A stretch of 64,000 bases of DNA from Actinoallomurus spadix (GTDB taxonomy: Bacteria > Actinomycetota > Actinomycetes > Streptosporangiales > Streptosporangiaceae), in NCBI RefSeq assembly GCF_024055725.1, contig NZ_JAMXMX010000003.1, positions 186,001-250,000 of the forward strand, given 5' to 3'. Of the stretch, positions 1 to 64,000 are shown in pieces. The notes beneath the pieces are model-generated. The model had not been told where the DNA came from. It did no database searches and was given only the letters and a program-made list of their open reading frames with translations. Both the position numbers and the translations under genes were made by a program. Within the stretch, counting starts at the first letter, position 1, and every line of letters starts with the position of its first letter.

Positions 1-633
1 CGCACCTGGAAGGCGCTGGGACCCGCCGCCGCGGGCACCCGGATCTACACGCAGGGACCGCAGGCCGTGGAGGCCCGGGAACGGCCCTTCGAGGCCACCG
101 ACGCCGGCACCGCCGACCTGCTGGTCGGCGACTGGCCCAAGGGATTCGCGCCCGGCACTCCGCGCGTGCACCTGGCGACCTGGCTCGCCAAGCCGTACGC
201 CGGCCGCACCGGGGACGTCGTCATCGCGCTGCCGGCCGGATACGACGCCCTGCTGCCCCGCGTGCTGCTCGCGTCCCGCGCCGAGCGGGTGCGCGTGCTC
301 ACGCCCGCGGTGCTCCCCCGGGCCCTGAAGGGCGTCCTCTCGGCCGTGTACCACCTCAAGACGGCGTCCGGCGAGATCGCCGCCTCCCGGGTCGAGGCGC
401 CCGGCGGGACGGGAGCCGTCCTCCGGCACATCCTCGACCGGCCGCACAACCGGATCGCGGGCTCCTGGCGCGAAGGTCTCATCCGGCACACCGCCGGCGA
501 CCTGACCAAGAACCAGGCGCGCGCCCGGATCCAGGAGGCCGCCCCCTGGCTCGGCGACGCGACCGTACTCGACCTGCCCGCCCACCGGCTCGCCGGCCTC
601 CCCGACCTGGTACGACGGACGCTCGGCGCCTGA
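1..633 (+). CDS. 3' part of an unrecognised protein
   Basis: The frame is open from base 1, so the gene starts outside the window and only about 210 C-terminal residues are visible. The GTG at 67 could start a 188-residue protein but nothing supports it as the true start. The sequence is a soluble, Ala/Leu/Arg-rich alpha/beta-looking chain with no membrane segment, no cysteine pair and no motif I recognise. It ends 34 bp before the convergent stop of the proline-rich membrane protein. I assign no function. The coding frame itself is well supported by continuous high-GC third positions. Confidence 0.7.
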   Translation, partial: RTWKALGPAAAGTRIYTQGPQAVEARERPFEATDAGTADLLVGDWPKGFAPGTPRVHLATWLAKPYAGRTGDVVIALPAGYDALLPRVLLASRAERVRVLTPAVLPRALKGVLSAVYHLKTASGEIAASRVEAPGGTGAVLRHILDRPHNRIAGSWREGLIRHTAGDLTKNQARARIQEAAPWLGDATVLDLPAHRLAGLPDLVRRTLGA

Positions 634-667
634 CCCCGCCCGCCGGGCGGCCGGGGCGACGGGCGCG

Positions 668-1942
668 TCAGTCCTGCGTGCCCCTGTCGGCGACGCGCCC
701 GACGATGGCGGGCGGAGGGCCGATCGTGACCAGCAGCGACACCAGCTTCGGATCCGTCTCACTTCCCGAACCGTCCGCGCGCCGTACCCAGGTGATCACC
801 GCGTAGTGGCCCATCGCCACCCCGCGCGCCGTGCTGAACCCCTGGCCGTACGCCCCGTCCTGGTCCAGCGGGCGCACGAACCCGTCGCCGGTCTGCGGAT
901 CCGCCGCCGCGACGAGCTTGTCGGCGGCCGTGGAGTCCGCCAGGTTGAAGATCGTCACCAGGGCCGAGAAGCCCTTGTCACCGTAGGCGGCGCGCGTCAC
1001 CTGCGTGCAGCCCGACCGCTGCAGCAGCTGAGCGAACGGCTGCCCCCACACGGCGTCGGCGCACCGAGCGTCCAGCTTGGACGCCTTCAGTTTCAAGGAC
1101 GCCCTGGCGTCCCGATCCGAGATCGTCTTCTTGTCGAAGACCTCGCCCGCGGTCAGGGGATGCGGGTCGGCGGTGCGCTTGGCGATCGGCGCGAACACCG
1201 CCGTGGAGGAGGCCGCGGAGTAGACCGATGGCAGCGGTCCGCCGGCGGGTGCGGCGGCCTGCTGCGGCCCGGACGGCTTCCGATCGTCGTGGAGCAGCAC
1301 CACCAGGCTCGCGACGACGATGAGCGCGACGACGATGATGACTCCGGCCGCACCGAAGTACGCGGCCGGCGGCACAGCGCCGGGGCCCCGCTCACCGCGT
1401 GCGGGGCGGGCCGGCAGCTTGATCGAGGGAAGCCGGAGCGACCGGCGTGACGGTCGCGGCTTCTCCTCCTCCGGATCAGGCTCCGTCTCCCAGCCGGGCG
1501 GCCGGCCGCCGTTCCACGCGGCGGGCTCCTGCCCCTCCCAGGCGGGAGGCCCCGCGCCGTCCGGCCCGGGCTGCGGCCCGTCCCAGGTGGGGGGCTGCCC
1601 GCCGTTCCAGACCGGCTGCTGGCCCTGCCCTGCCGGGGGCCGACCGTCGTTCCACGCGGGCGGCTGCTGCCCCTCCCCCGCCGGGGGCCGACCGTCGCTC
1701 CACGGCGGCTGCGGTCCCTCCCCCGCCGGGGGCGGTCCGCCGCTCCACGCGGGCGGCTGCTGCGCGTCCGTCCTCGGAGCGTGTCCGCCGTTCCACGCCG
1801 AAGCCGGCCCGGCACCCCACGGCCCGGGCGGCGCGCCGTACCCGTGGGGCGGCTGCGGAAGATCCCCCTCGGGGCTCTGCGGGGCGTCCTGGTCCGCGGC
1901 GTTGTCGGGCGCCGCGGACCGGCGGCGTGGACGCCTATGCAC
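668..1942 (-). CDS. Membrane-anchored protein with P/W/G-rich repeat N-terminus
   Basis: This 424-residue protein begins with a cytoplasmic region (about residues 20-160) built of imperfect 15-17-residue units of the type PPAWNGGRPPAGEGQQ. One transmembrane helix follows (about 195-220), then a roughly 200-residue outside domain. That domain has the pattern C-x4-WG...GCTQ-x3-AAY and ends in a GHYAVITWV strand, which match the product of the next gene upstream, so the two are paralogues. The start is GTG at 1942 and overlaps the upstream stop by 8 bp, so the pair is co-transcribed. The two conserved cysteines suggest an extracytoplasmic disulfide. The function is unknown and no enzyme motif is visible. 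Confidence 0.8.
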   Translation of the reverse strand: MHRRPRRRSAAPDNAADQDAPQSPEGDLPQPPHGYGAPPGPWGAGPASAWNGGHAPRTDAQQPPAWSGGPPPAGEGPQPPWSDGRPPAGEGQQPPAWNDGRPPAGQGQQPVWNGGQPPTWDGPQPGPDGAGPPAWEGQEPAAWNGGRPPGWETEPDPEEEKPRPSRRSLRLPSIKLPARPARGERGPGAVPPAAYFGAAGVIIVVALIVVASLVVLLHDDRKPSGPQQAAAPAGGPLPSVYSAASSTAVFAPIAKRTADPHPLTAGEVFDKKTISDRDARASLKLKASKLDARCADAVWGQPFAQLLQRSGCTQVTRAAYGDKGFSALVTIFNLADSTAADKLVAAADPQTGDGFVRPLDQDGAYGQGFSTARGVAMGHYAVITWVRRADGSGSETDPKLVSLLVTIGPPPAIVGRVADRGTQD

Positions 1943-2720
1943 CGGCGAGGACGAGTCGTTCCCAGACGAAGTCGTCGGCCCGCTCGATGGCGATACTGGC
2001 GTCCAGGAGTTCGTTCATCGACTGCGGCTGGGCGCCGCCGGCCTTCTCCACCCAGCTGACGACCACATAGTGGCCGAACGCCTGGCTGTAGGCCGCGCTG
2101 AAACCGTCGCTGAAGTCCGTCGATCCCTTCACCGCGAACGGTGAGACGAAGCCCGCGCCGCTGTCGGGGTCCAGGTCGCGGACGAGCTGCTCGGCACCCT
2201 GCAGGTTCTCGAGGTTGATCGCGATGAACTGGCCGACGTACTGCTTGTCGTTGCTGACGTACGCGCCGCGGGCGATCTGAGTGCAGCCGTACTTCGCCAG
2301 GTCGCTCTGGAGTTGCTGTCCCCAGGTGACCGTCTTGCAGTCCGATGCGAGGTCCGCTCCCGCGAGCGTGAAGGTGTACTTGCCGTGGGTGACGGTCTTG
2401 TCGTCGTCGCCGAACACCTCGTTCTTGTTCAGCGGGCGCTTGTCCTTGGCCCGGTCGGCCAGCTTCTTCACCTGCGGGTTGGCCGGGGTGTTGACGTACA
2501 CCCTGGGCTTCACCTTCGCCGCGGCGGCGGCCTGCGGCTTCTTGTCGCCGCCACCGCCCATCGCCACGACCGCGACGACGGTGACGATGAGGATCACGGC
2601 CACCGCGGCACCACCGATGATCAGCAGATTCCGCTTAGAACCACCCTCGGAGCCTTGTGCGGCGCGGCGTCCCCGGGACGGCCGACCTTGCTCGCGGTCC
2701 TCGTAACCCATCTCGCTCAC
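1935..2720 (-). CDS. Membrane-anchored protein, paralogue of downstream neighbour
   Basis: Starting at GTG 2720 this encodes about 261 residues. A short charged cytoplasmic tail is followed by one transmembrane helix (about 30-55) and an outside domain with C-x4-WG, GCTQIARGAY and GHYVVVSWV, the same plan as the 668-1942 product but without the proline-rich repeats. Starts at ATG 2711 or further upstream (2801) are possible. I favour 2720 because TAAGCT lies 8 nt upstream, which would make it leaderless. It probably forms a two-gene operon with the next gene. The role is unknown; a cell-envelope sensor or binding protein is only a guess. Confidence 0.75.
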   Translation of the reverse strand: MSEMGYEDREQGRPSRGRRAAQGSEGGSKRNLLIIGGAAVAVILIVTVVAVVAMGGGGDKKPQAAAAAKVKPRVYVNTPANPQVKKLADRAKDKRPLNKNEVFGDDDKTVTHGKYTFTLAGADLASDCKTVTWGQQLQSDLAKYGCTQIARGAYVSNDKQYVGQFIAINLENLQGAEQLVRDLDPDSGAGFVSPFAVKGSTDFSDGFSAAYSQAFGHYVVVSWVEKAGGAQPQSMNELLDASIAIERADDFVWERLVLAGA

Positions 2721-2847
2721 GAGGCGTGAGCTTAGCGAACCTCCATCGCCGAGATGTCCATATCGCCGCTTCGCCCCGTTTTGTCGCAGTGTTTGTGGCA
2801 TACCCCACGGACCGACGGACGCCTACCCCGCCTCGCGGAGCGCCCGA

Positions 2848-4206
2848 TCACGCCCCGTGGGTCGCCGACGACCGGTCGGCGGTGTCCACCGGACCGGCCG
2901 CGGACTCCGTACGGCCGCCGTCACCGGGCTCCTCGCCGCCCGCCTCGTCGTCCTCGCCGCCGTTCTCCTCGGAGTCCTCGGCCGTGGCCTCTTCCGCCTT
3001 GGTGTCCTTCACCTCGGTGTCCTTCACCTCGGCGGGCTCGTCGTCCTCCGGCTCGGCCGGGTTCGCCTCGGCGTCCGCAGGCGCGGCGCCAGCGGGCCCG
3101 GCGGGCTCCGCATGGGTCGTTTCGGCCGATTCGGGCGTGGCAGGCTCGGCGTCGGCCGCATCGCCCGTGGCAGGCGCGCCGGCGGCCTTGTCGGAGGCGA
3201 CGGGCTCAGCGTCGGGCGTGGCAGGCTCGCCGGTGGCTTCGGTGGCTTCGGTGGCTTCGGCGGGCTCGGCGCCGGCTTCGGTGTCCGCCGGCTGCGCGGT
3301 GGCAGCAGTGGCGGTGGCGTCGTCGTCCGCGGCCGCCGGAGCGGGCGGGTCCTCCGCGGTCTCGCCCGCGTCGCCCGCCGTGCCCAGGGCGCCCGGCGGA
3401 TTCGCCGTCCCGCGCTTGACGTACAGGTAGGCCACCGCGCCGAGGAACACGATCAGGCAGGTCCAGTCGTTGAGCCGCAGGCCCAGGATCCTGTGCGCCT
3501 CGTCGATGCGCAGCCACTCGATCCAGGCGCGGCCGACGGTGTAGGCGGCGACGTAGAGCGCGAACGCGCGGCCGTACGCCAGGCGGAACCGCTTCTCCGC
3601 CCAGATCACCAGGATGGCCACCCCGATGCACCAGAGGAACTCATAGAGGAAGGTCGGCTGGTAGGTGGCGATGTCGGCGTACTTCGCGTCCGGCGGGCGA
3701 TGGGCGGAGTCGATCTTCACCGCCCAGGGGAGCTTGCTCGGCCGGCCGTACAGCTCCTGGTTGAACCAGTTGCCCCAGCGCCCGATCGCCTGGGCGAGGG
3801 CGATGCCCGGTGCGGCGGCGTCGGCGAACACGCGCAGCGAGATGCCGCGGCGCCGGCAGCCGAGGTAGGCGCCGAAGGTGCCGAGCGCGATAGCCCCCCA
3901 GATGCCCAGGCCGCCGTTCCAGACCTTGAGCGCGTCGATGGGGTGGCGGCCGTGCCCGAAGTACAGCTGGTGGTCGGTGATGACGTGGTAGAGACGCCCG
4001 CCGATCAGGCCGAACGGGACCGCCCAGACGGCGATGTCGAGGACCGTCCCCGCCGTGCCGCCGCGCGCCGCCCAGCGCCGGTCCCCGAGCCAGACGGCGA
4101 CGATCACCCCGATGATGATCATCAGGGCGTACCCGCGGAGCGGCAGGGGCCCCAGATGGATGCTCCCCTGCGACGGGCTCGGGATGAAGGCGAGCGGCTG
4201 CTGCAT
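2848..4206 (-). CDS. lgt: Prolipoprotein diacylglyceryl transferase with long acidic tail
   Basis: Lgt transfers diacylglycerol from phosphatidylglycerol to the lipobox cysteine of prelipoproteins in the cytoplasmic membrane. Residues 1-265 are a complete multi-spanning Lgt core: the first helix is near 23-41, GGRLYHVITDH is at 69-79 and the family signature GRWGNWFNQELYG at 142-154. Residues 268-452 are an added low-complexity tail of Ala, Glu, Pro, Asp and Thr with repeats such as EATEATEATGEPATP, which has no counterpart in the usual 270-290-residue enzyme. The start is ATG 4206; TAATCT lies 8 nt upstream, so it may be leaderless. The gene follows the trpA and redox-protein genes, its usual actinomycete neighbourhood. 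Confidence 0.95.
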   Translation of the reverse strand: MQQPLAFIPSPSQGSIHLGPLPLRGYALMIIIGVIVAVWLGDRRWAARGGTAGTVLDIAVWAVPFGLIGGRLYHVITDHQLYFGHGRHPIDALKVWNGGLGIWGAIALGTFGAYLGCRRRGISLRVFADAAAPGIALAQAIGRWGNWFNQELYGRPSKLPWAVKIDSAHRPPDAKYADIATYQPTFLYEFLWCIGVAILVIWAEKRFRLAYGRAFALYVAAYTVGRAWIEWLRIDEAHRILGLRLNDWTCLIVFLGAVAYLYVKRGTANPPGALGTAGDAGETAEDPPAPAAADDDATATAATAQPADTEAGAEPAEATEATEATGEPATPDAEPVASDKAAGAPATGDAADAEPATPESAETTHAEPAGPAGAAPADAEANPAEPEDDEPAEVKDTEVKDTKAEEATAEDSEENGGEDDEAGGEEPGDGGRTESAAGPVDTADRSSATHGA

Positions 4207-4309
4207 GGGATGTGAGATTACCGCCTGGCGAGCGCGCGGAGGCGCGGCGACGGTGAAGATCGGGCGTCGATTGCAGGGCGCCGCGCGGCCGCTCGTACGC
4301 CGGGTATGC

Positions 4310-4349
4310 GAGAAGAGGGACGCGACCGGGTGGTCACGCCCCTCTTCTC
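4310..4349 (-). terminator. Hairpin after the DsbA-like gene
   Basis: The arms GAGAAGAGGG (4310-4319) and CCCTCTTCTC (4340-4349) are perfectly complementary over 10 bp. They lie 61-100 nt downstream of the DsbA-like stop codon. There is no U-tract, as is usual for actinomycete terminators. Confidence 0.5.
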
Positions 4350-4409
4350 AGCCGTCCGTCCGCGATGGCCGCCGGTGCGCGGCGCGATGGTGGGCGCCGC
4401 CCGCGGCCG

Positions 4410-5246
4410 TCACTTGGCGGGCTTGGTCGGCGTCGCGCTCGCCGAACCGCTCGGCGTGGTCGACGGGACCGCGCTCGGCGTCGCGTCGACGGGCTTGGCG
4501 GCCAGGACGGCCTTCTTGAGCGCGGACGGCTTGAGCAGGACGTTGGTCAGGTCCAGCGACTGGCCGTTGAGGAAGACGGTGGGCGTGCCGGTGACCTGAC
4601 GGGTCTGCTCCGCGTAGTTCGTGAGCGCGTCGAGCTGGCTCTGCTTCTGCAGGCCCTTGACGCACTGCTCGAAGGCGGGCGTGTCGAAGCCCAGCTTCTT
4701 GGCCCAGCCGATGAGGTCCTTGTTGGAGAAGCCGTTCGAGCCCTCCGCCGGCTGGTTCTTGTAGATCATGTCGTGGTACTGGACCCACTTGTCCGCCGGA
4801 GCGCACAGCGCGGCGTTGGCCGCCCGCTGGGAGTTGCCGCGGATCGGCTCCGACTGCTGCTTGAACAGCCAGAACGGGTAGTAGACGACGTTGACCTTGC
4901 CCTCGGCCGCGAGCTGCTTGACGGTGTTGCCGCTGGTGTTCTCCATCTCGTGGCAGATGGGGCACTGGAAGTCCTCGAACAGCTCCAGCTTGGGCGCCTT
5001 GATGCCGGGCTTGCCCATCAGGATCCCGCCGTCGGCCAGGCGGGTCGCCGGCGCAATCGCACCGGTGTAGGTGTTCTTGTCCTTCTTGTTCACGACGTAC
5101 ACCGTGACGATCACGGCCAGCGCCACGATGGCGAGGGCGCTGATGGCGATGGTCAGGGCGCGCATCCGCTGCTGCTTCTGCGCCTGGCGCTTGCGCTCCT
5201 CTGCCAGCCGCTCGCGGGCCGACCGCTGTCGAGCGGCCTTGCTCAT
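4410..5246 (-). CDS. Membrane-anchored DsbA-family thioredoxin-fold oxidoreductase
   Basis: This 278-residue protein has a basic, coiled N-terminus (1-28), one transmembrane helix (about 29-52) and an exported DsbA-like thioredoxin domain. The active site is CPIC at 95-98, preceded by LFEDFQ. The cis-Pro loop is probably the TGTPTVFLNG segment. The last 30 residues are Pro/Ala/Ser-rich. In actinomycetes such proteins form or repair disulfides in exported proteins. AGGAGA sits 4 nt before ATG 5246. The gene lies 47 nt after a DoxX/MauE-like membrane gene, and the two probably work as a redox pair. Confidence 0.88.
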   Translation of the reverse strand: MSKAARQRSARERLAEERKRQAQKQQRMRALTIAISALAIVALAVIVTVYVVNKKDKNTYTGAIAPATRLADGGILMGKPGIKAPKLELFEDFQCPICHEMENTSGNTVKQLAAEGKVNVVYYPFWLFKQQSEPIRGNSQRAANAALCAPADKWVQYHDMIYKNQPAEGSNGFSNKDLIGWAKKLGFDTPAFEQCVKGLQKQSQLDALTNYAEQTRQVTGTPTVFLNGQSLDLTNVLLKPSALKKAVLAAKPVDATPSAVPSTTPSGSASATPTKPAK

Positions 5247-5293
5247 CTGATCTCCTAGGTGATTATTCGTGGAACGCCCGGACCGTCTGCGGC

Positions 5294-5959
5294 TCAGGCG
5301 TACAGCCCGAGCATCCGGTCGAGCGCGTATTTGCCGCGTGGGTACAACATCAGCCAGGCGGCGAGAACGAGGAAGCCGAGGTCTCGGAAGACCTCTCTAA
5401 GGTAGTGGGTCTGTCCCTTGGCCACCGTGCCGCCGCCCCCGAAGCAGCCACAGTCGATGGACAGTCCGCGTGCGGCCACGGAGATGATCCCGGCGATGAA
5501 GACGACGAACAGCAGACCCACGCAGATCGCCATGACCCGGGTGGCGAAGCCGAGGAGGATCATCGCGGCGAGGACCATCTCCAGCACCGGCAGCCCGAGG
5601 GCGACCGGGCTGACCATGCCCTGCGGCAGGATGCGGTACGCGGACACCGCCGTCTTCTGCAACGCGACCGGCTCGGTGAACTTCGCGTAGCCGGCGGTCC
5701 CGAGGATCCCCGCGAGCAGGACGCGGACCGCGAGGGTGATCCACTGCTGGTAGCGCTCGGGGATGGCGGGGACTCGGACCCGCCCGGCCAGGCCGGCCCC
5801 GCGCTCGTCGACGTCGACCCGCTCGCGCCCCGGGCGGGTTTTCGCGTCGCCCGGTCCGCCCTTGGCCCGCGCGGACGTGGTCTTGCCACCCGCGGGCCTG
5901 GACGCCCCTCTGGTGGCCTTCGTCCTACGCCCCGCGGAGTCAGCCTTGGCTTCAGCCAC
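5294..5959 (-). CDS. MauE/DoxX-family redox-associated membrane protein
   Basis: This 221-residue protein has a long basic N-terminal extension (1-70) followed by four predicted membrane helices typical of DoxX/MauE proteins. The conserved pair C170-G-C172 lies in SIDCGCFGGG, just before the last helix segment. MauE-like proteins are linked to disulfide formation or electron transfer in the membrane. The position directly upstream of the DsbA-like gene suggests it re-oxidises or partners that protein, though I infer this from context. The start is GTG 5959, with GAGGAA about 6 nt upstream. The basic extension of about 70 residues is longer than usual. Confidence 0.85.
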   Translation of the reverse strand: MAEAKADSAGRRTKATRGASRPAGGKTTSARAKGGPGDAKTRPGRERVDVDERGAGLAGRVRVPAIPERYQQWITLAVRVLLAGILGTAGYAKFTEPVALQKTAVSAYRILPQGMVSPVALGLPVLEMVLAAMILLGFATRVMAICVGLLFVVFIAGIISVAARGLSIDCGCFGGGGTVAKGQTHYLREVFRDLGFLVLAAWLMLYPRGKYALDRMLGLYA

Positions 5960-6073
5960 TGTCGTTCCTCACCCTGTCTTGATCCCGGCGCGCGCCAGCA
6001 TAGGCGACGGGAATGTAAGGACGCCGTCAAGCACGGGGTAGATCCTGTCACCTTCGCGCCGGGTGTGGGCGCT

Positions 6074-6921
6074 CTACCGCCGCACACCTTCGGCGAGTTC
6101 GGCGGTGAGACGGCGTACGGCGTCGATCCCGGCCTCGGGCGACGGCGCGTCGAGCAGCCGCCGGATGAACGCCGAACCGACGATCACACCGTCGGCGAAC
6201 CCCGCGACCTCCGCGGCCTGCTCGCCGTTGCTGACGCCAAGGCCGAGGCCGACGGGCAGCGGCGACCCCTGCGTCATCGCCTTGCGGGTCCGCTCGACCA
6301 GGTGCGCGGCGCCGGTGTCGACGGCCGTGCGCGCGCCGGTCACGCCCATGAGCGAGGCGGCGTACACGAATCCACGGCACAGGCTGGTGATCTTGGCCAG
6401 GCGCTCGTCGGTCGAGCTGAGCGCGACGAGGAACACCCGGTCCAGGTCGCATGCGTCGGAAGCGGCCAGCCACGGCTCGGCCTCCTCCGGCGTCAGGTCC
6501 GGGGTGATCAGGCCAGAGCCGCCCGCCGAGGCCAGGTCACGGGCGAAGGCGTCGACGCCGTAGTGGTCGACGGGGTTCCAGTACGTCATGACGAGCGTCC
6601 GCGCGCCGGTGGCGGCGACCGCCTCGACCGTGCGGAACACGTCGGCGACCCGGATGCCGCCGGTCAGCGCCTGGTGGACGGCGTCCTGGATGGTCGGGCC
6701 GTCCATGAGCGGGTCGGTGTAGGGCAGGCCGATCTCGATGACGTCACAGCCCGCCTCGACCATCGTCTTCGCGGCGGTGATGGCGCCTTCGTAGGAGGGG
6801 AATCCCGCGGGGAGGTACCCGACCAGCGCGGCCCGTCCCTCCGCCTTGGCCTGCTCGAACGCCGTCGCCGCGGTGCGCGCCGGCGCCCCCTCGGTCCGTT
6901 CCATGGTCTCGCTCCGCTCGC

Positions 6922-6925
<4 letters not shown>
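6074..6925 (-). CDS. trpA: Tryptophan synthase alpha chain
   Basis: TrpA cleaves indole-3-glycerol phosphate to indole and glyceraldehyde 3-phosphate and channels the indole to TrpB. The 283-residue TIM barrel contains the catalytic residues in [20 protein letters not shown], with Glu64 and Asp75 at the expected places, and a GVTGAR phosphate-binding loop. I chose ATG 6925 because it overlaps the trpB stop in an ATGA arrangement; the frame extends further upstream but inside trpB. It is the last gene of the trpC-trpB-trpA unit. Confidence 0.96.
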
Positions 6926-8151
<1,226 letters not shown>

Positions 8152-8260
8152 CGCGATGTCCTGTCGCAGTCGGTGAGTCTGGATCCGGTCAACTGAGGTG
8201 CGGATTCAGGCCCGCCATCGCTCGCGAAGGATCACGCGCATAGCTTACTTGCTCCGCCGC

Positions 8261-9067
8261 CTACTTGCCCTGACGCAGCGCCGGGTGCGTCCCGGCGGCG
8301 ACCAGGTCGGACACCGCCGAGCGCGGGTCCTTCCCGATGACGAGGCTCTCCCCGACCAGGACCGCGTCGGCTCCGGACGAGGCGTAGGCGAGCAGGTCGT
8401 GCGGCCCGCGCACGCCGGACTCGGCGATCCGCACGATGCCGTCGGGTATCTGCGGCGCGATGCGGGCGAAGGTGCTGCGGTCGACGCGCAGGGTGGTCAG
8501 GTCGCGGGCGTTGACGCCGATGACCTTCGCCCCGGCGTCCAGCGCGCGGGCGAGCTCCTCCTCGGTGTGCACCTCGACGAGCGGGGTGAGCCCGATCGAC
8601 TCCGCCCGCTCGATCAGGGAGACCAGGGCCTGCTGCTCGAGCGCGGCCACGATCAGCAGCACGAGGTCGGCGCCGTACGCCCGCGCCTCCCACAGCTGAT
8701 AGGAGGAGACGACGAAGTCCTTGCGCAGGACCGGGATGTCGACGCGGTTGCGCACCGCGGCCAGGTCGTCGATGCTGCCGCCGAAACGGCGGCGCTCGGT
8801 CAGCACGCTGATCACGGCGGCGCCACCGGCCTCGTAGTCGGCCGCGAGCGCGGCCGGGTCGGCGATCGCCGCCAGCGCGCCCTTCGACGGGCTGCACCGC
8901 TTGACCTCCGCGATCACCGCGACGCCCTGACCGCGCAGCGCGCCGATCGCGTTGCGCGGCGACGGGGCGTGGGCCGCCATCCGCTTGAGCGCGTCGAGTG
9001 ACACGGCCGCCTGCCGCTCCGCAAGATCGGCCCGGACGCCGTCCAGGATCTCGTCGAGCACGCTCAC
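8261..9067 (-). CDS. trpC: Indole-3-glycerol phosphate synthase
   Basis: This closes the indole ring from 1-(2-carboxyphenylamino)-1-deoxyribulose 5-phosphate. The 268-residue TIM barrel contains the substrate-binding [13 protein letters not shown] motif, the VLRKDF strand and GVNARDL. The open frame reaches 9289, but GTG 9067 gives the normal N-terminus [11 protein letters not shown] and has AAAGGTGGG a few bases upstream. The gene is first in the compact trpC-trpB-trpA group. The next gene upstream (DUF2752) ends 219 bp away. No trpE, trpD or trpF is in the window. Confidence 0.96.
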
Positions 9068-9285
9068 GAGCCCACCTTTCCCGCACTCATCGGAGGCCTT
9101 GGTGACGTTGCCGCCCAGAACCGGTCGCCCACATGCCCTCCCCGCTGATCGCTCGCCGGATGGCCGCCGTCTTCGCGACGGGGCCTGCCGCGCAGGCCCG
9201 CCCACGAGAACGGTCCCCCTTGCCGGACGGTCGTGTGTCTCGATCGTAGCCCCGCCGGTCCGATGCGCCTTGCGGGGGTGGGAAT

Positions 9286-9729
9286 TCACGGTGCCAGGGC
9301 ACGTCCGATGGAGAGATTACGGACAACCCAGAAGAACAGGATGACCATCGTGAACCCGGTGATCACCACCGGATGGAGGATCCTGGACCGCACCCGCCGT
9401 CCCCTCCGCGCCGCCCAGACCCACCTGACCCACAGGTAAGCCAGGAATGGCAGCGTGGCGAAGGTGAGCGGGTTATGGCCGAACGCCTCGGCGAAATGAC
9501 CGTGACCGATCGCATGGATCATGCGCAGCGCCCCGCAGCCGGGACAGTAGTACCCCGTCACGGCGAGGAAGGGGCAGGTCGGGTAGTGCCCCGGGTGGTT
9601 CGGATCGACCGCCGAGACGTAGCCGGCCGCGCCGAGCACGGCGGCGAGCACGGCGTACGGCGCCCAGCGCGCCCTCCGGCGCTCCGCCCCCGGCGGCATC
9701 GGCCGGGTTCCGGCCCGTCCCACTGTCAC
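9286..9729 (-). CDS. DUF2752 membrane protein
   Basis: This is a 147-residue protein with three to four hydrophobic segments and the DUF2752 signature [19 protein letters not shown], which carries three cysteines. The family is common in actinobacteria, often near tryptophan or cell-division genes, and has no known function. GTG 9729 and GTG 9735 are alternative starts. TACGCT at 9741-9736 is exactly 6 nt before 9729, which favours a leaderless start there. The gene has its own promoter within the his-trp region. Confidence 0.85.
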
Positions 9730-9735
9730 GCTCAC

Positions 9736-9741
9736 AGCGTA
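9736..9741 (-). promoter_or_regulatory. -10 element TACGCT of DUF2752 gene
   Basis: TACGCT is followed by 6 nt and then the GTG at 9729. This is the spacing expected for a leaderless transcript. Confidence 0.45.
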
Positions 9742-9765
9742 CGGCGGACCCGCCTCGGAGGCCGG

Positions 9766-10470
9766 TCAGAGATCGGCGACGTAGCCGACGCCGCGTACGG
9801 TGCGCAGCGGGCTGCCGGCGCCCAGTTTGGCGCGCAGCTGCGCGATGTGGACGTCGACCGTGCGGGCGCCGGCGGCCTCGGTGTCCCCCCACACGGCCAC
9901 GAGCAGCTGGTCGCGGGGGAAGACCCGCCCCGGATGGCTCATGAGGTACGCCAGGAGGTCGAACTCCACGGCGGTCAGCGCCGTCGGCACGCCCGCCACG
10001 GTGACGGAACGCGCACTCGTGTCGAGCACGACGGCGCCGGCCCGCAGCACGTCGTGGCGCGGCGCGGCGGCCCGGTGCCCCCGCAGGACGCGGCCGAGCG
10101 TGGCGAGGAGCACCCGCGGGCTGAACGGGCGCGGCACGGCGGGCCCCGCGGGCGCCGTCATGCCGGGCGGCACCACGGACACGATGACCGCCGGGCCGGC
10201 GGCCTCCGCGACCTCCCGGTGCACGCCCGTGGTCAGGTCGAGGACGATCGCGTCCGGCCGCAGGGTGCGGGCGAGCCCGGCGGCCGCCTGCGGATCGGCG
10301 GCGAATCGTACGCGGTACCCCTCGCGGGCGAGGTAGAGCCGGATGAGCTCGGCGACGCCCGGGTCGTGCTCCACCACGAGCACGGTCGCACGGCCCGGCG
10401 CGGTCGCGCGGGGACGCTGCGGGCGGGCGTCACGCGCGCCACCCTCCCCGGACGGCGCGCGCCCGCTCAA
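9766..10470 (-). CDS. OmpR-family response regulator with degenerate receiver
   Basis: The product has 234 residues: a disordered basic N-terminus (1-28), a receiver domain (29-130) and a C-terminal winged-helix Trans_reg_C domain with VEFDLLAYLMSHPGRVFPRDQLL and a TVDVHIAQLRAKLG recognition helix. The receiver keeps a phospho-acceptor Asp78 (IVLDLT). The acidic pair is reduced to EHD at 34-36, the loop after Asp78 is about ten residues short, and the conserved Lys is Arg114 (RPFSP). It may therefore work without phosphorylation. The start is TTG 10470, immediately after the stop of the TIGR02234 gene. No histidine kinase is adjacent. Confidence 0.85.
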   Translation of the reverse strand: MSGRAPSGEGGARDARPQRPRATAPGRATVLVVEHDPGVAELIRLYLAREGYRVRFAADPQAAAGLARTLRPDAIVLDLTTGVHREVAEAAGPAVIVSVVPPGMTAPAGPAVPRPFSPRVLLATLGRVLRGHRAAAPRHDVLRAGAVVLDTSARSVTVAGVPTALTAVEFDLLAYLMSHPGRVFPRDQLLVAVWGDTEAAGARTVDVHIAQLRAKLGAGSPLRTVRGVGYVADL

Positions 10471-11058
10471 TCAGTGCTCCCGGAGCTCGTCGCTGGTGGG
10501 GTCGTCGCCGCGGTCGAGGGACTTCCACAGCGAGGCGGGATCGTCGCCGGCGCGCGCGGCGGCGCCCGGGCGGTCGTAGCGGGCGGACATGCCGGGCCAG
10601 CGCCGGCCGCGTACGACGGTGAGCAGGCCGGCGGCGGCCAGCAGGACCCCGCCCGCCAGCGAGACGATCCACCAGCCGCTCACGTGCACCGACAGGTCAC
10701 CGGTCAGCCGGGTGAGGTTGGTCCGGTCGGCGGCGGCCGACACCACCCGCGCGTGGCGGACGGCCAGCGGGGACAGCACGGCGACGACCACGCCGAAGAC
10801 GGTCAGCAGGACGCCGACGGCCGTACGGGCCCAGCCGCGCGTGGCGAGCAGCGCCGCGATCCCGGCCAGCCCCACCAGGCCGAGCGCGGCGATGCCGCCG
10901 CTCAGCGACCTCCCGGTGAGGTGCTGCAGCGACGGCACCAGGTCCGGGCCCCCGCGCACGGTGACGGTGGCCCACGTCCGGCCGGTGAAACCGGCGGCGA
11001 GCCCCGCGCCGACCGCGCCGAGCAGCGCGGCGGCGGCGAGTTCGCGACGGTGCGTCAC
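10471..11058 (-). CDS. Trp-associated membrane protein, TIGR02234 family
   Basis: This 195-residue protein has four predicted membrane helices. It has the family's Trp-rich N-terminus ([12 protein letters not shown]) and C-terminal tail [13 protein letters not shown]. The family is found almost only beside tryptophan genes in actinomycetes and has no proven role. It overlaps hisI by 4 bp (ATGA). In the usual order trpE lies between hisI and this gene; here the two touch, so trpE has been lost or moved. Confidence 0.92.
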
Positions 11059-11423
11059 TCGGGACGCTCTCCCACGACGGCGTCGAGACGGTCGGCGTCC
11101 CAGCAGGTGCGGTCCCCGGTGTGGCAGGCGGCCCCGACCTGGTCGACCTTGACCAGGATGGCGTCGCCGTCACAGTCGAGGGCGACCTCCTTGACCCACT
11201 GCTGGTGGCCGGAGGACTCCCCCTTCACCCAGTACTCCTTGCGGCTGCGCGACCAGTAGGTGGCGCGGCCGGTGGTCAGCGTGCGGTGCAGGGCCTCGTC
11301 GTCCATCCAGGCCAGCATGAGCACCTCGCCCGTGTCGTACTGCTGGGCGATGGCCGGGACGAGGCCGTCTTCGGTCCGCTTGAGACGATCGGCGATCTTG
11401 GGGTCCAAGGACATGGCATCCAT
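11055..11423 (-). CDS. hisI: Phosphoribosyl-AMP cyclohydrolase
   Basis: HisI opens the adenine ring of phosphoribosyl-AMP in histidine synthesis. The 122-residue protein carries the family core [15 protein letters not shown], the YWSRSR loop, the metal-binding CDGDAIL region and the C-terminal cysteines in [12 protein letters not shown]. It is the single-domain type without the HisE pyrophosphohydrolase. Starts at ATG 11423 or the ATG three codons later are both possible. It is 16.8 kb away from hisF, although in related genomes it sits close to it. Confidence 0.95.
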
Positions 11424-11432
11424 TGTGCCGCC

Positions 11433-12554
11433 TCATTCGGCCGCGGTGGCCGCGGGGCCACGGAGCCGCAGCGGGGACTCGGGCATCAGCGCGAAGACCA
11501 CGAGCGCGATGGCGGCGCCGGCGGCCCCGAGCCACGGGATGACGGTGGCGGTGGCGGACGCCGATGCGGCGACCAGGCCGTGCGCCGGGGCGGCGGCGCG
11601 CACGTGGGAGACGTACGCGGTGCCGGCGATGGCCAGGGCGACCGACCCGCCGACCTGGCGGAAGAAGGTGACCTTGCTGGTGGCGGTGCCGATGTGCTCG
11701 GGCTCGACGGAGTTCTGGACGGCGATGGTGAGGCCGGACAGCATCGGCCCGACGCCCAGTCCGATCAGTGTCATCCAGCCGGCCAGGACCCAGACGCCGG
11801 TGTGGACGCCGATGCCCGCGCACAGCAGCGATCCCGCGGCGAGCAGGACGGGCGCCGCGACCAGCCACGGCTTGTAGCGCCGGGTCCGGCTGATCAGCGC
11901 GCCGGTGAGGAAGCTGCCGGCCAGCATGCCGAGCATCAGCGGGTACACCTTCAGCCCCGAGGTGGACGCGCTGTCGCCGTGGACCGACTGGAAGTAACGC
12001 GGCAGGAAGATGATGGCCGCGTACATCCCGAAGGCCGTGAAGAACGATCCGACGTTGGCCGCGGTGTAGGTGCGGTTGCGGAACAGTCCGAGCGGCACGA
12101 TCGGCTCGGCGGCCCGCCGCTCGACGAGGACGAACACGGCCAGCAGCACCAGCGAGACGGCGATCGGCGCGGCGACGGTCCCGCTGGTCCACGCGTGGGT
12201 CGCTCCGGCGGACGTCGTACGCCCCTTCTCGGTCAGGCCGTACAGCAGGAGGCCGATGGCGGCCGCGAACACCGCGATGCCGAGGTAGTCCGGCCGGGCG
12301 GGCAGCCGCTCGCGCCGCGCGTGGGGCAGGCGGAGGGCGATCACCGCGAGGACGACCGCGCCGATCGGCAGGTTGACCAGGAACACCCAGCGCCAGTTCG
12401 CCTGCTCGGTGAGCAGGCCGCCGAGGTACGGGCCGGCGACGTAGCTGAGCCCCATGACGCCGCCGACCGCGCCCTGGATGCGCCCGGAGTTCTCCGGCGG
12501 GAACAGGTCGACGACCAGCGCGAGCGACAGCGGGATCAGCGCGCCCGCGCCGAG
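11433..12554 (-). pseudogene. MFS (DHA2-type) drug exporter, N-terminus deleted
   Basis: The reading frame gives the C-terminal two thirds of a 14-helix EmrB/QacA-type exporter: LGAGALIPLSLALVVDLFP, the antiporter motif region GLSYVAGPYLGG and WRWVFLVNLPIGAV, then about nine further helices. Homology begins at about 12554 with no start codon nearby. The first ATG (12455) lies inside the motif. By comparison with the complete paralogue at 18061-19533, about 110 N-terminal residues (four helices) are missing. The frame otherwise has no stop or shift, so the loss is recent. The break coincides with the broken end of the PadR gene on the other strand. Confidence 0.8.
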
Positions 12555-12559
12555 GCGCG

Positions 12560-13069
12560 GGACCGTCCAGCGGCTACGACCTGACCAAGCGGTTCGAGGG
12601 ATCGCTCGCCCACGTCTGGCAGGCGAGTCACAGCCAGATCTATCCCGAGCTGAACCGCATGGCGGCGGATGGACTGCTTCAGGTCGAGGCGGAGGGTTCG
12701 CGCGGCCGCAAGACGTACTCCATCACCACCGCCGGCCGGGCCGAGCTGCACCAGTGGCTGACCGAGACCAAACCCGAACAGCGGGTGCGCAACGAGGGAG
12801 CGCTCCGGGCCTTCCTGATCCCCCTGCTGCCACGAGAGGAGGCCCTCGACCTTGTCAGGGAAGAACTACGCCATGTCGAGGCCAGGCTGACCGAACTGGA
12901 AATGCTGTGCGACGGGACCGATGAGTCCGACTTTGGGCGTTATGCCCTCGAACGCGGACTTCGTCAGTTGGCGGCGTCCCGTGACTGGGCACTCTGGGCG
13001 ATCGACCGGCTCCAGAAAAGCGAAGAGGCCCGTACCGTAACGGCACGGACCCCGACGGGTGAACTTTAA
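12560..13069 (+). pseudogene. PadR-family regulator lacking its first residues
   Basis: From 12560 the frame reads GPSSGYDLTKRF..., a PadR winged helix (SQIYPELNRMAADGLL, then KTYSITTAGRAEL) followed by the complete Vir_act_alpha_C dimerisation helices to the stop at 13069. About 12 N-terminal residues and the start codon are absent. The first ATG (12659) falls after the recognition helix, so no functional DNA-binding protein could be made from it. PadR regulators commonly sit divergent to the MFS pump they repress, as here. One deletion seems to have removed both 5' ends and the shared promoter. Confidence 0.75.
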
Positions 13070-13085
13070 CCGAACGTTATGAGTC

Positions 13086-13289
13086 CTACAGCGGACGGAC
13101 CTGGTCCGCCTGCGGGCCGCGGTCGCCCTGAACGACCTCGAACTCCACGCGCTGGTTGTCCTCGAGCGTGCGGTATCCGTTGGTGGCGATCGCCGAGTAG
13201 TGGACGAAGACGTCCGGACCACCGCCGTCAATGGCGATGAAGCCGAACCCCTTGTCGGCGTTGAACCACTTCACGGTGCCCTGGGCCAT
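13086..13289 (-). CDS. CspA-family cold-shock protein
   Basis: This 67-residue single OB-fold binds single-stranded nucleic acid as an RNA chaperone. It carries RNP1 KGFGFI and RNP2 VFVHY plus the usual N-terminus MAQGTVKWF. The annotated frame extends to 13310, but ATG 13289 has AAGGAG (13301-13296) at a 6-nt spacing. It lies tail to tail with the PadR remnant. Its 5' leader contains a hairpin followed by a U-tract that looks like an intrinsic terminator. Confidence 0.95.
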
Positions 13290-13306
13290 GCCTAACTCCT
13301 TGCGGG

Positions 13307-13332
13307 ACAAACAAAACCCACAGGTTGTGGGT
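13307..13332 (-). terminator. Terminator-like hairpin in the cold-shock leader
   Basis: In transcript sense ACCCACA (13332-13326) pairs with TGTGGGT (13322-13316) across a 3-nt loop, followed directly by TTTTGTTTGT (13316-13307). It ends only 6 nt before the Shine-Dalgarno, so no promoter fits between it and the gene. Transcription of the gene must pass through it. Confidence 0.55.
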
Positions 13333-13519
13333 CACTTTGTGGTTGCCGCGGGTGTGCGCAGGCCCCTCAAGAAGGCACGAACACGCCCGCCAGTCATCGG
13401 TCCGCGGGCGTCTGGCAAACGAACGTGGAACTACGACAACAACCGGTTTGAGTTTACCAAGTTCGGTGCTCTGTCACACGCCCCGGTGCGAAAGACTGTT
13501 TTCTGCCATCGATATTCCC

Positions 13520-13562
13520 CGCCGTTCTCGCGGCAACCCACCTCTCACCGGCGAGAACGGCG
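13520..13562 (-). terminator. Terminator of the ABC exporter operon
   Basis: A perfect 12-bp inverted repeat, CGCCGTTCTCGC (13520-13531) and GCGAGAACGGCG (13551-13562), with a 19-nt loop. It begins 16 nt after the stop codon of the second ABC gene. There is no U-tract. Confidence 0.6.
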
Positions 13563-13577
13563 CGGGAGTCCGGAAAA

Positions 13578-15353
13578 TCAAATCTTCAACTGTGCTGCCC
13601 AGGACGCGTACAACTCGGCATATCGTCCTGGTTCGGCCACCAGTGCGGCGTGTGGGCCGCGCTGCACGAGACGTCCACGGTCGAAGACGAGGACCTCGTC
13701 GGCCGCCTCCGCGGTGGACAGCCGGTGGGCGATCGAGACGGCCGTACGGCCGCGGGTGACGCTCTCGATGGCCCGCTGCAGGCGGACCTCGGTGGCGGGG
13801 TCGACGGCGGAGGTCGCCTCGTCCAGCACCAGCAGGTCGGGGTCGGCGAGGTACGCCCGGGCCAGGGCCACGAGCTGCCGCTCCCCCGCCGACAGCGACT
13901 CGCCGCGCTGCCCGACCGGAGTCGCAAGGCCCTCCGGCAGGCCGTCCAGCCAGTCGCCCAGCCCGAGCTCGGTCAGCACCCGGCGGATCTCCTCGTCCGA
14001 CGCCTCCGGCCGCCCGAACCGGATGTTGTCCGCCAGGGACGCGTCGAACAGGAAGCCGTCCTGCGGGACCATGACGATCCGCTCGCGCAGCGAGGAGAAC
14101 CGCACGTCGGTCAGGGGCACCCCGTCGATCAGGACACGTCCCGACGCCGGGTCCATCATCCGGGTCAGCAGCTTGGCGAAGGTCGTCTTGCCCGACCCGG
14201 TCTCCCCCACGACCGCGATCCGGGAACGCGGCGCGATGCGCACGGACACGTCCTGCAGCACGGTCGGACCGCCGGGATAGGCGAACGACACGTCCTCGAA
14301 CGCGACGTCGACCGCGCCCCGGGGCAGCTCGACCCCCGCGGCACCCGGGTCGGCCACGTCCGGGGTCATGTCCAGCACGCCGAGCACGCGCTGCCAGCCG
14401 GCGATGGCGTTCTGGGCGTCGTTGAGGACCTCGGTGGCCACCTGCAGCGGGCTGACGAACAGCGTCACCAGGAACAGGAACGCCACCAGCCTCCCCGCCG
14501 TGAGGTGCCCCCCGACGCCCAGCGCCGTCCCCGCCACGACGACCCCCGCGGTCGCGAGCGCCGCGGCCAGCTCGGTCGAGGGGAAGGTCAGGGCGACGAG
14601 GGTCTGCGCCCGTACCTGCGCGTCGCGGTAGGCGCCCACGGACTCGTCGATCCGGCGGGCGGTGCGATCCTCCGCGCCGTACGCGCGGATCACCGGCGCG
14701 CCGACGACCGACTCGCTCACCGCCGACAGCATGTCGCCGACGCGCTCCCGGACGGCGCCGTACGCCTTCGACAGCCAGCGCTGGAAGACCCGCAGCGCGA
14801 ACGCCAGCGGCGCGAAGACGACCCAGACCAGCAGCGCGAGCGGCCAGGAGTAGACCGCCATGAGCACGGTGGCCACGATGAGCTGGCCGCCCGCGATGAT
14901 GATCATCAGGCCGCCGTACTGCATGAACTGGCTCATCTGGTCGACGTCGCTGGTGACACGGGAGACCAGTGACCCGCGCCGCTCGCCGCTCTGGGCCAGC
15001 ATCGACAGGTCGTGCACGTGCCGGAAGGCGCGGACGCGCAACGCCGCCAGGCCGTTCTCGCTGGTGCGGTACAGCCGGATGTTCATGAGGTACGCCGCGA
15101 CGGCCGTCAGGAGGACCGCGGCGGCGCACACGAGGACGGCGGTGCGGATGAAGCCGATGTCGGGTCCGCCGCGGGCGCGCAGCCCGCGGTCCAGGGTCTG
15201 CTGCACGGCCACCGGGACGACGATGCGCCCGGCGGTGGCGACCAGCGCGAGCAGCAGCGTTCCGGCGATGCCCTTCCGGAACTCCGGGGTCAGGGCCAGC
15301 CCGCGCCGGAGCGTCGCCAGCCCGGACCGCGCGGGAGTGTCCACGGCGGTCAT
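13578..15353 (-). CDS. ABC exporter half-transporter, consensus Walker B
   Basis: This 591-residue half-transporter has six membrane helices (about 30-310) and a C-terminal ATPase. Walker A is GETGSGKTT (about 380), the signature is LSAGERQ rather than LSGGQ (about 486), Walker B is LLVLDEATSAVD with the catalytic Glu, and the H-loop is IAHRLST. It overlaps its partner gene by 4 bp (ATGA). In a heterodimer its own Walker B would pair with the partner's good LSGGQ to form the working site, while its LSAGE contributes to the weak site. The substrate is unknown; lipids, drugs or peptides are typical. Confidence 0.93.
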   Translation of the reverse strand: MTAVDTPARSGLATLRRGLALTPEFRKGIAGTLLLALVATAGRIVVPVAVQQTLDRGLRARGGPDIGFIRTAVLVCAAAVLLTAVAAYLMNIRLYRTSENGLAALRVRAFRHVHDLSMLAQSGERRGSLVSRVTSDVDQMSQFMQYGGLMIIIAGGQLIVATVLMAVYSWPLALLVWVVFAPLAFALRVFQRWLSKAYGAVRERVGDMLSAVSESVVGAPVIRAYGAEDRTARRIDESVGAYRDAQVRAQTLVALTFPSTELAAALATAGVVVAGTALGVGGHLTAGRLVAFLFLVTLFVSPLQVATEVLNDAQNAIAGWQRVLGVLDMTPDVADPGAAGVELPRGAVDVAFEDVSFAYPGGPTVLQDVSVRIAPRSRIAVVGETGSGKTTFAKLLTRMMDPASGRVLIDGVPLTDVRFSSLRERIVMVPQDGFLFDASLADNIRFGRPEASDEEIRRVLTELGLGDWLDGLPEGLATPVGQRGESLSAGERQLVALARAYLADPDLLVLDEATSAVDPATEVRLQRAIESVTRGRTAVSIAHRLSTAEAADEVLVFDRGRLVQRGPHAALVAEPGRYAELYASWAAQLKI

Positions 15354-17176
15354 GCCACGGCCTCCTCGTTCTCCTCGTCCTCGTCTTCACCCGGTGCGGG
15401 CTCGTCCGGTGCGGGCTCGTCGGCGGCGCGCTCGTAGGCGGTGACGAGGTCCCGGTATCCGGCGGAGCGTTCCAGCAGCTCCTTGTGCGGGCCCTGGGCG
15501 AGGACCCGTCCGCGCTCGATGTAGACGACATCGTCGGCCAGCTCGATCGTCGCCTTCCGGTAGGCGACGACCACGACGGTGGCGGCCGAGTCGCGCAGGC
15601 TGTCGAGGATGCGGGCCTCGACCTGCGGATCGACGCTCGAGGTCGCGTCGTCGAGCACGAGGAGGCGCGGACGGCGGACGAGGGCGCGGGCCAGCGCGAG
15701 CCGCTGCCGCTGCCCGCCGGACAGGGTGGCGCCCCGCTCCCCGACGCGGGTGTCGAGGCCGTCCGCCAGCGCGGAGACGAACCCGTCGGCCTGGGCCAGC
15801 CGCAACGCCTCCCACACGTCCTCGTCCGGGACGTCCAGGCCGAGCGTCACGTTGCCGCGCACGGTGTCGTCGAACAGGAACGCCTGCTGCGGCACCAGCG
15901 CCGTCGTCGCCGACAGCCCGTGCCGTTCCACGTCGCGCGCGTCGACGCCGTCGAGCAGGACCCGCCCGCCCGCGGGGTCGACGAGGCGGACGAGGAGGTT
16001 CGTGAGCGTCGACTTGCCCGAACCGGTGGGGCCGACGACCGCGATCGTGCGGCCGGGCTCGGCGGTGAAGGTGACGTCGTGGAGAACGTCGTCGCCGGTG
16101 TAGCCGAACCGCACGTCGCGCACCTCCAGCCCCGCCGGTCCCTTACCGTCGACGGACCGGTCACCGTACGGCAGGGAGCCGGTCGCCTCCAGCACGTCCT
16201 GCACCCGCTCCCAGCCGACGACGCTGCGCGGCACCTCGGCCAGGACCCAGCCGAGCGCCCGGATCGGGAAGGCCAGCAGGGTGAACAGGTACGCGACGTG
16301 CACCAGATCGCCGGGCGACATCGCCCCCGACCGCAACCGGATCGACCCGACGAGCAGGACGGCGAGCACACCGAGGTTCGGCAGGGCCTCCAGGATGGGG
16401 TCGAACAGCCCGCGCAGGCGGCCGACCGCGACGTTCGCCTCGCGCAGCTCGGCCGCGACGGCGGCGAAGCGCTCGGTCTCGTCGGCCTCACGGCCCAGCG
16501 TCTTGACGACCAGCGCGCCCTCGAAGCTCTCGTGCGCGACCTCGCTGACGCCCGCCCGCAGGCGCTGCGCGTGCGCGGCGACCGGGGCGAGGCGGCGCTG
16601 GTAGATCACGTTGAGGCCGGCGATCGCGGGGAAGACGAGGAACCCGACGATCGCCACGACGAGATCGGTGGCGAGGATCGCGATCGCGGCGATGACCAGC
16701 ATCAGCACGACCCCGAGTGCCATCGGCAGCGGGGCGAGCGGGGCCCAGGCGGCCTCGACGTCGGCATTGGCGTTCGACAGGAGCCTGCCGGTGGGGTGCC
16801 GCTGGTGCCAGGCCAGGGGCAGCCGGAGGTACTGGCGGGTGACCGCCCGCCGGTACGCCGCCTGCATGTTGTACTGGACCATCCCGGCGTACAGCCGCCG
16901 TCCCGCGACGCCGAGCGCCTTGAGGAGCGCGACACCGACGATCGCCAGGCCGCCGAGGACCAGCGTGCCCGTCGTGGTGCGGCCGTCGCGGAAGGCGGCC
17001 ATGACGACGTCCTGCGTCACCCGGCCGAGGACCCAGGCGCTGCCCACGGTCATCGCCGCGTACAGCGCGCTGCTCAGCACGGCGGCCGTGAGGAGACGCG
17101 GCTCCGCGCGGGCGGCGACCCACAGGACGCCGGCGCCCTTTTTCAGGATGTCCGATGTCACCTTTTGTGACAACAA
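15350..17176 (-). CDS. ABC exporter half-transporter, degenerate ATP site
   Basis: This 608-residue partner of the preceding gene has six helices followed by an ATPase with Walker A GPTGSGKST (about 385) and signature LSGGQRQ (about 483). Walker B is LLVLDDATSSVD, with Asp in place of the catalytic Glu, and the H-loop His is replaced by Tyr (VAYRKAT). Those changes mark the non-hydrolysing site of heterodimeric exporters such as TM287/288. The C-terminus is a Glu/Asp/Pro-rich tail. The likely start is TTG 17176, with GAGAGGGG 7 nt upstream; GTG 17161 is an alternative. Confidence 0.92.
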   Translation of the reverse strand: MLSQKVTSDILKKGAGVLWVAARAEPRLLTAAVLSSALYAAMTVGSAWVLGRVTQDVVMAAFRDGRTTTGTLVLGGLAIVGVALLKALGVAGRRLYAGMVQYNMQAAYRRAVTRQYLRLPLAWHQRHPTGRLLSNANADVEAAWAPLAPLPMALGVVLMLVIAAIAILATDLVVAIVGFLVFPAIAGLNVIYQRRLAPVAAHAQRLRAGVSEVAHESFEGALVVKTLGREADETERFAAVAAELREANVAVGRLRGLFDPILEALPNLGVLAVLLVGSIRLRSGAMSPGDLVHVAYLFTLLAFPIRALGWVLAEVPRSVVGWERVQDVLEATGSLPYGDRSVDGKGPAGLEVRDVRFGYTGDDVLHDVTFTAEPGRTIAVVGPTGSGKSTLTNLLVRLVDPAGGRVLLDGVDARDVERHGLSATTALVPQQAFLFDDTVRGNVTLGLDVPDEDVWEALRLAQADGFVSALADGLDTRVGERGATLSGGQRQRLALARALVRRPRLLVLDDATSSVDPQVEARILDSLRDSAATVVVVAYRKATIELADDVVYIERGRVLAQGPHKELLERSAGYRDLVTAYERAADEPAPDEPAPGEDEDEENEEAVA

Positions 17177-17261
17177 AGTCCCCTCTCGTGGCAGGTAGTG
17201 GGGCCGATAATCCCTATCACGCGGGAACGACGGGTTATTCCGCGCCGCGGAGAGGCGGGCC

Positions 17262-17267
17262 TACGAT
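17262..17267 (+). promoter_or_regulatory. -10 element TACGAT of TIGR03085 gene
   Basis: TACGAT is followed by exactly 6 nt and then ATG 17274. No Shine-Dalgarno is present, so the transcript is probably leaderless. Confidence 0.5.
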
Positions 17268-17273
17268 CGCGGG

Positions 17274-17912
17274 ATGGGGAACGAGAACCGGGCGCGCGCC
17301 GAACGCCACGCCCTCAGCGACGCCCTGATCGACGCCGGCCCCGACGCGCCCACCCTCTGCCAGGGCTGGACCACCGCCGACCTGGCCGCCCACCTCGTCA
17401 TCCGGGAGCACCGGCCCGACACCGCGCCGGGCGTCATGATCCCGCTGTTCGCCGGCCACACCGAGAAGGTACGCCTCCGGGTCCGCGACGCCACGCCGTA
17501 CGCCCACCTCGTGGCGCGCTTCCGTGCCGGGCCGCCGGCCTGGTCGCCGTTCGCGCTCGCCGCCGTCGACGCCGCCGCCAACACGACCGAGTACTTCGTG
17601 CACCACGAGGACGTGCGCCGCGCCCAGGAGGGCTGGGAGCCGCGCGAGCTGCCTCCGGCGTTCGAGGAGCGGTTGTGGCGGGGGCTGCGGATGGCCCGGC
17701 TCGTCCTGCGGCGGCTGCCCGTGGAGATCACCCTCGTGGACCCGGCCGGCCGTACCCAGCGCGTCACCAAGGGCGGCAGGCTCGTCCGGGTCCACGGCCG
17801 GCCGAGCGAGCTGACGCTGTGGGCCCTCGGCCGCAAGGACGCCGCTCAGGTCGAGCTGACGGGCGAGGCCGAGGGGATCAACGTCCTGAACCAGGGCCGC
17901 TGGCGCCTGTGA
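17274..17912 (+). CDS. TIGR03085 family metal-binding protein (DinB/MDMPI-like)
   Basis: A 212-residue protein of the actinobacterial TIGR03085 family, related to the maleylpyruvate isomerase/DinB four-helix fold that uses mycothiol in some members. Visible family features are LCQGWTTADLAAHLVIREHRP near the N-terminus, TTEYFVHHEDVRRAQ with the metal-site histidines in the middle, and a C-terminal SCP2-like part. The exact reaction is not known. It is transcribed alone, away from the ABC operon. Confidence 0.88.
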   Translation: MGNENRARAERHALSDALIDAGPDAPTLCQGWTTADLAAHLVIREHRPDTAPGVMIPLFAGHTEKVRLRVRDATPYAHLVARFRAGPPAWSPFALAAVDAAANTTEYFVHHEDVRRAQEGWEPRELPPAFEERLWRGLRMARLVLRRLPVEITLVDPAGRTQRVTKGGRLVRVHGRPSELTLWALGRKDAAQVELTGEAEGINVLNQGRWRL

Positions 17913-17929
17913 CCCCGCCCGCCGCGCGC

Positions 17930-18022
17930 GCCCAGGCCACGGCCCGCCACACCCCCGGTCGGCCCCGCGGAGACGCCGCCCAGGCCACGGCCCGCGACGA
18001 CGCCGCCCAAGCCACGGCCCGC
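17930..18022. repeat. Three copies of an 18-bp GC-rich repeat
   Basis: GCCCAGGCCACGGCCCGC occurs at 17930-17947 and 17978-17995, and with one change at 18005-18022. It fills the gap between two convergent genes and is probably replication-slippage sequence. Confidence 0.6.
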
Positions 18023-18060
18023 CGAGGTTCGGGGCAGCCCGCGGCCCGCCCGGGCCCGGG

Positions 18061-19533
18061 TCAGGCGGCGGCCTTCTGCCGCTGCGGCTCCGGCCGCGCG
18101 GTCCGCCGCGGTGGCCGCGCGAGCACCAGGACGATGATCCCCGCCGCGATGCCCAGCCCCGCCGAGACGGCGTAGACCTCGTTCAGCCCGGAGGCGACGG
18201 CCGCGCGGACGATCGGCAGCCGGGGCGCCCGGCCGCCGCTCGCCGCGCCGGCCATCGCGTGCGGATCGGTGACGTGCCCGGTCAGCGCGTGCTCGATCCG
18301 GCCGCGGAAGACGATGCCGAGCACGGCGATCCCGAGGGCGTAGCCGAGTTGCCGGAACGTGTTGAGGGCACCGCCGGCCATCCCGCCGCGCTCGGGCGGT
18401 ACCGCGCTCATCACCGCCGCCGACAGAACGGGGATGGCGGCTCCGACGCCCACGCCGCCGACGATCAGGCCCGGGACGATCGCGGTCGCGGAGGACCCGG
18501 CGTCCAGGACGGCCTGCAGGCCCGAGCCGGCGCCGACCAGCAGCAGCCCGATCCCGATGCTCAGCCGGGGCGGGACGCCGTGCAGGAGACGCGCTCCGGC
18601 GGCGGACACCACGAAGGACGTCAGGGCGAGCGGGATGAGGGCGGCCCCGGCCCGTACCGGCCCGAGGCCCAGGGCGCCCTGCAGCCACAGGGAGGTGAAG
18701 GCGAGGCAGGCGAACGCCGAGGCCATCAGGAGGGCGCCGGCGACCAGCACGGCGACGAACGACCGGTTGCGGAACAGGCCGAGGTCGAGCAGCGGGTGCC
18801 GGGTCCGCGTCTCGACCAGGACGAAGACGGCCAGGGTGACGGCGGCCAGGGCGAACATCGTGAGCGGCGCCGCGGCGGTGAAGCCGTCGTCGCCGGCGCG
18901 GATCAGCCCGTAGGTGAGGGTGCCGGCGGAGGCGGTGAAGGACGCCATCCCCGGGAGGTCGATCCGCGCCCGGCCGGCGGGCCGGGGCCTCCCGACGACG
19001 GCGAGGGTGAGGGCGATCGCGATGACGGTGACCGGCAGGTTCACCAGGAAGATGGACCGCCAGTTCACGTGCTGGGTGAGCAGGCCGCCGAGGATCGGGC
19101 CGCCGGCCGCGGCCAGGCCGTTGACGGCGCCCCAGACGCCGAACGCGACGCCCCGGTCCCGGCCCTGGTACGTGCTGCTCAGGAGGGCCAGGGTCGTGGT
19201 GAACATGGCCGCGCCGCCCACGCCCTGCACGCCGCGCGCGGCGATGAGGGTCGCCGCGTTCGGCGCCAGCCCGCACGCGAGGGAGGCGGCGGCGAACAGC
19301 ACGAGCCCCGCGACGTACACCCGGCGCGCGCCGAACAGGTCCGCGACCGACCCGGCGCCCAGCAGGAGCGCGGCCAGGGCCAGCGCGTAGATGTCCAGCA
19401 CCCACTGCAGGGCCGAGAACGACGCGTCGAGGCTTCTGGCCATGCCGGGCAGCGCGACCGTCACGATCGTGACGTCCACGAGCAGCATGAAGGCCCCGAG
19501 ACAGACCGCTACGAGCGGCCACCACTTACGCAT
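18061..19533 (-). CDS. MFS multidrug exporter, DHA2 family
   Basis: A complete 490-residue 14-helix proton antiporter. It shows motif D1 (LLVDVTIVTVALPGM), motif A (GSVADLFGARRVY) and motif C (GGPILGGLLTQHVNWR). GGAAGGAAA precedes ATG 19533. The gene is divergent from an Lrp-type regulator 112 bp away, which probably controls it. Substrates of this class are usually hydrophobic drugs or dyes or the host's own products. It is the intact counterpart of the truncated exporter at 11433-12554. Confidence 0.93.
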   Translation of the reverse strand: MRKWWPLVAVCLGAFMLLVDVTIVTVALPGMARSLDASFSALQWVLDIYALALAALLLGAGSVADLFGARRVYVAGLVLFAAASLACGLAPNAATLIAARGVQGVGGAAMFTTTLALLSSTYQGRDRGVAFGVWGAVNGLAAAGGPILGGLLTQHVNWRSIFLVNLPVTVIAIALTLAVVGRPRPAGRARIDLPGMASFTASAGTLTYGLIRAGDDGFTAAAPLTMFALAAVTLAVFVLVETRTRHPLLDLGLFRNRSFVAVLVAGALLMASAFACLAFTSLWLQGALGLGPVRAGAALIPLALTSFVVSAAGARLLHGVPPRLSIGIGLLLVGAGSGLQAVLDAGSSATAIVPGLIVGGVGVGAAIPVLSAAVMSAVPPERGGMAGGALNTFRQLGYALGIAVLGIVFRGRIEHALTGHVTDPHAMAGAASGGRAPRLPIVRAAVASGLNEVYAVSAGLGIAAGIIVLVLARPPRRTARPEPQRQKAAA

Positions 19534-19553
19534 CCGAGGTTTCCTTCCGGTTC

Positions 19554-19571
19554 GGTGGGGAGGTCCTCACC
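19554..19571. promoter_or_regulatory. Candidate operator between exporter and Lrp-type gene
   Basis: GGTGGGGAGGTCCTCACC is an imperfect palindrome (7 of 8 pairs each side of a 2-nt centre). It lies 21-38 nt upstream of the exporter start and could bind the divergent regulator. Confidence 0.35.
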
Positions 19572-19633
19572 TTCGCCGGGGGTGCGGAGACTCTCCAGCC
19601 GGCCGCCCGCAGTCGGCGATTATCGACACGGGT

Positions 19634-19639
19634 TACGCT
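19634..19639 (+). promoter_or_regulatory. -10 element TACGCT of Lrp-type gene
   Basis: TACGCT is 6 nt upstream of GTG 19646, with no ribosome-binding site between, which indicates a leaderless mRNA. Confidence 0.5.
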
Positions 19640-19645
19640 CCTGCG

Positions 19646-20617
19646 GTGAAATCCCACACGCTCGACGCGTTGGACCGGTGCCTCGTCCACGCCCTGCAGA
19701 TCGACGGCCGGGCACCGTTCAGCAGGATCGGCGAGGTGCTCGGGGTCTCCGACCAGACCGTCGCCCGCCGCTACCGGCGGCTCCGGACGACCGGGGCGCT
19801 GCGCGTCGTCGGGGCCGTCGACGCGCCCCGCGTCGGCCTGGTCTCCTGGGCCATCCGGCTCCATGCCACGCCGGACGCGGCCGGTGCGATCGCCGCAGCG
19901 CTCGCCCGCCGCCCGGACACCCACTGGGTCCACCTGCTGTCCGGCGGGACGGAGATCGTCTGCGGAACGATGAGCCGCACGCCGGAGGAGCGCGACAACC
20001 TGCTGCTGGAGAAGCTGCCGCGGACGGGCCGCGTGTCGTCGGTCACCGCGCACGCGCTCCTGCACCAGTTCGTCGGCGGGCCGATCGGCTGGGCGGGCGT
20101 CCGGTCGCTCACGCCGGAGCAGGCCGAGCGTCTCCGGCCGGATCCGCCCGTGCCCGGCGACGAGCCGGTCGCGCTGGACGAGACGGACCACGCGCTGCTG
20201 GCGGCGCTGGCCGTCGACGGGCGGGCCGGCCACGCCGAGCTGGCCTCGGTCACCGGGTGGTCGGCGTCCACGGTCCGGCGGCGCATGGACCAGCTCCGCC
20301 GCGCCGGTGTGCTGTTCTATGACGTGGACCTGCCGACGGCGCTGTTCGGCCACCCGGTCGAGGCGCGGCTGTGGATCTCGGTGGAGCCTGCGCGGCTCGC
20401 GGCCGCCGGTGAGGCGCTGGCCGCGCACTCCGAGGTCGGCTTCGCGGCGGCGACCACGGGCCCGACCAACCTGCTGGTCGCCGCCATGTTCCGGGATCCG
20501 CACCACCTCTACCGCTACCTGACCGAGCGGGTCGGCTCGCTGGAGGGCGTCCGCCACGTGGAGACCGCGCCGGTGATCCGTACGGTGAAGCGGGTGGGTG
20601 CGACTTTGCTTCCGTAA
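19646..20617 (+). CDS. Double-domain Lrp/AsnC-family regulator
   Basis: A 323-residue protein made of two Lrp-like halves. HTH 1 (about 4-50, LDRCLVHALQIDGRAPFSRI) is followed by an AsnC ligand-like domain (about 60-140). HTH 2 (about 168-215, ETDHALLAALAVDGRAGHAEL) is followed by a second ligand domain to the end. Ordinary Lrp proteins are half this size and dimerise; here the pseudo-dimer is on one chain. GTG 19646 is supported by the -10 element 6 nt upstream, although the frame is open well beyond it. It is divergent from the MFS exporter, which is its likely target. Confidence 0.9.
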   Translation: MKSHTLDALDRCLVHALQIDGRAPFSRIGEVLGVSDQTVARRYRRLRTTGALRVVGAVDAPRVGLVSWAIRLHATPDAAGAIAAALARRPDTHWVHLLSGGTEIVCGTMSRTPEERDNLLLEKLPRTGRVSSVTAHALLHQFVGGPIGWAGVRSLTPEQAERLRPDPPVPGDEPVALDETDHALLAALAVDGRAGHAELASVTGWSASTVRRRMDQLRRAGVLFYDVDLPTALFGHPVEARLWISVEPARLAAAGEALAAHSEVGFAAATTGPTNLLVAAMFRDPHHLYRYLTERVGSLEGVRHVETAPVIRTVKRVGATLLP

Positions 20618-20658
20618 TTGGCTTGCCCGATTTGTGGTCGAGTGCGCATCCTGCAGCA

Positions 20659-21888
20659 GTGGAACCCATCGTCATTCACCCGGCGGAGTCACTGCACGGC
20701 CGCCTGCAGCGCGGCCGTGGCTGTGCCGCACGCCGTGCCGCCGGAACGCCCGGCACACGCGACCTGATCTACGACTGCGTGAGCCGCGACCCTCGATGGG
20801 ACACCCTTGAGGAACGCGGACTCTACTACGCGCGGCTGATCTTCGACCTGGAGCTGGAGATCGGCCCCATAGTCGAACATATATTCGATCCTGACGATCG
20901 CTTGGACACCGAACCGGACCGCACCACCCTGGCACTCGACGTCCTGTCCCAACTCGTCCGCCTCGGCCGCCGGGAGGCCGCCCTGCCGCTGCGCCGGTAC
21001 GCCGCCGAGGGCCAGAACTGGTACACCGCCCTGCAGGCCCTTGTCGAGCTCGACGACCCGGCGCTGGCGGAGGGGCTCGACGAGGTCGCGGCGGCCCGCT
21101 GCGACGACCGCGCCCTCACCTGGCTGTGCGGGGTGGACGGCGCGGTCACCCGGATGTGGGCCCGCCGCCAGCCGAGGATCGCCGCCGCCCGCAGACCGGA
21201 GCAGCGCCCGTACGAACCGAGGCCCTCACTCACCGGCCGCTCCGACGCCGACCTGGCCGCGCTCGTCCGCGCGGAGGGCGAGGGCGCCACCGCCGCCATC
21301 CTCGAACTCGGCCGCCGCCGCAGCGCCCTCGTCCTCGACCTCGCCGAGGCGCTCCTGCCGGGCGGCGCCTACGACGGCCCCCTGTGCCGCGCGGTACGCG
21401 ACCTGGGCCCCGTCGCCCTGGGCCGCGCCCGGATCTGGGCCGCGGAGCAGCGCTCCTACCAGGACGTCGGCATCGACGTGCTGGCCGCCCACGGGACGGA
21501 GTCCGACGCCCCACCCCTCTTGGAGTCCCTCGAGGACGCCCTGGGCGAGGAGGACTGGGACCTGGCCGCCGTGCCCGCCGACGGGCTCGGCCGCCTGCGA
21601 TCCCGGCCCGCGATCCCCCTGCTGCTGTACGGCTGGGAGGAGAGCGCCTCGTCGGGCCTGCGCGCCCACCTGCTCGGCGCGCTGACCAGGATCGACCCGC
21701 ACGTCGCGGAGCCGTATCTCGTGGAGGCCCTGTGGGACTGTGAGAGCGGGGTGCGCCGCGTCGCGGCCGGGGCGGTGCCCCTCGACGACGCGGCCCGGGC
21801 CCGGCTGCGCCGCCTCCGCCACGAGGAGGCCGAGGAGCCCGCGGTCCGCTCCGCGGCCGGCGAACGCCTGTCCGGCCACCTGAACTGA
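20659..21888 (+). CDS. HEAT-repeat-like protein of unknown function
   Basis: About 409 residues from GTG 20659. A conserved N-terminal motif, TRDLIYDCVSRDPRWDT, is followed by helical repeats rich in Leu, Ala, Asp and Arg. The last third (RSRPAIPLLLYGW, then LLGALTRIDPHVAEPYLVEAL) reads like HEAT/armadillo pairs. Related actinomycete proteins exist, but none with a function known to me. TTGCCC (20623), 18 nt, CATCCT (20647) and then 6 nt to the GTG would make a leaderless promoter; the TTG at 20623 is an alternative start. No signal peptide or membrane segment is present. Confidence 0.72.
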   Translation: MEPIVIHPAESLHGRLQRGRGCAARRAAGTPGTRDLIYDCVSRDPRWDTLEERGLYYARLIFDLELEIGPIVEHIFDPDDRLDTEPDRTTLALDVLSQLVRLGRREAALPLRRYAAEGQNWYTALQALVELDDPALAEGLDEVAAARCDDRALTWLCGVDGAVTRMWARRQPRIAAARRPEQRPYEPRPSLTGRSDADLAALVRAEGEGATAAILELGRRRSALVLDLAEALLPGGAYDGPLCRAVRDLGPVALGRARIWAAEQRSYQDVGIDVLAAHGTESDAPPLLESLEDALGEEDWDLAAVPADGLGRLRSRPAIPLLLYGWEESASSGLRAHLLGALTRIDPHVAEPYLVEALWDCESGVRRVAAGAVPLDDAARARLRRLRHEEAEEPAVRSAAGERLSGHLN

Positions 21889-21906
21889 GCCACGGCGCAC
21901 CCCTCC

Positions 21907-22009
21907 GGCCGCCCGGCAACGCGACCGCCCGGCGCCGCGACCGTCCCCGCCCCCACGGTCGCCCGATGCCGCGGCCGTCCGCCCCCACGGCCGCCCGGCG
22001 ACGCGGCCG
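21907..22009. repeat. Four degenerate 21-bp repeats in convergent gap
   Basis: Units like GGCCGCCCGGCAACGCGACCG start at 21907, 21923, 21957 and 21989, two of them separated by a CGCCCCCAC spacer. No gene lies in this gap. Confidence 0.55.
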
Positions 22010-22032
22010 TCCGCGCAGGTGCGGTGGCGCCC

Positions 22033-23169
22033 TCAGCGGTCGAGGGCGAGCTCGGACAGCCGCATCGCCAGATTCCGGCGCACGGCCGCGTTGTGGCCGG
22101 CCACCGTCAGCAGGGTGTTGCGCACGGCGCGCGCGGCGGGGCCGCCGGCGGTGGCGGCGCGGGTCATCCGGTCGGTCATCGCCACGACGCCGGCGGCCAC
22201 CGGACGCCGCGCGTCCTCATAGCCGTCCTCGGTGCCGTCGGCGAGGCGGCGGGCCAGGTCGACGGCGTCCTGGATGCCGGTGTTCATTCCCTGCCCGCCG
22301 GCCGGGCTGTGCACGTGGGCGGCGTCGCCGGCGAGGAAGATCCGCCCGGCGCGGTAGTGGTCGGCGAGCCGGTGGTGCACCCGGAACCGTGAGCTCCACG
22401 CGACGTCGCCGACGCGCGCCGGGACGGACCGCGGCCCCCGGGCGACGAGCAGGTCGCGCACGTCGGCGGCGTCCGGATGCTCGGGAGCGTCGTCGACGGT
22501 GGCGACGACCCGGTGCCGGCCGCCCGGCAGCGGGGCGACGACGACCAGCCCCTTCGGGGAGAAGAACAGCTGGACCTCGTCGTCCGGCAGGTCCCACTCC
22601 AGGTGGACGTCGGCGAGGACGAACGACTGCGGGTACGCGTCGCCGGTGAAGCCGATGCCGACCTGCTCGCGGACGACGCTGTGCATGCCGTCGGCGCCGA
22701 CGGCATGCCGCGCGCGGACCGTGGCCCCGTCGGCCAGCCGCACGGTGACGCCCTCCGCGTCGCCCGTCACCGCGGTCACCTCCCGGCCCCGGTGGACGTC
22801 GCCGCCGAGCGCCCGCAGGCGCCGGAGCAGGACCTCCTCGGTGGTGCTCTGGGGGACCATCAGCGTGTACGGATGCGCGGTGGGCAGCCCGCCGAAGTCG
22901 ACCTTCATCAGGATCCGGTCCCGGTCCCGGACCGTGAACGTCGGGACGATCACTCCGCGGCCGACGAGCTCGCCGGTGACCTGCAGGGGTTCGAGGACCT
23001 CGAGGGTCCGGGCGTGCACCACGGCGGCGCGGGAGGTGTTCGTCCCCTCCGCGGCCTTGTCCAGCAGCAGGACGTCCTTCCCCCGGTCGAGCAGTGACGC
23101 GGCCAGGGCCAGGCCGGTGGGGCCGGCGCCGACGATGACGACCTCGGTGGTGTCGGGAAGCTGCGGCAT
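22033..23169 (-). CDS. FAD-dependent monooxygenase, PheA/TfdB-like
   Basis: A 378-residue class A flavoprotein hydroxylase. The dinucleotide fold is VVIVGAGPTGLALAASL (9-25), the DG motif is HAVGADGMHSVVR and the second FAD motif is GRIFLAGDAAHVHSPAGGQG. Family members hydroxylate aromatic rings with NAD(P)H and oxygen. At 378 residues it lacks the C-terminal thioredoxin-like domain of the ~600-residue phenol hydroxylases. It is divergent from a TetR regulator with two palindromic operators in between, so expression is probably induced by its substrate. Confidence 0.92.
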   Translation of the reverse strand: MPQLPDTTEVVIVGAGPTGLALAASLLDRGKDVLLLDKAAEGTNTSRAAVVHARTLEVLEPLQVTGELVGRGVIVPTFTVRDRDRILMKVDFGGLPTAHPYTLMVPQSTTEEVLLRRLRALGGDVHRGREVTAVTGDAEGVTVRLADGATVRARHAVGADGMHSVVREQVGIGFTGDAYPQSFVLADVHLEWDLPDDEVQLFFSPKGLVVVAPLPGGRHRVVATVDDAPEHPDAADVRDLLVARGPRSVPARVGDVAWSSRFRVHHRLADHYRAGRIFLAGDAAHVHSPAGGQGMNTGIQDAVDLARRLADGTEDGYEDARRPVAAGVVAMTDRMTRAATAGGPAARAVRNTLLTVAGHNAAVRRNLAMRLSELALDR

Positions 23170-23197
23170 GGTGATCTCCCATGGTCAACGATTGATG

Positions 23198-23256
23198 GCC
23201 AACGTCCGTTGGCAAGACGATAACGCTCCTGCGGGCGTTTGCCAACAGTTGTTGGC
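23198..23256. promoter_or_regulatory. Two perfect TetR operators
   Basis: GCCAACGTCCGTTGGC (23198-23213) and GCCAACAGTTGTTGGC (23241-23256) are each perfect 16-bp palindromes sharing GCCAAC/GTTGGC arms. Their centres are 43 bp apart, about four helical turns. One is near the monooxygenase start, and the other abuts the TetR -10 element TACACT at 23258. Control of both divergent genes by the TetR protein is very likely. Confidence 0.85.
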
Positions 23257-23270
23257 CTACACTTGATGGC

Positions 23271-23831
23271 ATGGCCTTCACCGCTCGATCCCAGGAGTCC
23301 CGCGCGGCGATCCTCGCCGCGGCCCGCCGCCGCTTCGCCGCCGACGGCTACGAGCGGGCGACCGTCCGCGCCATCGCCGCCGACGCCGGCATCGACCCGT
23401 CGATGGTCATCCGCTACTACGGGTCCAAGGAGGGGCTGTTCGCCGCGGCCGTCGACGTCGACCTGCGGCTCCCGGACCCCGCCGCGGTCCCCGCCGACCG
23501 GCTCGGCGAGGTCTTCGTCCGGCACTTCCTAGGGCTGTGGGAGGGCGAGGGCCCCGGCGAGGTGCTCACCGTGCTCCTCCGCGCCGCGGTGACGAACGAG
23601 GGCGCGGCCGAGCGGATGCGCGCGGTCTTCGCCTCCCAGGTCGCGGCGGCGCTGGGCTCGTCGACCGAGGACGGCCCCACCCGCGCCGCCCTCGTCGCCA
23701 GCCAGCTGCTCGGGGTCGCGCTGTGCCGCTACATCCTGCGGCTGCCGCCGATCGTCGCCCTGGACGTCGAGACGCTCGTCGCCGATCTGGCCCCCACGGT
23801 CCAGCGGTACATCGGCGCGCCCCTGGCCTGA
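23271..23831 (+). CDS. TetR-family repressor
   Basis: 186 residues. The N-terminal HTH reads ARSQESRAAILAAARRRF through IDPSMVIRYYGSKEGLFAA, typical of TetR, and the C-terminal part resembles TetR_C. ATG 23271 lies 7 nt after TACACT, so the mRNA is probably leaderless. The adjacent palindromes overlap its own promoter region, so it should repress itself as well as the divergent flavin monooxygenase. The inducer is unknown and may be an aromatic compound. Confidence 0.92.
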   Translation: MAFTARSQESRAAILAAARRRFAADGYERATVRAIAADAGIDPSMVIRYYGSKEGLFAAAVDVDLRLPDPAAVPADRLGEVFVRHFLGLWEGEGPGEVLTVLLRAAVTNEGAAERMRAVFASQVAAALGSSTEDGPTRAALVASQLLGVALCRYILRLPPIVALDVETLVADLAPTVQRYIGAPLA

Positions 23832-23858
23832 GAGCACCGCTCGTGTTACGCCATAGTC

Positions 23859-25232
23859 ATGAGCGCCAGCAGAAGGCGGGACGACCGCGTGGCCGCACAC
23901 GTCGCGGAACGGGTCGAAACCGGCCGCATCGACCTCGTCCGGTTCCTCTACGCCGACCACGGCGGCATCATCCGCGGCAAGGCCGCCGCCGGGCCGCGGA
24001 TCGCCGAGCGGCTTCACACCGGCATCGGGCACACGGTCGCCATGATGGCGATGACCATGCTCGACACCCTGCAGCCGGTCGAGGGCATGGGCCCCGTCGG
24101 GGAGGTCCGCATCCTGCCCGACCCGTCGACCTTCACGCCGCTCCCCTACGCCCCCGGCTCGGCCGTGATGCTGTCGGACCTCGTCCACCCCGACGGCCGG
24201 CCGTGGGCGGCGTGCCCGCGCACGTTCCTCGGGCAGGCCGTCGCCGAGCTGGCGGACGCCGGTTACTCCGTCCTCGCGGCCTTCGAACCGGAGTTCACGC
24301 TGGGCCGCCGGACCCCGGCCGACCAGGGCCCGGACCGGCTCGTCCCCGTCGACGACAGCCTCTGCTACTCCGCCGAGGGCTTCCACGCCGCGCACGACTT
24401 CGCCCGCGAACTGCTCCACGCGCTGGAGGCCCAGGGCATGCGCGTGGAGCACTACCACCCCGAGCTCGGGCACGGACAGCAGGAGATGTCGATCCGGCCC
24501 GCGCCCGCCGTACGCGCCGCCGACAACCACGTGCTCTACCGCGAGACCGTACGGGCCGTGGCGAGGCGGCAGGGGCTGTGGGCCTCGCTCGCGCCCAAGC
24601 CGATCCCCGACCAGCCCGGCAACGGCTGCCACCTGCACCTGTCGCTGTGGTCCGGTGACCGCAACGTCTTCCACGACCCGGCCGGGGCGTACGGGCTGTC
24701 GAACGAGGGCCGCTGGTTCGTCGGCGGCCTCCTCGCGCACCTGCCCGCCCTGACGGCGCTCACCTCCGGCACCGTCAACGGCTTCCGGCGCCTCACGCCA
24801 CGGACGTGGGCGAGCGCGTACGCCTGCTACGGCATGGACAACCGCGAGGCCGCCGTGCGGATCTGCTCACCCATGCGCGACGCGGCCGAGGAGAGCACCA
24901 ACCTGGAGCTGAAGCCGTCGGACTCCTCCGCCAACCCGTACCTGTCGCTGGGGGCGGTCATCCACGCCGGGCTGGACGGCATCCGGTCCAAGATCGAGCC
25001 CGGTGTGGCCGTCGACGTCGACCCGGCCACCCTTCCCGAGGCCGACCGCCCGCCCCGCCTGCCCTCATCCCTCGGCGAGGCGCTCGACGCCCTGGAGGCC
25101 GACGACCTGCTCATGAGGGCGCTCGGCCCGCTGCGCGCCGCCGCCTACCTGGCGGTCAAGCGCGCCGACGCCGAGGCCTTCGCCGGTGAGAGCACCGACT
25201 ACGAGTGCTTCCACCACTTCACCAAGTACTGA
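23859..25232 (+). CDS. Glutamine synthetase-like gamma-glutamyl ligase
   Basis: A 457-residue protein of the GlnA family. It has a short beta-grasp N-terminal part (LVRFLYADHGGIIRGKA) and a complete catalytic domain with the metal-binding AAFEPEFTL, YHPELGHGQQEMSI, GNGCHLHLSLW and the ATP/glutamate region NLELKPSDSSANPYLSLG. Such GS-like enzymes in actinomycetes glutamylate polyamines, ethanolamine or other amines rather than ammonia. The sequence alone does not settle the substrate. It starts 27 bp after the TetR stop and may be co-transcribed with it. Confidence 0.88.
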   Translation: MSASRRRDDRVAAHVAERVETGRIDLVRFLYADHGGIIRGKAAAGPRIAERLHTGIGHTVAMMAMTMLDTLQPVEGMGPVGEVRILPDPSTFTPLPYAPGSAVMLSDLVHPDGRPWAACPRTFLGQAVAELADAGYSVLAAFEPEFTLGRRTPADQGPDRLVPVDDSLCYSAEGFHAAHDFARELLHALEAQGMRVEHYHPELGHGQQEMSIRPAPAVRAADNHVLYRETVRAVARRQGLWASLAPKPIPDQPGNGCHLHLSLWSGDRNVFHDPAGAYGLSNEGRWFVGGLLAHLPALTALTSGTVNGFRRLTPRTWASAYACYGMDNREAAVRICSPMRDAAEESTNLELKPSDSSANPYLSLGAVIHAGLDGIRSKIEPGVAVDVDPATLPEADRPPRLPSSLGEALDALEADDLLMRALGPLRAAAYLAVKRADAEAFAGESTDYECFHHFTKY

Positions 25233-25298
25233 GCCGCGACGACCGGCGTCCGCCCCCGGTGCGACGGCGGCGGACGCCGGTGCCCGGCCGTGCCCGCG

Positions 25299-26717
25299 TC
25301 AGCCCATCTCCTCCAGCCTCTTGCCCTTCGTCTCGTGCAGATACCTGATCACGAAGAACACCGACAGCAGGGCGAAGACCGAGTACCCGATGTACGCCCC
25401 GGACAGGCTCCACTCGGACAGGCTCGGGAAGGTGACCGTGACCAGCCAGTTGGCGATCCACTGGGCCGCGACCGCCACCGCCATGGCCGCCGCGCGGACC
25501 CGGTTCGGGAAGATCTCCCCCAGCATCACCCAGACGACCACGCCCCACGACAGCGCGAAGAACAGCACGTACGTGTGCGCGGCCACCAGCGCGACCATGC
25601 CGTGCGAGTGCGGGATGTGCACATCGGTGCCGCCCGTCTTGTGCGCGGCGCTGAACGCCCAGGCCATGACCGCCAGGGAGATCGTCATGCCGACGGAGCC
25701 GATCAGGGCGAGCGGCTTACGGCCGATCCTGTCGACGAACATGATCGCGATCAGCGTGCCGAGGATGTTGATGATCGAGGTGGAGAGGCTGATCAGCAGG
25801 GAGTTGGTCTGGGAGATGCCGACCGAGTGCCACAGCGACGCCGAGTAGTAGAAGATCACGTTGATGCCGACGAACTGCTGCAGCACGGACAGGGCGATGC
25901 CGATCCACACGATCGGCAGCAGGCCGAGCGCGGGTCCGCGCAGGTCGCGCACTGACGGCTTGTGCTCCGAGCGCAGGACCCCGCGGATCTCCTCGATCCG
26001 GGCGTCCAGGTCGATGTGCTCGCCCTCGACCTCGGCCAGGACCTGCCGGGCCCTCTTCAGCCGGTTGTTCGCCACCAGGTAGCGCGGCGACTCCGGGATG
26101 ACCAGCGTGACCACGAGGAACACCAGGGCGGGCAGGGCCGCGACGCCCAGCATCCACTGCCATGCCTCGACGCCCAGCAGCCGCCCCCGTACCTCCCCGC
26201 CGGCGAACGACGCGATGCCGAAGTTGACGAGCTGGGAGATCGCGATGCCGAGCACGATCGCAAGCTGCTGGAAGGAAGCCAGCCGCCCGCGGTAGGCGGG
26301 CGGCGCGATCTCGGCGATGTAGGTCGGGGAGACCACCGAAGCCATCCCGATCGCGATGCCGCCGACGATCCGCCAGCCGGCCAGTTCCCATTCCGCGAAC
26401 GGGAACATCGAGCCGACCGCGCTGATCACGAACAGCAGCGCGGACAGCCGCATCACGATGAGGCGGCCGCGCAGGTCGGCGAGCCTGCCGGCCACCGCCG
26501 CGCCGACGGCCGACCCCAGCAGGGCCGACGAGACGATGAGGCCGGTGACGCCGGCCCCGACGTGGAAGTGACCCTTGATACCGTCCACGGCCCCGTTGAT
26601 GACGGCGCTGTCATACCCGAACAGGAACCCGCCGAGGGCGGCGGCCGCGCTGATGAACACCACGTGCGCCAGCGTGTGTTCCTGCCGGGAGACGGGAGCT
26701 TGAATGGTCATTTTCAT
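25299..26717 (-). CDS. Sugar:proton symporter, MFS sugar-porter family
   Basis: A 472-residue, 12-helix sugar porter like GalP or XylE. Signatures are GGFLFGYDSAVINGA in helix 1, GRLADLRGRL in loop 2-3, PESPRYLV after helix 6 and the C-terminal LHETKGKRLEEM. It follows the glucose-dehydrogenase-like gene by 6 bp in one operon, so it probably brings in unphosphorylated glucose or a similar aldose. The start is ATG 26717 or the ATG two codons later. Confidence 0.93.
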   Translation of the reverse strand: MKMTIQAPVSRQEHTLAHVVFISAAAALGGFLFGYDSAVINGAVDGIKGHFHVGAGVTGLIVSSALLGSAVGAAVAGRLADLRGRLIVMRLSALLFVISAVGSMFPFAEWELAGWRIVGGIAIGMASVVSPTYIAEIAPPAYRGRLASFQQLAIVLGIAISQLVNFGIASFAGGEVRGRLLGVEAWQWMLGVAALPALVFLVVTLVIPESPRYLVANNRLKRARQVLAEVEGEHIDLDARIEEIRGVLRSEHKPSVRDLRGPALGLLPIVWIGIALSVLQQFVGINVIFYYSASLWHSVGISQTNSLLISLSTSIINILGTLIAIMFVDRIGRKPLALIGSVGMTISLAVMAWAFSAAHKTGGTDVHIPHSHGMVALVAAHTYVLFFALSWGVVVWVMLGEIFPNRVRAAAMAVAVAAQWIANWLVTVTFPSLSEWSLSGAYIGYSVFALLSVFFVIRYLHETKGKRLEEMG

Positions 26718-26723
26718 CCCGAT

Positions 26724-27776
26724 CTACAGGTCGATGACGACTTTCACGTCGTCGTCGCTGCCGGACCGGAGCGCCTCGGGCGCCCGGTCCAGGGGCAGCC
26801 GGTTGGTGATGAGTTGGGCGAGCCACGACCGGTCCGCGCGGCCGAGGGCGTCCGCGGCCAGCCGGTAGTGGCGGTGGTTGGCGTTGACCGACCCGAAGAC
26901 GGCGGCGTTGCCCAGGACGACCCGCCGGTTCAGCTCGCCGGCGTCGACCTCCGTCGGGTGGCCCGCGCGCGAGACGCCGGTCAGGCACACGACGCTCGCC
27001 GCCGCCTCCGCGATCGCGGCCATGACGAGCCGGGGGACGCCGGTGGCCTCGATGACGATGTCCGGCCGCGTCTTCGCGGCGACCTCGGTGAGGGGGCCCG
27101 TGTGGTACGCGCCGCCGAGATTCGCGACGATCTTCGGCTTCACGCCCCCGGTGACCCGGTCGAGCACGTGGACGTCGAGCCCGCGCTGGGCGCCGAGCAG
27201 GGCGGCCAGCAGCCCGATCGGGCCCGCTCCGGCGATCAGGACCCGGCGGGGCCCGAACCACGCCCGCTCACCGATGCGCTCGATGTGGTCCCAGGCCTTC
27301 GCCACCACGGTCGTCGGCTCCAGCAGCACGCCGAGGTCGCCCAGCGCCGGATCGACGCGGATCGCGTAGTCGGCCTCGATCGTCCATCGCTCGGCCCCGA
27401 AGCCGTGCAGTCGCGTGATCCCGCGCTCGGTGTACCGGCCGTTGCGGCACATGTCGAACTCGCCGTGCGCGCAGGCGCCGCACGGCACCGGGTCCGGCCT
27501 GCGGACGATGCCGACGACGAGGTCGCCCGGGGCGAGGTCACCGCCCTCCGGGGCCTCCAGGACCCGGCCCAGGGACTCGTGCCCGATGATCAGGCGCTCG
27601 TCGCCGGGAGGCGCGTCGCCGAAGTCGCCGGAGACGATCTCCCGATCGGTGCCGCAGACGCCGAGGGCGACACCCTCGACGAGGAGCTCTCCCTCGCCCC
27701 GCACGGGCTCGGGGACCTCGCTCAGCTCGAGCGACCCCGCCTGCAGCGGCACCATCGTAAGAGCGCGCATGATCAT
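26724..27776 (-). CDS. Glucose 1-dehydrogenase-like zinc dehydrogenase
   Basis: A 350-residue medium-chain dehydrogenase of the archaeal-type glucose dehydrogenase group. It has the catalytic-zinc region GVCGTDRE (Cys41) and GHESLG (His66, Glu67), the structural-zinc cysteines around PCGACAHGEFDMC, the Rossmann motif GAGPIGLLAALLG and the glucose-DH C-terminal signature GSVNANHRHY. It would oxidise aldose to lactone with NAD(P). AGGAG precedes ATG 27776. Together with the sugar porter it forms a non-phosphorylating sugar-oxidation unit. The exact sugar is inferred. Confidence 0.85.
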   Translation of the reverse strand: MIMRALTMVPLQAGSLELSEVPEPVRGEGELLVEGVALGVCGTDREIVSGDFGDAPPGDERLIIGHESLGRVLEAPEGGDLAPGDLVVGIVRRPDPVPCGACAHGEFDMCRNGRYTERGITRLHGFGAERWTIEADYAIRVDPALGDLGVLLEPTTVVAKAWDHIERIGERAWFGPRRVLIAGAGPIGLLAALLGAQRGLDVHVLDRVTGGVKPKIVANLGGAYHTGPLTEVAAKTRPDIVIEATGVPRLVMAAIAEAAASVVCLTGVSRAGHPTEVDAGELNRRVVLGNAAVFGSVNANHRHYRLAADALGRADRSWLAQLITNRLPLDRAPEALRSGSDDDVKVVIDL

Positions 27777-28212
27777 CTCCTACTCAGAGCCGTCGCCCCG
27801 TTCCCCCAGGGCGACAACGGCCCTAATGTCCGAAATGTGGATTCGCGGCAACCGTACACACAACATGCGTGATCAGGCCGCCACGGATCGCACACGGCAC
27901 CGGACACCCCGCTCACCCGGTGCCCGGCGGTTCGCCGGGCACCGGGTGAGCAGGTCGTTCCTGGGGGACACGTCCCACCTTTGCCCCGCTCAAAGGTGAA
28001 CATGCCTCGGAAAAGCGCATTCGAGACGCACGTCACGGCCGCCCACCCCGCTGAGCTCGGCGAACGCCGTCACGGACGAGCGCCGTGCTCAGCCGGGCGG
28101 GTGCCGTAATCGGGCGGGCGTCGAGCTCAGCCGGGCGCCGCGACCAGCCGGGCCGGAGAGCGGCCTACGGGACCGCCGGCAGCGGGCCCGGGAGTGCGGA
28201 GGGGACCGCCGG
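27777..28212. other. Intergenic region with long hairpin
   Basis: 436 bp between hisF and the dehydrogenase gene. It should hold the end of the his operon and the promoter of the sugar operon. Apart from the 27911-27951 hairpin I see no gene; the 28085-28849 frame is a shadow of hisF. Confidence 0.6.
27911..27951. terminator. Perfect 19-bp hairpin
   Basis: GCTCACCCGGTGCCCGGCG (27911-27929) and its exact complement (27933-27951) are separated by 3 nt. It is 260 nt downstream of hisF and 135 nt upstream of the dehydrogenase start. A strong terminator insulating the two operons is the simplest reading. Confidence 0.55.
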
Positions 28213-28965
28213 TCAGCGGACCGGGTGGCCCGCCCGGCGCAGCGAATCCTTGACGTCGCCGATCTTCAGGTCGCCGAAGTGGAACACGCTCGCGGCGAGC
28301 ACCGCGTCGGCGCCCGCGTCGATCGCGGGAGCGAAGTGCTCGATCGCGCCCGCTCCCCCGCTCGCGATGACCGGGACGCTCACCACCGCGCGCACCGCGC
28401 GCAGCATCTCCAGGTCGAAGCCGTTCTTCGTGCCGTCGGCGTCCATGGAGTTCAGCAGGATCTCCCCGACGCCCAGCTCCTCGCCGCGTTTCGCCCACTC
28501 CACGGCGTCGATGCCGGTGCCGCGCCGCCCGCCGTGCGTGGTCACCTCGAACCCGGAACCCGAGCGCCGGGCGTCCACCGACAGCACGATGCACTGCGAG
28601 CCGAACCGGTGCGCCGCCTCCCGCAGGAACTCCGGCCGCGCGATCGCCGCGGTGTTGATCGACACCTTGTCCGCGCCGGCCCGCAGCAGCCGGTCGACGT
28701 CGTCCACGGTACGGATCCCGCCGCCGACCGTCAGCGGGATGAACACCTGCTCGGCCGTGCGGCGGACGACCTCGTACGTCGTGTCGCGGCCCGCGCTGGA
28801 GGCGGTGATGTCGAGGAAGGTGAGCTCGTCGGCGCCCTCGGCGTCGTAGCGCCGGGCCAGCTCGACCGGGTCGCCGGCGTCCCGGAGGTTCTCGAAGTTG
28901 ACCCCCTTGACCACCCGCCCGGCGTCGACGTCGAGGCACGGGATCACCCGGACCGCCACGGTCAT
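28213..28965 (-). CDS. hisF: Imidazole glycerol phosphate synthase, cyclase subunit
   Basis: HisF joins ammonia from HisH to PRFAR, giving imidazole glycerol phosphate and AICAR. The 250-residue barrel has the two catalytic aspartates in [15 protein letters not shown] and LSVDARRSG and the TVGGGIRT and ASGGAG phosphate loops. It overlaps the RidA gene by 4 bp and is the last gene of this his operon. Confidence 0.97.
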
Positions 28966-29366
28966 GCGTTCTCCCCGTCCTGGAGCGCCGGGCGGTAGGC
29001 GTCCACCTCGATCTCCACCAGCATCCGGTGATCGATGAACCCGGACACCTCGATCATCGTCGCGGCCGGGCGGACCTCACCGAAGAGCTCGCGGTGCGCC
29101 CGGCCGACGGCCTCGGCGTCGCCGATGTCCCGGACGTACATCCGGGTCCGTACGACGTCCTCGACCGAGGCGCCGGCCTTCTCCACCGCCTGCAGGGCGA
29201 TGCCGAACGCGGTCTTCGTCTGGCCGTACGCGTCGTTCTCGTGCAGCACCTCACCGTCCACCGTCGAGGTACAGCCCGCGACGAGCACCCAGGGCCCCGC
29301 GACGACGGCCCGGCAGTATCCGACGACGTCCTCCCAGGGGCCGCCGGAGAAGATCCGCTTGATCAC
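28962..29366 (-). CDS. RidA-family enamine/imine deaminase
   Basis: 134 residues from GTG 29366, which overlaps the priA stop as GTGA. The longer open frame is not real because it runs inside priA. RidA/YjgF signatures are present: TRMYVRD, and the substrate-binding Arg and Glu in [10 protein letters not shown] and LVEIEVDAY. RidA proteins hydrolyse reactive 2-aminoacrylate-type enamines. Its place between priA and hisF is conserved in actinomycetes, which suggests clean-up of a by-product of PLP or his-pathway chemistry. Confidence 0.9.
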
Positions 29367-30091
29367 GCGACCGCTCCCACCGTGGCCAGGGCCTCCTCGA
29401 GGGTGAACGCCCCGGCGTACAGGGCCTTGCCGACGATGGCGCCCTCGACGCCGGCCGGCACCAGCTCGGCGAGGGCGCGCAGGTCCTCCAGCGACGAGAC
29501 GCCGCCGGAGGCCACCACCGGGCGGTCGGTACGGGCGCAGACCTCGCGGAGCAGGTCGGTGTTGGGGCCCCGCAAGGTGCCGTCCTTGGTGACGTCGGTG
29601 ACGACGTAGCGCGGGCAGCCGTCCGCCTCCAGGCGGTCCAGGACCTCCCACAGGTCGCCGCCCTCGCGGGTCCAGCCGCGGGCGGCGAGGGTCGTGCCGC
29701 GCACGTCCAGCCCCACCGCGATCTTGTCGCCGTGCTCGGCGATGATCTTCCGGCACCAGTCGGGGTTCTCCAGCGCGGCGGTACCGATATTGACGCGCGT
29801 GCAGCCGGTCGCCAGCGCCGCCGCGAGCGACTCGTCGTCGCGGATCCCGCCGGACAGCTCGACCTTCACGTCCAGCTTGCCGGTCACCTCGGCGAGCAGC
29901 TCGCGGTTGGAGCCCCGGCCGAAGGCGGCGTCCAGGTCCACCAGGTGGATCCACTCCGCGCCCGCGCTCTGCCAGGCCAGGGCCGCCTCGATGGGCTCAC
30001 CGTACGACGTCTCGGTGCCGGCCTCGCCCTGCACCAGGCGCACGGCCTGGCCGTCCGCGACGTCGACGGCGGGCAACAGGACTAGGGACAT
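29363..30091 (-). CDS. priA: Bifunctional HisA/TrpF isomerase
   Basis: 242 residues from ATG 30091, with GGAGG upstream. The barrel has the catalytic Asp in [15 protein letters not shown] and in [14 protein letters not shown], and VELSGGIRD and VASGGVSS phosphate loops. In actinomycetes this protein isomerises both ProFAR (histidine) and PRA (tryptophan) because trpF is absent. The window shows trpC, trpB and trpA but no trpF, which fits. The bifunctionality is inferred from the lineage and from this absence. Confidence 0.93.
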
Positions 30092-30095
30092 GTTC

Positions 30096-30428
30096 TTAGG
30101 ACCTCCGGTCGAAGGCGAGCGTGACGAAGACGGGGACCAGGAAGACCGACAGGGCCAGCACCCCGAGCCGCCCGGTCCACGAGGACAGGTAGATCCAGGT
30201 GACCACCTGGACGAGGACGAAGACCACCGCGACGATGGCGTTCTGCTCGCGGCGGCGGCGGGCGAGGATGCCGTTCGGGCGCCCTGACCGGCGCGGCAGG
30301 AGCCGCGTGACCCGGGCGATCCGGGCCCGGCGCCGCGCCGCGCGGGCGTCCCTGCGGGCGGCCTCGGCGGCGGCGCGCTCACGCGCGGCCTCGCGCTCGG
30401 CCCGCCGCCGCTGCCGTTCCTTGCTCAT
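30096..30428 (-). CDS. Small membrane protein with basic coiled N-terminus
   Basis: 110 residues from ATG 30428, which shares one base with the hisH stop (TGATG). Residues 1-65 are Arg/Ala/Glu-rich and probably a coiled helix. Two hydrophobic helices follow (about 65-105), then a short charged end. It sits between hisH and priA in many actinomycete his operons and is listed there as hypothetical. The function is unknown. Confidence 0.78.
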
Positions 30429-31054
30429 CAGAGCGTCGAGAGCCAGTTCTTCAGGACGGCGGCGCCGGCGTCGCCGGACTTCTCCGGGTGGAACTGCGTC
30501 GCGCTCAGCGGGCCGTTCTCCACCGCCGCGACGAACGGCCCGCCGTGCTCGCTCCAGGTCACCAGCGGCGGGGTGAACCGGCCGGGCGGCATGTCCCAGC
30601 GGCGCACGCCGTACGAGTGCACGAAGTAGAACCGCGTCTCCGGGTCCAGGCCCGCGAACAGCGTGGTGCCCTCCGGCGCCCGCACGGTGTTCCAGCCCAT
30701 GTGCGGCAGGATCGGCGCGTCGAGGCGCTCGACCGTGCCCGGCCACTCGGCGCAGCCGTCGGTGGTGATGCCGTGCTCGACGCCCTTCTCGAACAGGATC
30801 TGCATGCCGACGCAGATGCCGAGCACCGGGCGGCCGCCGGCGAGGCGACGGCCGATGATCTGCTCGCCGCGGACGCCGCGCAGGCCGTTCATGCAGGCCG
30901 CGAAGGCGCCGACGCCCGGCACGACCAGGCCGTCGGCGTTCAGCGCCGCGTCGAAGTCGGCGGTGACGGTGACGTCCGCCCCGGCCCGGGCGACGGCGCG
31001 CTCGGCGGAGCGGAGGTTGCCCGATCCGTAGTCCAGGACGACGACGTTCCTCAC
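30428..31054 (-). CDS. hisH: Imidazole glycerol phosphate synthase, glutaminase subunit
   Basis: HisH supplies ammonia from glutamine to HisF. The 208-residue class I amidotransferase has the nucleophile Cys in [16 protein letters not shown] and the His/Glu pair in TQFHPEKSG. It overlaps hisB by 4 bp. Ammonia production normally needs the HisF complex. The length is normal for the family. Confidence 0.97.
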
Positions 31055-31641
31055 AACGCGCCCTTCGTCGAGGGGATGCCGTGCGCCCGCGGGTCGTGGG
31101 CGACGGCGTCGCGCAGGGCCCGCGCCAGGGCCTTGAACTGCGCCTCGACGATGTGGTGCGCGTTGCGCCCGTACGGGACGTGGACGTGCAGGCAGATCGC
31201 GGCGTTGAACACGAACGCCTCGAAGATGTGCCGGGTCATCGTCGTGTCGTAGTCCGGGCCGATCATCGGGGCGATGCCCTCCGGCTCGGTGTGCACGAGG
31301 TACGGCCGGCCGGACAGGTCGACCGTCACCTGGGCGAGGGTCTCGTCCAGCGGCACGCTGGCATCGGCGAACCGCCGGATACCGGACTTGTCGCCCAGGG
31401 CCTCGCGGAACGCCTGGCCCAGCGCGATCGCGGTGTCCTCGATCGTGTGGTGGCTGTCGATGTGCAGATCGCCGGAGGTCTTCACGGTCAGGTCGAACGA
31501 CCCGTGCTTGCCCAGCTGCGTCAGCATGTGGTCGAAGAAGCCGACGCCGGTGGCGACGTCCACCCGCCCGGTGCCGTCCAGGTCGATCTCGACGACGACC
31601 TGGGTCTCCTTGGTGCCACGCTCGACGCGTCCGGTCCGCAT
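31051..31641 (-). CDS. hisB: Imidazoleglycerol-phosphate dehydratase
   Basis: 196 residues from ATG 31641, supported by GGAGGAG 8 nt upstream and the typical N-terminus [11 protein letters not shown] 31665, overlapping the hisC stop as GTGA, is an alternative that adds eight residues. The manganese-binding histidine motifs are [25 protein letters not shown] and [17 protein letters not shown]. It removes water from imidazole glycerol phosphate. It is the single-domain type, without the HisN phosphatase of enteric bacteria. Confidence 0.96.
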
Positions 31642-31661
31642 CCGCTGCTCTCCTCCGGTAC

Positions 31662-34039
<2,378 letters not shown>

Positions 34040-34045
34040 CTGATC

Positions 34046-34051
34046 AGTCTA
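34046..34051 (-). promoter_or_regulatory. -10 element TAGACT of his operon
   Basis: TAGACT, 6 nt, then GTG 34039 of hisD. No ribosome-binding site is present. This is the probable start of the hisD-to-hisF transcript. Confidence 0.5.
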
Positions 34052-34147
34052 CGAAGGCGCGTCACCGGCCCGGACGCCCGTCTCACCAACCGAGACACCA
34101 GGGGTCCGAACTTCACTGCGCGAGACGGCACGGGCCACGGTCAGGTG

Positions 34148-34321
34148 TCAGGCGCTCGGCCGCGTGCCTCCGGTGAACTGTTCCTGGTTCCCCTGGCCCT
34201 CCGGGGCGGCGGGGCCGCCCGTGGGGAAGCCGCCCCAGCGGCGGGGGCGGGCGACGATCCACCCGAGGATGAATCCGACGCACAGGCTGGCGATGGTCAG
34301 GAACAGCATGTTCAGCCACAT
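34148..34321 (-). CDS. Small single-helix membrane protein
   Basis: 57 residues from ATG 34321, with GGAGG 5 nt upstream. The start is a membrane helix (MWLNMLFLTIASLCVGFILG) followed by a Gly/Pro/Gln-rich tail. The frame is open to 34411, but only this ATG has a good ribosome-binding site. It lies upstream of hisD on the same strand. No homologue is recognised; a small envelope protein is possible. Confidence 0.6.
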   Translation of the reverse strand: MWLNMLFLTIASLCVGFILGWIVARPRRWGGFPTGGPAAPEGQGNQEQFTGGTRPSA

Positions 34322-34565
34322 ACGGGCCTCCGGACGACCAAGCCGGCGGGAGGTACCGCCGTACCGCGGCGGCGGGCCGCGCGGTCGTCCGACCGTAACT
34401 CCGCAGCTCATGGTGGTGTGTGCCGGTTGACGCGATCTAGTCCAAGGTGACTACGGTCACACCGTCCGGTCGGCGACCTCCACGGTGATCCCTGACCACA
34501 CACGGCCACCGCCTTTACGTTGTAGATCACAAAAAAGGCGGGCGACGGCGACCGCCCGGACGTCG

Positions 34566-34571
34566 TACGCT
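34566..34571 (+). promoter_or_regulatory. -10 element TACGCT of LON-domain gene
   Basis: TACGCT is 7 nt before GTG 34579, which indicates a leaderless transcript. Confidence 0.5.
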
Positions 34572-34578
34572 GAACGCC

Positions 34579-35241
34579 GTGACCGAACGGCTGCCGATCT
34601 TTCCGCTGGGAGCCGTGCTGTTCCCGGGGCTGGTGCTGCCCCTCAAGATCTTCGAGGAGCGGTACCTCGACCTCATGCGCGACCTCTTGGAGGGCGAGGA
34701 GCCCTTCCGGTTCGGCGTCGTCTCCATCGAGCTCGGCCACGAGGTGGGCCCCGGCGCCGCGCGCCGGCTCGCCGCGGTCGGCTGCACCGCGGAGCTGCGC
34801 GGGATCCAGCGGCACGACGACGGCCGCTACGACGTCGTCACGAGCGGCGGCACACGATTCCGGATCGAGGACGTCGACGACTCGCTGAGCTACCTCCGCG
34901 CCGACGTCACGATGCTGCCCGAGGAGAACGGCCCGGGCGCCGACACGATCAGCGGGCCGGTGACCCGGCTCTTCCACCGCTACTGCGACCGGCTGTCCGA
35001 CCACGGCGCCGAGGTGGCCGAGTTCGGCGACCTCCCCGAGGAGCCGGTGCGGTTGTCCTACGTGATCGCCGCCGCGATGGTCCTGGACCGCCACGACAAA
35101 CAGCGGTTGCTGCAGGCCGAGGACGCCGCCACCCGGCTCCACCTGGAGTACGACCTGTTGCGCCGGGAGAACGTCCTGCTGGAGGCGCTCCCCACCGTGC
35201 CGGCGTCGGAGTTCCTCGGCGGCACCGTCAGCCCCAACTGA
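34579..35241 (+). CDS. LON substrate-binding-domain protein
   Basis: 220 residues consisting only of a LON N-terminal (PUA-like) domain: LPIFPLGAVLFPGLVLPLKI and FEERYLDLMRDLLEG are typical. There is no AAA or protease domain. Such stand-alone proteins are common in actinobacteria and may bind unfolded proteins or act as adaptors, but their job is unproven. The gene starts with a leaderless GTG and is followed 60 bp later by ybaK. Confidence 0.88.
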   Translation: MTERLPIFPLGAVLFPGLVLPLKIFEERYLDLMRDLLEGEEPFRFGVVSIELGHEVGPGAARRLAAVGCTAELRGIQRHDDGRYDVVTSGGTRFRIEDVDDSLSYLRADVTMLPEENGPGADTISGPVTRLFHRYCDRLSDHGAEVAEFGDLPEEPVRLSYVIAAAMVLDRHDKQRLLQAEDAATRLHLEYDLLRRENVLLEALPTVPASEFLGGTVSPN

Positions 35242-35301
35242 CCACCGCCGGCTCCGACCGGCCGGCCTCGACCCGACCGACCCGGAAGGAAGACAACACC
35301 C

Positions 35302-35799
35302 GTGGCATCGAATCGGCGATCGGGCGGCAAGGGCACGCCCGCCACCGTGTCGGCGACCCGCGCCGGAATCGACTTCACCCTGCACCCGTACGAGGTCGAT
35401 ACGGACGCGGACTCCTACGGCGAGGCCGCCGCGGACGCCCTCGGGGTGGCCCACGACCGGCTGTTCAAGACCCTGGTGACCGAGGTCGACGGCGACCTCA
35501 CCGTCGCGGTCGTGCCGGTGTCGTCCTCGCTGGACCTCAAGGCCCTGGCCGCCGCCGCGGGGGGCAAGCGCGCCGCCATGGCCGACCCGGCGCACGCCGA
35601 GCGCGTCACCGGTTACGTCCGCGGCGGCATCAGCCCCCTCGGCCAGCGCAAGCGGCTGCCGACGGTCGTCGACTCCTCCGCGTCACGGTTCCCGACCATC
35701 TACGTCTCGGCCGGTCGGCGCGGCCTGCAGATCGAGCTCTCCCCCGCCGACCTGGTCCGCCTCACCGGGGCTTCGACCGCCGGCATCGCCCGCGGCTAG
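35302..35799 (+). CDS. ybaK: Cys-tRNA(Pro) deacylase, YbaK/EbsC family
   Basis: 165 residues. YbaK hydrolyses Cys mischarged on tRNA-Pro. Signatures are TLHPYEVD near the N-terminus, the conserved lysine in DRLFKTLVTEVDG and GYVRGGISPLGQRKRLPT. GGAAGGAAG lies about 10 nt before GTG 35302. Its last 117 bp overlap the 3' end of the DUF2567 gene on the other strand. Confidence 0.93.
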   Translation: MASNRRSGGKGTPATVSATRAGIDFTLHPYEVDTDADSYGEAAADALGVAHDRLFKTLVTEVDGDLTVAVVPVSSSLDLKALAAAAGGKRAAMADPAHAERVTGYVRGGISPLGQRKRLPTVVDSSASRFPTIYVSAGRRGLQIELSPADLVRLTGASTAGIARG

Positions 35800-36294
35800 C
35801 CGCCCGCGCGACTCCCGGTTCGCCACGTCCAGGGCCTCCAGCAGGCCGAACGCCACCACCGCGATGAGCGGCCAGGCGAGGAGCACTCCGTAGGCGTGCA
35901 GGCCGAGCGGAGCGCCGGCCCGCGCTCCGTCGCCCGCGGTCCGCAGCGCGTGGTCGTAGGCGCTCGCGCCGAAGAGGTGGCCCAGCCGCCAGGCGACGAC
36001 CGCCGCCGCGGCACCGCCCGCCGCGATCCCCGCGAGCAGGCCCGGCTCTCCCCACCGCCCCGCCAGCAGGTAGGCGGTGAGGCCGCAGAGCAGGCCCGCG
36101 GCGGCGGTCAGCACGGCGAACCAGCCGTCCGCCGCGATCAGCGTCTGGCTCTCCGGGTCGGCGAGGACTCCCTTGCCGCCCGAGACCAGGTAGACCGTCC
36201 GGGGCGCGATCGCGACCCACAAGAGCCCGATCGGCACTCCCAGCACGGTGATCGCAAGTGCCGCAAGCAGTCCGATGCGTATCCGGCTCGCCAC
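35683..36294 (-). CDS. DUF2567-like membrane protein
   Basis: 203 residues from GTG 36294. Four hydrophobic segments (about 8-30, 58-78, 85-105 and 140-160) with the DUF2567-like stretch LWVAIAPRTVYLVSGGKG between the first two. The function is unknown. The C-terminal 39 codons run antisense through the end of ybaK and are low-complexity, so a recent loss of the original stop may have extended the protein. GGGGGAGG precedes the start by 4 nt. Confidence 0.75.
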   Translation of the reverse strand: MASRIRIGLLAALAITVLGVPIGLLWVAIAPRTVYLVSGGKGVLADPESQTLIAADGWFAVLTAAAGLLCGLTAYLLAGRWGEPGLLAGIAAGGAAAAVVAWRLGHLFGASAYDHALRTAGDGARAGAPLGLHAYGVLLAWPLIAVVAFGLLEALDVANRESRGRLAAGDAGGRSPGEADQVGGGELDLQAAPTGRDVDGREP

Positions 36295-36383
36295 TCGCCC
36301 TCCCCCGGCGTCGGTGAACAAGGCAGCGTAGCGCCTTAACCTGGACGCCTCCCGGCCTGCTCCGCTACGTCGATCTTCTGAGA

Positions 36384-36389
36384 TAGTGT
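36384..36389 (+). promoter_or_regulatory. -10 element TAGTGT of DUF6882 gene
   Basis: TAGTGT is followed by 7 nt and ATG 36397. This favours that ATG over the GTG at 36388. Confidence 0.45.
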
Positions 36390-36396
36390 GCCCGGC

Positions 36397-37083
36397 ATGT
36401 CTGGATTCAGCCCAGCGTTCGAACGGCTCGGCGCCGCGTACGCGGCGGTCGCCGCGCAGCAGCAGGAGGTTCTGGCGAACGTCCTGCCGGCGAGCGGCGA
36501 CTGGACGACGGATCTGGCGGCCGGCACGTACACGCGGGGCGACGTCACGTTGCACGTCGCCCTGATCGGAAGCTTCGCCGAGAACGACCGCAGCTGGCTG
36601 TGGGGCTGGGCCAATCCGCAGTTCGGCCCGGGGCACCCGGCGGTGCTGGATCCGCGCCCCATGGGCTCCCGGCTCGGCGTGCCCGAGATGACGACGTCCG
36701 AACTGGATCTGGCCTGGTACGACGGACCGGCCCGGAACGGCGGCGAACTCGTCGCCCTGGTCACCAACGGCCTTCTCGGCCTCAGCGGGACGATCCCCGG
36801 CCCGTACGACGGCGGTGTCGCCTACTTCGCCGTCCGGGACCCGGCCGTACCCGGCGCCGTGTGGGACCCCGTCACGGCGCCCCGCCTGATCACCGGGGGC
36901 CTCTCCCTGTTCCCGGCCGATCACCGGCTCACGGTGATGCGGTTCTTCAGCCGGCACCGGCTGCCGTACCGGCAGACCGAGACGTCGATCGTCGCGAAGC
37001 TCCCGGACGGCGGCTCCTGCGCCGCGCGGTTCGACGACCGGGACCGGCTGACCGACCTGTCGATGACCGTTTCCGGCCGCTGA
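36397..37083 (+). CDS. DUF6882 family protein
   Basis: 228 residues. It resembles the DUF6882 group: a helical start, then FAENDRSWLWGWANPQFG (the Trp-rich signature) and a C-terminal region ending in a beta-rich part. It is cytosolic, with no known reaction. Related proteins may be stress-linked or part of antagonism systems, but nothing here shows that. It is convergent with GPP34. Confidence 0.72.
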   Translation: MSGFSPAFERLGAAYAAVAAQQQEVLANVLPASGDWTTDLAAGTYTRGDVTLHVALIGSFAENDRSWLWGWANPQFGPGHPAVLDPRPMGSRLGVPEMTTSELDLAWYDGPARNGGELVALVTNGLLGLSGTIPGPYDGGVAYFAVRDPAVPGAVWDPVTAPRLITGGLSLFPADHRLTVMRFFSRHRLPYRQTETSIVAKLPDGGSCAARFDDRDRLTDLSMTVSGR

Positions 37084-37090
37084 CCGGAGC

Positions 37091-37726
37091 TCAGGCGGAG
37101 ACGCTCCCGAGCTCCGCGGCGAGGGCGCGGCGTACGGCCCCGGCGATCCAGTCGTCCTCGGTCATCGCGCGCATCCGGTCGCGGAGTACGCGCCAGTTCC
37201 CCGACGTGGCGAACACCGGCTTGCTCAGCCCGGTGGCCGCCACGAGCGCGCCGAGGGCGCGGGTACGGGCGTCGGCGGGGGCGGTCGTCGTGACGGCCGC
37301 GACCACGCGCTGCTGGGCGTCCCACAGCCCCACGATGTCGCGGACGGGGTGGCGGGTCTCGACGAGGACGCCGAGGGTCCGGTGGAGCCGGTGACGGTCG
37401 ACGGCGATCTGGCCGTGGTCGGCCAGCCGCGCCAGCAGCCGCCGCTGGTGGTCGGTCGCGCGCAGCCGGGTCACCCACTCCTGGGGCGTCCGGCCGCGGG
37501 GCGAGGCCGCGACGTCGGCGAGGAGGCCGTCGAGGAGCGGGTCACCGACGGGGTCGGCGTCGGCGACGGCCAGCACCGTGCCGTCGAGGTGGAGCCGGCC
37601 GGCGAGCCTCAGCTCCGACAGCATCGCGCCGCCGACCCCGCAGTCGAGCTCGACCGGGCCGATACGGCACTTTCCGCGCAGGTCATAGGCGAGGAGCAGC
37701 AGCTCCTCGGCCAGCGTCTCAGGCAC
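37091..37726 (-). CDS. GPP34 (GOLPH3-like) phosphoprotein
   Basis: 211 residues from GTG 37726, chosen because TACAGT lies 7 nt upstream and the N-terminus is then MPETLAEELLLLAYD, typical of the family. The GOLPH3 fold is all helical and binds phosphoinositides in eukaryotes. Actinomycetes carry many copies of unknown role, possibly in membrane or secondary-metabolite regulation. The C-terminal SKPVFATSGNWRVLRDRMRAM fits. GTG 37735 is an alternative but overlaps the -10 element. Confidence 0.85.
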   Translation of the reverse strand: MPETLAEELLLLAYDLRGKCRIGPVELDCGVGGAMLSELRLAGRLHLDGTVLAVADADPVGDPLLDGLLADVAASPRGRTPQEWVTRLRATDHQRRLLARLADHGQIAVDRHRLHRTLGVLVETRHPVRDIVGLWDAQQRVVAAVTTTAPADARTRALGALVAATGLSKPVFATSGNWRVLRDRMRAMTEDDWIAGAVRRALAAELGSVSA

Positions 37727-37733
37727 GTTCGGC

Positions 37734-37739
37734 ACTGTA
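37734..37739 (-). promoter_or_regulatory. -10 element TACAGT of GPP34 gene
   Basis: TACAGT with 7 nt to GTG 37726, which indicates a leaderless start. Confidence 0.45.
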
Positions 37740-37791
37740 GGCCGCGGACGCGACGCCTCGGTGAACAACAGGCGAAGCGTTTTACCTCGCT

Positions 37792-38502
37792 CTAACCCGC
37801 CGTCCCGTCCGGCCGAGTGATGCGCTCGAGCCAGTGCAGGAGCAGCGCGGTCTCGACCGGCTCTAGGGCGTCGGTGCCGGCGAGTTCGAGCTGCGCGCGC
37901 AGGCGGAGGGCGGCGGCGTGGAGGGGGTCGGCCTCCTCGCGCGCCGTCGTCTCGGTGAGCACCCGCGCGAAGACGGTGTCGCGCATGCGGTGGGACAGCG
38001 TGGGATCGCCGAAGAGGGCCGGGTCGGCGATGTGGTTGAGGGCGAGACCGATGTTCGCGGACAGGATCAGCCGGGCGGCCGTCCGCGGTTCGAGCGTGAG
38101 CGCGCCCGTCGCCGCGCAGCGCATGAGCGCCGCAACGAGGAGGTCGAACACGCGGTCGCGAGCCGTCGAGTGGGACCACGGCCGGGGCGTGAACATCAGC
38201 TGGTAGAGGGCCGGGTTGTCCCGGGCGAACCTCATGTGGTTGTCCCAGCCCGCGCGCAGGTCCGCCACCGGGTCGTCCGTCTGTTCCTCGGCGGCCTTGA
38301 GCGCGGCGTACCGCTCGTAGCCGTGGTCGGCGACGGCGTCGAGCAGCCCCCGCTTGTCGCCGAACAGCCGGTAGAGGACGGGCTGGGTCACGCCGACCGC
38401 CTCGCAGACCGCCCGCGTGGCGATGTCGTGGTCCGCGGATTCCGCCAGCTGCCGCTCCGCGGCCTCGATCATCGCCGCGCGAAGCGCCTCCGTGTCCGTC
38501 AT
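37792..38502 (-). CDS. TetR-family regulator
   Basis: 236 residues. The HTH (AAMIEAAERQLAESADHDIATRAVCEAVGVTQ in overlapping parts, then VLYRLFGDKRGLLDAV) is TetR-type, and the C-terminal half resembles TetR_C ligand-binding domains. ATG 38502 lies 7 nt after TATCAT. It is divergent from the SDR/tautomerase genes and is the likely repressor of that pair. Confidence 0.92.
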   Translation of the reverse strand: MTDTEALRAAMIEAAERQLAESADHDIATRAVCEAVGVTQPVLYRLFGDKRGLLDAVADHGYERYAALKAAEEQTDDPVADLRAGWDNHMRFARDNPALYQLMFTPRPWSHSTARDRVFDLLVAALMRCAATGALTLEPRTAARLILSANIGLALNHIADPALFGDPTLSHRMRDTVFARVLTETTAREEADPLHAAALRLRAQLELAGTDALEPVETALLLHWLERITRPDGTAG

Positions 38503-38509
38503 GGAATCA

Positions 38510-38515
38510 ATGATA
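38510..38515 (-). promoter_or_regulatory. -10 element TATCAT of TetR gene
   Basis: TATCAT is followed by 7 nt and ATG 38502, giving a leaderless start. Confidence 0.5.
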
Positions 38516-38523
38516 CGACCACC

Positions 38524-38596
38524 CGCTAGCGTCGTTACGAGATCCGTGCTAGCGTGCCACCATAACGTCGATACGGAAGTTGCCTATCGGCGATAG
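38524..38596. promoter_or_regulatory. Candidate operators before the SDR gene
   Basis: The direct repeat CTAGCGT occurs at 38526-38532 and 38549-38555, with the palindrome CGCTAGCG at 38524. The palindrome CTATCGGCGATAG is at 38584-38596, just before the SDR start. Which one the TetR protein binds cannot be said. Confidence 0.4.
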
Positions 38597-38613
38597 CCAA
38601 GGGAGTCGCCATC

Positions 38614-39516
38614 ATGAGTGATCAGCGGATCATCGTCGTCACCGGCGCCTCGAGCGGGTTCGGCCGGCTCACGTCCGTCGCCCTGGCGCGCGCCGGGCAC
38701 GCCGTCGTCGCCGGGATGCGGGCGACCGGCGGCCGTAACGCACCTGCGGTCGCCGCCCTGGACCGCCTCGCGCACGACGAGGACCTCGCCCTGTCGGCGG
38801 TCGAGCTGGACGTGCAGTCGCAGGAGTCGGCCGACCAGGCCGTCGACACCGTCCTCGGCCGGCACGGACGTCTGGACGTCGTCGTCCACAACGCGGGGCA
38901 CATGGTCCTCGGCCCCGCCGAGGCGTTCACCCCCGACCAGCTCGCCGCGCTCTACGACGTCAACGTCCTCGGCACCCAGCGGGTCAACCGGGCCGTCCTC
39001 CCGCACCTGCGCGGGCAGGGCTCCGGACTGCTGGTGTGGGTGGGCAGCTCCTCCACCCGCGGCGGTCACCCGCCGTTCCTCGCCCCGTACTTCGCGGCCA
39101 AGGCCGCCATGGACGCGCTCGCGGAGAGTTACGCCGCCGAGCTGATCCGGTTCGGCATCGAGACCTCCATCGTCGTCCCGGGCGCCTTCACCTCGGGCAC
39201 GAACCACTTCGCCAACGCCGGCGGCCCGGGCGACGCGGACCGGGAGAGGGAGTACCACGAGGCGTACGGGGAGCTCCGCGCGAGCCTCGGCGACCGGCTC
39301 GCCCGGCTCATTCCGCCGGGCAGCGACGCCCAGGAGGTCGCCGACGAGATCGTCCGCGTCGTCGGCCTCCCGCCCGGCCGCCGCCCCTTCCGCACCCACA
39401 TCGATCCCAGCAGGGACGGCAGCGAGGTGGTCTCCGTCGTCGCCGACCGGATCCGCGCCGAGTTCTACCACCGCGTGGGCATCGAGGACCTCCTGTCCCC
39501 GACCGCCTCACTCTGA
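38614..39516 (+). CDS. Short-chain dehydrogenase/reductase
   Basis: 300-residue classical SDR. The NAD(P) motif is VVTGASSGFGRLTS (8-21), NAG is in VVVHNAGHM, and the catalytic Ser is in GSSSTRGG, followed by Tyr and Lys in YFAAKAA. The substrate is unknown. It is followed 29 bp later by a tautomerase, so the two may act on the same keto/enol compound. It is divergent from TetR. Confidence 0.92.
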   Translation: MSDQRIIVVTGASSGFGRLTSVALARAGHAVVAGMRATGGRNAPAVAALDRLAHDEDLALSAVELDVQSQESADQAVDTVLGRHGRLDVVVHNAGHMVLGPAEAFTPDQLAALYDVNVLGTQRVNRAVLPHLRGQGSGLLVWVGSSSTRGGHPPFLAPYFAAKAAMDALAESYAAELIRFGIETSIVVPGAFTSGTNHFANAGGPGDADREREYHEAYGELRASLGDRLARLIPPGSDAQEVADEIVRVVGLPPGRRPFRTHIDPSRDGSEVVSVVADRIRAEFYHRVGIEDLLSPTASL

Positions 39517-39545
39517 AGAAAACCCATCGGAAAGGAACGATCGCC

Positions 39546-39752
39546 ATGCCGTTCGCCAACCTCAAGGTTCCCGCCGACACCCTCACGCCCGAGTCCAAGA
39601 AGAAGCTCATCGACGCCGTCACCGACGCCTACGCCGACGTGTACGGCGAGCGGGCCCGGGCGACCACCCTGGTCCTCGTCGAAGAGGTCCCCGACGGCGG
39701 CTGGGGCCTCGGCGGCAACATCCTCACCGCCGAGATGCTCGGCCGCAGCTGA
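39546..39752 (+). CDS. 4-oxalocrotonate tautomerase-like protein
   Basis: 68 residues with the N-terminal MPFANLKVP, so cleavage of Met gives the catalytic Pro1. The hexameric tautomerase pattern continues with LIDAVTDAYADVYGERARATTLVLVEEVPDGGWGLGG. GAAAGGAACG lies before ATG 39546. It probably forms an operon with the SDR gene and converts unsaturated oxo-acids or similar enols. Confidence 0.88.
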   Translation: MPFANLKVPADTLTPESKKKLIDAVTDAYADVYGERARATTLVLVEEVPDGGWGLGGNILTAEMLGRS

Positions 39753-39833
39753 ACCGGCCCGGGCCCGGGCCGGGCGGCGCCCGTCCGGGCCCTGAGGCGG
39801 CCCGCCTGCCGGCCTCTCGGCCGCGCGGGCCCG

Positions 39834-39878
39834 GCCGCCCGAGCGCCGGCCGGCGGACCCGGCCGGCGCTCGGGCGGC
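39834..39878. terminator. Perfect 20-bp bidirectional terminator
   Basis: GCCGCCCGAGCGCCGGCCGG (39834-39853) and its exact complement (39859-39878) with a 5-nt loop. It stands between the convergent tautomerase and response-regulator genes and can serve both. Confidence 0.75.
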
Positions 39879-39886
39879 GCGGCGTG

Positions 39887-40573
39887 TCAGCGGGCGGAGT
39901 CCCACCGCTCCCCGGAGCCGTCGCGGGCCCGCACGAGTCCCGACTCGTAGGCCAGGACGACCAGTTGCGCGCGGTCCCGGGTGCGCAGCTTGGTCATCGC
40001 CCGGCTCACGTGGGTCTTGGCCGTCGTCGGGCTGATCACCATGTGCGCGGCGATCTCGTCGTTCGACATCCCGCGGGCGACCAGCGCGGTCACCTCGCGC
40101 TCCCGGTTGGTCAGGACGTCGAGCACGTTCGGGGAGGCGGGCGGGCGCCGGGAGACGAACTCCCGGATCAGCCGGCGGGTGATCGCCGGGGCGAGCAGCG
40201 CGTCGCCCCGGGCGGCGACGCGGACGCCGTGCAGCAGGTCGGCAGGTTCGGTGTCCTTCACGAGGAAGCCGCTCGCGCCCGCGCGCAGCGCCTCGAAGAC
40301 GTACTCGTCGAGCCCGTAGTTGGTCAGCATCACGACGTGGACGCCGGACATCCGTTCGTCGGCGGTGATCCGGCGGGTCGCCGCGATCCCGTCGAGGACG
40401 GGCATCTGCACATCGACGAGGGCGACATCGGGCAGGCGGGCGGCGGCGAGCTCGACGGCCTCCCGCCCGTCGGCGGCCTCGGCGACCACCTCGATGTCGT
40501 CCTCCGCCTGCAGCAGGGCGCGGAACCCGGCGCGGATCAGCGCCTGGTCGTCGGCGAGCAGCACACGGATCAC
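39887..40573 (-). CDS. NarL/LuxR-type response regulator
   Basis: 228 residues. The receiver has the DD pair at 8-9, phospho-acceptor Asp54 (ALVDVQMPVLDG) and Lys in LVKDTEP. The C-terminal LuxR HTH is LTNREREVTALVARGMSNDEIAAHM. It overlaps the histidine-kinase gene by 4 bp (ATGA). The two form a complete two-component system; the target genes are unknown. Confidence 0.95.
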   Translation of the reverse strand: MIRVLLADDQALIRAGFRALLQAEDDIEVVAEAADGREAVELAAARLPDVALVDVQMPVLDGIAATRRITADERMSGVHVVMLTNYGLDEYVFEALRAGASGFLVKDTEPADLLHGVRVAARGDALLAPAITRRLIREFVSRRPPASPNVLDVLTNREREVTALVARGMSNDEIAAHMVISPTTAKTHVSRAMTKLRTRDRAQLVVLAYESGLVRARDGSGERWDSAR

Positions 40574-41784
40574 AGTGCCGCCTCCTCGGCGACCGCGCGG
40601 TCCAGGGCCGGGGCCGGGGCGGGGACCGGCAGGCCGCCCGGCTCCGGCCCGCCGGCGATCGGGAACTCGGCCTGGACGGTGAAGCCGCCCTCGGGGCGGG
40701 GCTCGGCGCGCAGCCGGCCGCCGAGCGCCGTGACGCGCTCACGCATCCCGGTCAGGCCCACGCCCGGCTCGGCAGGGGTCCCCGGCACGGCGCACCCGTC
40801 GTCGTCGACCCGCACGGTGAGCGTGTCCGCGCCGTACCGGATCTCGACGGAGGCGGCGGCCGGGCCGGCGTGCCGCGCGATGTTCGTCAGCGACTCCTGG
40901 ACGATCCGGTACGCCGCGCGGTCGACCGCCACCGGCAGGTCGCGGGCCCGGCCGGTGACCGTGACGTCGGCCGGCAGCCCCGCCGACCGGGCCCGGCGCA
41001 CCAGGTCCGGCAGCCGGTCGAGACCGCTCCCCGCGGGCTCGCCGTCGCGCAGCACCTCGAGCGTGGCGCGCAGCTCCCGCATCGCCTCGCCGCTGGCCTC
41101 CTGGATGGCCAGCAGGGCCTCCGGCACCGGCTCGCCGCGCTTGCGGGCGAGGTGGATCGCCACCCCGGCCTGCACCTTCACGATGGAGATGCTGTGGGTC
41201 AGCGAGTCGTGCAGTTCACGGGCGATCCGCAGGCGTTCCTCGCCGGCGCGGCGCAACGCCGCCTCCTCGCGGGTCCGCTCGGCCTCCGCGGCCCGCTCCC
41301 GCGCCTCGTGGACGTAGGCGTCCCACTGCCGGAACGCGCCGCCCATCATGGCGCTGGCCACCAGCCACCCGGCCAGCAGGAACCGGTCCTGCAGGACCTG
41401 CCTGACCGGCTCCCCGTGATGCAGCGTCAGATCCGTGATCACGACGACGATGAGGGCGACCTTGGGCACGAACACGACGAACCGGTGCCCGGCGCGCATC
41501 GCGGTGAACAGCGCGACCATCACCGGCTCTGCGGCGGCCACGCCCGGGTAGCCGCGGACGAGGTAGGCGAGCACGCACGTGGTCGTGATCATCAGCACGG
41601 CGGCCGGAGCGCGCCGGCGCATGACCAGCGCGGCGGACCCGGCCAGCAGGAGCAGGTAGCCGAACGCGTCCAGCCCGGTGCGCCCGGGCGGCGCGATGGC
41701 CGCGCCGATCAGCGCGATGGCGGCGACGGCCGTCGAGATGACCACGTCGGGCACGGGCCCGCGAAGCCGGTGCTGGATCCCCAT
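40570..41784 (-). CDS. NarL-type sensor histidine kinase
   Basis: 404 residues. The N-terminal half has five or six membrane helices (about 10-140). A coiled segment, EARERAAEAERTREEAALRR, leads to the HisKA_3 dimerisation helix with the phospho-His in IARELHDSLTHSISIVK (about 193). The HATPase_c domain has VRVDDDGC and GVGLTGMRERV. It probably senses a membrane or extracellular cue. ATG 41784 is 6 nt after TAGGCT, so it is likely leaderless. Confidence 0.93.
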   Translation of the reverse strand: MGIQHRLRGPVPDVVISTAVAAIALIGAAIAPPGRTGLDAFGYLLLLAGSAALVMRRRAPAAVLMITTTCVLAYLVRGYPGVAAAEPVMVALFTAMRAGHRFVVFVPKVALIVVVITDLTLHHGEPVRQVLQDRFLLAGWLVASAMMGGAFRQWDAYVHEARERAAEAERTREEAALRRAGEERLRIARELHDSLTHSISIVKVQAGVAIHLARKRGEPVPEALLAIQEASGEAMRELRATLEVLRDGEPAGSGLDRLPDLVRRARSAGLPADVTVTGRARDLPVAVDRAAYRIVQESLTNIARHAGPAAASVEIRYGADTLTVRVDDDGCAVPGTPAEPGVGLTGMRERVTALGGRLRAEPRPEGGFTVQAEFPIAGGPEPGGLPVPAPAPALDRAVAEEAAL

Positions 41785-41790
41785 TCGGGC

Positions 41791-41796
41791 AGCCTA
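41791..41796 (-). promoter_or_regulatory. -10 element TAGGCT of kinase gene
   Basis: TAGGCT is followed by 6 nt and ATG 41784. Confidence 0.5.
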
Positions 41797-42010
41797 AACC
41801 GCGGGCCGCCCTTTCCGGCTCCTCCCGGAAGCGGAGCCACGCGCTACTCCCACCGGAGTACGCCGGCCTCCGCTGCGCCGAACGGGGCAGCGCGACTGCC
41901 GTCCCCCGGCCGATGACGCCGCGGCGCCGGCACGGCGAGCATCGTGACGTCGGCAGGACGGAGCGCCGTCACACCGGGTGACGGCCGGTACTCACGGGGA
42001 GCGTGACCAG

Positions 42011-43402
42011 ATGACCCAAGCGACGACCGTCGGCACGGAAAGCGTCGCGCGCACGCTGCGCGACGGCTTCGCCGGGCCGGTGCACCGGCCCGGCGACGCC
42101 GCGTACGACGTGACGCGGTCGGGCTGGAACCTCCTGGTCGAGCACCGTCCGCCGGTCGTCGCCGAGGCGACCGGCCCCGGCGACGTACGGGCCGCGGTCC
42201 TCGCCGCGCGCGACTCCGGGCTGCCGCTCACCGTCCAGGCCACGGGGCACGGCACGTACGCTCCCGCCGGCGGCCTGCTGCTCACGACGGGGCGGATGGC
42301 GGGCGTACGGGTCGACCCGTACCGGCGCGTCGCCCGGGTCGGCCCTGGCGCGCGCTGGTCCGATGTCGTCGGCGCGGCCGCGCCGTACGGCCTGGCGCCG
42401 CTGTCGGGCACGCCGTTCGTCGGCGTGACCGGCTACACCCTGGGCGGCGGCACCGGATGGCTGTCCCGCAAGTACGGCTACGCCGCCGACTCCCTGCTCC
42501 GGGCCGAGCTGGTGACCGCCGACGGCGAGCACGTCACCGCGGACGCCGATCACCACGCCGACCTGTTCTGGGCGCTGCGCGGCGGAGGCGGCAACTTCGG
42601 CGTGGTCACCGCGCTGGAGATCCGGCTGTACGACGTCGGGCGGGTGTACGCGGGCGTGTCCCTGTACGACGCCGGCCGCGCGGCGGGGACGCTCGCCCGC
42701 TACCGGGAGTGGGCGGCCGGTGAGCCGGACGAGCTGAACACGGCCGTCCTGCTGATGCGGATGCCGGACGCCCCCGGCGTGCCCGAGCCGGTGCGCGGCC
42801 GGCCGGTCCTCGGCATCCGGATGTTCCACCTGGGCGGGTACGAGCAGGCCGAGCGCCGGCTCGAACCGCTGCTGGACGCGGCGGGCGCGCCGCTGGTGGA
42901 CGGGTTCCGCGCGATGACGTTCGCGGAGGCGGGCACGGCGATCGCCGGGTCCTCGGCGCCTCCGATGGCGGTCCGCCAGCACCTCGACCTGTTCCGTGAG
43001 CTGCCGGACGCGGTGCTCGGGGCGCTGCCGGACGCGGTGTTCGGCGACCCGCCGGGACCGGCGGTCGAGGTCCGGCACTGGGGTGGGGCGATGGCCCGCC
43101 CGGCGCCGGACGCCGGGCCGGTGGGCCACCGCGACGTGCCGTTCTCGGTGATCGCGACCGCGCCGTACGGGCCCGGATACGGCGACCCGGGCGTACGCGC
43201 CCGGGTCGACGCGGGCGTCGACGGCCTCGCCCGACGGCTACGGCCGTACGCGACCGGCGGATCGTTCCTGAACTTCCTGAGCGACCCGGCCCGCACCGCG
43301 ACGGCGTACACGCCCGAGGATCACGCGCGCCTGGCCCGGGTCAAGAAGACCTGGGACGCCGATGACGTGTTCCGCCCGGGCCACCACATCCCGCCGCTCT
43401 GA
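42011..43402 (+). CDS. FAD-linked oxidase, berberine-bridge-like (His-flavin only)
   Basis: 463 residues from ATG 42011 (GGGGA upstream; an earlier in-frame GTG at 41978 is less likely). PCMH-type FAD domain: the flavin-binding His is in VQATGHGTYAP, and GVTGYTLGGGTGWLSRKYG is the second loop. Bicovalent enzymes carry a Cys where this protein has Thr (TPFVGVTG), so FAD is probably attached only through His. A BBE-like end (HPDDVF-type DDVFRPGHH) is present. Such oxidases act on sugars or natural products. It lies head to head with the kinase gene. Confidence 0.85.
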   Translation: MTQATTVGTESVARTLRDGFAGPVHRPGDAAYDVTRSGWNLLVEHRPPVVAEATGPGDVRAAVLAARDSGLPLTVQATGHGTYAPAGGLLLTTGRMAGVRVDPYRRVARVGPGARWSDVVGAAAPYGLAPLSGTPFVGVTGYTLGGGTGWLSRKYGYAADSLLRAELVTADGEHVTADADHHADLFWALRGGGGNFGVVTALEIRLYDVGRVYAGVSLYDAGRAAGTLARYREWAAGEPDELNTAVLLMRMPDAPGVPEPVRGRPVLGIRMFHLGGYEQAERRLEPLLDAAGAPLVDGFRAMTFAEAGTAIAGSSAPPMAVRQHLDLFRELPDAVLGALPDAVFGDPPGPAVEVRHWGGAMARPAPDAGPVGHRDVPFSVIATAPYGPGYGDPGVRARVDAGVDGLARRLRPYATGGSFLNFLSDPARTATAYTPEDHARLARVKKTWDADDVFRPGHHIPPL

Positions 43403-43423
43403 GGCGCGCGCCGGGCGGCGGGC

Positions 43424-46400
43424 TCAGACCAGGCAGGTGGGCCCGAGGAGCTCTTTAAGGTCGCCCATCAGCGCCGGCGAGGCCGTGACCCGGAGCCTGT
43501 CGTCGAGGCGGACGACCGTGGTCCGCGGGCCGTTCTGCAGCTGCAGGTGGACCTCGGTCTGGCCCGGGTGGGCGCCGAGCACCTCCTTCAGGCCCTGGAC
43601 GACCGGCGGGGTCACCCGGGTCACCGGCATCGAGACGGTGAGCGGCCGGCCCGCGTCGCTGACCGTCAGGTCCGGCTGGGTGACCTCCATCGCGATCAGC
43701 TTCGGCGTGTCCTCGCGCTTGTCGAGGCGCGCCTTCACGATGAGGATGGCGTCCTCGGCGAGCAGCGTGGAGCACAGCTGGTACGCCGACGGGAAGATCA
43801 TCAGCTCGATGGCGCCCTCGAGGTCCTCCAGGGTGGTGAGCGCCCAGGAGTCGCCCTTCTTGGTGACCTTCCGCTGCAGTCCCGAGACCAGGCCGCCGAC
43901 GGTGACGATCTGGCCGTCCGGCCGCTCGTCGGCGGTCAGCGCGGCGATCGAGCAGTCGACGTTGGCCGACAGGATGTGCTCGATGCCGAGCAGCGGGTGG
44001 TCGGAGACGTACAGGCCGAGCATCTCGCGTTCGAAGGCGAGCAGGGTGGTCTTGTCCCACTCCCCCTCCGGGATGGCGACGTCGAACGTGGTGTCCACCA
44101 CGTCCTCGCCCCCGCCGAACAGTGAGTCCTGCCCGATCGCCTCGTTGCGCTTGATGTCGATGATCGCGTCGATGGCCTGCTCGTGCACCATGACGAGGCT
44201 CTTGCGCTCGTGGTTCAGGCTGTCGAAGGCGCCCGCCTTGATCAGCGACTCGACGACCCGCTTGTTGCAGACCTGCGGCGGCACCTTGCGCAGGAAGTCC
44301 TGGAAGTCGGTGAAGCGGCCCTTCTCCGTGCGGGCCTTGACGATCGCGTCGACGACGTTCTCGCCGACGTTGCGGATCGCGGACAGGCCGAACAGGATCT
44401 CGGTGTCGCCCTTCGGGGTGAAGTCGGAGTCGGACTCGTTGACGTCGGGCGTGAGCACCTTGATGCCCATGCGGCGGCACTCGTTGAGGTAGAGGGCGCT
44501 CTTGTCCTTGTCGTCCTTGACCGACGTGAGCAGCGCCGCCATGTACTCGGCGGGGTAGTTGGCCTTGAGGTAGGCGGTCCAGTACGAGACCAGGCCGTAT
44601 CCGGCGGTGTGCGCCTTGTTGAACGCGTAGTCGGAGAAGGGCAGCAGGATGTCCCACAGCGCCTTGATCGCCTCTTTGGAGAAGCCCTTCTCCTGCATGC
44701 CGGACTCGAAGGTGGCGTACTGCTTGTCCAGCTCCGCCTTCTTCTTCTTGCCCATCGCGCGGCGGAGCAGGTCCGCCTGTCCGAGGCTGTACCCCGCGAC
44801 CTTCTGCGCGATGGCCATGACCTGCTCCTGATAGACGATCAGGCCGTAGGTCGTGCTGAGGATCTCCTCGAGCGGCTCTTCCAGCTCCGGGTGGATCGGC
44901 GTGATCGGCTGCTGGCCGTTCTTGCGCAACGCGTAGTTGGTGTGGGAGTTCGCGCCCATGGGGCCGGGGCGGTACAGCGCGAGGGCCGCGGAGATGTCCT
45001 CGAAGTTGTCGGGGCGCATCAGCCGCAGCAGCGAGCGCATGCCGCCGCCGTCCAGCTGGAAGATGCCGAGCGTGTCGCCGCGCGCCAGCAGCTCGTACGC
45101 CTTCTTGTTGTCGAGCGGCAGCTTCAGCAGGTCCAGCTCGACGCCCTTGTTGGCCTTGATGGCCTTGACCGCGTCCTGCATGATCGTCAGGTTGCGCAGG
45201 CCCAGGAAGTCCATCTTCAGCAGGCCGAGCGTCTCGCAGGTCGGGTAGTCGAACTGCGTGATGATGACGCCGTCCGAGTCGCGGCGCATGATCGGGATGT
45301 GGTCGGTCAGCGGCTCCGCCGACATGATCACACCGGCGGCGTGCACGCCGGTCTGGCGGATCAGGCCCTCCAGGCCCTGCGCCAGATCCATGATCTGCTT
45401 GACGTCGGCTTCTTCCTCGTACAGCTTGCGCAGCTCGCCGGCCTCGCCGTACCTCGGGTGCTTCTCGTCGAAGATGCCCGACAGCGGGATGTCCTTGCCC
45501 ATGACGGCGGGCGGGAACGCCTTGGAGATGCGGTCGCCGAGGGCGTACGGGTAGCCGAGGACGCGGCCCGCGTCCTTGATCGCGGCCTTCGCCTTGATGG
45601 TGCCGAAGGTGGCGATCATGGAGACCTTGTCGGCGCCCCACTTCTCGGTGACGTAGCGGATCGCGTCGGCGCGCCCACGCTCGTCGAAGTCGACGTCGAT
45701 ATCGGGCATGGACACGCGGTCGGGGTTGAGGAACCGCTCGAAGATCAGACCGTGCGGGAGCGGGTCGAGGTCGGTGATGCCCATCGCGTACGCGACGAGC
45801 GAGCCGGCGGCCGAGCCACGGCCCGGTCCGACCGCGATCCCGTTGTTCTTGGACCACATGATGAAGTCGGCGACGACGAGGAAGTAGGAGGGGAACCCCA
45901 TCTGGCAGATGACGTCCATCTCGTACTCGGCCTGCTTGCGGTGCTCCTCGTCGATCCCCTCGGGGAAGCGCCGCTCCATGCCCCGCCAGACCTCTTTGCG
46001 GAACCACGACTCCTCGGTCTCACCCTCCGGCACCGGGAACCGCGGCATGAGGTTGCGGTACTCGAACATGCCGGTGGAGTCGACGCGCTCGGCGACGAGG
46101 AGGGTGTTGCGGCAGCCCTCGGCCCAGATATCGGACGTGTCGAGCGCCCGCATCTCGTCGGCGGTCTTGAGGTAGTAGCCGGACCCGTCGAACTTGAAGC
46201 GGCCCGGGTCGGACAGCTGCTTGCCGGTCTGGATGCACAGCAGCGCGTCGTGCGCGGACGCCTCGGACTCGCGCGTGTAGTGGGAGTCGTTGGTGACGAC
46301 CGGCGGGATGCCCAGCCTCTTGCTGATCTCGATCAGGCCGTCGCGGACCCGGCGCTCGATGTCGAGACCGTGGTCCATCAGCTCCAGGAAGTAGTTCTCC

Positions 46401-46948
46401 TTGCCGAAGAGCTCCTGGTACCTGGCGGCGGCCTCCAGGGCCTTGTCGAAGTGGCCGAGGCGAAGCCGGGTCTGGACCTCCCCGGAGGGACAGCCGGTGG
46501 TGGCCATGAGGCCGGCCGAGTGCTCGGCCAGCAGCTCGAAGTCCATCCGGGCCCACTTGCGGACGAACCCCTCGGTGTAGGCCCGGCTGGTCAGCTTGAA
46601 CAGGTTGTGCAGGCCCTCGGCGTTGCGCGCCCAGATCGTCTTGTGGGTGTAGTGGCCGCCACCGGAGACGTCGTCGCCCTTCTGGCTGGGCTCTCCCCAG
46701 CGCACCGGCTCCTTGTGGAACCGGGACGCCGGCGCGACGTACGCCTCGATGCCGACGATGGGGGTCACCCCGGCCGCGGTGGCCTGCTTGTAGAAGTCGT
46801 AGGCGCCGTGGGTGTTGCCGTGGTCGGTCATCGCGATGGCCGGCATCTTCTGCCGCTCGACCTCGGCGAACATCTCCTTGAGACGGGCCGCCCCGTCCAG
46901 CATGGAGTACTCGGTGTGCACATGCAGATGCACGAACGAGTCACTCAT
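43424..46948 (-). CDS. dnaE: DNA polymerase III alpha subunit
   Basis: The replicative polymerase, 1174 residues and full length for DnaE1. Residues 1-280 are the PHP domain with intact metal ligands ([23 protein letters not shown]); in mycobacteria this domain is the proofreading exonuclease. The polymerase palm has the catalytic aspartates in [12 protein letters not shown] (about 412-423), and fingers follow. A helix-hairpin-helix, an OB domain ([19 protein letters not shown]) and a short tail complete it. ATG 46948 has GGAGG about 9 nt upstream. Confidence 0.97.
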
Positions 46949-47334
46949 GCGGCTGCGCCTCCTTCAGGCATGCGACGCCACGCGTGCCCGGAGCACGCGC
47001 CGCGTCGGAAGTCGTCGTCTGGGGTGAGAGACCGGCCGGGGACCGGGTCCCCTGAGCCTAACGGTGCCACAGTGATCGCCGGGGCTCGACACTCCGGATG
47101 CCCGGTTTAAACCTGTTTTCGGTCGGCCATACCTCTCCTCCAGGCGAGGCGTCTCCGGTCGTGGCCGGCGGTCCGGACGGTGGCGCCCACCTCACCTACC
47201 AGGGTGTACCGCATCTCGGCCGGCGGATCGACCGTACGCGCGTCGCGGATCGATCACACTCCGCTGTCTTGTAAGGTCAGTGACCGTATAGCGGTTTTCG
47301 GGGGGAGCGAAAACCCGTCGAAATCGGAGGCTGC
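46949..47334. other. Divergent promoter region of dnaE and the permease
   Basis: 386 bp with lower GC than its neighbours. GGTTTAAACC at 47104-47113 is a perfect AT-rich palindrome, rare in this base composition. GGTTTTCG (47293-47300) and CGAAAACC (47308-47315) form an 8-bp hairpin just before the permease ribosome-binding site GGAGG. No gene is seen. Confidence 0.55.
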
Positions 47335-48735
47335 GTGTCCACAGCACTGGAACACCAGGGCACCGCGCCCGGCAACGAAGACGCCGGTTACGCCCAGTCC
47401 CTCGGCAACCGCCAGGTACGGATGATCGCCATCGGCGGGGCGATCGGCGTCGGGCTGTTCCTCGGAGCCGGCGGGAGGCTGGCGGCGGCCGGACCCGGCC
47501 TCGTCCTCTCGTACGCCGTCTGCGGCATCGCTGCGTTCTTCGTCATGCGGGCGCTCGGCGAGCTGGTCCTGCACCGGCCCAGCGCGGGCAGCTTCGTCAC
47601 CTACGCCCGTGAGTTCATCGGCCCGTGGGCCGGCTTCGCCAGCGGCTGGCTGTACTGGCTGAACTGGGCGATGACCGGGGTGGCCGAGACCACCGCCGCC
47701 GGCATCTACGTGCACAAGTGGCTACCGCAGGTACCCCAGTGGGTCACGGCCCTGGTCGCCCTCGCCGTGCTCCTGGCCGTGAACCTCCTGTCGGTACGGC
47801 TCTTCGGCGAGCTGGAGTTCTGGTTCGCCGTGATCAAGGTGCTGGCCATCGTCGTCTTCCTCTTCGTGGGCCTGGGGCTGGTCCTCACCGGCGCCGGCAT
47901 CGGCCACGACGGCCACGCGGGCGTCTCCAACCTCACCTCGCACGGCGGCTTCCTGCCGCACGGCGTGCCCATCGCCCTGATGAGCCTGCAGGCGGTCGTG
48001 TTCGCCTACTCGGGCATCGAGATGGTCGGCATCGCCGCCGGCGAGACCGAGAACCCTCGCAAGGTGCTGCCCGGCGCGATCGGCAGCGTCATCTGGCGGA
48101 TCGGCATCTTCTACGTCGGCTCGGTCCTGCTGCTGACCATGATCCTGCCCTGGACGGTCTACAGCGCGGGCGAGAGCCCGTTCGTCACGGTGTTCTCCCG
48201 GCTCGGCGTCCCCGGCGCCGGCGACATCATGAACGCGGTCGTGCTCACCGCCGCCCTGTCGTCCTGCAACTCCGGCCTGTACTCCACCGGCCGCGTCATG
48301 CGGGCCCTGGCCGTCAAGGGCGAGGCGCCTGCCTTCGTGGGGCGGATGAGCGGGCGGCACGTGCCGTACGGCGGGATCCTGTTCACCTCGATCGTGCTGC
48401 TCCTCGGCGTGGTCCTGAACTACGTCGTGCCGAAGATGGCCTTCGACATCGCCACCTCGATCGCCTCCCTCGGCGTCGTCGCCGTGTGGGCGACCCTGAT
48501 CTACTGCCAGCTCCGGCTCCGCGCCCGCGCGAACAGCGGCGAGATCGAGCGCCCGCCCTTCCGCATGCCGTGGGCGCCGGCGTCGAACTGGGTCACGCTC
48601 GGCTTCCTCGTCCTGGTCGTCGTCCTGATGGCCTTCGCGGACACCGCCAACAAGATCGCCTTCTGGTGCATCCCCGGCGTGGCCGTCGTGCTGTTCGCCG
48701 GCTGGCGCGTCATCCGCGACCGCCGAAACCCCTGA
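47335..48735 (+). CDS. Amino-acid permease, APC/AAT family
   Basis: 466 residues, 12 helices. The first-helix signature RQVRMIAIGGAIGVGLFLGAG marks the AAT family (aromatic amino acids, GABA, D-serine and others), and FAYSGIEMVGIAAGETENP is the family's central motif. GGAGG stands 4 nt before GTG 47335. It is convergent with chorismate mutase 41 bp away. The substrate cannot be fixed from sequence; an aromatic amino acid would fit the neighbour. Confidence 0.92.
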   Translation: MSTALEHQGTAPGNEDAGYAQSLGNRQVRMIAIGGAIGVGLFLGAGGRLAAAGPGLVLSYAVCGIAAFFVMRALGELVLHRPSAGSFVTYAREFIGPWAGFASGWLYWLNWAMTGVAETTAAGIYVHKWLPQVPQWVTALVALAVLLAVNLLSVRLFGELEFWFAVIKVLAIVVFLFVGLGLVLTGAGIGHDGHAGVSNLTSHGGFLPHGVPIALMSLQAVVFAYSGIEMVGIAAGETENPRKVLPGAIGSVIWRIGIFYVGSVLLLTMILPWTVYSAGESPFVTVFSRLGVPGAGDIMNAVVLTAALSSCNSGLYSTGRVMRALAVKGEAPAFVGRMSGRHVPYGGILFTSIVLLLGVVLNYVVPKMAFDIATSIASLGVVAVWATLIYCQLRLRARANSGEIERPPFRMPWAPASNWVTLGFLVLVVVLMAFADTANKIAFWCIPGVAVVLFAGWRVIRDRRNP

Positions 48736-48776
48736 CGACGCGAAGGCCGTCACCCGGGGTCCCGGCGCCCCGGCCG

Positions 48777-49106
48777 TCACGCCGAGGACAGGTCGTGCTC
48801 CTCGGAGGCCTCCAGGCCGGTCTCGATGACGGCCGTCATGATGCGGGCGAGCCGGTCGGCGCCCAGCCGCGGCGCGCGCGAGGCCATCGCCTCGACGATC
48901 TCGCGTTCGCGCCCGGGATCCCGGCCGGCGAAGCCGCCGACCGGCTTGAGCCGCTGCACGGTGGCCGCCAGTTCCGCACGGCGTTCCAGCAGCGTCGCCA
49001 GCGCCGCGTCGATCCGGTCGATCGCCGCCCGGGCACCGGGAATCGTCTCCGGCATGTCGTCGTCCGTCAGGGCCGCGAGAAGCGCCGCCTTGGCCTGCGG
49101 GTCCAT
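48777..49106 (-). CDS. Chorismate mutase, AroQ type
   Basis: 109 residues, all helical. It converts chorismate to prephenate, the first step towards Phe and Tyr. The family pattern is IPGARAAIDRIDAALATLLERRAELAATVQRLK, then FAGRDPGREREIVEAM with the catalytic Arg and Glu/Lys-type residues. ATG 49106 is fixed by AAGGAG 6 nt upstream; the longer frame to 49148 has none. The transcript begins with a 20-codon aromatic leader peptide and an intrinsic terminator, described separately. Confidence 0.9.
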   Translation of the reverse strand: MDPQAKAALLAALTDDDMPETIPGARAAIDRIDAALATLLERRAELAATVQRLKPVGGFAGRDPGREREIVEAMASRAPRLGADRLARIMTAVIETGLEASEEHDLSSA

Positions 49107-49155
49107 CGGAATCTCCTTCCGGGGCGGGCCCGGAGCCGAGCCGCCCACGCGCGGT

Positions 49156-49192
49156 GGAAAAGCGAAAGGCAGAGCCCACGGGGCTCTGCCTT
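49156..49192 (-). terminator. Attenuator terminator before chorismate mutase
   Basis: In transcript sense AAGGCAGAGCCC (49192-49181), loop CGT, GGGCTCTGCCTT (49177-49166), then TCGCTTTTCC. This is a perfect 12-bp stem with a triloop and a U-rich tail, an intrinsic terminator that is rare in this genome. It lies 22 nt after the leader-peptide stop and 60 nt before the mutase ATG. Confidence 0.8.
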
Positions 49193-49213
49193 CGGCCGGC
49201 TCGGGGTCGTCGC

Positions 49214-49276
49214 TCAGGTCGCGTCGACCGGCTCACCCGGAGCCGGCTGCATAAACCCGAAATAACGACGATCCAC
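49214..49276 (-). CDS. Aromatic leader peptide of chorismate mutase attenuator
   Basis: A 20-codon frame from GTG 49276 encodes MDRRYFGFMQPAPGEPVDAT, with Tyr5, Phe6 and Phe8 within the first eight codons. TACCCT lies exactly 6 nt upstream, so the mRNA is probably leaderless. A terminator and then chorismate mutase follow. Stalling at Tyr/Phe codons when these amino acids are scarce would let transcription continue. GCCGGCTC in codons 10-13 can pair with GAGCCGG in codons 15-17 or with GAGCCGGC (49202-49195) just before the terminator. This is my inference from layout; no homologue is known to me. Confidence 0.65.
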   Translation of the reverse strand: MDRRYFGFMQPAPGEPVDAT

Positions 49277-49282
49277 GCGCCC

Positions 49283-49288
49283 AGGGTA
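49283..49288 (-). promoter_or_regulatory. -10 element TACCCT of chorismate mutase leader
   Basis: TACCCT is followed by 6 nt and GTG 49276 of the leader peptide. Confidence 0.5.
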
Positions 49289-49500
49289 GCCGTGGCGGCC
49301 GGAGGATCGCCACCCAGCGGAATCCTCGTCTCGGTCGATGAGACGAAGAGCCTTCCGGGAAAGGTCATCTCCGGGTGAACCGATGCCCTTCCCGCGGCCG
49401 GCGCCGTTCTGTCGCAGTGCGGGCGTATACAGGGACGGTGGTCCACGGTGCCCGCCACGGCGGTCGCCGGTCACCGGAGCGACGGACTCGAAGGGTCACC

Positions 49501-50514
49501 ATGAGCACGGACAAGGCGGTCAAGGACGACTTCCTGCGGCAGGCGGCTCCCTACCGGCGCGAGCTGCTGGCGCACTGCTATCGGATGCTCGGTTCGGTGC
49601 ACGACGCGGAGGACCAGGTCCAGGAGACCTACCTGCGCGCGTGGCGCTCCTATGACGGCTTCGAGGGCCGGTCCTCGCTGCGGACGTGGCTGCACCGGAT
49701 CGCCACCCGGACCTGTCTCACCGCCCTGGAGAGCCGTGGCCGCCGGCCCCTGCCGACCGGTCTCGGCGAGCCGAGCGCCGACCCGTACGACGCGCTGGTC
49801 GAGGGGTCCGAGGTGCCCTGGCTGGAGCCGATCCCCGACGCGATGGCCGGCGCCGAGCACGCCGACCCCGCCGCGATCGTGACCTCGCGGGAGAGCATCC
49901 GGCTCGCGCTGATCGCCGCCCTGCAGCACCTGCCGCCGCGGCACCGCGCGGTGCTCATCCTCCGCGACGTGCTGAAGTGGCGGGCGGCCGAGGTGGCCGA
50001 GATCCTGGACACGACCACCACCGCGGTGAACAGCGTCCTGCAGCGCGCCCGCGCCCGGCTCGACGAGGTGACGCCGTCGCAGGCGGACCTGGCCGAGCCG
50101 ACGTCGGCGGAGGAGCGCGCGCTGCTCGCCCGTTACGTCCGGGCGTTCGAGGAGTACGACGTCGCCGCCATCGTCGAGCTGCTCACCGCCGACGCCGTCT
50201 GGGAGATGCCGCCCTACACCGGCTGGTACCAAGGGGCGGAGAAGATCGGCCGGCTCATCGGCGCGCAGTGCCCCGCCGACGGCCCGGGCGCGATGCGGCT
50301 GGTGCCGGTCCGGGCGAACGGCCGGCCCGCCTTCGCCGTCTACCTGCGCGCCGCGGACGGCGCGCACCACGCCTTCGCGCTGCAGGTGCTCACGCCCACG
50401 CCCACCCGGGTCGCGCACGTCGCCATGTTCTTCGACCTGCGCCTCTTCACCACGTTCGGGCTGCCCGCCGTGCTGCCGGCCACGCCGGCACGGCCGATAG
50501 CATCGGTGCCATGA
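49501..50514 (+). CDS. ECF RNA polymerase sigma factor with SnoaL-like domain (TIGR02960)
   Basis: 337 residues from ATG 49501, with AAGGG 5 nt upstream. Sigma region 2 (HDAEDQVQETYLRAWRSYDGF) and region 4 (LPPRHRAVLILRDVLKWRAAEVAEIL, then TAVNSVLQRARARL) are followed by a NTF2/SnoaL-like domain (about 215-325) with DAVWEMPPYTGWYQG. This C-terminal domain controls sigma activity in related factors. No anti-sigma gene is adjacent. It overlaps an AraC-type gene by 4 bp (ATGA), so the two act as a unit. Confidence 0.9.
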   Translation: MSTDKAVKDDFLRQAAPYRRELLAHCYRMLGSVHDAEDQVQETYLRAWRSYDGFEGRSSLRTWLHRIATRTCLTALESRGRRPLPTGLGEPSADPYDALVEGSEVPWLEPIPDAMAGAEHADPAAIVTSRESIRLALIAALQHLPPRHRAVLILRDVLKWRAAEVAEILDTTTTAVNSVLQRARARLDEVTPSQADLAEPTSAEERALLARYVRAFEEYDVAAIVELLTADAVWEMPPYTGWYQGAEKIGRLIGAQCPADGPGAMRLVPVRANGRPAFAVYLRAADGAHHAFALQVLTPTPTRVAHVAMFFDLRLFTTFGLPAVLPATPARPIASVP

Positions 50515-51329
50515 GCCCGGAGGTCGCGCACTACCGGCGGCACCCGGCCGAGCCGGGCGTCGACCTGCTGAGCGCCCGCTACGTCACCCACCGCTACACC
50601 AGGCACGCCCACGCCACCTACACCGTCGGGCTGATCGAGTCCGGGGTGGAGGAGTTCGAGCACGCCGGGTCGTTGCTACGGGCGGCCACCGGCCAGGTCG
50701 CGCTCCTCAACCCGGAGGTCGTCCACACCGGTCACGCGGGCGTCCCCGAGGGCTGGCGCTACCGCGTGCTCTACCCCTCCGTGGACGTCGTGGCGCAGGT
50801 CGCGGCCGAGCTGGGCGCCCCGCACGGCACGCCCTACTTCCCGCAGACGGTCGTGGACGACCCGGAGGCGGCGCGGCTGATCCGCGCCGTGCACCACAGC
50901 GCCGAGAGCGGCGACGCCCTGACCGCGTCCTCCACCCTGCACCGGGCGCTCGCCGGGCTCCTGGGCCGCCACGCCGTGCGGCCGCCCCGGTCCGTCCCGC
51001 CCGGCGCGCCGCCACGGGCGGTCCGCGCGGCCCGCGACATCCTGCACGAACACCTGTCCGACCCGCCGTCCCTGGACGACCTGGCCGCCATGGTCGGCAC
51101 CGGCCGGTTCGCCCTGCTGCGCGCGTTCCGGGCCGCGTACGGGCTGCCGCCGCACGCCTACCTGACCAACCTGCGGGTCCAGCGCGCCCGCGCCCTCCTG
51201 GACGCCGGCGTCCGTCCCGCCGAGGTCGCGGCCGGCCTCGGGTTCACCGACCAGGCGCACCTCACGCGGCATTTCAAGCGGATCGTCGGAGTGCCGCCGG
51301 GCGCCTACCTGCTCGGCCGCCCCGCCTGA
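50511..51329 (+). CDS. AraC-family regulator
   Basis: 272 residues from ATG 50511, overlapping the sigma-factor stop as ATGA. A cupin-like AraC ligand domain (about 1-120; HRYTRHAHATYTVGLIESG) is followed by the double HTH, DLAAMVGTGRFALLRAFRAAYGLPPHAYL and EVAAGLGFTDQAHLTRHFKR. Coupled translation with a sigma factor is unusual and suggests joint control of one regulon. Confidence 0.9.
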   Translation: MSPEVAHYRRHPAEPGVDLLSARYVTHRYTRHAHATYTVGLIESGVEEFEHAGSLLRAATGQVALLNPEVVHTGHAGVPEGWRYRVLYPSVDVVAQVAAELGAPHGTPYFPQTVVDDPEAARLIRAVHHSAESGDALTASSTLHRALAGLLGRHAVRPPRSVPPGAPPRAVRAARDILHEHLSDPPSLDDLAAMVGTGRFALLRAFRAAYGLPPHAYLTNLRVQRARALLDAGVRPAEVAAGLGFTDQAHLTRHFKRIVGVPPGAYLLGRPA

Positions 51330-51356
51330 CTCCGCGCCGCCCACCCGTCCGCCTCT

Positions 51357-51423
51357 CCGCCCGCCTGTCGCCTCTCCGCCCGGCCGCCCGCCTATCCGCC
51401 CGGCCGCCCGCCTGTCGCCTCTC
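51357..51423. repeat. 20-bp tandem repeat after the AraC gene
   Basis: CCGCCCGCCTGTCGCCTCTC at 51357-51376 recurs exactly at 51404-51423. TCCGCCCGGCCGCCCGCCT at 51375-51393 recurs at 51395-51413, a 20-bp period. Confidence 0.65.
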
Positions 51424-51541
51424 GACCCGCCGCCCGGCCGTCCGCCTTGGCCGGGAGCGGGCCTGATCCGGCGCCGCCGGAAGCGGGAAGCCTCGGGCTG
51501 GAGCTGCAATTTCGTGCAAGACCGGGACGAGTCCGGCCGCC

Positions 51542-51547
51542 TAACCT
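51542..51547 (+). promoter_or_regulatory. -10 element TAACCT of azlC
   Basis: TAACCT is followed by 6 nt and ATG 51554. Confidence 0.5.
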
Positions 51548-51553
51548 GCGGGC

Positions 51554-52270
51554 ATGGATTCGCAGAGACGCGCCGCCGTCCGCGACGGGCTGGGCGTCGG
51601 CCTGGCCGTCGGCCTGTCCGGGCTGGCGTTCGGCGCGGCGGCGGTCGCGGCCGGGCTCGGAGTCGCGCAGGCCTGCGCGCTGAGCATCGTGGCGTTCACG
51701 GGAGCGTCGCAGTTCGCGCTGGTCGGAGTGGTCGCCGGGGGCGGCAGCCTGATCGCCGGGGCCCTCGGGGCGATCCTGCTGGGCGGCCGCAACGCCCTGT
51801 ACGGCCTGCGGCTCGCGCCGCTGCTCGGCGCGCGCGGGTGGCGCCGCCTGCCGACCGCTCACCTCGTCATCGACGAGACGACCGCGGTGGCCACGGCGCA
51901 GCCCGGCCCCCGATCGGCCCGGGCGGGGTTCTGGGCGACCGCGATCAGCCTCTACCTCACCTGGAACCTCGCCACCCTGTTCGGCGCGCTCGGCGCGGCC
52001 CGGCTGGGGAACCCGGAGACGTACGGCCTCGACGTCGTCGGCCCGGCGGCGTTCCTCGCCCTGCTGTGGCCCCGCCTCGCCTCCGGTGGCACCGAGCGGC
52101 TCGTGGCACTGCTCGCGATGGCCGTCGCGGTCGTGACGACTCCGCTGCTGCCTCCCGGCGTGCCGGTCATGGTGGCGGCCGTCGCCGCGCTGGCCGGGAT
52201 CGCACGCCGCCGCACTCCCCCGGTACGCCGGGCCGGAGAGCTCTCCGGAGTCTCGATGGGAGAGTCATGA
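51554..52270 (+). CDS. azlC: AzlC-family branched-chain amino-acid exporter subunit
   Basis: 238 residues, six to seven helices. The AzlC pattern is seen in LSGLAFGAAAVAAGLGVAQACALSI and FTGASQFALVGVV, then LGGRNALYGLRLAPLL. With AzlD it exports branched-chain amino acids. A leaderless start at ATG 51554 is supported by TAACCT 6 nt upstream. It overlaps azlD by 4 bp. Confidence 0.92.
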   Translation: MDSQRRAAVRDGLGVGLAVGLSGLAFGAAAVAAGLGVAQACALSIVAFTGASQFALVGVVAGGGSLIAGALGAILLGGRNALYGLRLAPLLGARGWRRLPTAHLVIDETTAVATAQPGPRSARAGFWATAISLYLTWNLATLFGALGAARLGNPETYGLDVVGPAAFLALLWPRLASGGTERLVALLAMAVAVVTTPLLPPGVPVMVAAVAALAGIARRRTPPVRRAGELSGVSMGES

Positions 52271-52578
52271 CCGTCTGGGTCGCCGTGATCGCCACCGGGA
52301 TCGGGTGCTACGCGCTCAAGCTCGCCGGGCTCGTCGCGCCCCAGCGCCTGCTGGACGATGACCGGGTGCGGCGGTTCACCGCGCTCGTGCCGGTCGCGCT
52401 GCTGACCGCGCTCGTCGCCGTGCAGACCCTCGCGCACGGGCGCGCCCTCGAACTGAACGGCCCCCGCCTGGCCGGTCTGGGCGCCACCGTCGTCGCGCTG
52501 CTCCTGCGAGCGCCGTTCCTGGTCGTGCTGGTGGTCGCGGCCGCCGTCGCCGCCGGTCTCCGCGTCCTCGGCGCGTAG
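52267..52578 (+). CDS. azlD: AzlD-family exporter subunit
   Basis: 103 residues with three to four helices, overlapping azlC by 4 bp (ATGA). The family is small and hydrophobic; ALLTALVAVQTLAHG and LLLRAPFLVVLVVAA are visible. It works with AzlC in amino-acid export. Confidence 0.9.
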   Translation: MTVWVAVIATGIGCYALKLAGLVAPQRLLDDDRVRRFTALVPVALLTALVAVQTLAHGRALELNGPRLAGLGATVVALLLRAPFLVVLVVAAAVAAGLRVLGA

Positions 52579-52815
52579 GCCGCGGCGCGTAGGGCGCACG
52601 GCGCACGGAGCGCACGGCGCGACGCTCAAGGCGCTCGGCGCACGGAGCGCACGGCGCGACGCTCAAGGCGCTCGGCGCGGGACTCAGGGCGCTCGGGGTG
52701 CTCGGCACGGCGCACGGGGCGCACGGGCGCTCGGCACGGCGTACGGGGCGCTCGGCGCGGGGCTCAGGACGTTCGGTGCGCGTCCCGGCCGGCCCCCGCC
52801 GGCCGGGACGCCGGT
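52579..52815. repeat. Intergenic repeat field with a 37-bp exact tandem duplication
   Basis: The gap is filled with degenerate units of GGCGCACGG and GCGCTCGGC. The clearest element is a 37-bp sequence at 52601-52637, repeated exactly and contiguously at 52638-52674. No spacers, so it is not a CRISPR array. No gene is visible. Confidence 0.8.
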
Positions 52816-53427
52816 TCACGTGGTCGCCGCGTCGAAGAACCAGGCGACGGTGAGTGCCCCGGGGTCGACGACGCCGCGGGCGTGCTCGCCGACGTAGCTG
52901 GCCCTGCCGCGCCGGGCGAGCAGGTCCTCTGTGGACGCGGCGCCCTCCTGGGCGGCGGCCGCCGCCGCGCGCAGGGCCGTCGTGGCGTCGGCGTCCCGTT
53001 CCGCCGCCTCGGCCAGCGCCCGGGCCGCGGGGACCATCGCGTCGACCATGGTCTTGTGCCCGACCTCGGCCTTGCCGAGCCGCTGCACGACCGCCGCGGC
53101 ATTGGTCGCTGCCTCGCTCAGCGCCTTGGCCGTGATCTTCGCTCCGAGGGCCTTGGCGAACTCACGGAACCACATGCCGAACAGCGGGCCGCTGGTGCCG
53201 CCCGTGTTGAGGAAGGCGTTCGACACGGCGGTGAAGACCGCCTCCGGCGTGTCCGCGCCGGAGGCCTCGAGGCCCGCGGTGGCCCGGCGCACGGCGGAGG
53301 TGAGGTTCGTTCCGTAGTCGCCGTCCCCCGCCCGGCGGTCCAGCTCGGTGAGTTCGGCGCCGCGGCGCTCGACCTCGGCGATGAACCGCTCGATCCAGGC
53401 CCGCGCGTCGATGGTGGTGGTGTCCAT
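52816..53427 (-). CDS. dhaL: Dihydroxyacetone kinase, DhaL subunit
   Basis: 203 residues from ATG 53427. The ADP/Mg-binding loop reads LTELDRRAGDGDYGTNL with the three aspartates, and GGTSGPLFGMW and GKAEVGHKTMVDAM are further family marks. DhaL carries the nucleotide that phosphorylates dihydroxyacetone on DhaK. It starts 17 bp after dhaK. No dhaM (PTS donor) gene is adjacent, so the phosphoryl donor gene lies elsewhere or ATP is used directly. Confidence 0.93.
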   Translation of the reverse strand: MDTTTIDARAWIERFIAEVERRGAELTELDRRAGDGDYGTNLTSAVRRATAGLEASGADTPEAVFTAVSNAFLNTGGTSGPLFGMWFREFAKALGAKITAKALSEAATNAAAVVQRLGKAEVGHKTMVDAMVPAARALAEAAERDADATTALRAAAAAAQEGAASTEDLLARRGRASYVGEHARGVVDPGALTVAWFFDAATT

Positions 53428-53444
53428 GCCCGTGCTCCCGTCTC

Positions 53445-54446
53445 TCACCAGGTCAGCGCCGGGGTGCGGACCGGCGCGTCCCACAGCTCGACCAGTTCGT
53501 CGTCGGCGCGCAGCAGCGTGATCGAGCAGCCGCGCATGTCCAGTGAGGTCACATAGGAGCCGACGAGCGACCGGGCCACGTCGACGCCCAGGTCGTCCAG
53601 GATCGCGGTCAGTTCGCCGTGGACGGCGGCGAGTTCCAGGTCGTGCGTCGATCCGAGGCCGTTGACGATCGCGATCACGGAGTCGCCGTGCCCGAGCTCC
53701 AGGGCCTTGACGATCGGCCGGGTGAGCTCGCCGACGAGGTCGCGGACCGGGCCGTACGGCCGGCGCCCGACGCCCCGCTCGCCGTGGATGCCCACGCCGA
53801 ACTCGATCTCGTCGTCGGCCAGCTCGAACGACGGCCGGTCCTGACCCGGCTGGGTGCAGGACGCCAGCGCGAGGGCCAGGGTCCGGGCCGAACGGGCCAC
53901 GCGCCCGCCCAGCGCCACCAGGTCGTCCAGGGACGCTCCGCGTTCGGCGGCGGCACCGCAGATCTTCTCGACCGCGACGACCGCGGCCGTGCCCCGGCGT
54001 CCGGGGCCGCCCTCGTCCTGCCCGTCCGTGGCCAGGTCGTCGTCCACGAGCACGGTGCGGGTCTCGATGCCGTCGTCGGCGGCCAGTTCGGCGGCGATCT
54101 GGAAGTTCAGGACGTCACCGGTGTAGTTCTTGACGATCAGAAGCACGCCCTGACCGCGGTCGGCGGCCTCGATCGCCGCCTTGATCTGGTACGCGGTCGG
54201 GCTGGCGAAGACCGCGCCCGGCACCGCCGCGTCGAGCATGCCCGCTCCGACGAAGCCCACGTGCAGGGGTTCGTGGCCGGAGCCGCCGCCCGAGACGAGG
54301 GCGACCTTGTCCCCCTCGCGCCGGGCACGGATCACGAAGGCCGGGTCCTCATGGTGGCGGATCAGCGTGGGATGGGCGCGCGCGAACCCCCGCAGCGCCT
54401 CCGGCACGAGGTCGGCCGGATCGTTCACCAGCTGTCGTACGGGCAT
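53445..54446 (-). CDS. dhaK: Dihydroxyacetone kinase, DhaK subunit
   Basis: 333 residues from ATG 54446. It binds dihydroxyacetone covalently to a His: GVGIHGERGV holds the expected His, and VSGGGSGHEPLHVGFVG the second conserved motif. It is the first gene of dhaK-dhaL and divergent from an IclR regulator, the usual arrangement for glycerol or dihydroxyacetone control. Confidence 0.94.
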   Translation of the reverse strand: MPVRQLVNDPADLVPEALRGFARAHPTLIRHHEDPAFVIRARREGDKVALVSGGGSGHEPLHVGFVGAGMLDAAVPGAVFASPTAYQIKAAIEAADRGQGVLLIVKNYTGDVLNFQIAAELAADDGIETRTVLVDDDLATDGQDEGGPGRRGTAAVVAVEKICGAAAERGASLDDLVALGGRVARSARTLALALASCTQPGQDRPSFELADDEIEFGVGIHGERGVGRRPYGPVRDLVGELTRPIVKALELGHGDSVIAIVNGLGSTHDLELAAVHGELTAILDDLGVDVARSLVGSYVTSLDMRGCSITLLRADDELVELWDAPVRTPALTW

Positions 54447-54509
54447 GACTCCTCCTTCACACATGAGGGCAGCCGGGAGACACCCGAAGTCTTCGACATC
54501 ACCGCATAG

Positions 54510-54528
54510 CATTCGATAATGCCGAATG
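54510..54528. promoter_or_regulatory. Candidate IclR operator
   Basis: CATTCG (54510-54515) and CGAATG (54523-54528) form a 6-bp inverted repeat with a 7-nt spacer in the gap between dhaK and the IclR gene. It is a plausible binding site for that regulator. Confidence 0.5.
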
Positions 54529-54608
54529 GCCCGAATCTAGGACGTCGGCCCGCTGTTGTAAAGTGCGGTCGGCAGGCGGGGCCTGGTGGCGACCGGAAGA
54601 GGGCGTGG

Positions 54609-55370
54609 ATGATCCAGTCCGTCGATCGGGCGATCAGGGTCCTGGGCGTGCTGCAGGCCGAGCGCCACCTGAGCCTGTCCGAGATCGCCGCCCGGCTCGA
54701 GCTCGCGCCGTCCACCGTCCACGGCATCATCAAGACCCTGCAGGCGCACGGCCTGGTGCTCCAGGAGCAGGGGTCGGCGCGCTACCGGCTCGGTCCGGCG
54801 GTGCTCAAGCTCGGCAACGTCTACCTCGACACGCTCGAACTCCGCTCCCGGAGTCTCACCTGGGCCGGCGAGCTCGCGCGGACCACCGGTCACGCCGTCC
54901 GCGCCGGGGTGCTGCTGACGGACGAGGTCATGATCGTCCACCACGAGCCGCGGCCGGACGGATCCCGGCAGATGCCGGAGGTCGGCATCGTCATCCCCGC
55001 CCACGCCAGCGCGCTCGGCAAGGCCATCCTGGCCTACGCCCCCGATCGGGCCCGGTCGCTGGAGGCCGCCGGCCCGCTGCGCAGCATGACGCGGGACACG
55101 GTGACCGACCCGGTCGAGTTCCGCGCGGAGCTCGACCGGGTCCGCGCCGACGCCCTCGCCGAGGAGCGGGAGGAGGCCGTCATCGGCGAGTGCGGTCTGG
55201 CGGCGCCCATCTTCGACGGCTCCCGTACGGTCGTCGGCGCGATCGGCGTGGTCGTCCCGAAGCTCGAGTGGCCCGCGCCCGGCACGGCCGCCGGCACCGT
55301 ACGGGAGGCGGCCCGCGCCATCTCCCGCGAGCTCGGCGCACCGGGCTGGCCCATGACGCCCTCGGAATGA
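54609..55370 (+). CDS. IclR-family regulator (GylR-like)
   Basis: 253 residues. N-terminal winged HTH (LSLSEIAARLELAPSTVHGIIKTL) and IclR effector domain (GIVIPAHASALGKAILA, then EREEAVIGECGLAAPIF). GGAAGAGGG precedes ATG 54609. It is divergent from dhaKL, and in actinomycetes such regulators (for example GylR) respond to glycerol metabolites. It is the likely repressor of the dhaKL operon. Confidence 0.93.
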   Translation: MIQSVDRAIRVLGVLQAERHLSLSEIAARLELAPSTVHGIIKTLQAHGLVLQEQGSARYRLGPAVLKLGNVYLDTLELRSRSLTWAGELARTTGHAVRAGVLLTDEVMIVHHEPRPDGSRQMPEVGIVIPAHASALGKAILAYAPDRARSLEAAGPLRSMTRDTVTDPVEFRAELDRVRADALAEEREEAVIGECGLAAPIFDGSRTVVGAIGVVVPKLEWPAPGTAAGTVREAARAISRELGAPGWPMTPSE

Positions 55371-55688
55371 TCGCTCCCGGCCGCGGACCTCCTGGCCAAA
55401 GCATCATATGACCTCGGGTTATGATCTCGCTACGGCCGAATCCGCAGGTGATCGCGGTGGATGATCATTTCGGCGGCCGGATCGACCCGAGCGACCGACA
55501 TACACGACGATTCATCCTTTACGCCAGGTAAAAGTTGATCTCCGTCATTCACGTCATGTCGCCCTTAGGTGACTACGTCGGTAAGATCGGTCCGCTTAGG
55601 TCAAACTCAGCGTGAATAACGAGATGCACCGCCGTCCCCGCTTACGGCACCGAGCATCGCCGGCCACCGAGTCAAGAGGTTCCTGCTG
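55371..55688. other. Promoter region of the glycosyltransferase
   Basis: 318 bp, lower GC than the rest. It contains two CTTAGGT repeats (55564-55570, 55595-55601) and the 11-mer AAACTCAGCGT at 55603-55613, which recurs inside the gene at 55698. No gene is seen. Confidence 0.5.
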
Positions 55689-58600
55689 GTGTCACCCAAA
55701 CTCAGCGTCGTCGTCCCTTTCTACAATGTCGAGCCGTACATCGAAGCGTGCCTGGAATCACTCGCCCGCCAGACGATGCGCGACCTCGAAGTCATCATGG
55801 TCGACGACGGGTCTCTGGATGACAGCACTGTGATCGCCAAGGCGTTCTCGGTGCGGGACCCTCGCTTCAAACTCGTCCAGCAGGAGAACCAGGGCCTCGG
55901 GCCCGCCCGCAACACCGGCACCGCCCACGCGACCGGTGAGTACATCGCCTTCGTCGACAGTGACGACATCGTCGCCCGCTCGGCGTACGAACTGCTCGTC
56001 GGGTCGCTCGACGAGACCGGCTCGGACCTGGCGGCCGGCAACGTCATGCGGTTCAACTCCGGCCGCGTCTGGCAGGGCTGGGCGCACGCCGAGCCGTTCC
56101 GCAAGACGAAGCAGAAGACCCACGTCACGTCCCAGACCAACCTCATGCAGGACCGGATGGTCTGGAACAAGGTCTTCCGGCGGTCCTTCTGGGACGCCAA
56201 GGACCTGCGCTTCCCCGGGATGCTCTACGAGGACTCCCCCGTGATGGTCCGTGCGCACGTCCTCGCGTCCTCGGTCGACGTGCTCAGCCCGCACGTGTAC
56301 TACTGGCGGCAGCGTGACTCCGGCGAGCTGTCGATCACCCAGCGCAAGGCCGAGCTGGCCAACCTCGAGGACCGCATGCGTTCCGTGCAGCAGGTCCACG
56401 ACTTCCTGCGCGAGCAGGCTCCGCAGCTGAAGGCCATCTACGACGGCTACGCCCTGGAGGTGGACCTGCGCGTCCTCGTCGAGGCGCTGCTGACCGCCCC
56501 GGAGGGCGACCAGAAGCGCATCCTCGAGCTCGGCCAGGAGTTCCTGCGGGACGTGGACCCGGCGATCCTCGACGATCTCAAGGTCTCGCACCGGCTGGGC
56601 TACCACCTCCTGGGCCGGGGAATGCTCCCGCAGCTCATCGAGGTCCTGAAGTTCGACCGGACCGAGAAGTGGCGGATGGAGGTCGTCCGCCGCGGCCGCC
56701 TGCGCCCCCACTACTACGCGAAGTACCCCTTCTTCGAGGACCCCTCCCTCAACCTGCCCGCGAACCTCTACGACATCGGCGAAGAGCTCGAGCTGCAGGC
56801 CGGCATCGACGACGTCACCCATCAGGACGGCCGGCTGCGCATCGAGGGGCACGCCTACATCCGGCACCTGCCGATGACGCAGGACAGCCGGCTCAGCGTC
56901 TGGCTGGAGCACACCAGGTCCAAGCGGAAGGTCGACCTCTCGGTCACGCGCGTACGGCGGCCCGACGTCACCGCCGACTCCGGGCAGGGCGCCGTCAGCT
57001 ACGACGACTCCGGCTTCCGCGTCGACATCCCCCTCAACGACCTGCGGATCGACTCCTCCTGGAAGGCCGCCGACTGGCGCGTCCACGTCGCCGTCAAGAC
57101 CGGGGGGCTCCGCCGTACCGGAACGATCACCAAGCAGGCCCCGGGCCGCGCCACCTGGACCCCCCTCATCGAGGTCGGTGACGGCGCCCGGGTCCAGGTG
57201 ACCCACCCGAGCGCCGACCCCATCGTCATCCGCGTCAAACGGCCTGCCGTGATCGTCACCGGTCTGCGGCTCGACGGCGACACCGCCGAGCTCACCGGCT
57301 GGATCGACGGAACCCCGGAGACCTGCGAACTCCGGCTCACCCGCCGGCAGGGCGTCCGGGCCATCGACCTCCCCGCGCGGACCGAGCCGGCGGCCCCGGC
57401 CGGCGGCACCTCTTTCACCGCGCGGATACCGCTGGAGCAGCTCGCCGAGGACATCGACCTCGTCGACCGCGTCGTCAACGTCGCCCAGGTCGGCGAGGGC
57501 GTCCAGTGGGACCTCTCCCTGCTGGTGGACGGCAAGGCGCGCAAGCTCGCGATGAACGACGACGTCGAGGCGGTCCGGTACGCCTTCGGGGGCCGCGAGG
57601 TCACCGTCACCCGCACCCGGTACGGCAACCTGACCGCCGTCGAGCGCTCCACCCGCCCCGTCGTCGACCGGACCGAATGGCTCCCCGACGGCCGGCTCCG
57701 GCTGTCCGGAACCTCCGCCGAACGCCCCGCCGCGCTGATCCTGCGGCACCGGCGCGTCAGCCACGAGCACCGGTTCCCGCTGTCGTGGAACGGCGACCGC
57801 TTCACCGTCGAGTTCACCCCCGGCAAGATCGCCAAGCTGGCCGGTGAGCTGCCGCTCGCCAGCGGCAACTGGGCGTTCCTGGTCACCTCATCCACCGGCG
57901 ACCTTCCCGTCGTCATCGACCGGCTCCGTCTCGCCGACCTCACCACGCCGCACGTCATCGGGAGCCACGAGTTCCGGCTCGCGTCGTACCAGACCGACGC
58001 CCTGCAGCTGAAGGTCCGCGCGGCGCTCGGCGACGACGAACGCGGGCGCTACGCGCAGCGGATCATCCAGGAGAGGGACTATCCGGCGTTCCGGCAGGAG
58101 CCGCTCCGGGACCTCGTCGTGTTCGACTGCTACGAGGGCGCCCAGTACTCCTGCAGCCCGCGGGCCGTCTACGAGGAACTCGAACGCCGCGGCGCCCCCT
58201 TCGAGTACGTCTGGGTGACCAAGGACGGGCAGTTCGAGGTGCCGGGCAGCGCCCGCAGCGTCCTGGTCGGCAGCCGCGAGCACTACCGCGCGCTCGCACA
58301 GGCGCGCTTCGTGTTCGGCAACTACGGCCAGTTCCCGTGGTTCGACAAGCGCGAGGGCCAGGTGTACGTCCAGACCTGGCACGGCACGCCGCTGAAGAAG
58401 CTGGCGTACGACCTCAAGGAGATGCCCTACCAGCGCACCGAGACCCTCGACTGGATGGAGCGCGAGGTCCCCCGCTGGGACGTACTGCTGTCCCCGAACC
58501 CCTTCACCACGCCGATCATGCGGCGTGCCTTCGGGTACGAAGGGGAGATCCTCGAGTCCGGGTACCCGCGCAACGACCTTCTCAAGAGCCCCCGCCGCGA

Positions 58601-59189
58601 CGAGGTCGCCGCGTCGGTCCGCCGGCGCCTGAACATCCCCGAGGGGAAGACCGTCGTGCTGTACGCCCCGACGTGGCGCGACGATTACCACATCGCGGCC
58701 GGCAAGCGCGGATTCTCCCTGCAGCTCGACATCGAACGGGCCCGCGCCGCCCTCTCGGAGGACCACGTCCTGCTCGTCCGGACGCACTACCTGATCAGCG
58801 ACCGGACGTGGTCCCAGATGGACGACTTCGTGATCGACGTGTCGTCCTACCCGGACATCACGGACCTGTACCTGGTGGCCGACGTCCTCATCACCGACTA
58901 CTCCTCGGCGATGTTCGACTTCGCCGGCACCGGCAAGCCCATCCTCTACTTCACCTACGACCTGGAGCGGTACCGCGACCACGTCCGCGGGTTCTACTTC
59001 GACCTCGCGGCCGAGGCCCCCGGGCCGCTGCTGCAGACCTCCGACGAGGTGATCGAGGCCCTGTTCAACCTGCCCTCCGTGCACCAGCGGTACGCCGACG
59101 CCTACGACGCCTGGGTCCAGAAGTTCTGCCCGTGGGACGACGGCCACGCCGCCGCCCGCGTCATCGAGCACGTCATCGAGCGTTCCTGA
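55689..59189 (+). CDS. Bifunctional GT2 / CDP-glycerol glycerophosphotransferase-like wall polymer synthase
   Basis: 1166 residues. Residues 1-330 form a GT-A glycosyltransferase family 2 domain: VVVPFYNVEPYIEACLESL, the nucleotide-sugar motif AFVDSDD (about 88-94) and FPGMLYEDSPVMVRAHV. Residues 380-770 are beta-rich linker modules. Residues 800-1160 match the CDP-glycerol glycerophosphotransferase fold of teichoic-acid polymerases: TWHGTPLKKLAYDL, YPRNDLL, VLYAPTWRDD and VADVLITDYSSAMFDF. It probably builds and decorates a polyol-phosphate wall polymer. No signal peptide is present; it acts on the inner membrane face. The start GTG 55689 has AGAGG upstream. Confidence 0.9.
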   Translation: MSPKLSVVVPFYNVEPYIEACLESLARQTMRDLEVIMVDDGSLDDSTVIAKAFSVRDPRFKLVQQENQGLGPARNTGTAHATGEYIAFVDSDDIVARSAYELLVGSLDETGSDLAAGNVMRFNSGRVWQGWAHAEPFRKTKQKTHVTSQTNLMQDRMVWNKVFRRSFWDAKDLRFPGMLYEDSPVMVRAHVLASSVDVLSPHVYYWRQRDSGELSITQRKAELANLEDRMRSVQQVHDFLREQAPQLKAIYDGYALEVDLRVLVEALLTAPEGDQKRILELGQEFLRDVDPAILDDLKVSHRLGYHLLGRGMLPQLIEVLKFDRTEKWRMEVVRRGRLRPHYYAKYPFFEDPSLNLPANLYDIGEELELQAGIDDVTHQDGRLRIEGHAYIRHLPMTQDSRLSVWLEHTRSKRKVDLSVTRVRRPDVTADSGQGAVSYDDSGFRVDIPLNDLRIDSSWKAADWRVHVAVKTGGLRRTGTITKQAPGRATWTPLIEVGDGARVQVTHPSADPIVIRVKRPAVIVTGLRLDGDTAELTGWIDGTPETCELRLTRRQGVRAIDLPARTEPAAPAGGTSFTARIPLEQLAEDIDLVDRVVNVAQVGEGVQWDLSLLVDGKARKLAMNDDVEAVRYAFGGREVTVTRTRYGNLTAVERSTRPVVDRTEWLPDGRLRLSGTSAERPAALILRHRRVSHEHRFPLSWNGDRFTVEFTPGKIAKLAGELPLASGNWAFLVTSSTGDLPVVIDRLRLADLTTPHVIGSHEFRLASYQTDALQLKVRAALGDDERGRYAQRIIQERDYPAFRQEPLRDLVVFDCYEGAQYSCSPRAVYEELERRGAPFEYVWVTKDGQFEVPGSARSVLVGSREHYRALAQARFVFGNYGQFPWFDKREGQVYVQTWHGTPLKKLAYDLKEMPYQRTETLDWMEREVPRWDVLLSPNPFTTPIMRRAFGYEGEILESGYPRNDLLKSPRRDEVAASVRRRLNIPEGKTVVLYAPTWRDDYHIAAGKRGFSLQLDIERARAALSEDHVLLVRTHYLISDRTWSQMDDFVIDVSSYPDITDLYLVADVLITDYSSAMFDFAGTGKPILYFTYDLERYRDHVRGFYFDLAAEAPGPLLQTSDEVIEALFNLPSVHQRYADAYDAWVQKFCPWDDGHAAARVIEHVIERS

Positions 59190-59240
59190 ACGCCGCCGGC
59201 CCGGCGCCCGCCCACCGCGCGCGCCGGGCCGGATCCCGCC

Positions 59241-60170
59241 TCAGGACTCCGCTCTGACCACGTCGAGGGCGTGCGCGAGGTCCGCCGGGTAGGGGCTCTC
59301 GAACTCCACCCAGTGGCCCTGTGCGGGGTGTTCGAAGCCGAGGCGGACCGCGTGCAGCCACTGGCGGGTGAGGCCGAGCCGGGCGGCGAGCGTCGGATCG
59401 GCGCCGTACAGGAAGTCTCCGGCGCACGGGTGGCGTACGGCGGACATGTGCACGCGGATCTGGTGGGTACGCCCGGTCTCGAGCTTGATGTCAAGCAGGC
59501 TCGCGGCCCGGAACGCCTCGATCGTGTCGTAGTGGGTGACCGAGGGACGGCCCCCCGCCACCACGGCGAACCGGCCGTCACCGGAGGGGTGCCGGTCGAT
59601 CGGCGCGTCGATCGTGCCGCGCAGCGGATCGGGATGGCCCTGAACCAGCGCGTGGTACCGCTTGTCGACGGTCCGCTCCTTGAACGCGCGCTTCAGGCGG
59701 GAGTAGGCGACCTCGCTCTTGGCGACGACCATCGCCCCGGTGGTGTTGGCGTCGAGACGGTGGACGATGCCCTGGCGCTCGGCGGCGCCGCTGGTGGCCA
59801 CCGTGTGCCCGGCGCCGAGGAGGCCGCCCAGCACGGTGGGCCCCGTCCAGCCGGTCGTGGGGTGGGCGGCGACGCCGATCGGCTTGCTGACCACGACGAT
59901 GTCGGCGTCCTCGTACAGGATGGTCATGCCCGGGACCGGCTCGGGCTCGGGCATCGGCGCGGACGGCGGCGCGGGCAGCGTCACCTCGAGCCAGGTGCCG
60001 GCCTGCATTCGGTCGGACTTGGCGGCGGTCCGGCCGTCGACCAGGACGTCACCGGCCGCGATGACCTCGGCCGCGCGGGTACGTGACAGGCCGAACAACC
60101 GGGCGAGGGCGGCGTCGAGCCGCTCCCCCTCCAGACCGTCGGGCACGGGCAGGCTGCGGTGCTCGCCCAT
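59241..60170 (-). CDS. RluA-family pseudouridine synthase
   Basis: 309 residues: an N-terminal S4 RNA-binding domain (about 15-65) and the catalytic domain with [18 protein letters not shown], whose Asp is the nucleophile. It isomerises uridines in rRNA or tRNA. The start ATG 60170 shares one base with the lspA stop (TGATG). The lspA-rluA order is conserved in actinomycetes. Confidence 0.94.
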
Positions 60171-60961
60171 CAGTGCTTCGCATCCGGGACGGACGATCCC
60201 TCGCCGGCCGGACCGCCGCCGTCCGGCGTACCGCCGGCCTCAGGGGGCGGCCCGTCCTTGGGACGCGGACCGTCCTCGGCCGCCGGCCCGCCCGTGGCGG
60301 CCGGCCTCCCCCCGGGAGCGGGCTCAGCCGCGGAGGCGGGCCCGTCCTCGGTGGCCGTCCCGTCCTCGGTCGCCGTGCCGCCTCCGGCGCCGGATGCGGC
60401 CGGGGCGGCGGACTCGCTCCCGGGCCGGGCGGCGTCCTCCTTGCCGTCCCCGTCGCGGTAGACGGTGCCGTCCACCTGCAGTCCGCGGGAGGCCAGCACC
60501 ACGGCCAGTGCCCCCCCGCAGACGATCGCCGAGTCGGCCAGGTTGAACACGGGCCAGTGCGGCAGCTCGATCCAGTCCACGACGTGGCCGCGCAGCGGCC
60601 CGGGTGACCGCAGCATCCGATCGGCGAGGTTGCCCAGCGCCCCGCCGAGCAGGAGGCCGAGGGTGATGGCCCAGGGCAGGCTGCGCAGCCGCCGGGCGTA
60701 CCGCAGGATCGCCACGACCACCCCGGTGGCGATCACGGTGAAGACGTAGGTCATGCCGTTGCCGATGTTGAAGGCCGCGCCGCTGTTCCGGATCACCCGC
60801 AGGGTCAGCAGCCCGCCGAGCAGCTTGATCGGCGCGTGGTCCTGCAGGAGCGCCACGACGATGACCTTGCTGATCATGTCGATGGCGAGGGCGGCCGCCG
60901 CGACGGCGACGAGCACGCTGACGCGCCGCGGCGGCGCCGCGGCTTCTTCTTCTGGGTTCAT
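60170..60961 (-). CDS. lspA: Signal peptidase II with long C-terminal tail
   Basis: 263 residues from ATG 60961; the frame continues to 61069 but runs into the neighbouring gene. Four membrane helices (about 15-160) and the catalytic aspartates Asp114 (GNLADRM) and Asp143 (VFNLADSAI) are present. It cleaves the signal peptide from lipoproteins after Lgt has acted. Residues 171-263 form a Pro/Ala/Gly/Glu-rich tail with [20 protein letters not shown] repeats, absent from ordinary LspA (about 160-200 residues). The lgt product in this window has a similar extra tail. Confidence 0.93.
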
Positions 60962-60969
60962 GGCGTCGC

Positions 60970-61479
60970 TCAGCGACGCTCCTCGCGCTGTTTGCATCTC
61001 ACACATAGGGTCGCACGCGGAAAAGCCTGCAAGCGCGCCTTGCCGATCGCCTGCCCGCAGGACTCGCACACACCATACGTGCCCTGGTCGATCCGGACGA
61101 TCGCGCGTTCGTTCTGGGCGAGCAGGTCACGGGCGTTGTAGGTGAGCGCCATCGCCTGTTCCCGCTCGAACGTCTTCGCCCCCGCGTCCGCCTGATCGTC
61201 ACCCGCGCCCTCGGCGGCATCATGGATACGCTCGGCGATCTGCGACTCGGCCGTCGCGATCTCGGCCGTCAACTCCCCCATCTCCGTCTGCAACCGATCG
61301 CGGACCTCGGACAGCTCGGTGCTGGTCCACAGGTCCTCCCCCTCGCGGACCGGAAGCCGTTCCGCGGTGGCCGTGGAGATCCTCTGGGCCTTGGCGGACC
61401 GGCGTCGCGTCCCGGTGCGCGGTGTAAGGGGCGCCTCGGCTGTGCGATTCTTATCTTCCGCACCAGTGGTACCGTCCAT
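60970..61479 (-). CDS. TraR/DksA-family zinc-finger protein
   Basis: 169 residues. A disordered basic start, a coiled coil (about 65-120) and a C4 zinc finger, Cys138 and Cys141 then Cys159 and Cys162, in the DksA arrangement. The DxxDxA tip of true DksA is not evident. It may bind the RNA-polymerase secondary channel. It is the first gene of the dksA-like-lspA-rluA unit. The start is ATG 61479; the usual neighbours are present on both sides. Confidence 0.88.
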
Positions 61480-61749
61480 GTGGGCCCCCTCGCGCTGATC
61501 TTGTTTTCCGGCAGTGCGGGCAGCATAGGTCGCGGTTCGCCGGACGGCAAATGACCAGCGGTTGTCACACTCCGCATATCACCCATTACACCCTCGGAGC
61601 GTCGTTCGGCCCTGGCGTGTCATTACCCGCGCTTGACCTCGCCGGGTCGTCCGCAACCCCCTCCTGCCCGCCTCCGCTCCGTATTCGGGAAGAAGACACC
61701 CGCCTCCGTGCGTTATCGTCGCTATCGGCAAGGCGTTGATGGGGACACC

Positions 61750-61982
61750 TGCCGCCGTACGCAGTCATGAGCGACCCGGAGACGGTGCGAGTCCGGGGGC
61801 GAGCGCGGTGGTCTGATCACCCCTGAGCCGCCGGCAGAACGGCCCCACGGCCAAGTAGACCCGGCAGCCGACCGTAATGAGCGGGTCGTTCCCCCATCCC
61901 CGGAGCGGCCAAGGAGGGTGGTACCGCGGGGCTCGCCGCCTCGTCCCTCCGGTCCACGTGCTGATTTCGTGAACGCCGGAGG
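61750..61982 (+). promoter_or_regulatory. Translational T-box riboswitch of ileS
   Basis: The exact T-box sequence AGGGTGGTACCGCG stands at 61915-61928, with the tRNA-end binding TGGT at 61919-61922. An Ile specifier ATC is likely at 61816-61818. GGAGGG (61913-61918) can pair with CCCTCC (61945-61950) as the antisequestrator. Without tRNA, CCTCCGG (61946-61952) pairs exactly with the Shine-Dalgarno CCGGAGG (61976-61982) and closes ileS. There is no terminator; this is the translational, actinobacterial type, in which uncharged tRNA-Ile opens the RBS. The exact 5' end is uncertain. Confidence 0.9.
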
Positions 61983-61991
61983 TGCACCCGA

Positions 61992-64000
61992 ATGCCCGAC
62001 GAGCCGCAGGTCACGCCCGAGAGCGGGCGCGGCAGGCTGCGTACCCTTCCCGCGCAGGTCGACCTTCCCGCCCTGGAGCGCGAGGTCCTTGCCCGGTGGC
62101 GGCAGGGCAAGGTCTTCCAGCGGTCCCTGGAACAGACCGAGACCGGCCCGCAGTGGGTCTTCTACGAAGGACCGCCGACCGCGAACGGCATGCCCGGCGT
62201 GCACCACGTCGAGGCACGCGTGTTCAAGGACCTGTTCCCGCGCTTCAAGACGATGAAGGGCTACAGCGTCCGCCGCAAGGCCGGCTGGGACTGCCACGGC
62301 CTGCCCGTCGAGGTGGCCGTGGAGAAAGAGCTCGGCATCTCCGGCAAGCGCGACATCGAGTCGTACGGCGTCGCGGAGTTCAACGCCCGCTGCCGCGAGT
62401 CCGTGCTACGCCACGTCGACGCCTTCGAGGCGATGACCGAGCGCATGGGCTACTGGGTCGACCTCGCCCAGGCGTACCGCACGATGGACCCCGAATACGT
62501 CGAGGCGGTCTGGTGGTCCCTCAAGACCGTCTTCGACAAGGGCCTGCTCGTCCGCGACCACCGCATCAGCCCGTACTGCCCGCGCTGTGGCACCCCGCTG
62601 TCCGACCACGAGCTGGGCCAGCCGGGCGGGTACGAAACGGTCACCGACCCGTCGGTCACGGTGCGGTTCCCGATCACCGAGGGGCCGCTCGAGGGCGCCG
62701 ACCTCCTCATCTGGACCACGACCCCCTGGACGCTGGTGTCCAACACCGCCGTCGCCGTGCACCCGGACGTGACGTACGTCGTCGCCGCCCGGTCCGGCGA
62801 GCCGGGCCGTGTCGTGGTCGCCGAGCCGCTGTTCGCCCGCGTCCTCGGCGAGGGCTGGCACATCCTGTCCCGCCTCCAGGGCTCCGAGCTCGTCGGCACG
62901 CCGTACCGCCGCCCGTTCGACCTCGTCGAGATCCCGAACGCGCACCGGGTGCTGGGCGCCGAGTTCGTCACCACCGAGGACGGCACCGGCCTCGTGCACA
63001 TGGCCCCCGCGTTCGGCGCCGACGACTTCGCGACCTGCCGGGCGGCCGGCATGCCCATCGTCAACCCCGTCAACCCGGACGGCCGGTTCGACCTGCCGGT
63101 GCCGCTCGTCGGCGGCACGTTCTTCAAGGACGCCGACGCGCGCCTCGTCGAGGACCTGCGCGAGCGCGGCCTGCTCTTCCGCGTCGAACGGTACGAGCAC
63201 AGCTACCCGCACTGCTGGCGGTGCCACACGCCGCTGCTGTACTACGCGCTGCCCGCCTGGTACATCAAGACCACCGCGATCAAGGACCGGCTCCTCGCGG
63301 AGAACGAGCGCACCAACTGGTTCCCGGCCACGATCAAGGAGGGCCGGTACGGCGAGTGGCTGCGGAACAACGTCGACTGGTCCCTGTCGCGCAGCCGCTA
63401 CTGGGGCACCCCGCTGCCGATCTGGCTGTGCGAGGACGACCACGCGGCCTGCGTCGGCTCCCTCAAGGAACTCGGTGAGCTCGCCGGGCAGGACCTCAGC
63501 GCGCTCGACCCGCACCGCCCGTACGTCGACGACGTCACCTTCGCCTGCCCCGAGTGCGGCAAGGAGGCCCGCCGCGTCCCGGACGTCATCGACGCCTGGT
63601 ACGACTCCGGGTCCATGCCGTTCGCCCAGTGGGGCGCGCCGCACCGGCGCAAGGAGATCTTCGAGGCGTCCTACCCGGCGCAGTACATCTGCGAGGCCAT
63701 CGACCAGACCCGCGGCTGGTTCTACTCGCTGATGGCCGTCGGCGCGCTCGTCTTCGACCGCTCGTCGTACGAGAACGTCGTCTGCCTCGGCCACATCCTC
63801 GCCGAGGACGGCCGGAAGATGAGCAAGCACCTCGGCAACGTCCTCGAGCCGATCCCGCTCATGGACAAGCACGGCGCCGACGCACTGCGCTGGTACATGG
63901 CCGCCGCCGGCCAGCCGTGGGCGGCCCGCCGGGTCGGGGACGCGGCACTCGAGGAGATCGTCCGCAAGATCCTCCTCACCTACTGGAACACCGCGTCGTT
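61992..64000 (+). CDS. ileS: Isoleucyl-tRNA synthetase, 5' part
   Basis: The first 669 codons are visible and the gene runs off the right edge. The HIGH-type motif is PPTANGMPGVHH (61-72), the KMSKS-type motif is DGRKMSKHLGN (about 605-615), and WTTTPWTL starts the editing domain. ATG 61992 lies 9 nt after the Shine-Dalgarno that the T-box controls. It charges tRNA-Ile. Confidence 0.96.
   Translation, partial: MPDEPQVTPESGRGRLRTLPAQVDLPALEREVLARWRQGKVFQRSLEQTETGPQWVFYEGPPTANGMPGVHHVEARVFKDLFPRFKTMKGYSVRRKAGWDCHGLPVEVAVEKELGISGKRDIESYGVAEFNARCRESVLRHVDAFEAMTERMGYWVDLAQAYRTMDPEYVEAVWWSLKTVFDKGLLVRDHRISPYCPRCGTPLSDHELGQPGGYETVTDPSVTVRFPITEGPLEGADLLIWTTTPWTLVSNTAVAVHPDVTYVVAARSGEPGRVVVAEPLFARVLGEGWHILSRLQGSELVGTPYRRPFDLVEIPNAHRVLGAEFVTTEDGTGLVHMAPAFGADDFATCRAAGMPIVNPVNPDGRFDLPVPLVGGTFFKDADARLVEDLRERGLLFRVERYEHSYPHCWRCHTPLLYYALPAWYIKTTAIKDRLLAENERTNWFPATIKEGRYGEWLRNNVDWSLSRSRYWGTPLPIWLCEDDHAACVGSLKELGELAGQDLSALDPHRPYVDDVTFACPECGKEARRVPDVIDAWYDSGSMPFAQWGAPHRRKEIFEASYPAQYICEAIDQTRGWFYSLMAVGALVFDRSSYENVVCLGHILAEDGRKMSKHLGNVLEPIPLMDKHGADALRWYMAAAGQPWAARRVGDAALEEIVRKILLTYWNTAS

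Follow-up and report, generated by a model that had tools for sequence, protein, structure and literature searches.

The closest described system is the aroR leader of Corynebacterium glutamicum, in which a small ORF containing Phe and Tyr codons precedes a gene of the aromatic pathway. According to a passage in PMC11802643, which credits the result to Neshat 2014, the AroR peptide contains Phe-Tyr-Phe and transcription of the aroF operon is raised by Phe limitation but not by Tyr limitation. The aroR leader is also named in an excerpt of an sRNA screen (PMC4046766). In Escherichia coli, the pheL-pheA pair places a Phe leader peptide ahead of a chorismate mutase that is bifunctional with prephenate dehydratase, as outlined in the same text (PMC11802643).

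Among actinobacteria, excerpts of PMC1262725, PMC8079986 and PMC13236596 describe attenuators of trp, leu and ilv genes with small leader ORFs; U-tailed terminators are present in some of them and lacking in others, and the leader ORFs are leaderless in several cases (PMC8079986). These attenuators serve other amino acids, and no Phe or Tyr leader is listed in the excerpts. For ilvB1 of Mycobacterium tuberculosis, a ribosome at the stop codon was proposed to mask approximately 26 nt and block the antiterminator (passage in PMC13236596). The relevant passage of Seliverstov 2005 (PMC1262725) reports no conserved structures beyond the Trp, Cys and Leu pathways and the ileS T-boxes. Eight leaders are given in the available portion of the Streptomyces lividans reannotation, none of them for Phe or Tyr, and the excerpt of PMC4633059 has no aroG or chorismate entry.

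The locus described here is similar to aroR in that a small ORF bearing Phe and Tyr codons leads into a gene of the aromatic pathway, and in its proposed signal, Phe limitation being the signal reported for aroR in the passage above. It differs in the controlled gene, which is aroF (DAHP synthase) for aroR and chorismate mutase here; the likeness was drawn from the published description of aroR. It shares with pheL-pheA, going by the excerpt, a Phe attenuator placed ahead of a chorismate mutase, but it has one to three aromatic codons, a leaderless-type ORF and another RNA layout, and kinship is not implied. A literature search covering titles and the starts of abstracts, with few subscription journals, found no leader of this sort in front of chorismate mutase genes of actinomycetes. 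The earlier note's statement that no Phe/Tyr attenuator had been described at this gene in actinomycetes held within that search, while the kind itself was already known from aroR-aroF and pheL-pheA. We conclude that the element is of the same kind as aroR and that its target gene, breadth and architecture are new.

The leader and the chorismate mutase gene

The window is the whole stretch of 64,000 nucleotides of Actinoallomurus spadix DNA that was analysed. The features of the element in the window, each with its basis, are as follows.

49283..49288, minus strand: -10-like box TACCCT, ending 6 nt 5' of the GTG (sequence)
49214..49276, minus strand: leader ORF VDRRYFGFMQPAPGEPVDAT, GTG to TGA (sequence and related ORFs in relatives)
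49253..49255, minus strand: Phe8 codon TTT, proposed sensing codon (codon counts in leaders versus genes)
49236..49247, minus strand: arm A GCCGGCTCCGGG (own-versus-swapped test and pair counts)
49227..49234, minus strand: arm B GAGCCGGT, partner of A (own-versus-swapped z -3.9)
49195..49206, minus strand: arm C CCCCGAGCCGGC, partner of A, directly 5' of the hairpin (covariation)
49158..49192, minus strand: hairpin T with an interrupted U-rich tail, presumed terminator (sequence)
49136..49143, minus strand: CGGCTCGG, possible but weak partner of C 3' of T, termed A-prime (p 0.019)
48777..49106, minus strand: chorismate mutase gene, type II, 109 aa (PF01817, E 6.5e-14)

The leader starts with GTG at 49276-49274 and stops with TGA at 49216-49214, and its 20 residues include Tyr5 (TAT), Phe6 (TTC) and Phe8 (TTT). 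The leaderless-looking GTG and the peptide with these three residues were present, as first proposed, and lie on the minus strand. The position of the TACCCT box fits a leaderless start at the GTG. A TAnnnT box 5-8 nt before the start was found in 105 of 106 related leaders versus 18 of 7592 background ATG or GTG codons, a count in which the choice of leader starts favoured those with such a box. Neither consensus scan reported a -35 partner or a sigma-70 promoter at the leader. Neshat et al. in 2014 are said to have found the C. glutamicum leaders of the aroR type to be leaderless; the box and the Phe codon at the last position (see below) give a leaderless-type ORF with Phe/Tyr codons here as well. 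A short conserved ORF with codons for products of the pathway is also what would be expected of an attenuator.

The mutase gene starts with ATG at 49106 behind its own upstream GGAAGGAG, and a chorismate mutase with its own ribosome-binding site behind the hairpin had been predicted. The mutase of Actinoallomurus soli (L002) is 92% identical to that of the window. Many relatives carry the mutase inside an open frame of 300-400 aa, and in the two that were checked (L001 and L003) it forms the C-terminal part of a DAHP-synthase-like fusion (PF00793 and PF01817). The mutase stands alone in the window and in A. soli, and the leader was found before either form; the window mutase looks like a shortened form that retained the leader. 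A paralogue of the N-terminal DAHP-synthase-like domain of the fusion, 43% identical, lies at G000:C33:380051-380518 (L203), approximately 145 kb from the window mutase on the same contig. No match to the class I DAHP synthase of family f4 was found in the genome of the window.

Distribution and codon content of the leader

A mutase match was present in 97 of 150 genomes of the family search, and the best-scoring 30 chorismate mutase loci were examined. The earlier note had made its reading depend on conservation in relatives, and there the leader survives at 25 of these 30 loci. It was absent from four (L021, L032, L035 and L037), and the fifth locus without a leader, L018, begins near a contig end. 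At L032, L035 and L037 a TAATCT box lies 7 nt ahead of the apparent start of the fusion gene, which looks as though it had turned leaderless upon loss of the attenuator.

A covariance model (R1) built from 30 leaders matched 79 of 394 genomes of the class Actinomycetes at a threshold of E up to 0.01. After pooling of these matches with the earlier loci, a total of 109 leaders from the class were parsed. Almost all of them precede a gene for aromatic amino acid synthesis: 66 lie before a chorismate mutase or the DAHP-synthase-like/chorismate mutase fusion, 40 before a class I DAHP synthase and three before neither. Two of these three (L113 and L130) are at contig ends and L093 is doubtful. At L093 the model match is weak; the leader reads MLTRRVYPNGSGVSRSPARP and comes with a box of the leaderless type and a strong hairpin, but no gene for chorismate mutase or DAHP synthase follows, and the locus may represent a different sort of leader. 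Another six loci (L133-L138) were discarded after inspection by eye.

Eleven genomes of family f19 have two leaders, one at the DAHP synthase and one at the mutase; in two others a second leader is present and its gene falls beyond the contig end. In family f4, the DAHP synthase was present in 100 of 121 genomes; the leader was found at 28 of the 30 loci examined (L166 and L168 are without) and in all 20 further upstream regions, which were hand-picked at one or two per genus. A second model (R2), built from 81 leaders, matched 14 of 396 genomes of the phylum, 11 of them inside the class and including the window's own genome. The three matches outside the class were not leaders on inspection. 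The genome of the window carries a single element, the next best model matches being no leaders. No Rfam model, T-box included, matched the window at gathering score; three sub-threshold matches fell in 49050-49350 with E 0.4-0.98.

The last aromatic codon before arm A was TTT in 103 of 107 leaders, TTC in three and TAT in one. In genes TTT is rare: it makes up 3 of the 442 Phe codons counted in the downstream genes, which were picked mechanically, and none of the 88 in five genes of the window. Every other Phe codon in the leaders was TTC (41/41), so TTT is specific to the last position. For Tyr, TAT made up 89 of 106 codons in leaders versus 9 of 251 in genes. Related species contribute to the leader counts, which are not independent observations.

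The last residue was Phe in all 65 mutase leaders. Position -3 was Tyr in 39 of them and position -2 was Phe in 31; in the remaining leaders these two positions held His, Ser, Cys, Leu or other residues. These codons support Phe as the constant sensor, read through the nearly invariant rare TTT, with Tyr frequent but probably replaceable. Of the Tyr/Phe sensing first suggested, the Phe part is supported and the Tyr part has to be loosened. Up to the last Phe, Trp occurred in none of 65 chorismate mutase leaders versus 25 of 39 DAHP-synthase leaders, and at the f4 DAHP-synthase loci the best leader of each contains Trp by eye. Since DAHP synthase also feeds Trp synthesis and the mutase does not, the codons follow the pathway branch. 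In six relatives (L043, L044, L045, L047, L049 and L050) a one-base shift between A and B altered the peptide tail, which reads PAPGSRS and the like, with arms A, B and C unchanged. Selection thus seems to act on the RNA and the first codons and not on the tail peptide.

Alternative helices and the hairpin

On the minus strand, arms A and B lie in this order inside the ORF, C lies after the stop codon and the hairpin begins two bases beyond C. Arm A was also written as GCCGGCTC, starting at 49247, and arm C as GAGCCGGC, with its last base at 49195. The region 49110-49288 folded more stably than all of 200 shuffles (z -4.03). An A/B motif with at most three mismatches is expected by chance 0.69 times per window and was present in 50 of 100 shuffles; as far as sequence comparison can judge, it is conservation and not the local A/B motif which lifts the element above chance.

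Pair counts for A:C showed 88.8% of 891 cells paired, and in 8 of the 12 pairs both partners had changed. A total of 38 cells were double-changed, a number not reached in any of 500 shuffles and higher than in the slid controls, and this compensatory change supports helix A:C. Comparison of own with swapped partners in 24 cluster representatives gave z -7.7 for A:C (-4.5 with an 11-nt arm) and z -3.9 for A:B. The advantage of own partners was weak when the 3' half of A was paired with C (p 0.016), and likewise for C and the 60 nt that follow T (p 0.019). Two control regions gave no signal in the same test.

Duplex prediction in 153 leaders placed the last Phe codon 3-7 nt 5' of A and gave an A-to-C gap with a median of 25 nt (17-37 nt at 5-95%), which is approximately the size of one ribosome and contains the stop codon. 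When 13 nt from the Phe codon were masked, the mean energy of the A/B hairpin changed from -16.3 to -4.9 kcal/mol, and that of the window leader from -14.9 to -6.2 kcal/mol. Under this mask the 3' half of A with C in the window keeps -9.8 kcal/mol, the full A:C having -26.2 kcal/mol. The alternative arms were expected to span the leader and to abut the hairpin, which they do, and the switching arms covary in relatives.

Hairpin T has a perfect stem of 12 bp, AAGGCAGAGCCC-CGT-GGGCTCTGCCTT, at 49192-49166, followed by the interrupted U tail UUUCGCUUUU. The perfect 12-bp terminator with a U-rich tail of the earlier note is accordingly right in its stem, while its tail is interrupted and the hairpin was reported by neither consensus terminator scan. 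The scarcity of U-tailed terminators in the genome, as stated in the earlier note, was examined over 9 kb, where two were found versus 1.7 expected. Across the leaders, a hairpin of at least 6 bp with at least 4 T near its end was present in 92 of 107 and lacking in 15. By eye, seven f19 leaders and L114 among these 15 have a hairpin with a poorer tail, and L092, L095 and L128 have instead a C hairpin in which C is the 5' arm. The remaining four, L121, L127, L130 and L132, are second, mutase leaders of family f19; they retain the ORF together with all three arms and show no clear T hairpin.

At equilibrium the probability of T averaged 0.96-0.97 in all four ribosome states (90 leaders), and no conserved segment competing for the T stem was found among related leaders. 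The arms expected to switch covary as described, but classical antiterminator logic is not evident from these foldings. Arm C stops short of T in the window and in most relatives, and no arm is shared. The complementary triples through which antiterminator and terminator are linked in trp attenuators, as described in an excerpt of PMC1262725, were not seen here. The YFWF group (16 loci) is arranged differently, with C being the 5' arm of the hairpin itself. The hairpin tail is T7 in L177 and T6 after a CCCCG/CGGGG stem in L185, and this predicted layout is the classical arrangement; other members of the group have no U run. The hairpin prevails at equilibrium in most of the 16 loci, the exceptions being L171 and L172 in the ribosome-free state and L186 when the ribosome is placed three codons upstream. 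Taken across relatives, comparison bears out the ORF, its leaderless-type start, the rare Phe codon, A:B, A:C, the hairpin and the gene context.

Proposed mechanism and competing explanations

The reading we prefer, with a probability of about 0.8, is that a ribosome-mediated attenuator sensing charged tRNA-Phe, and less strictly tRNA-Tyr, controls the chorismate mutase gene. This is the attenuator first proposed for the gene, now with conservation in relatives and covarying arms. Transcription would begin at the GTG, where a ribosome would initiate directly. With ample Phe, the ribosome would reach the stop codon between A and C and preclude A:C around itself; after its release A:B would form and transcription would stop at T. 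The published ilvB1 model likewise has, in the passage of PMC13236596, a ribosome at the stop codon blocking the antiterminator. With scarce Phe, the ribosome would stall at the rare TTT and cover the 5' half of A, so disrupting A:B, while the 3' half of A could still pair with C and transcription would pass T into the mutase gene. We infer that the ribosome stalls, in which direction the response goes, that transcription ends at T and, most of all, that A:C leads on to read-through past T. In that step A:C may act either by kinetic competition, by adjacent action without overlap or through a second step involving Rho or translation.

The indifference of T to ribosome position at equilibrium and the poor U tail in part of the leader family would also suit control that uses the same sensing and acts mainly on translation, or via Rho, in place of intrinsic termination at T. 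A:B or A:C would then be followed by C with A-prime, or by A-prime with a segment near the Shine-Dalgarno sequence, and this chain of arms would expose or hide the mutase start, T being a spacer or a leaky terminator. The preference of C for its own 60 nt after T (p 0.019) points the same way. We consider this explanation clearly less probable, given that blocking A-prime produced no consistent change of Shine-Dalgarno accessibility (81 leaders in 22 clusters, p 0.21), that A-prime compared with random blocks gave p 0.95 for that accessibility, and that a change of transcription is what the passage in PMC11802643 reports for aroR. Arrest of the leader ribosome by the nascent peptide, a metabolite or a drug, and not by lack of charged tRNA, could account for the peptide start R-Y-F-x-F and the PAPGEPV tail being alike in many family members. 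It is very improbable in view of the six relatives with altered tails and kept arms, the selected rare TTT and TAT codons, and the presence of Trp codons with DAHP synthase and none with chorismate mutase. A chance ORF before an ordinary terminator that shields the mutase from upstream transcription would be compatible with the frequency of the A/B motif alone and with the failure of the hairpin in the consensus scans, but conservation across the class, covariation and codon statistics refute it as far as comparison reaches and leave it a negligible probability.

Beyond the attenuator reading preferred here, a tentative and rather doubtful extension is that a single ancestral leader RNA was distributed across the aromatic pathway in the class, came to sit on both DAHP synthase and chorismate mutase and had its codons retuned for each branch, the switch working on an adjacent terminator without overlap, a step undescribed for trp-type attenuators. 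If true, the retuning would place Trp at the common first step and none at the Phe/Tyr branch point. The element itself would enlarge one described attenuator, aroR, to a large regulon that controls the entry into synthesis of the aromatic amino acids and, judged by the copy in the window, is not represented in Rfam. The pathway supplies precursors for actinomycete natural products. The family would also offer a natural series in which codon content tracks the pathway branch, and it would pose the mechanistic question of how alternative helices control a terminator without contact to its stem. Strains of C. glutamicum have already been engineered by replacing aroR, according to an excerpt of PMC7356990. 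Two f4 genomes of 2.4-2.7 Mb from one genus carry the leaders MRNWRFYFEWGSGR and MRMWRFYFSKAPEAETS, which read WRFYF and by eye have A, C and T in common with the present layout; they agree with the description of aroR, and we infer that the genus is Corynebacterium.
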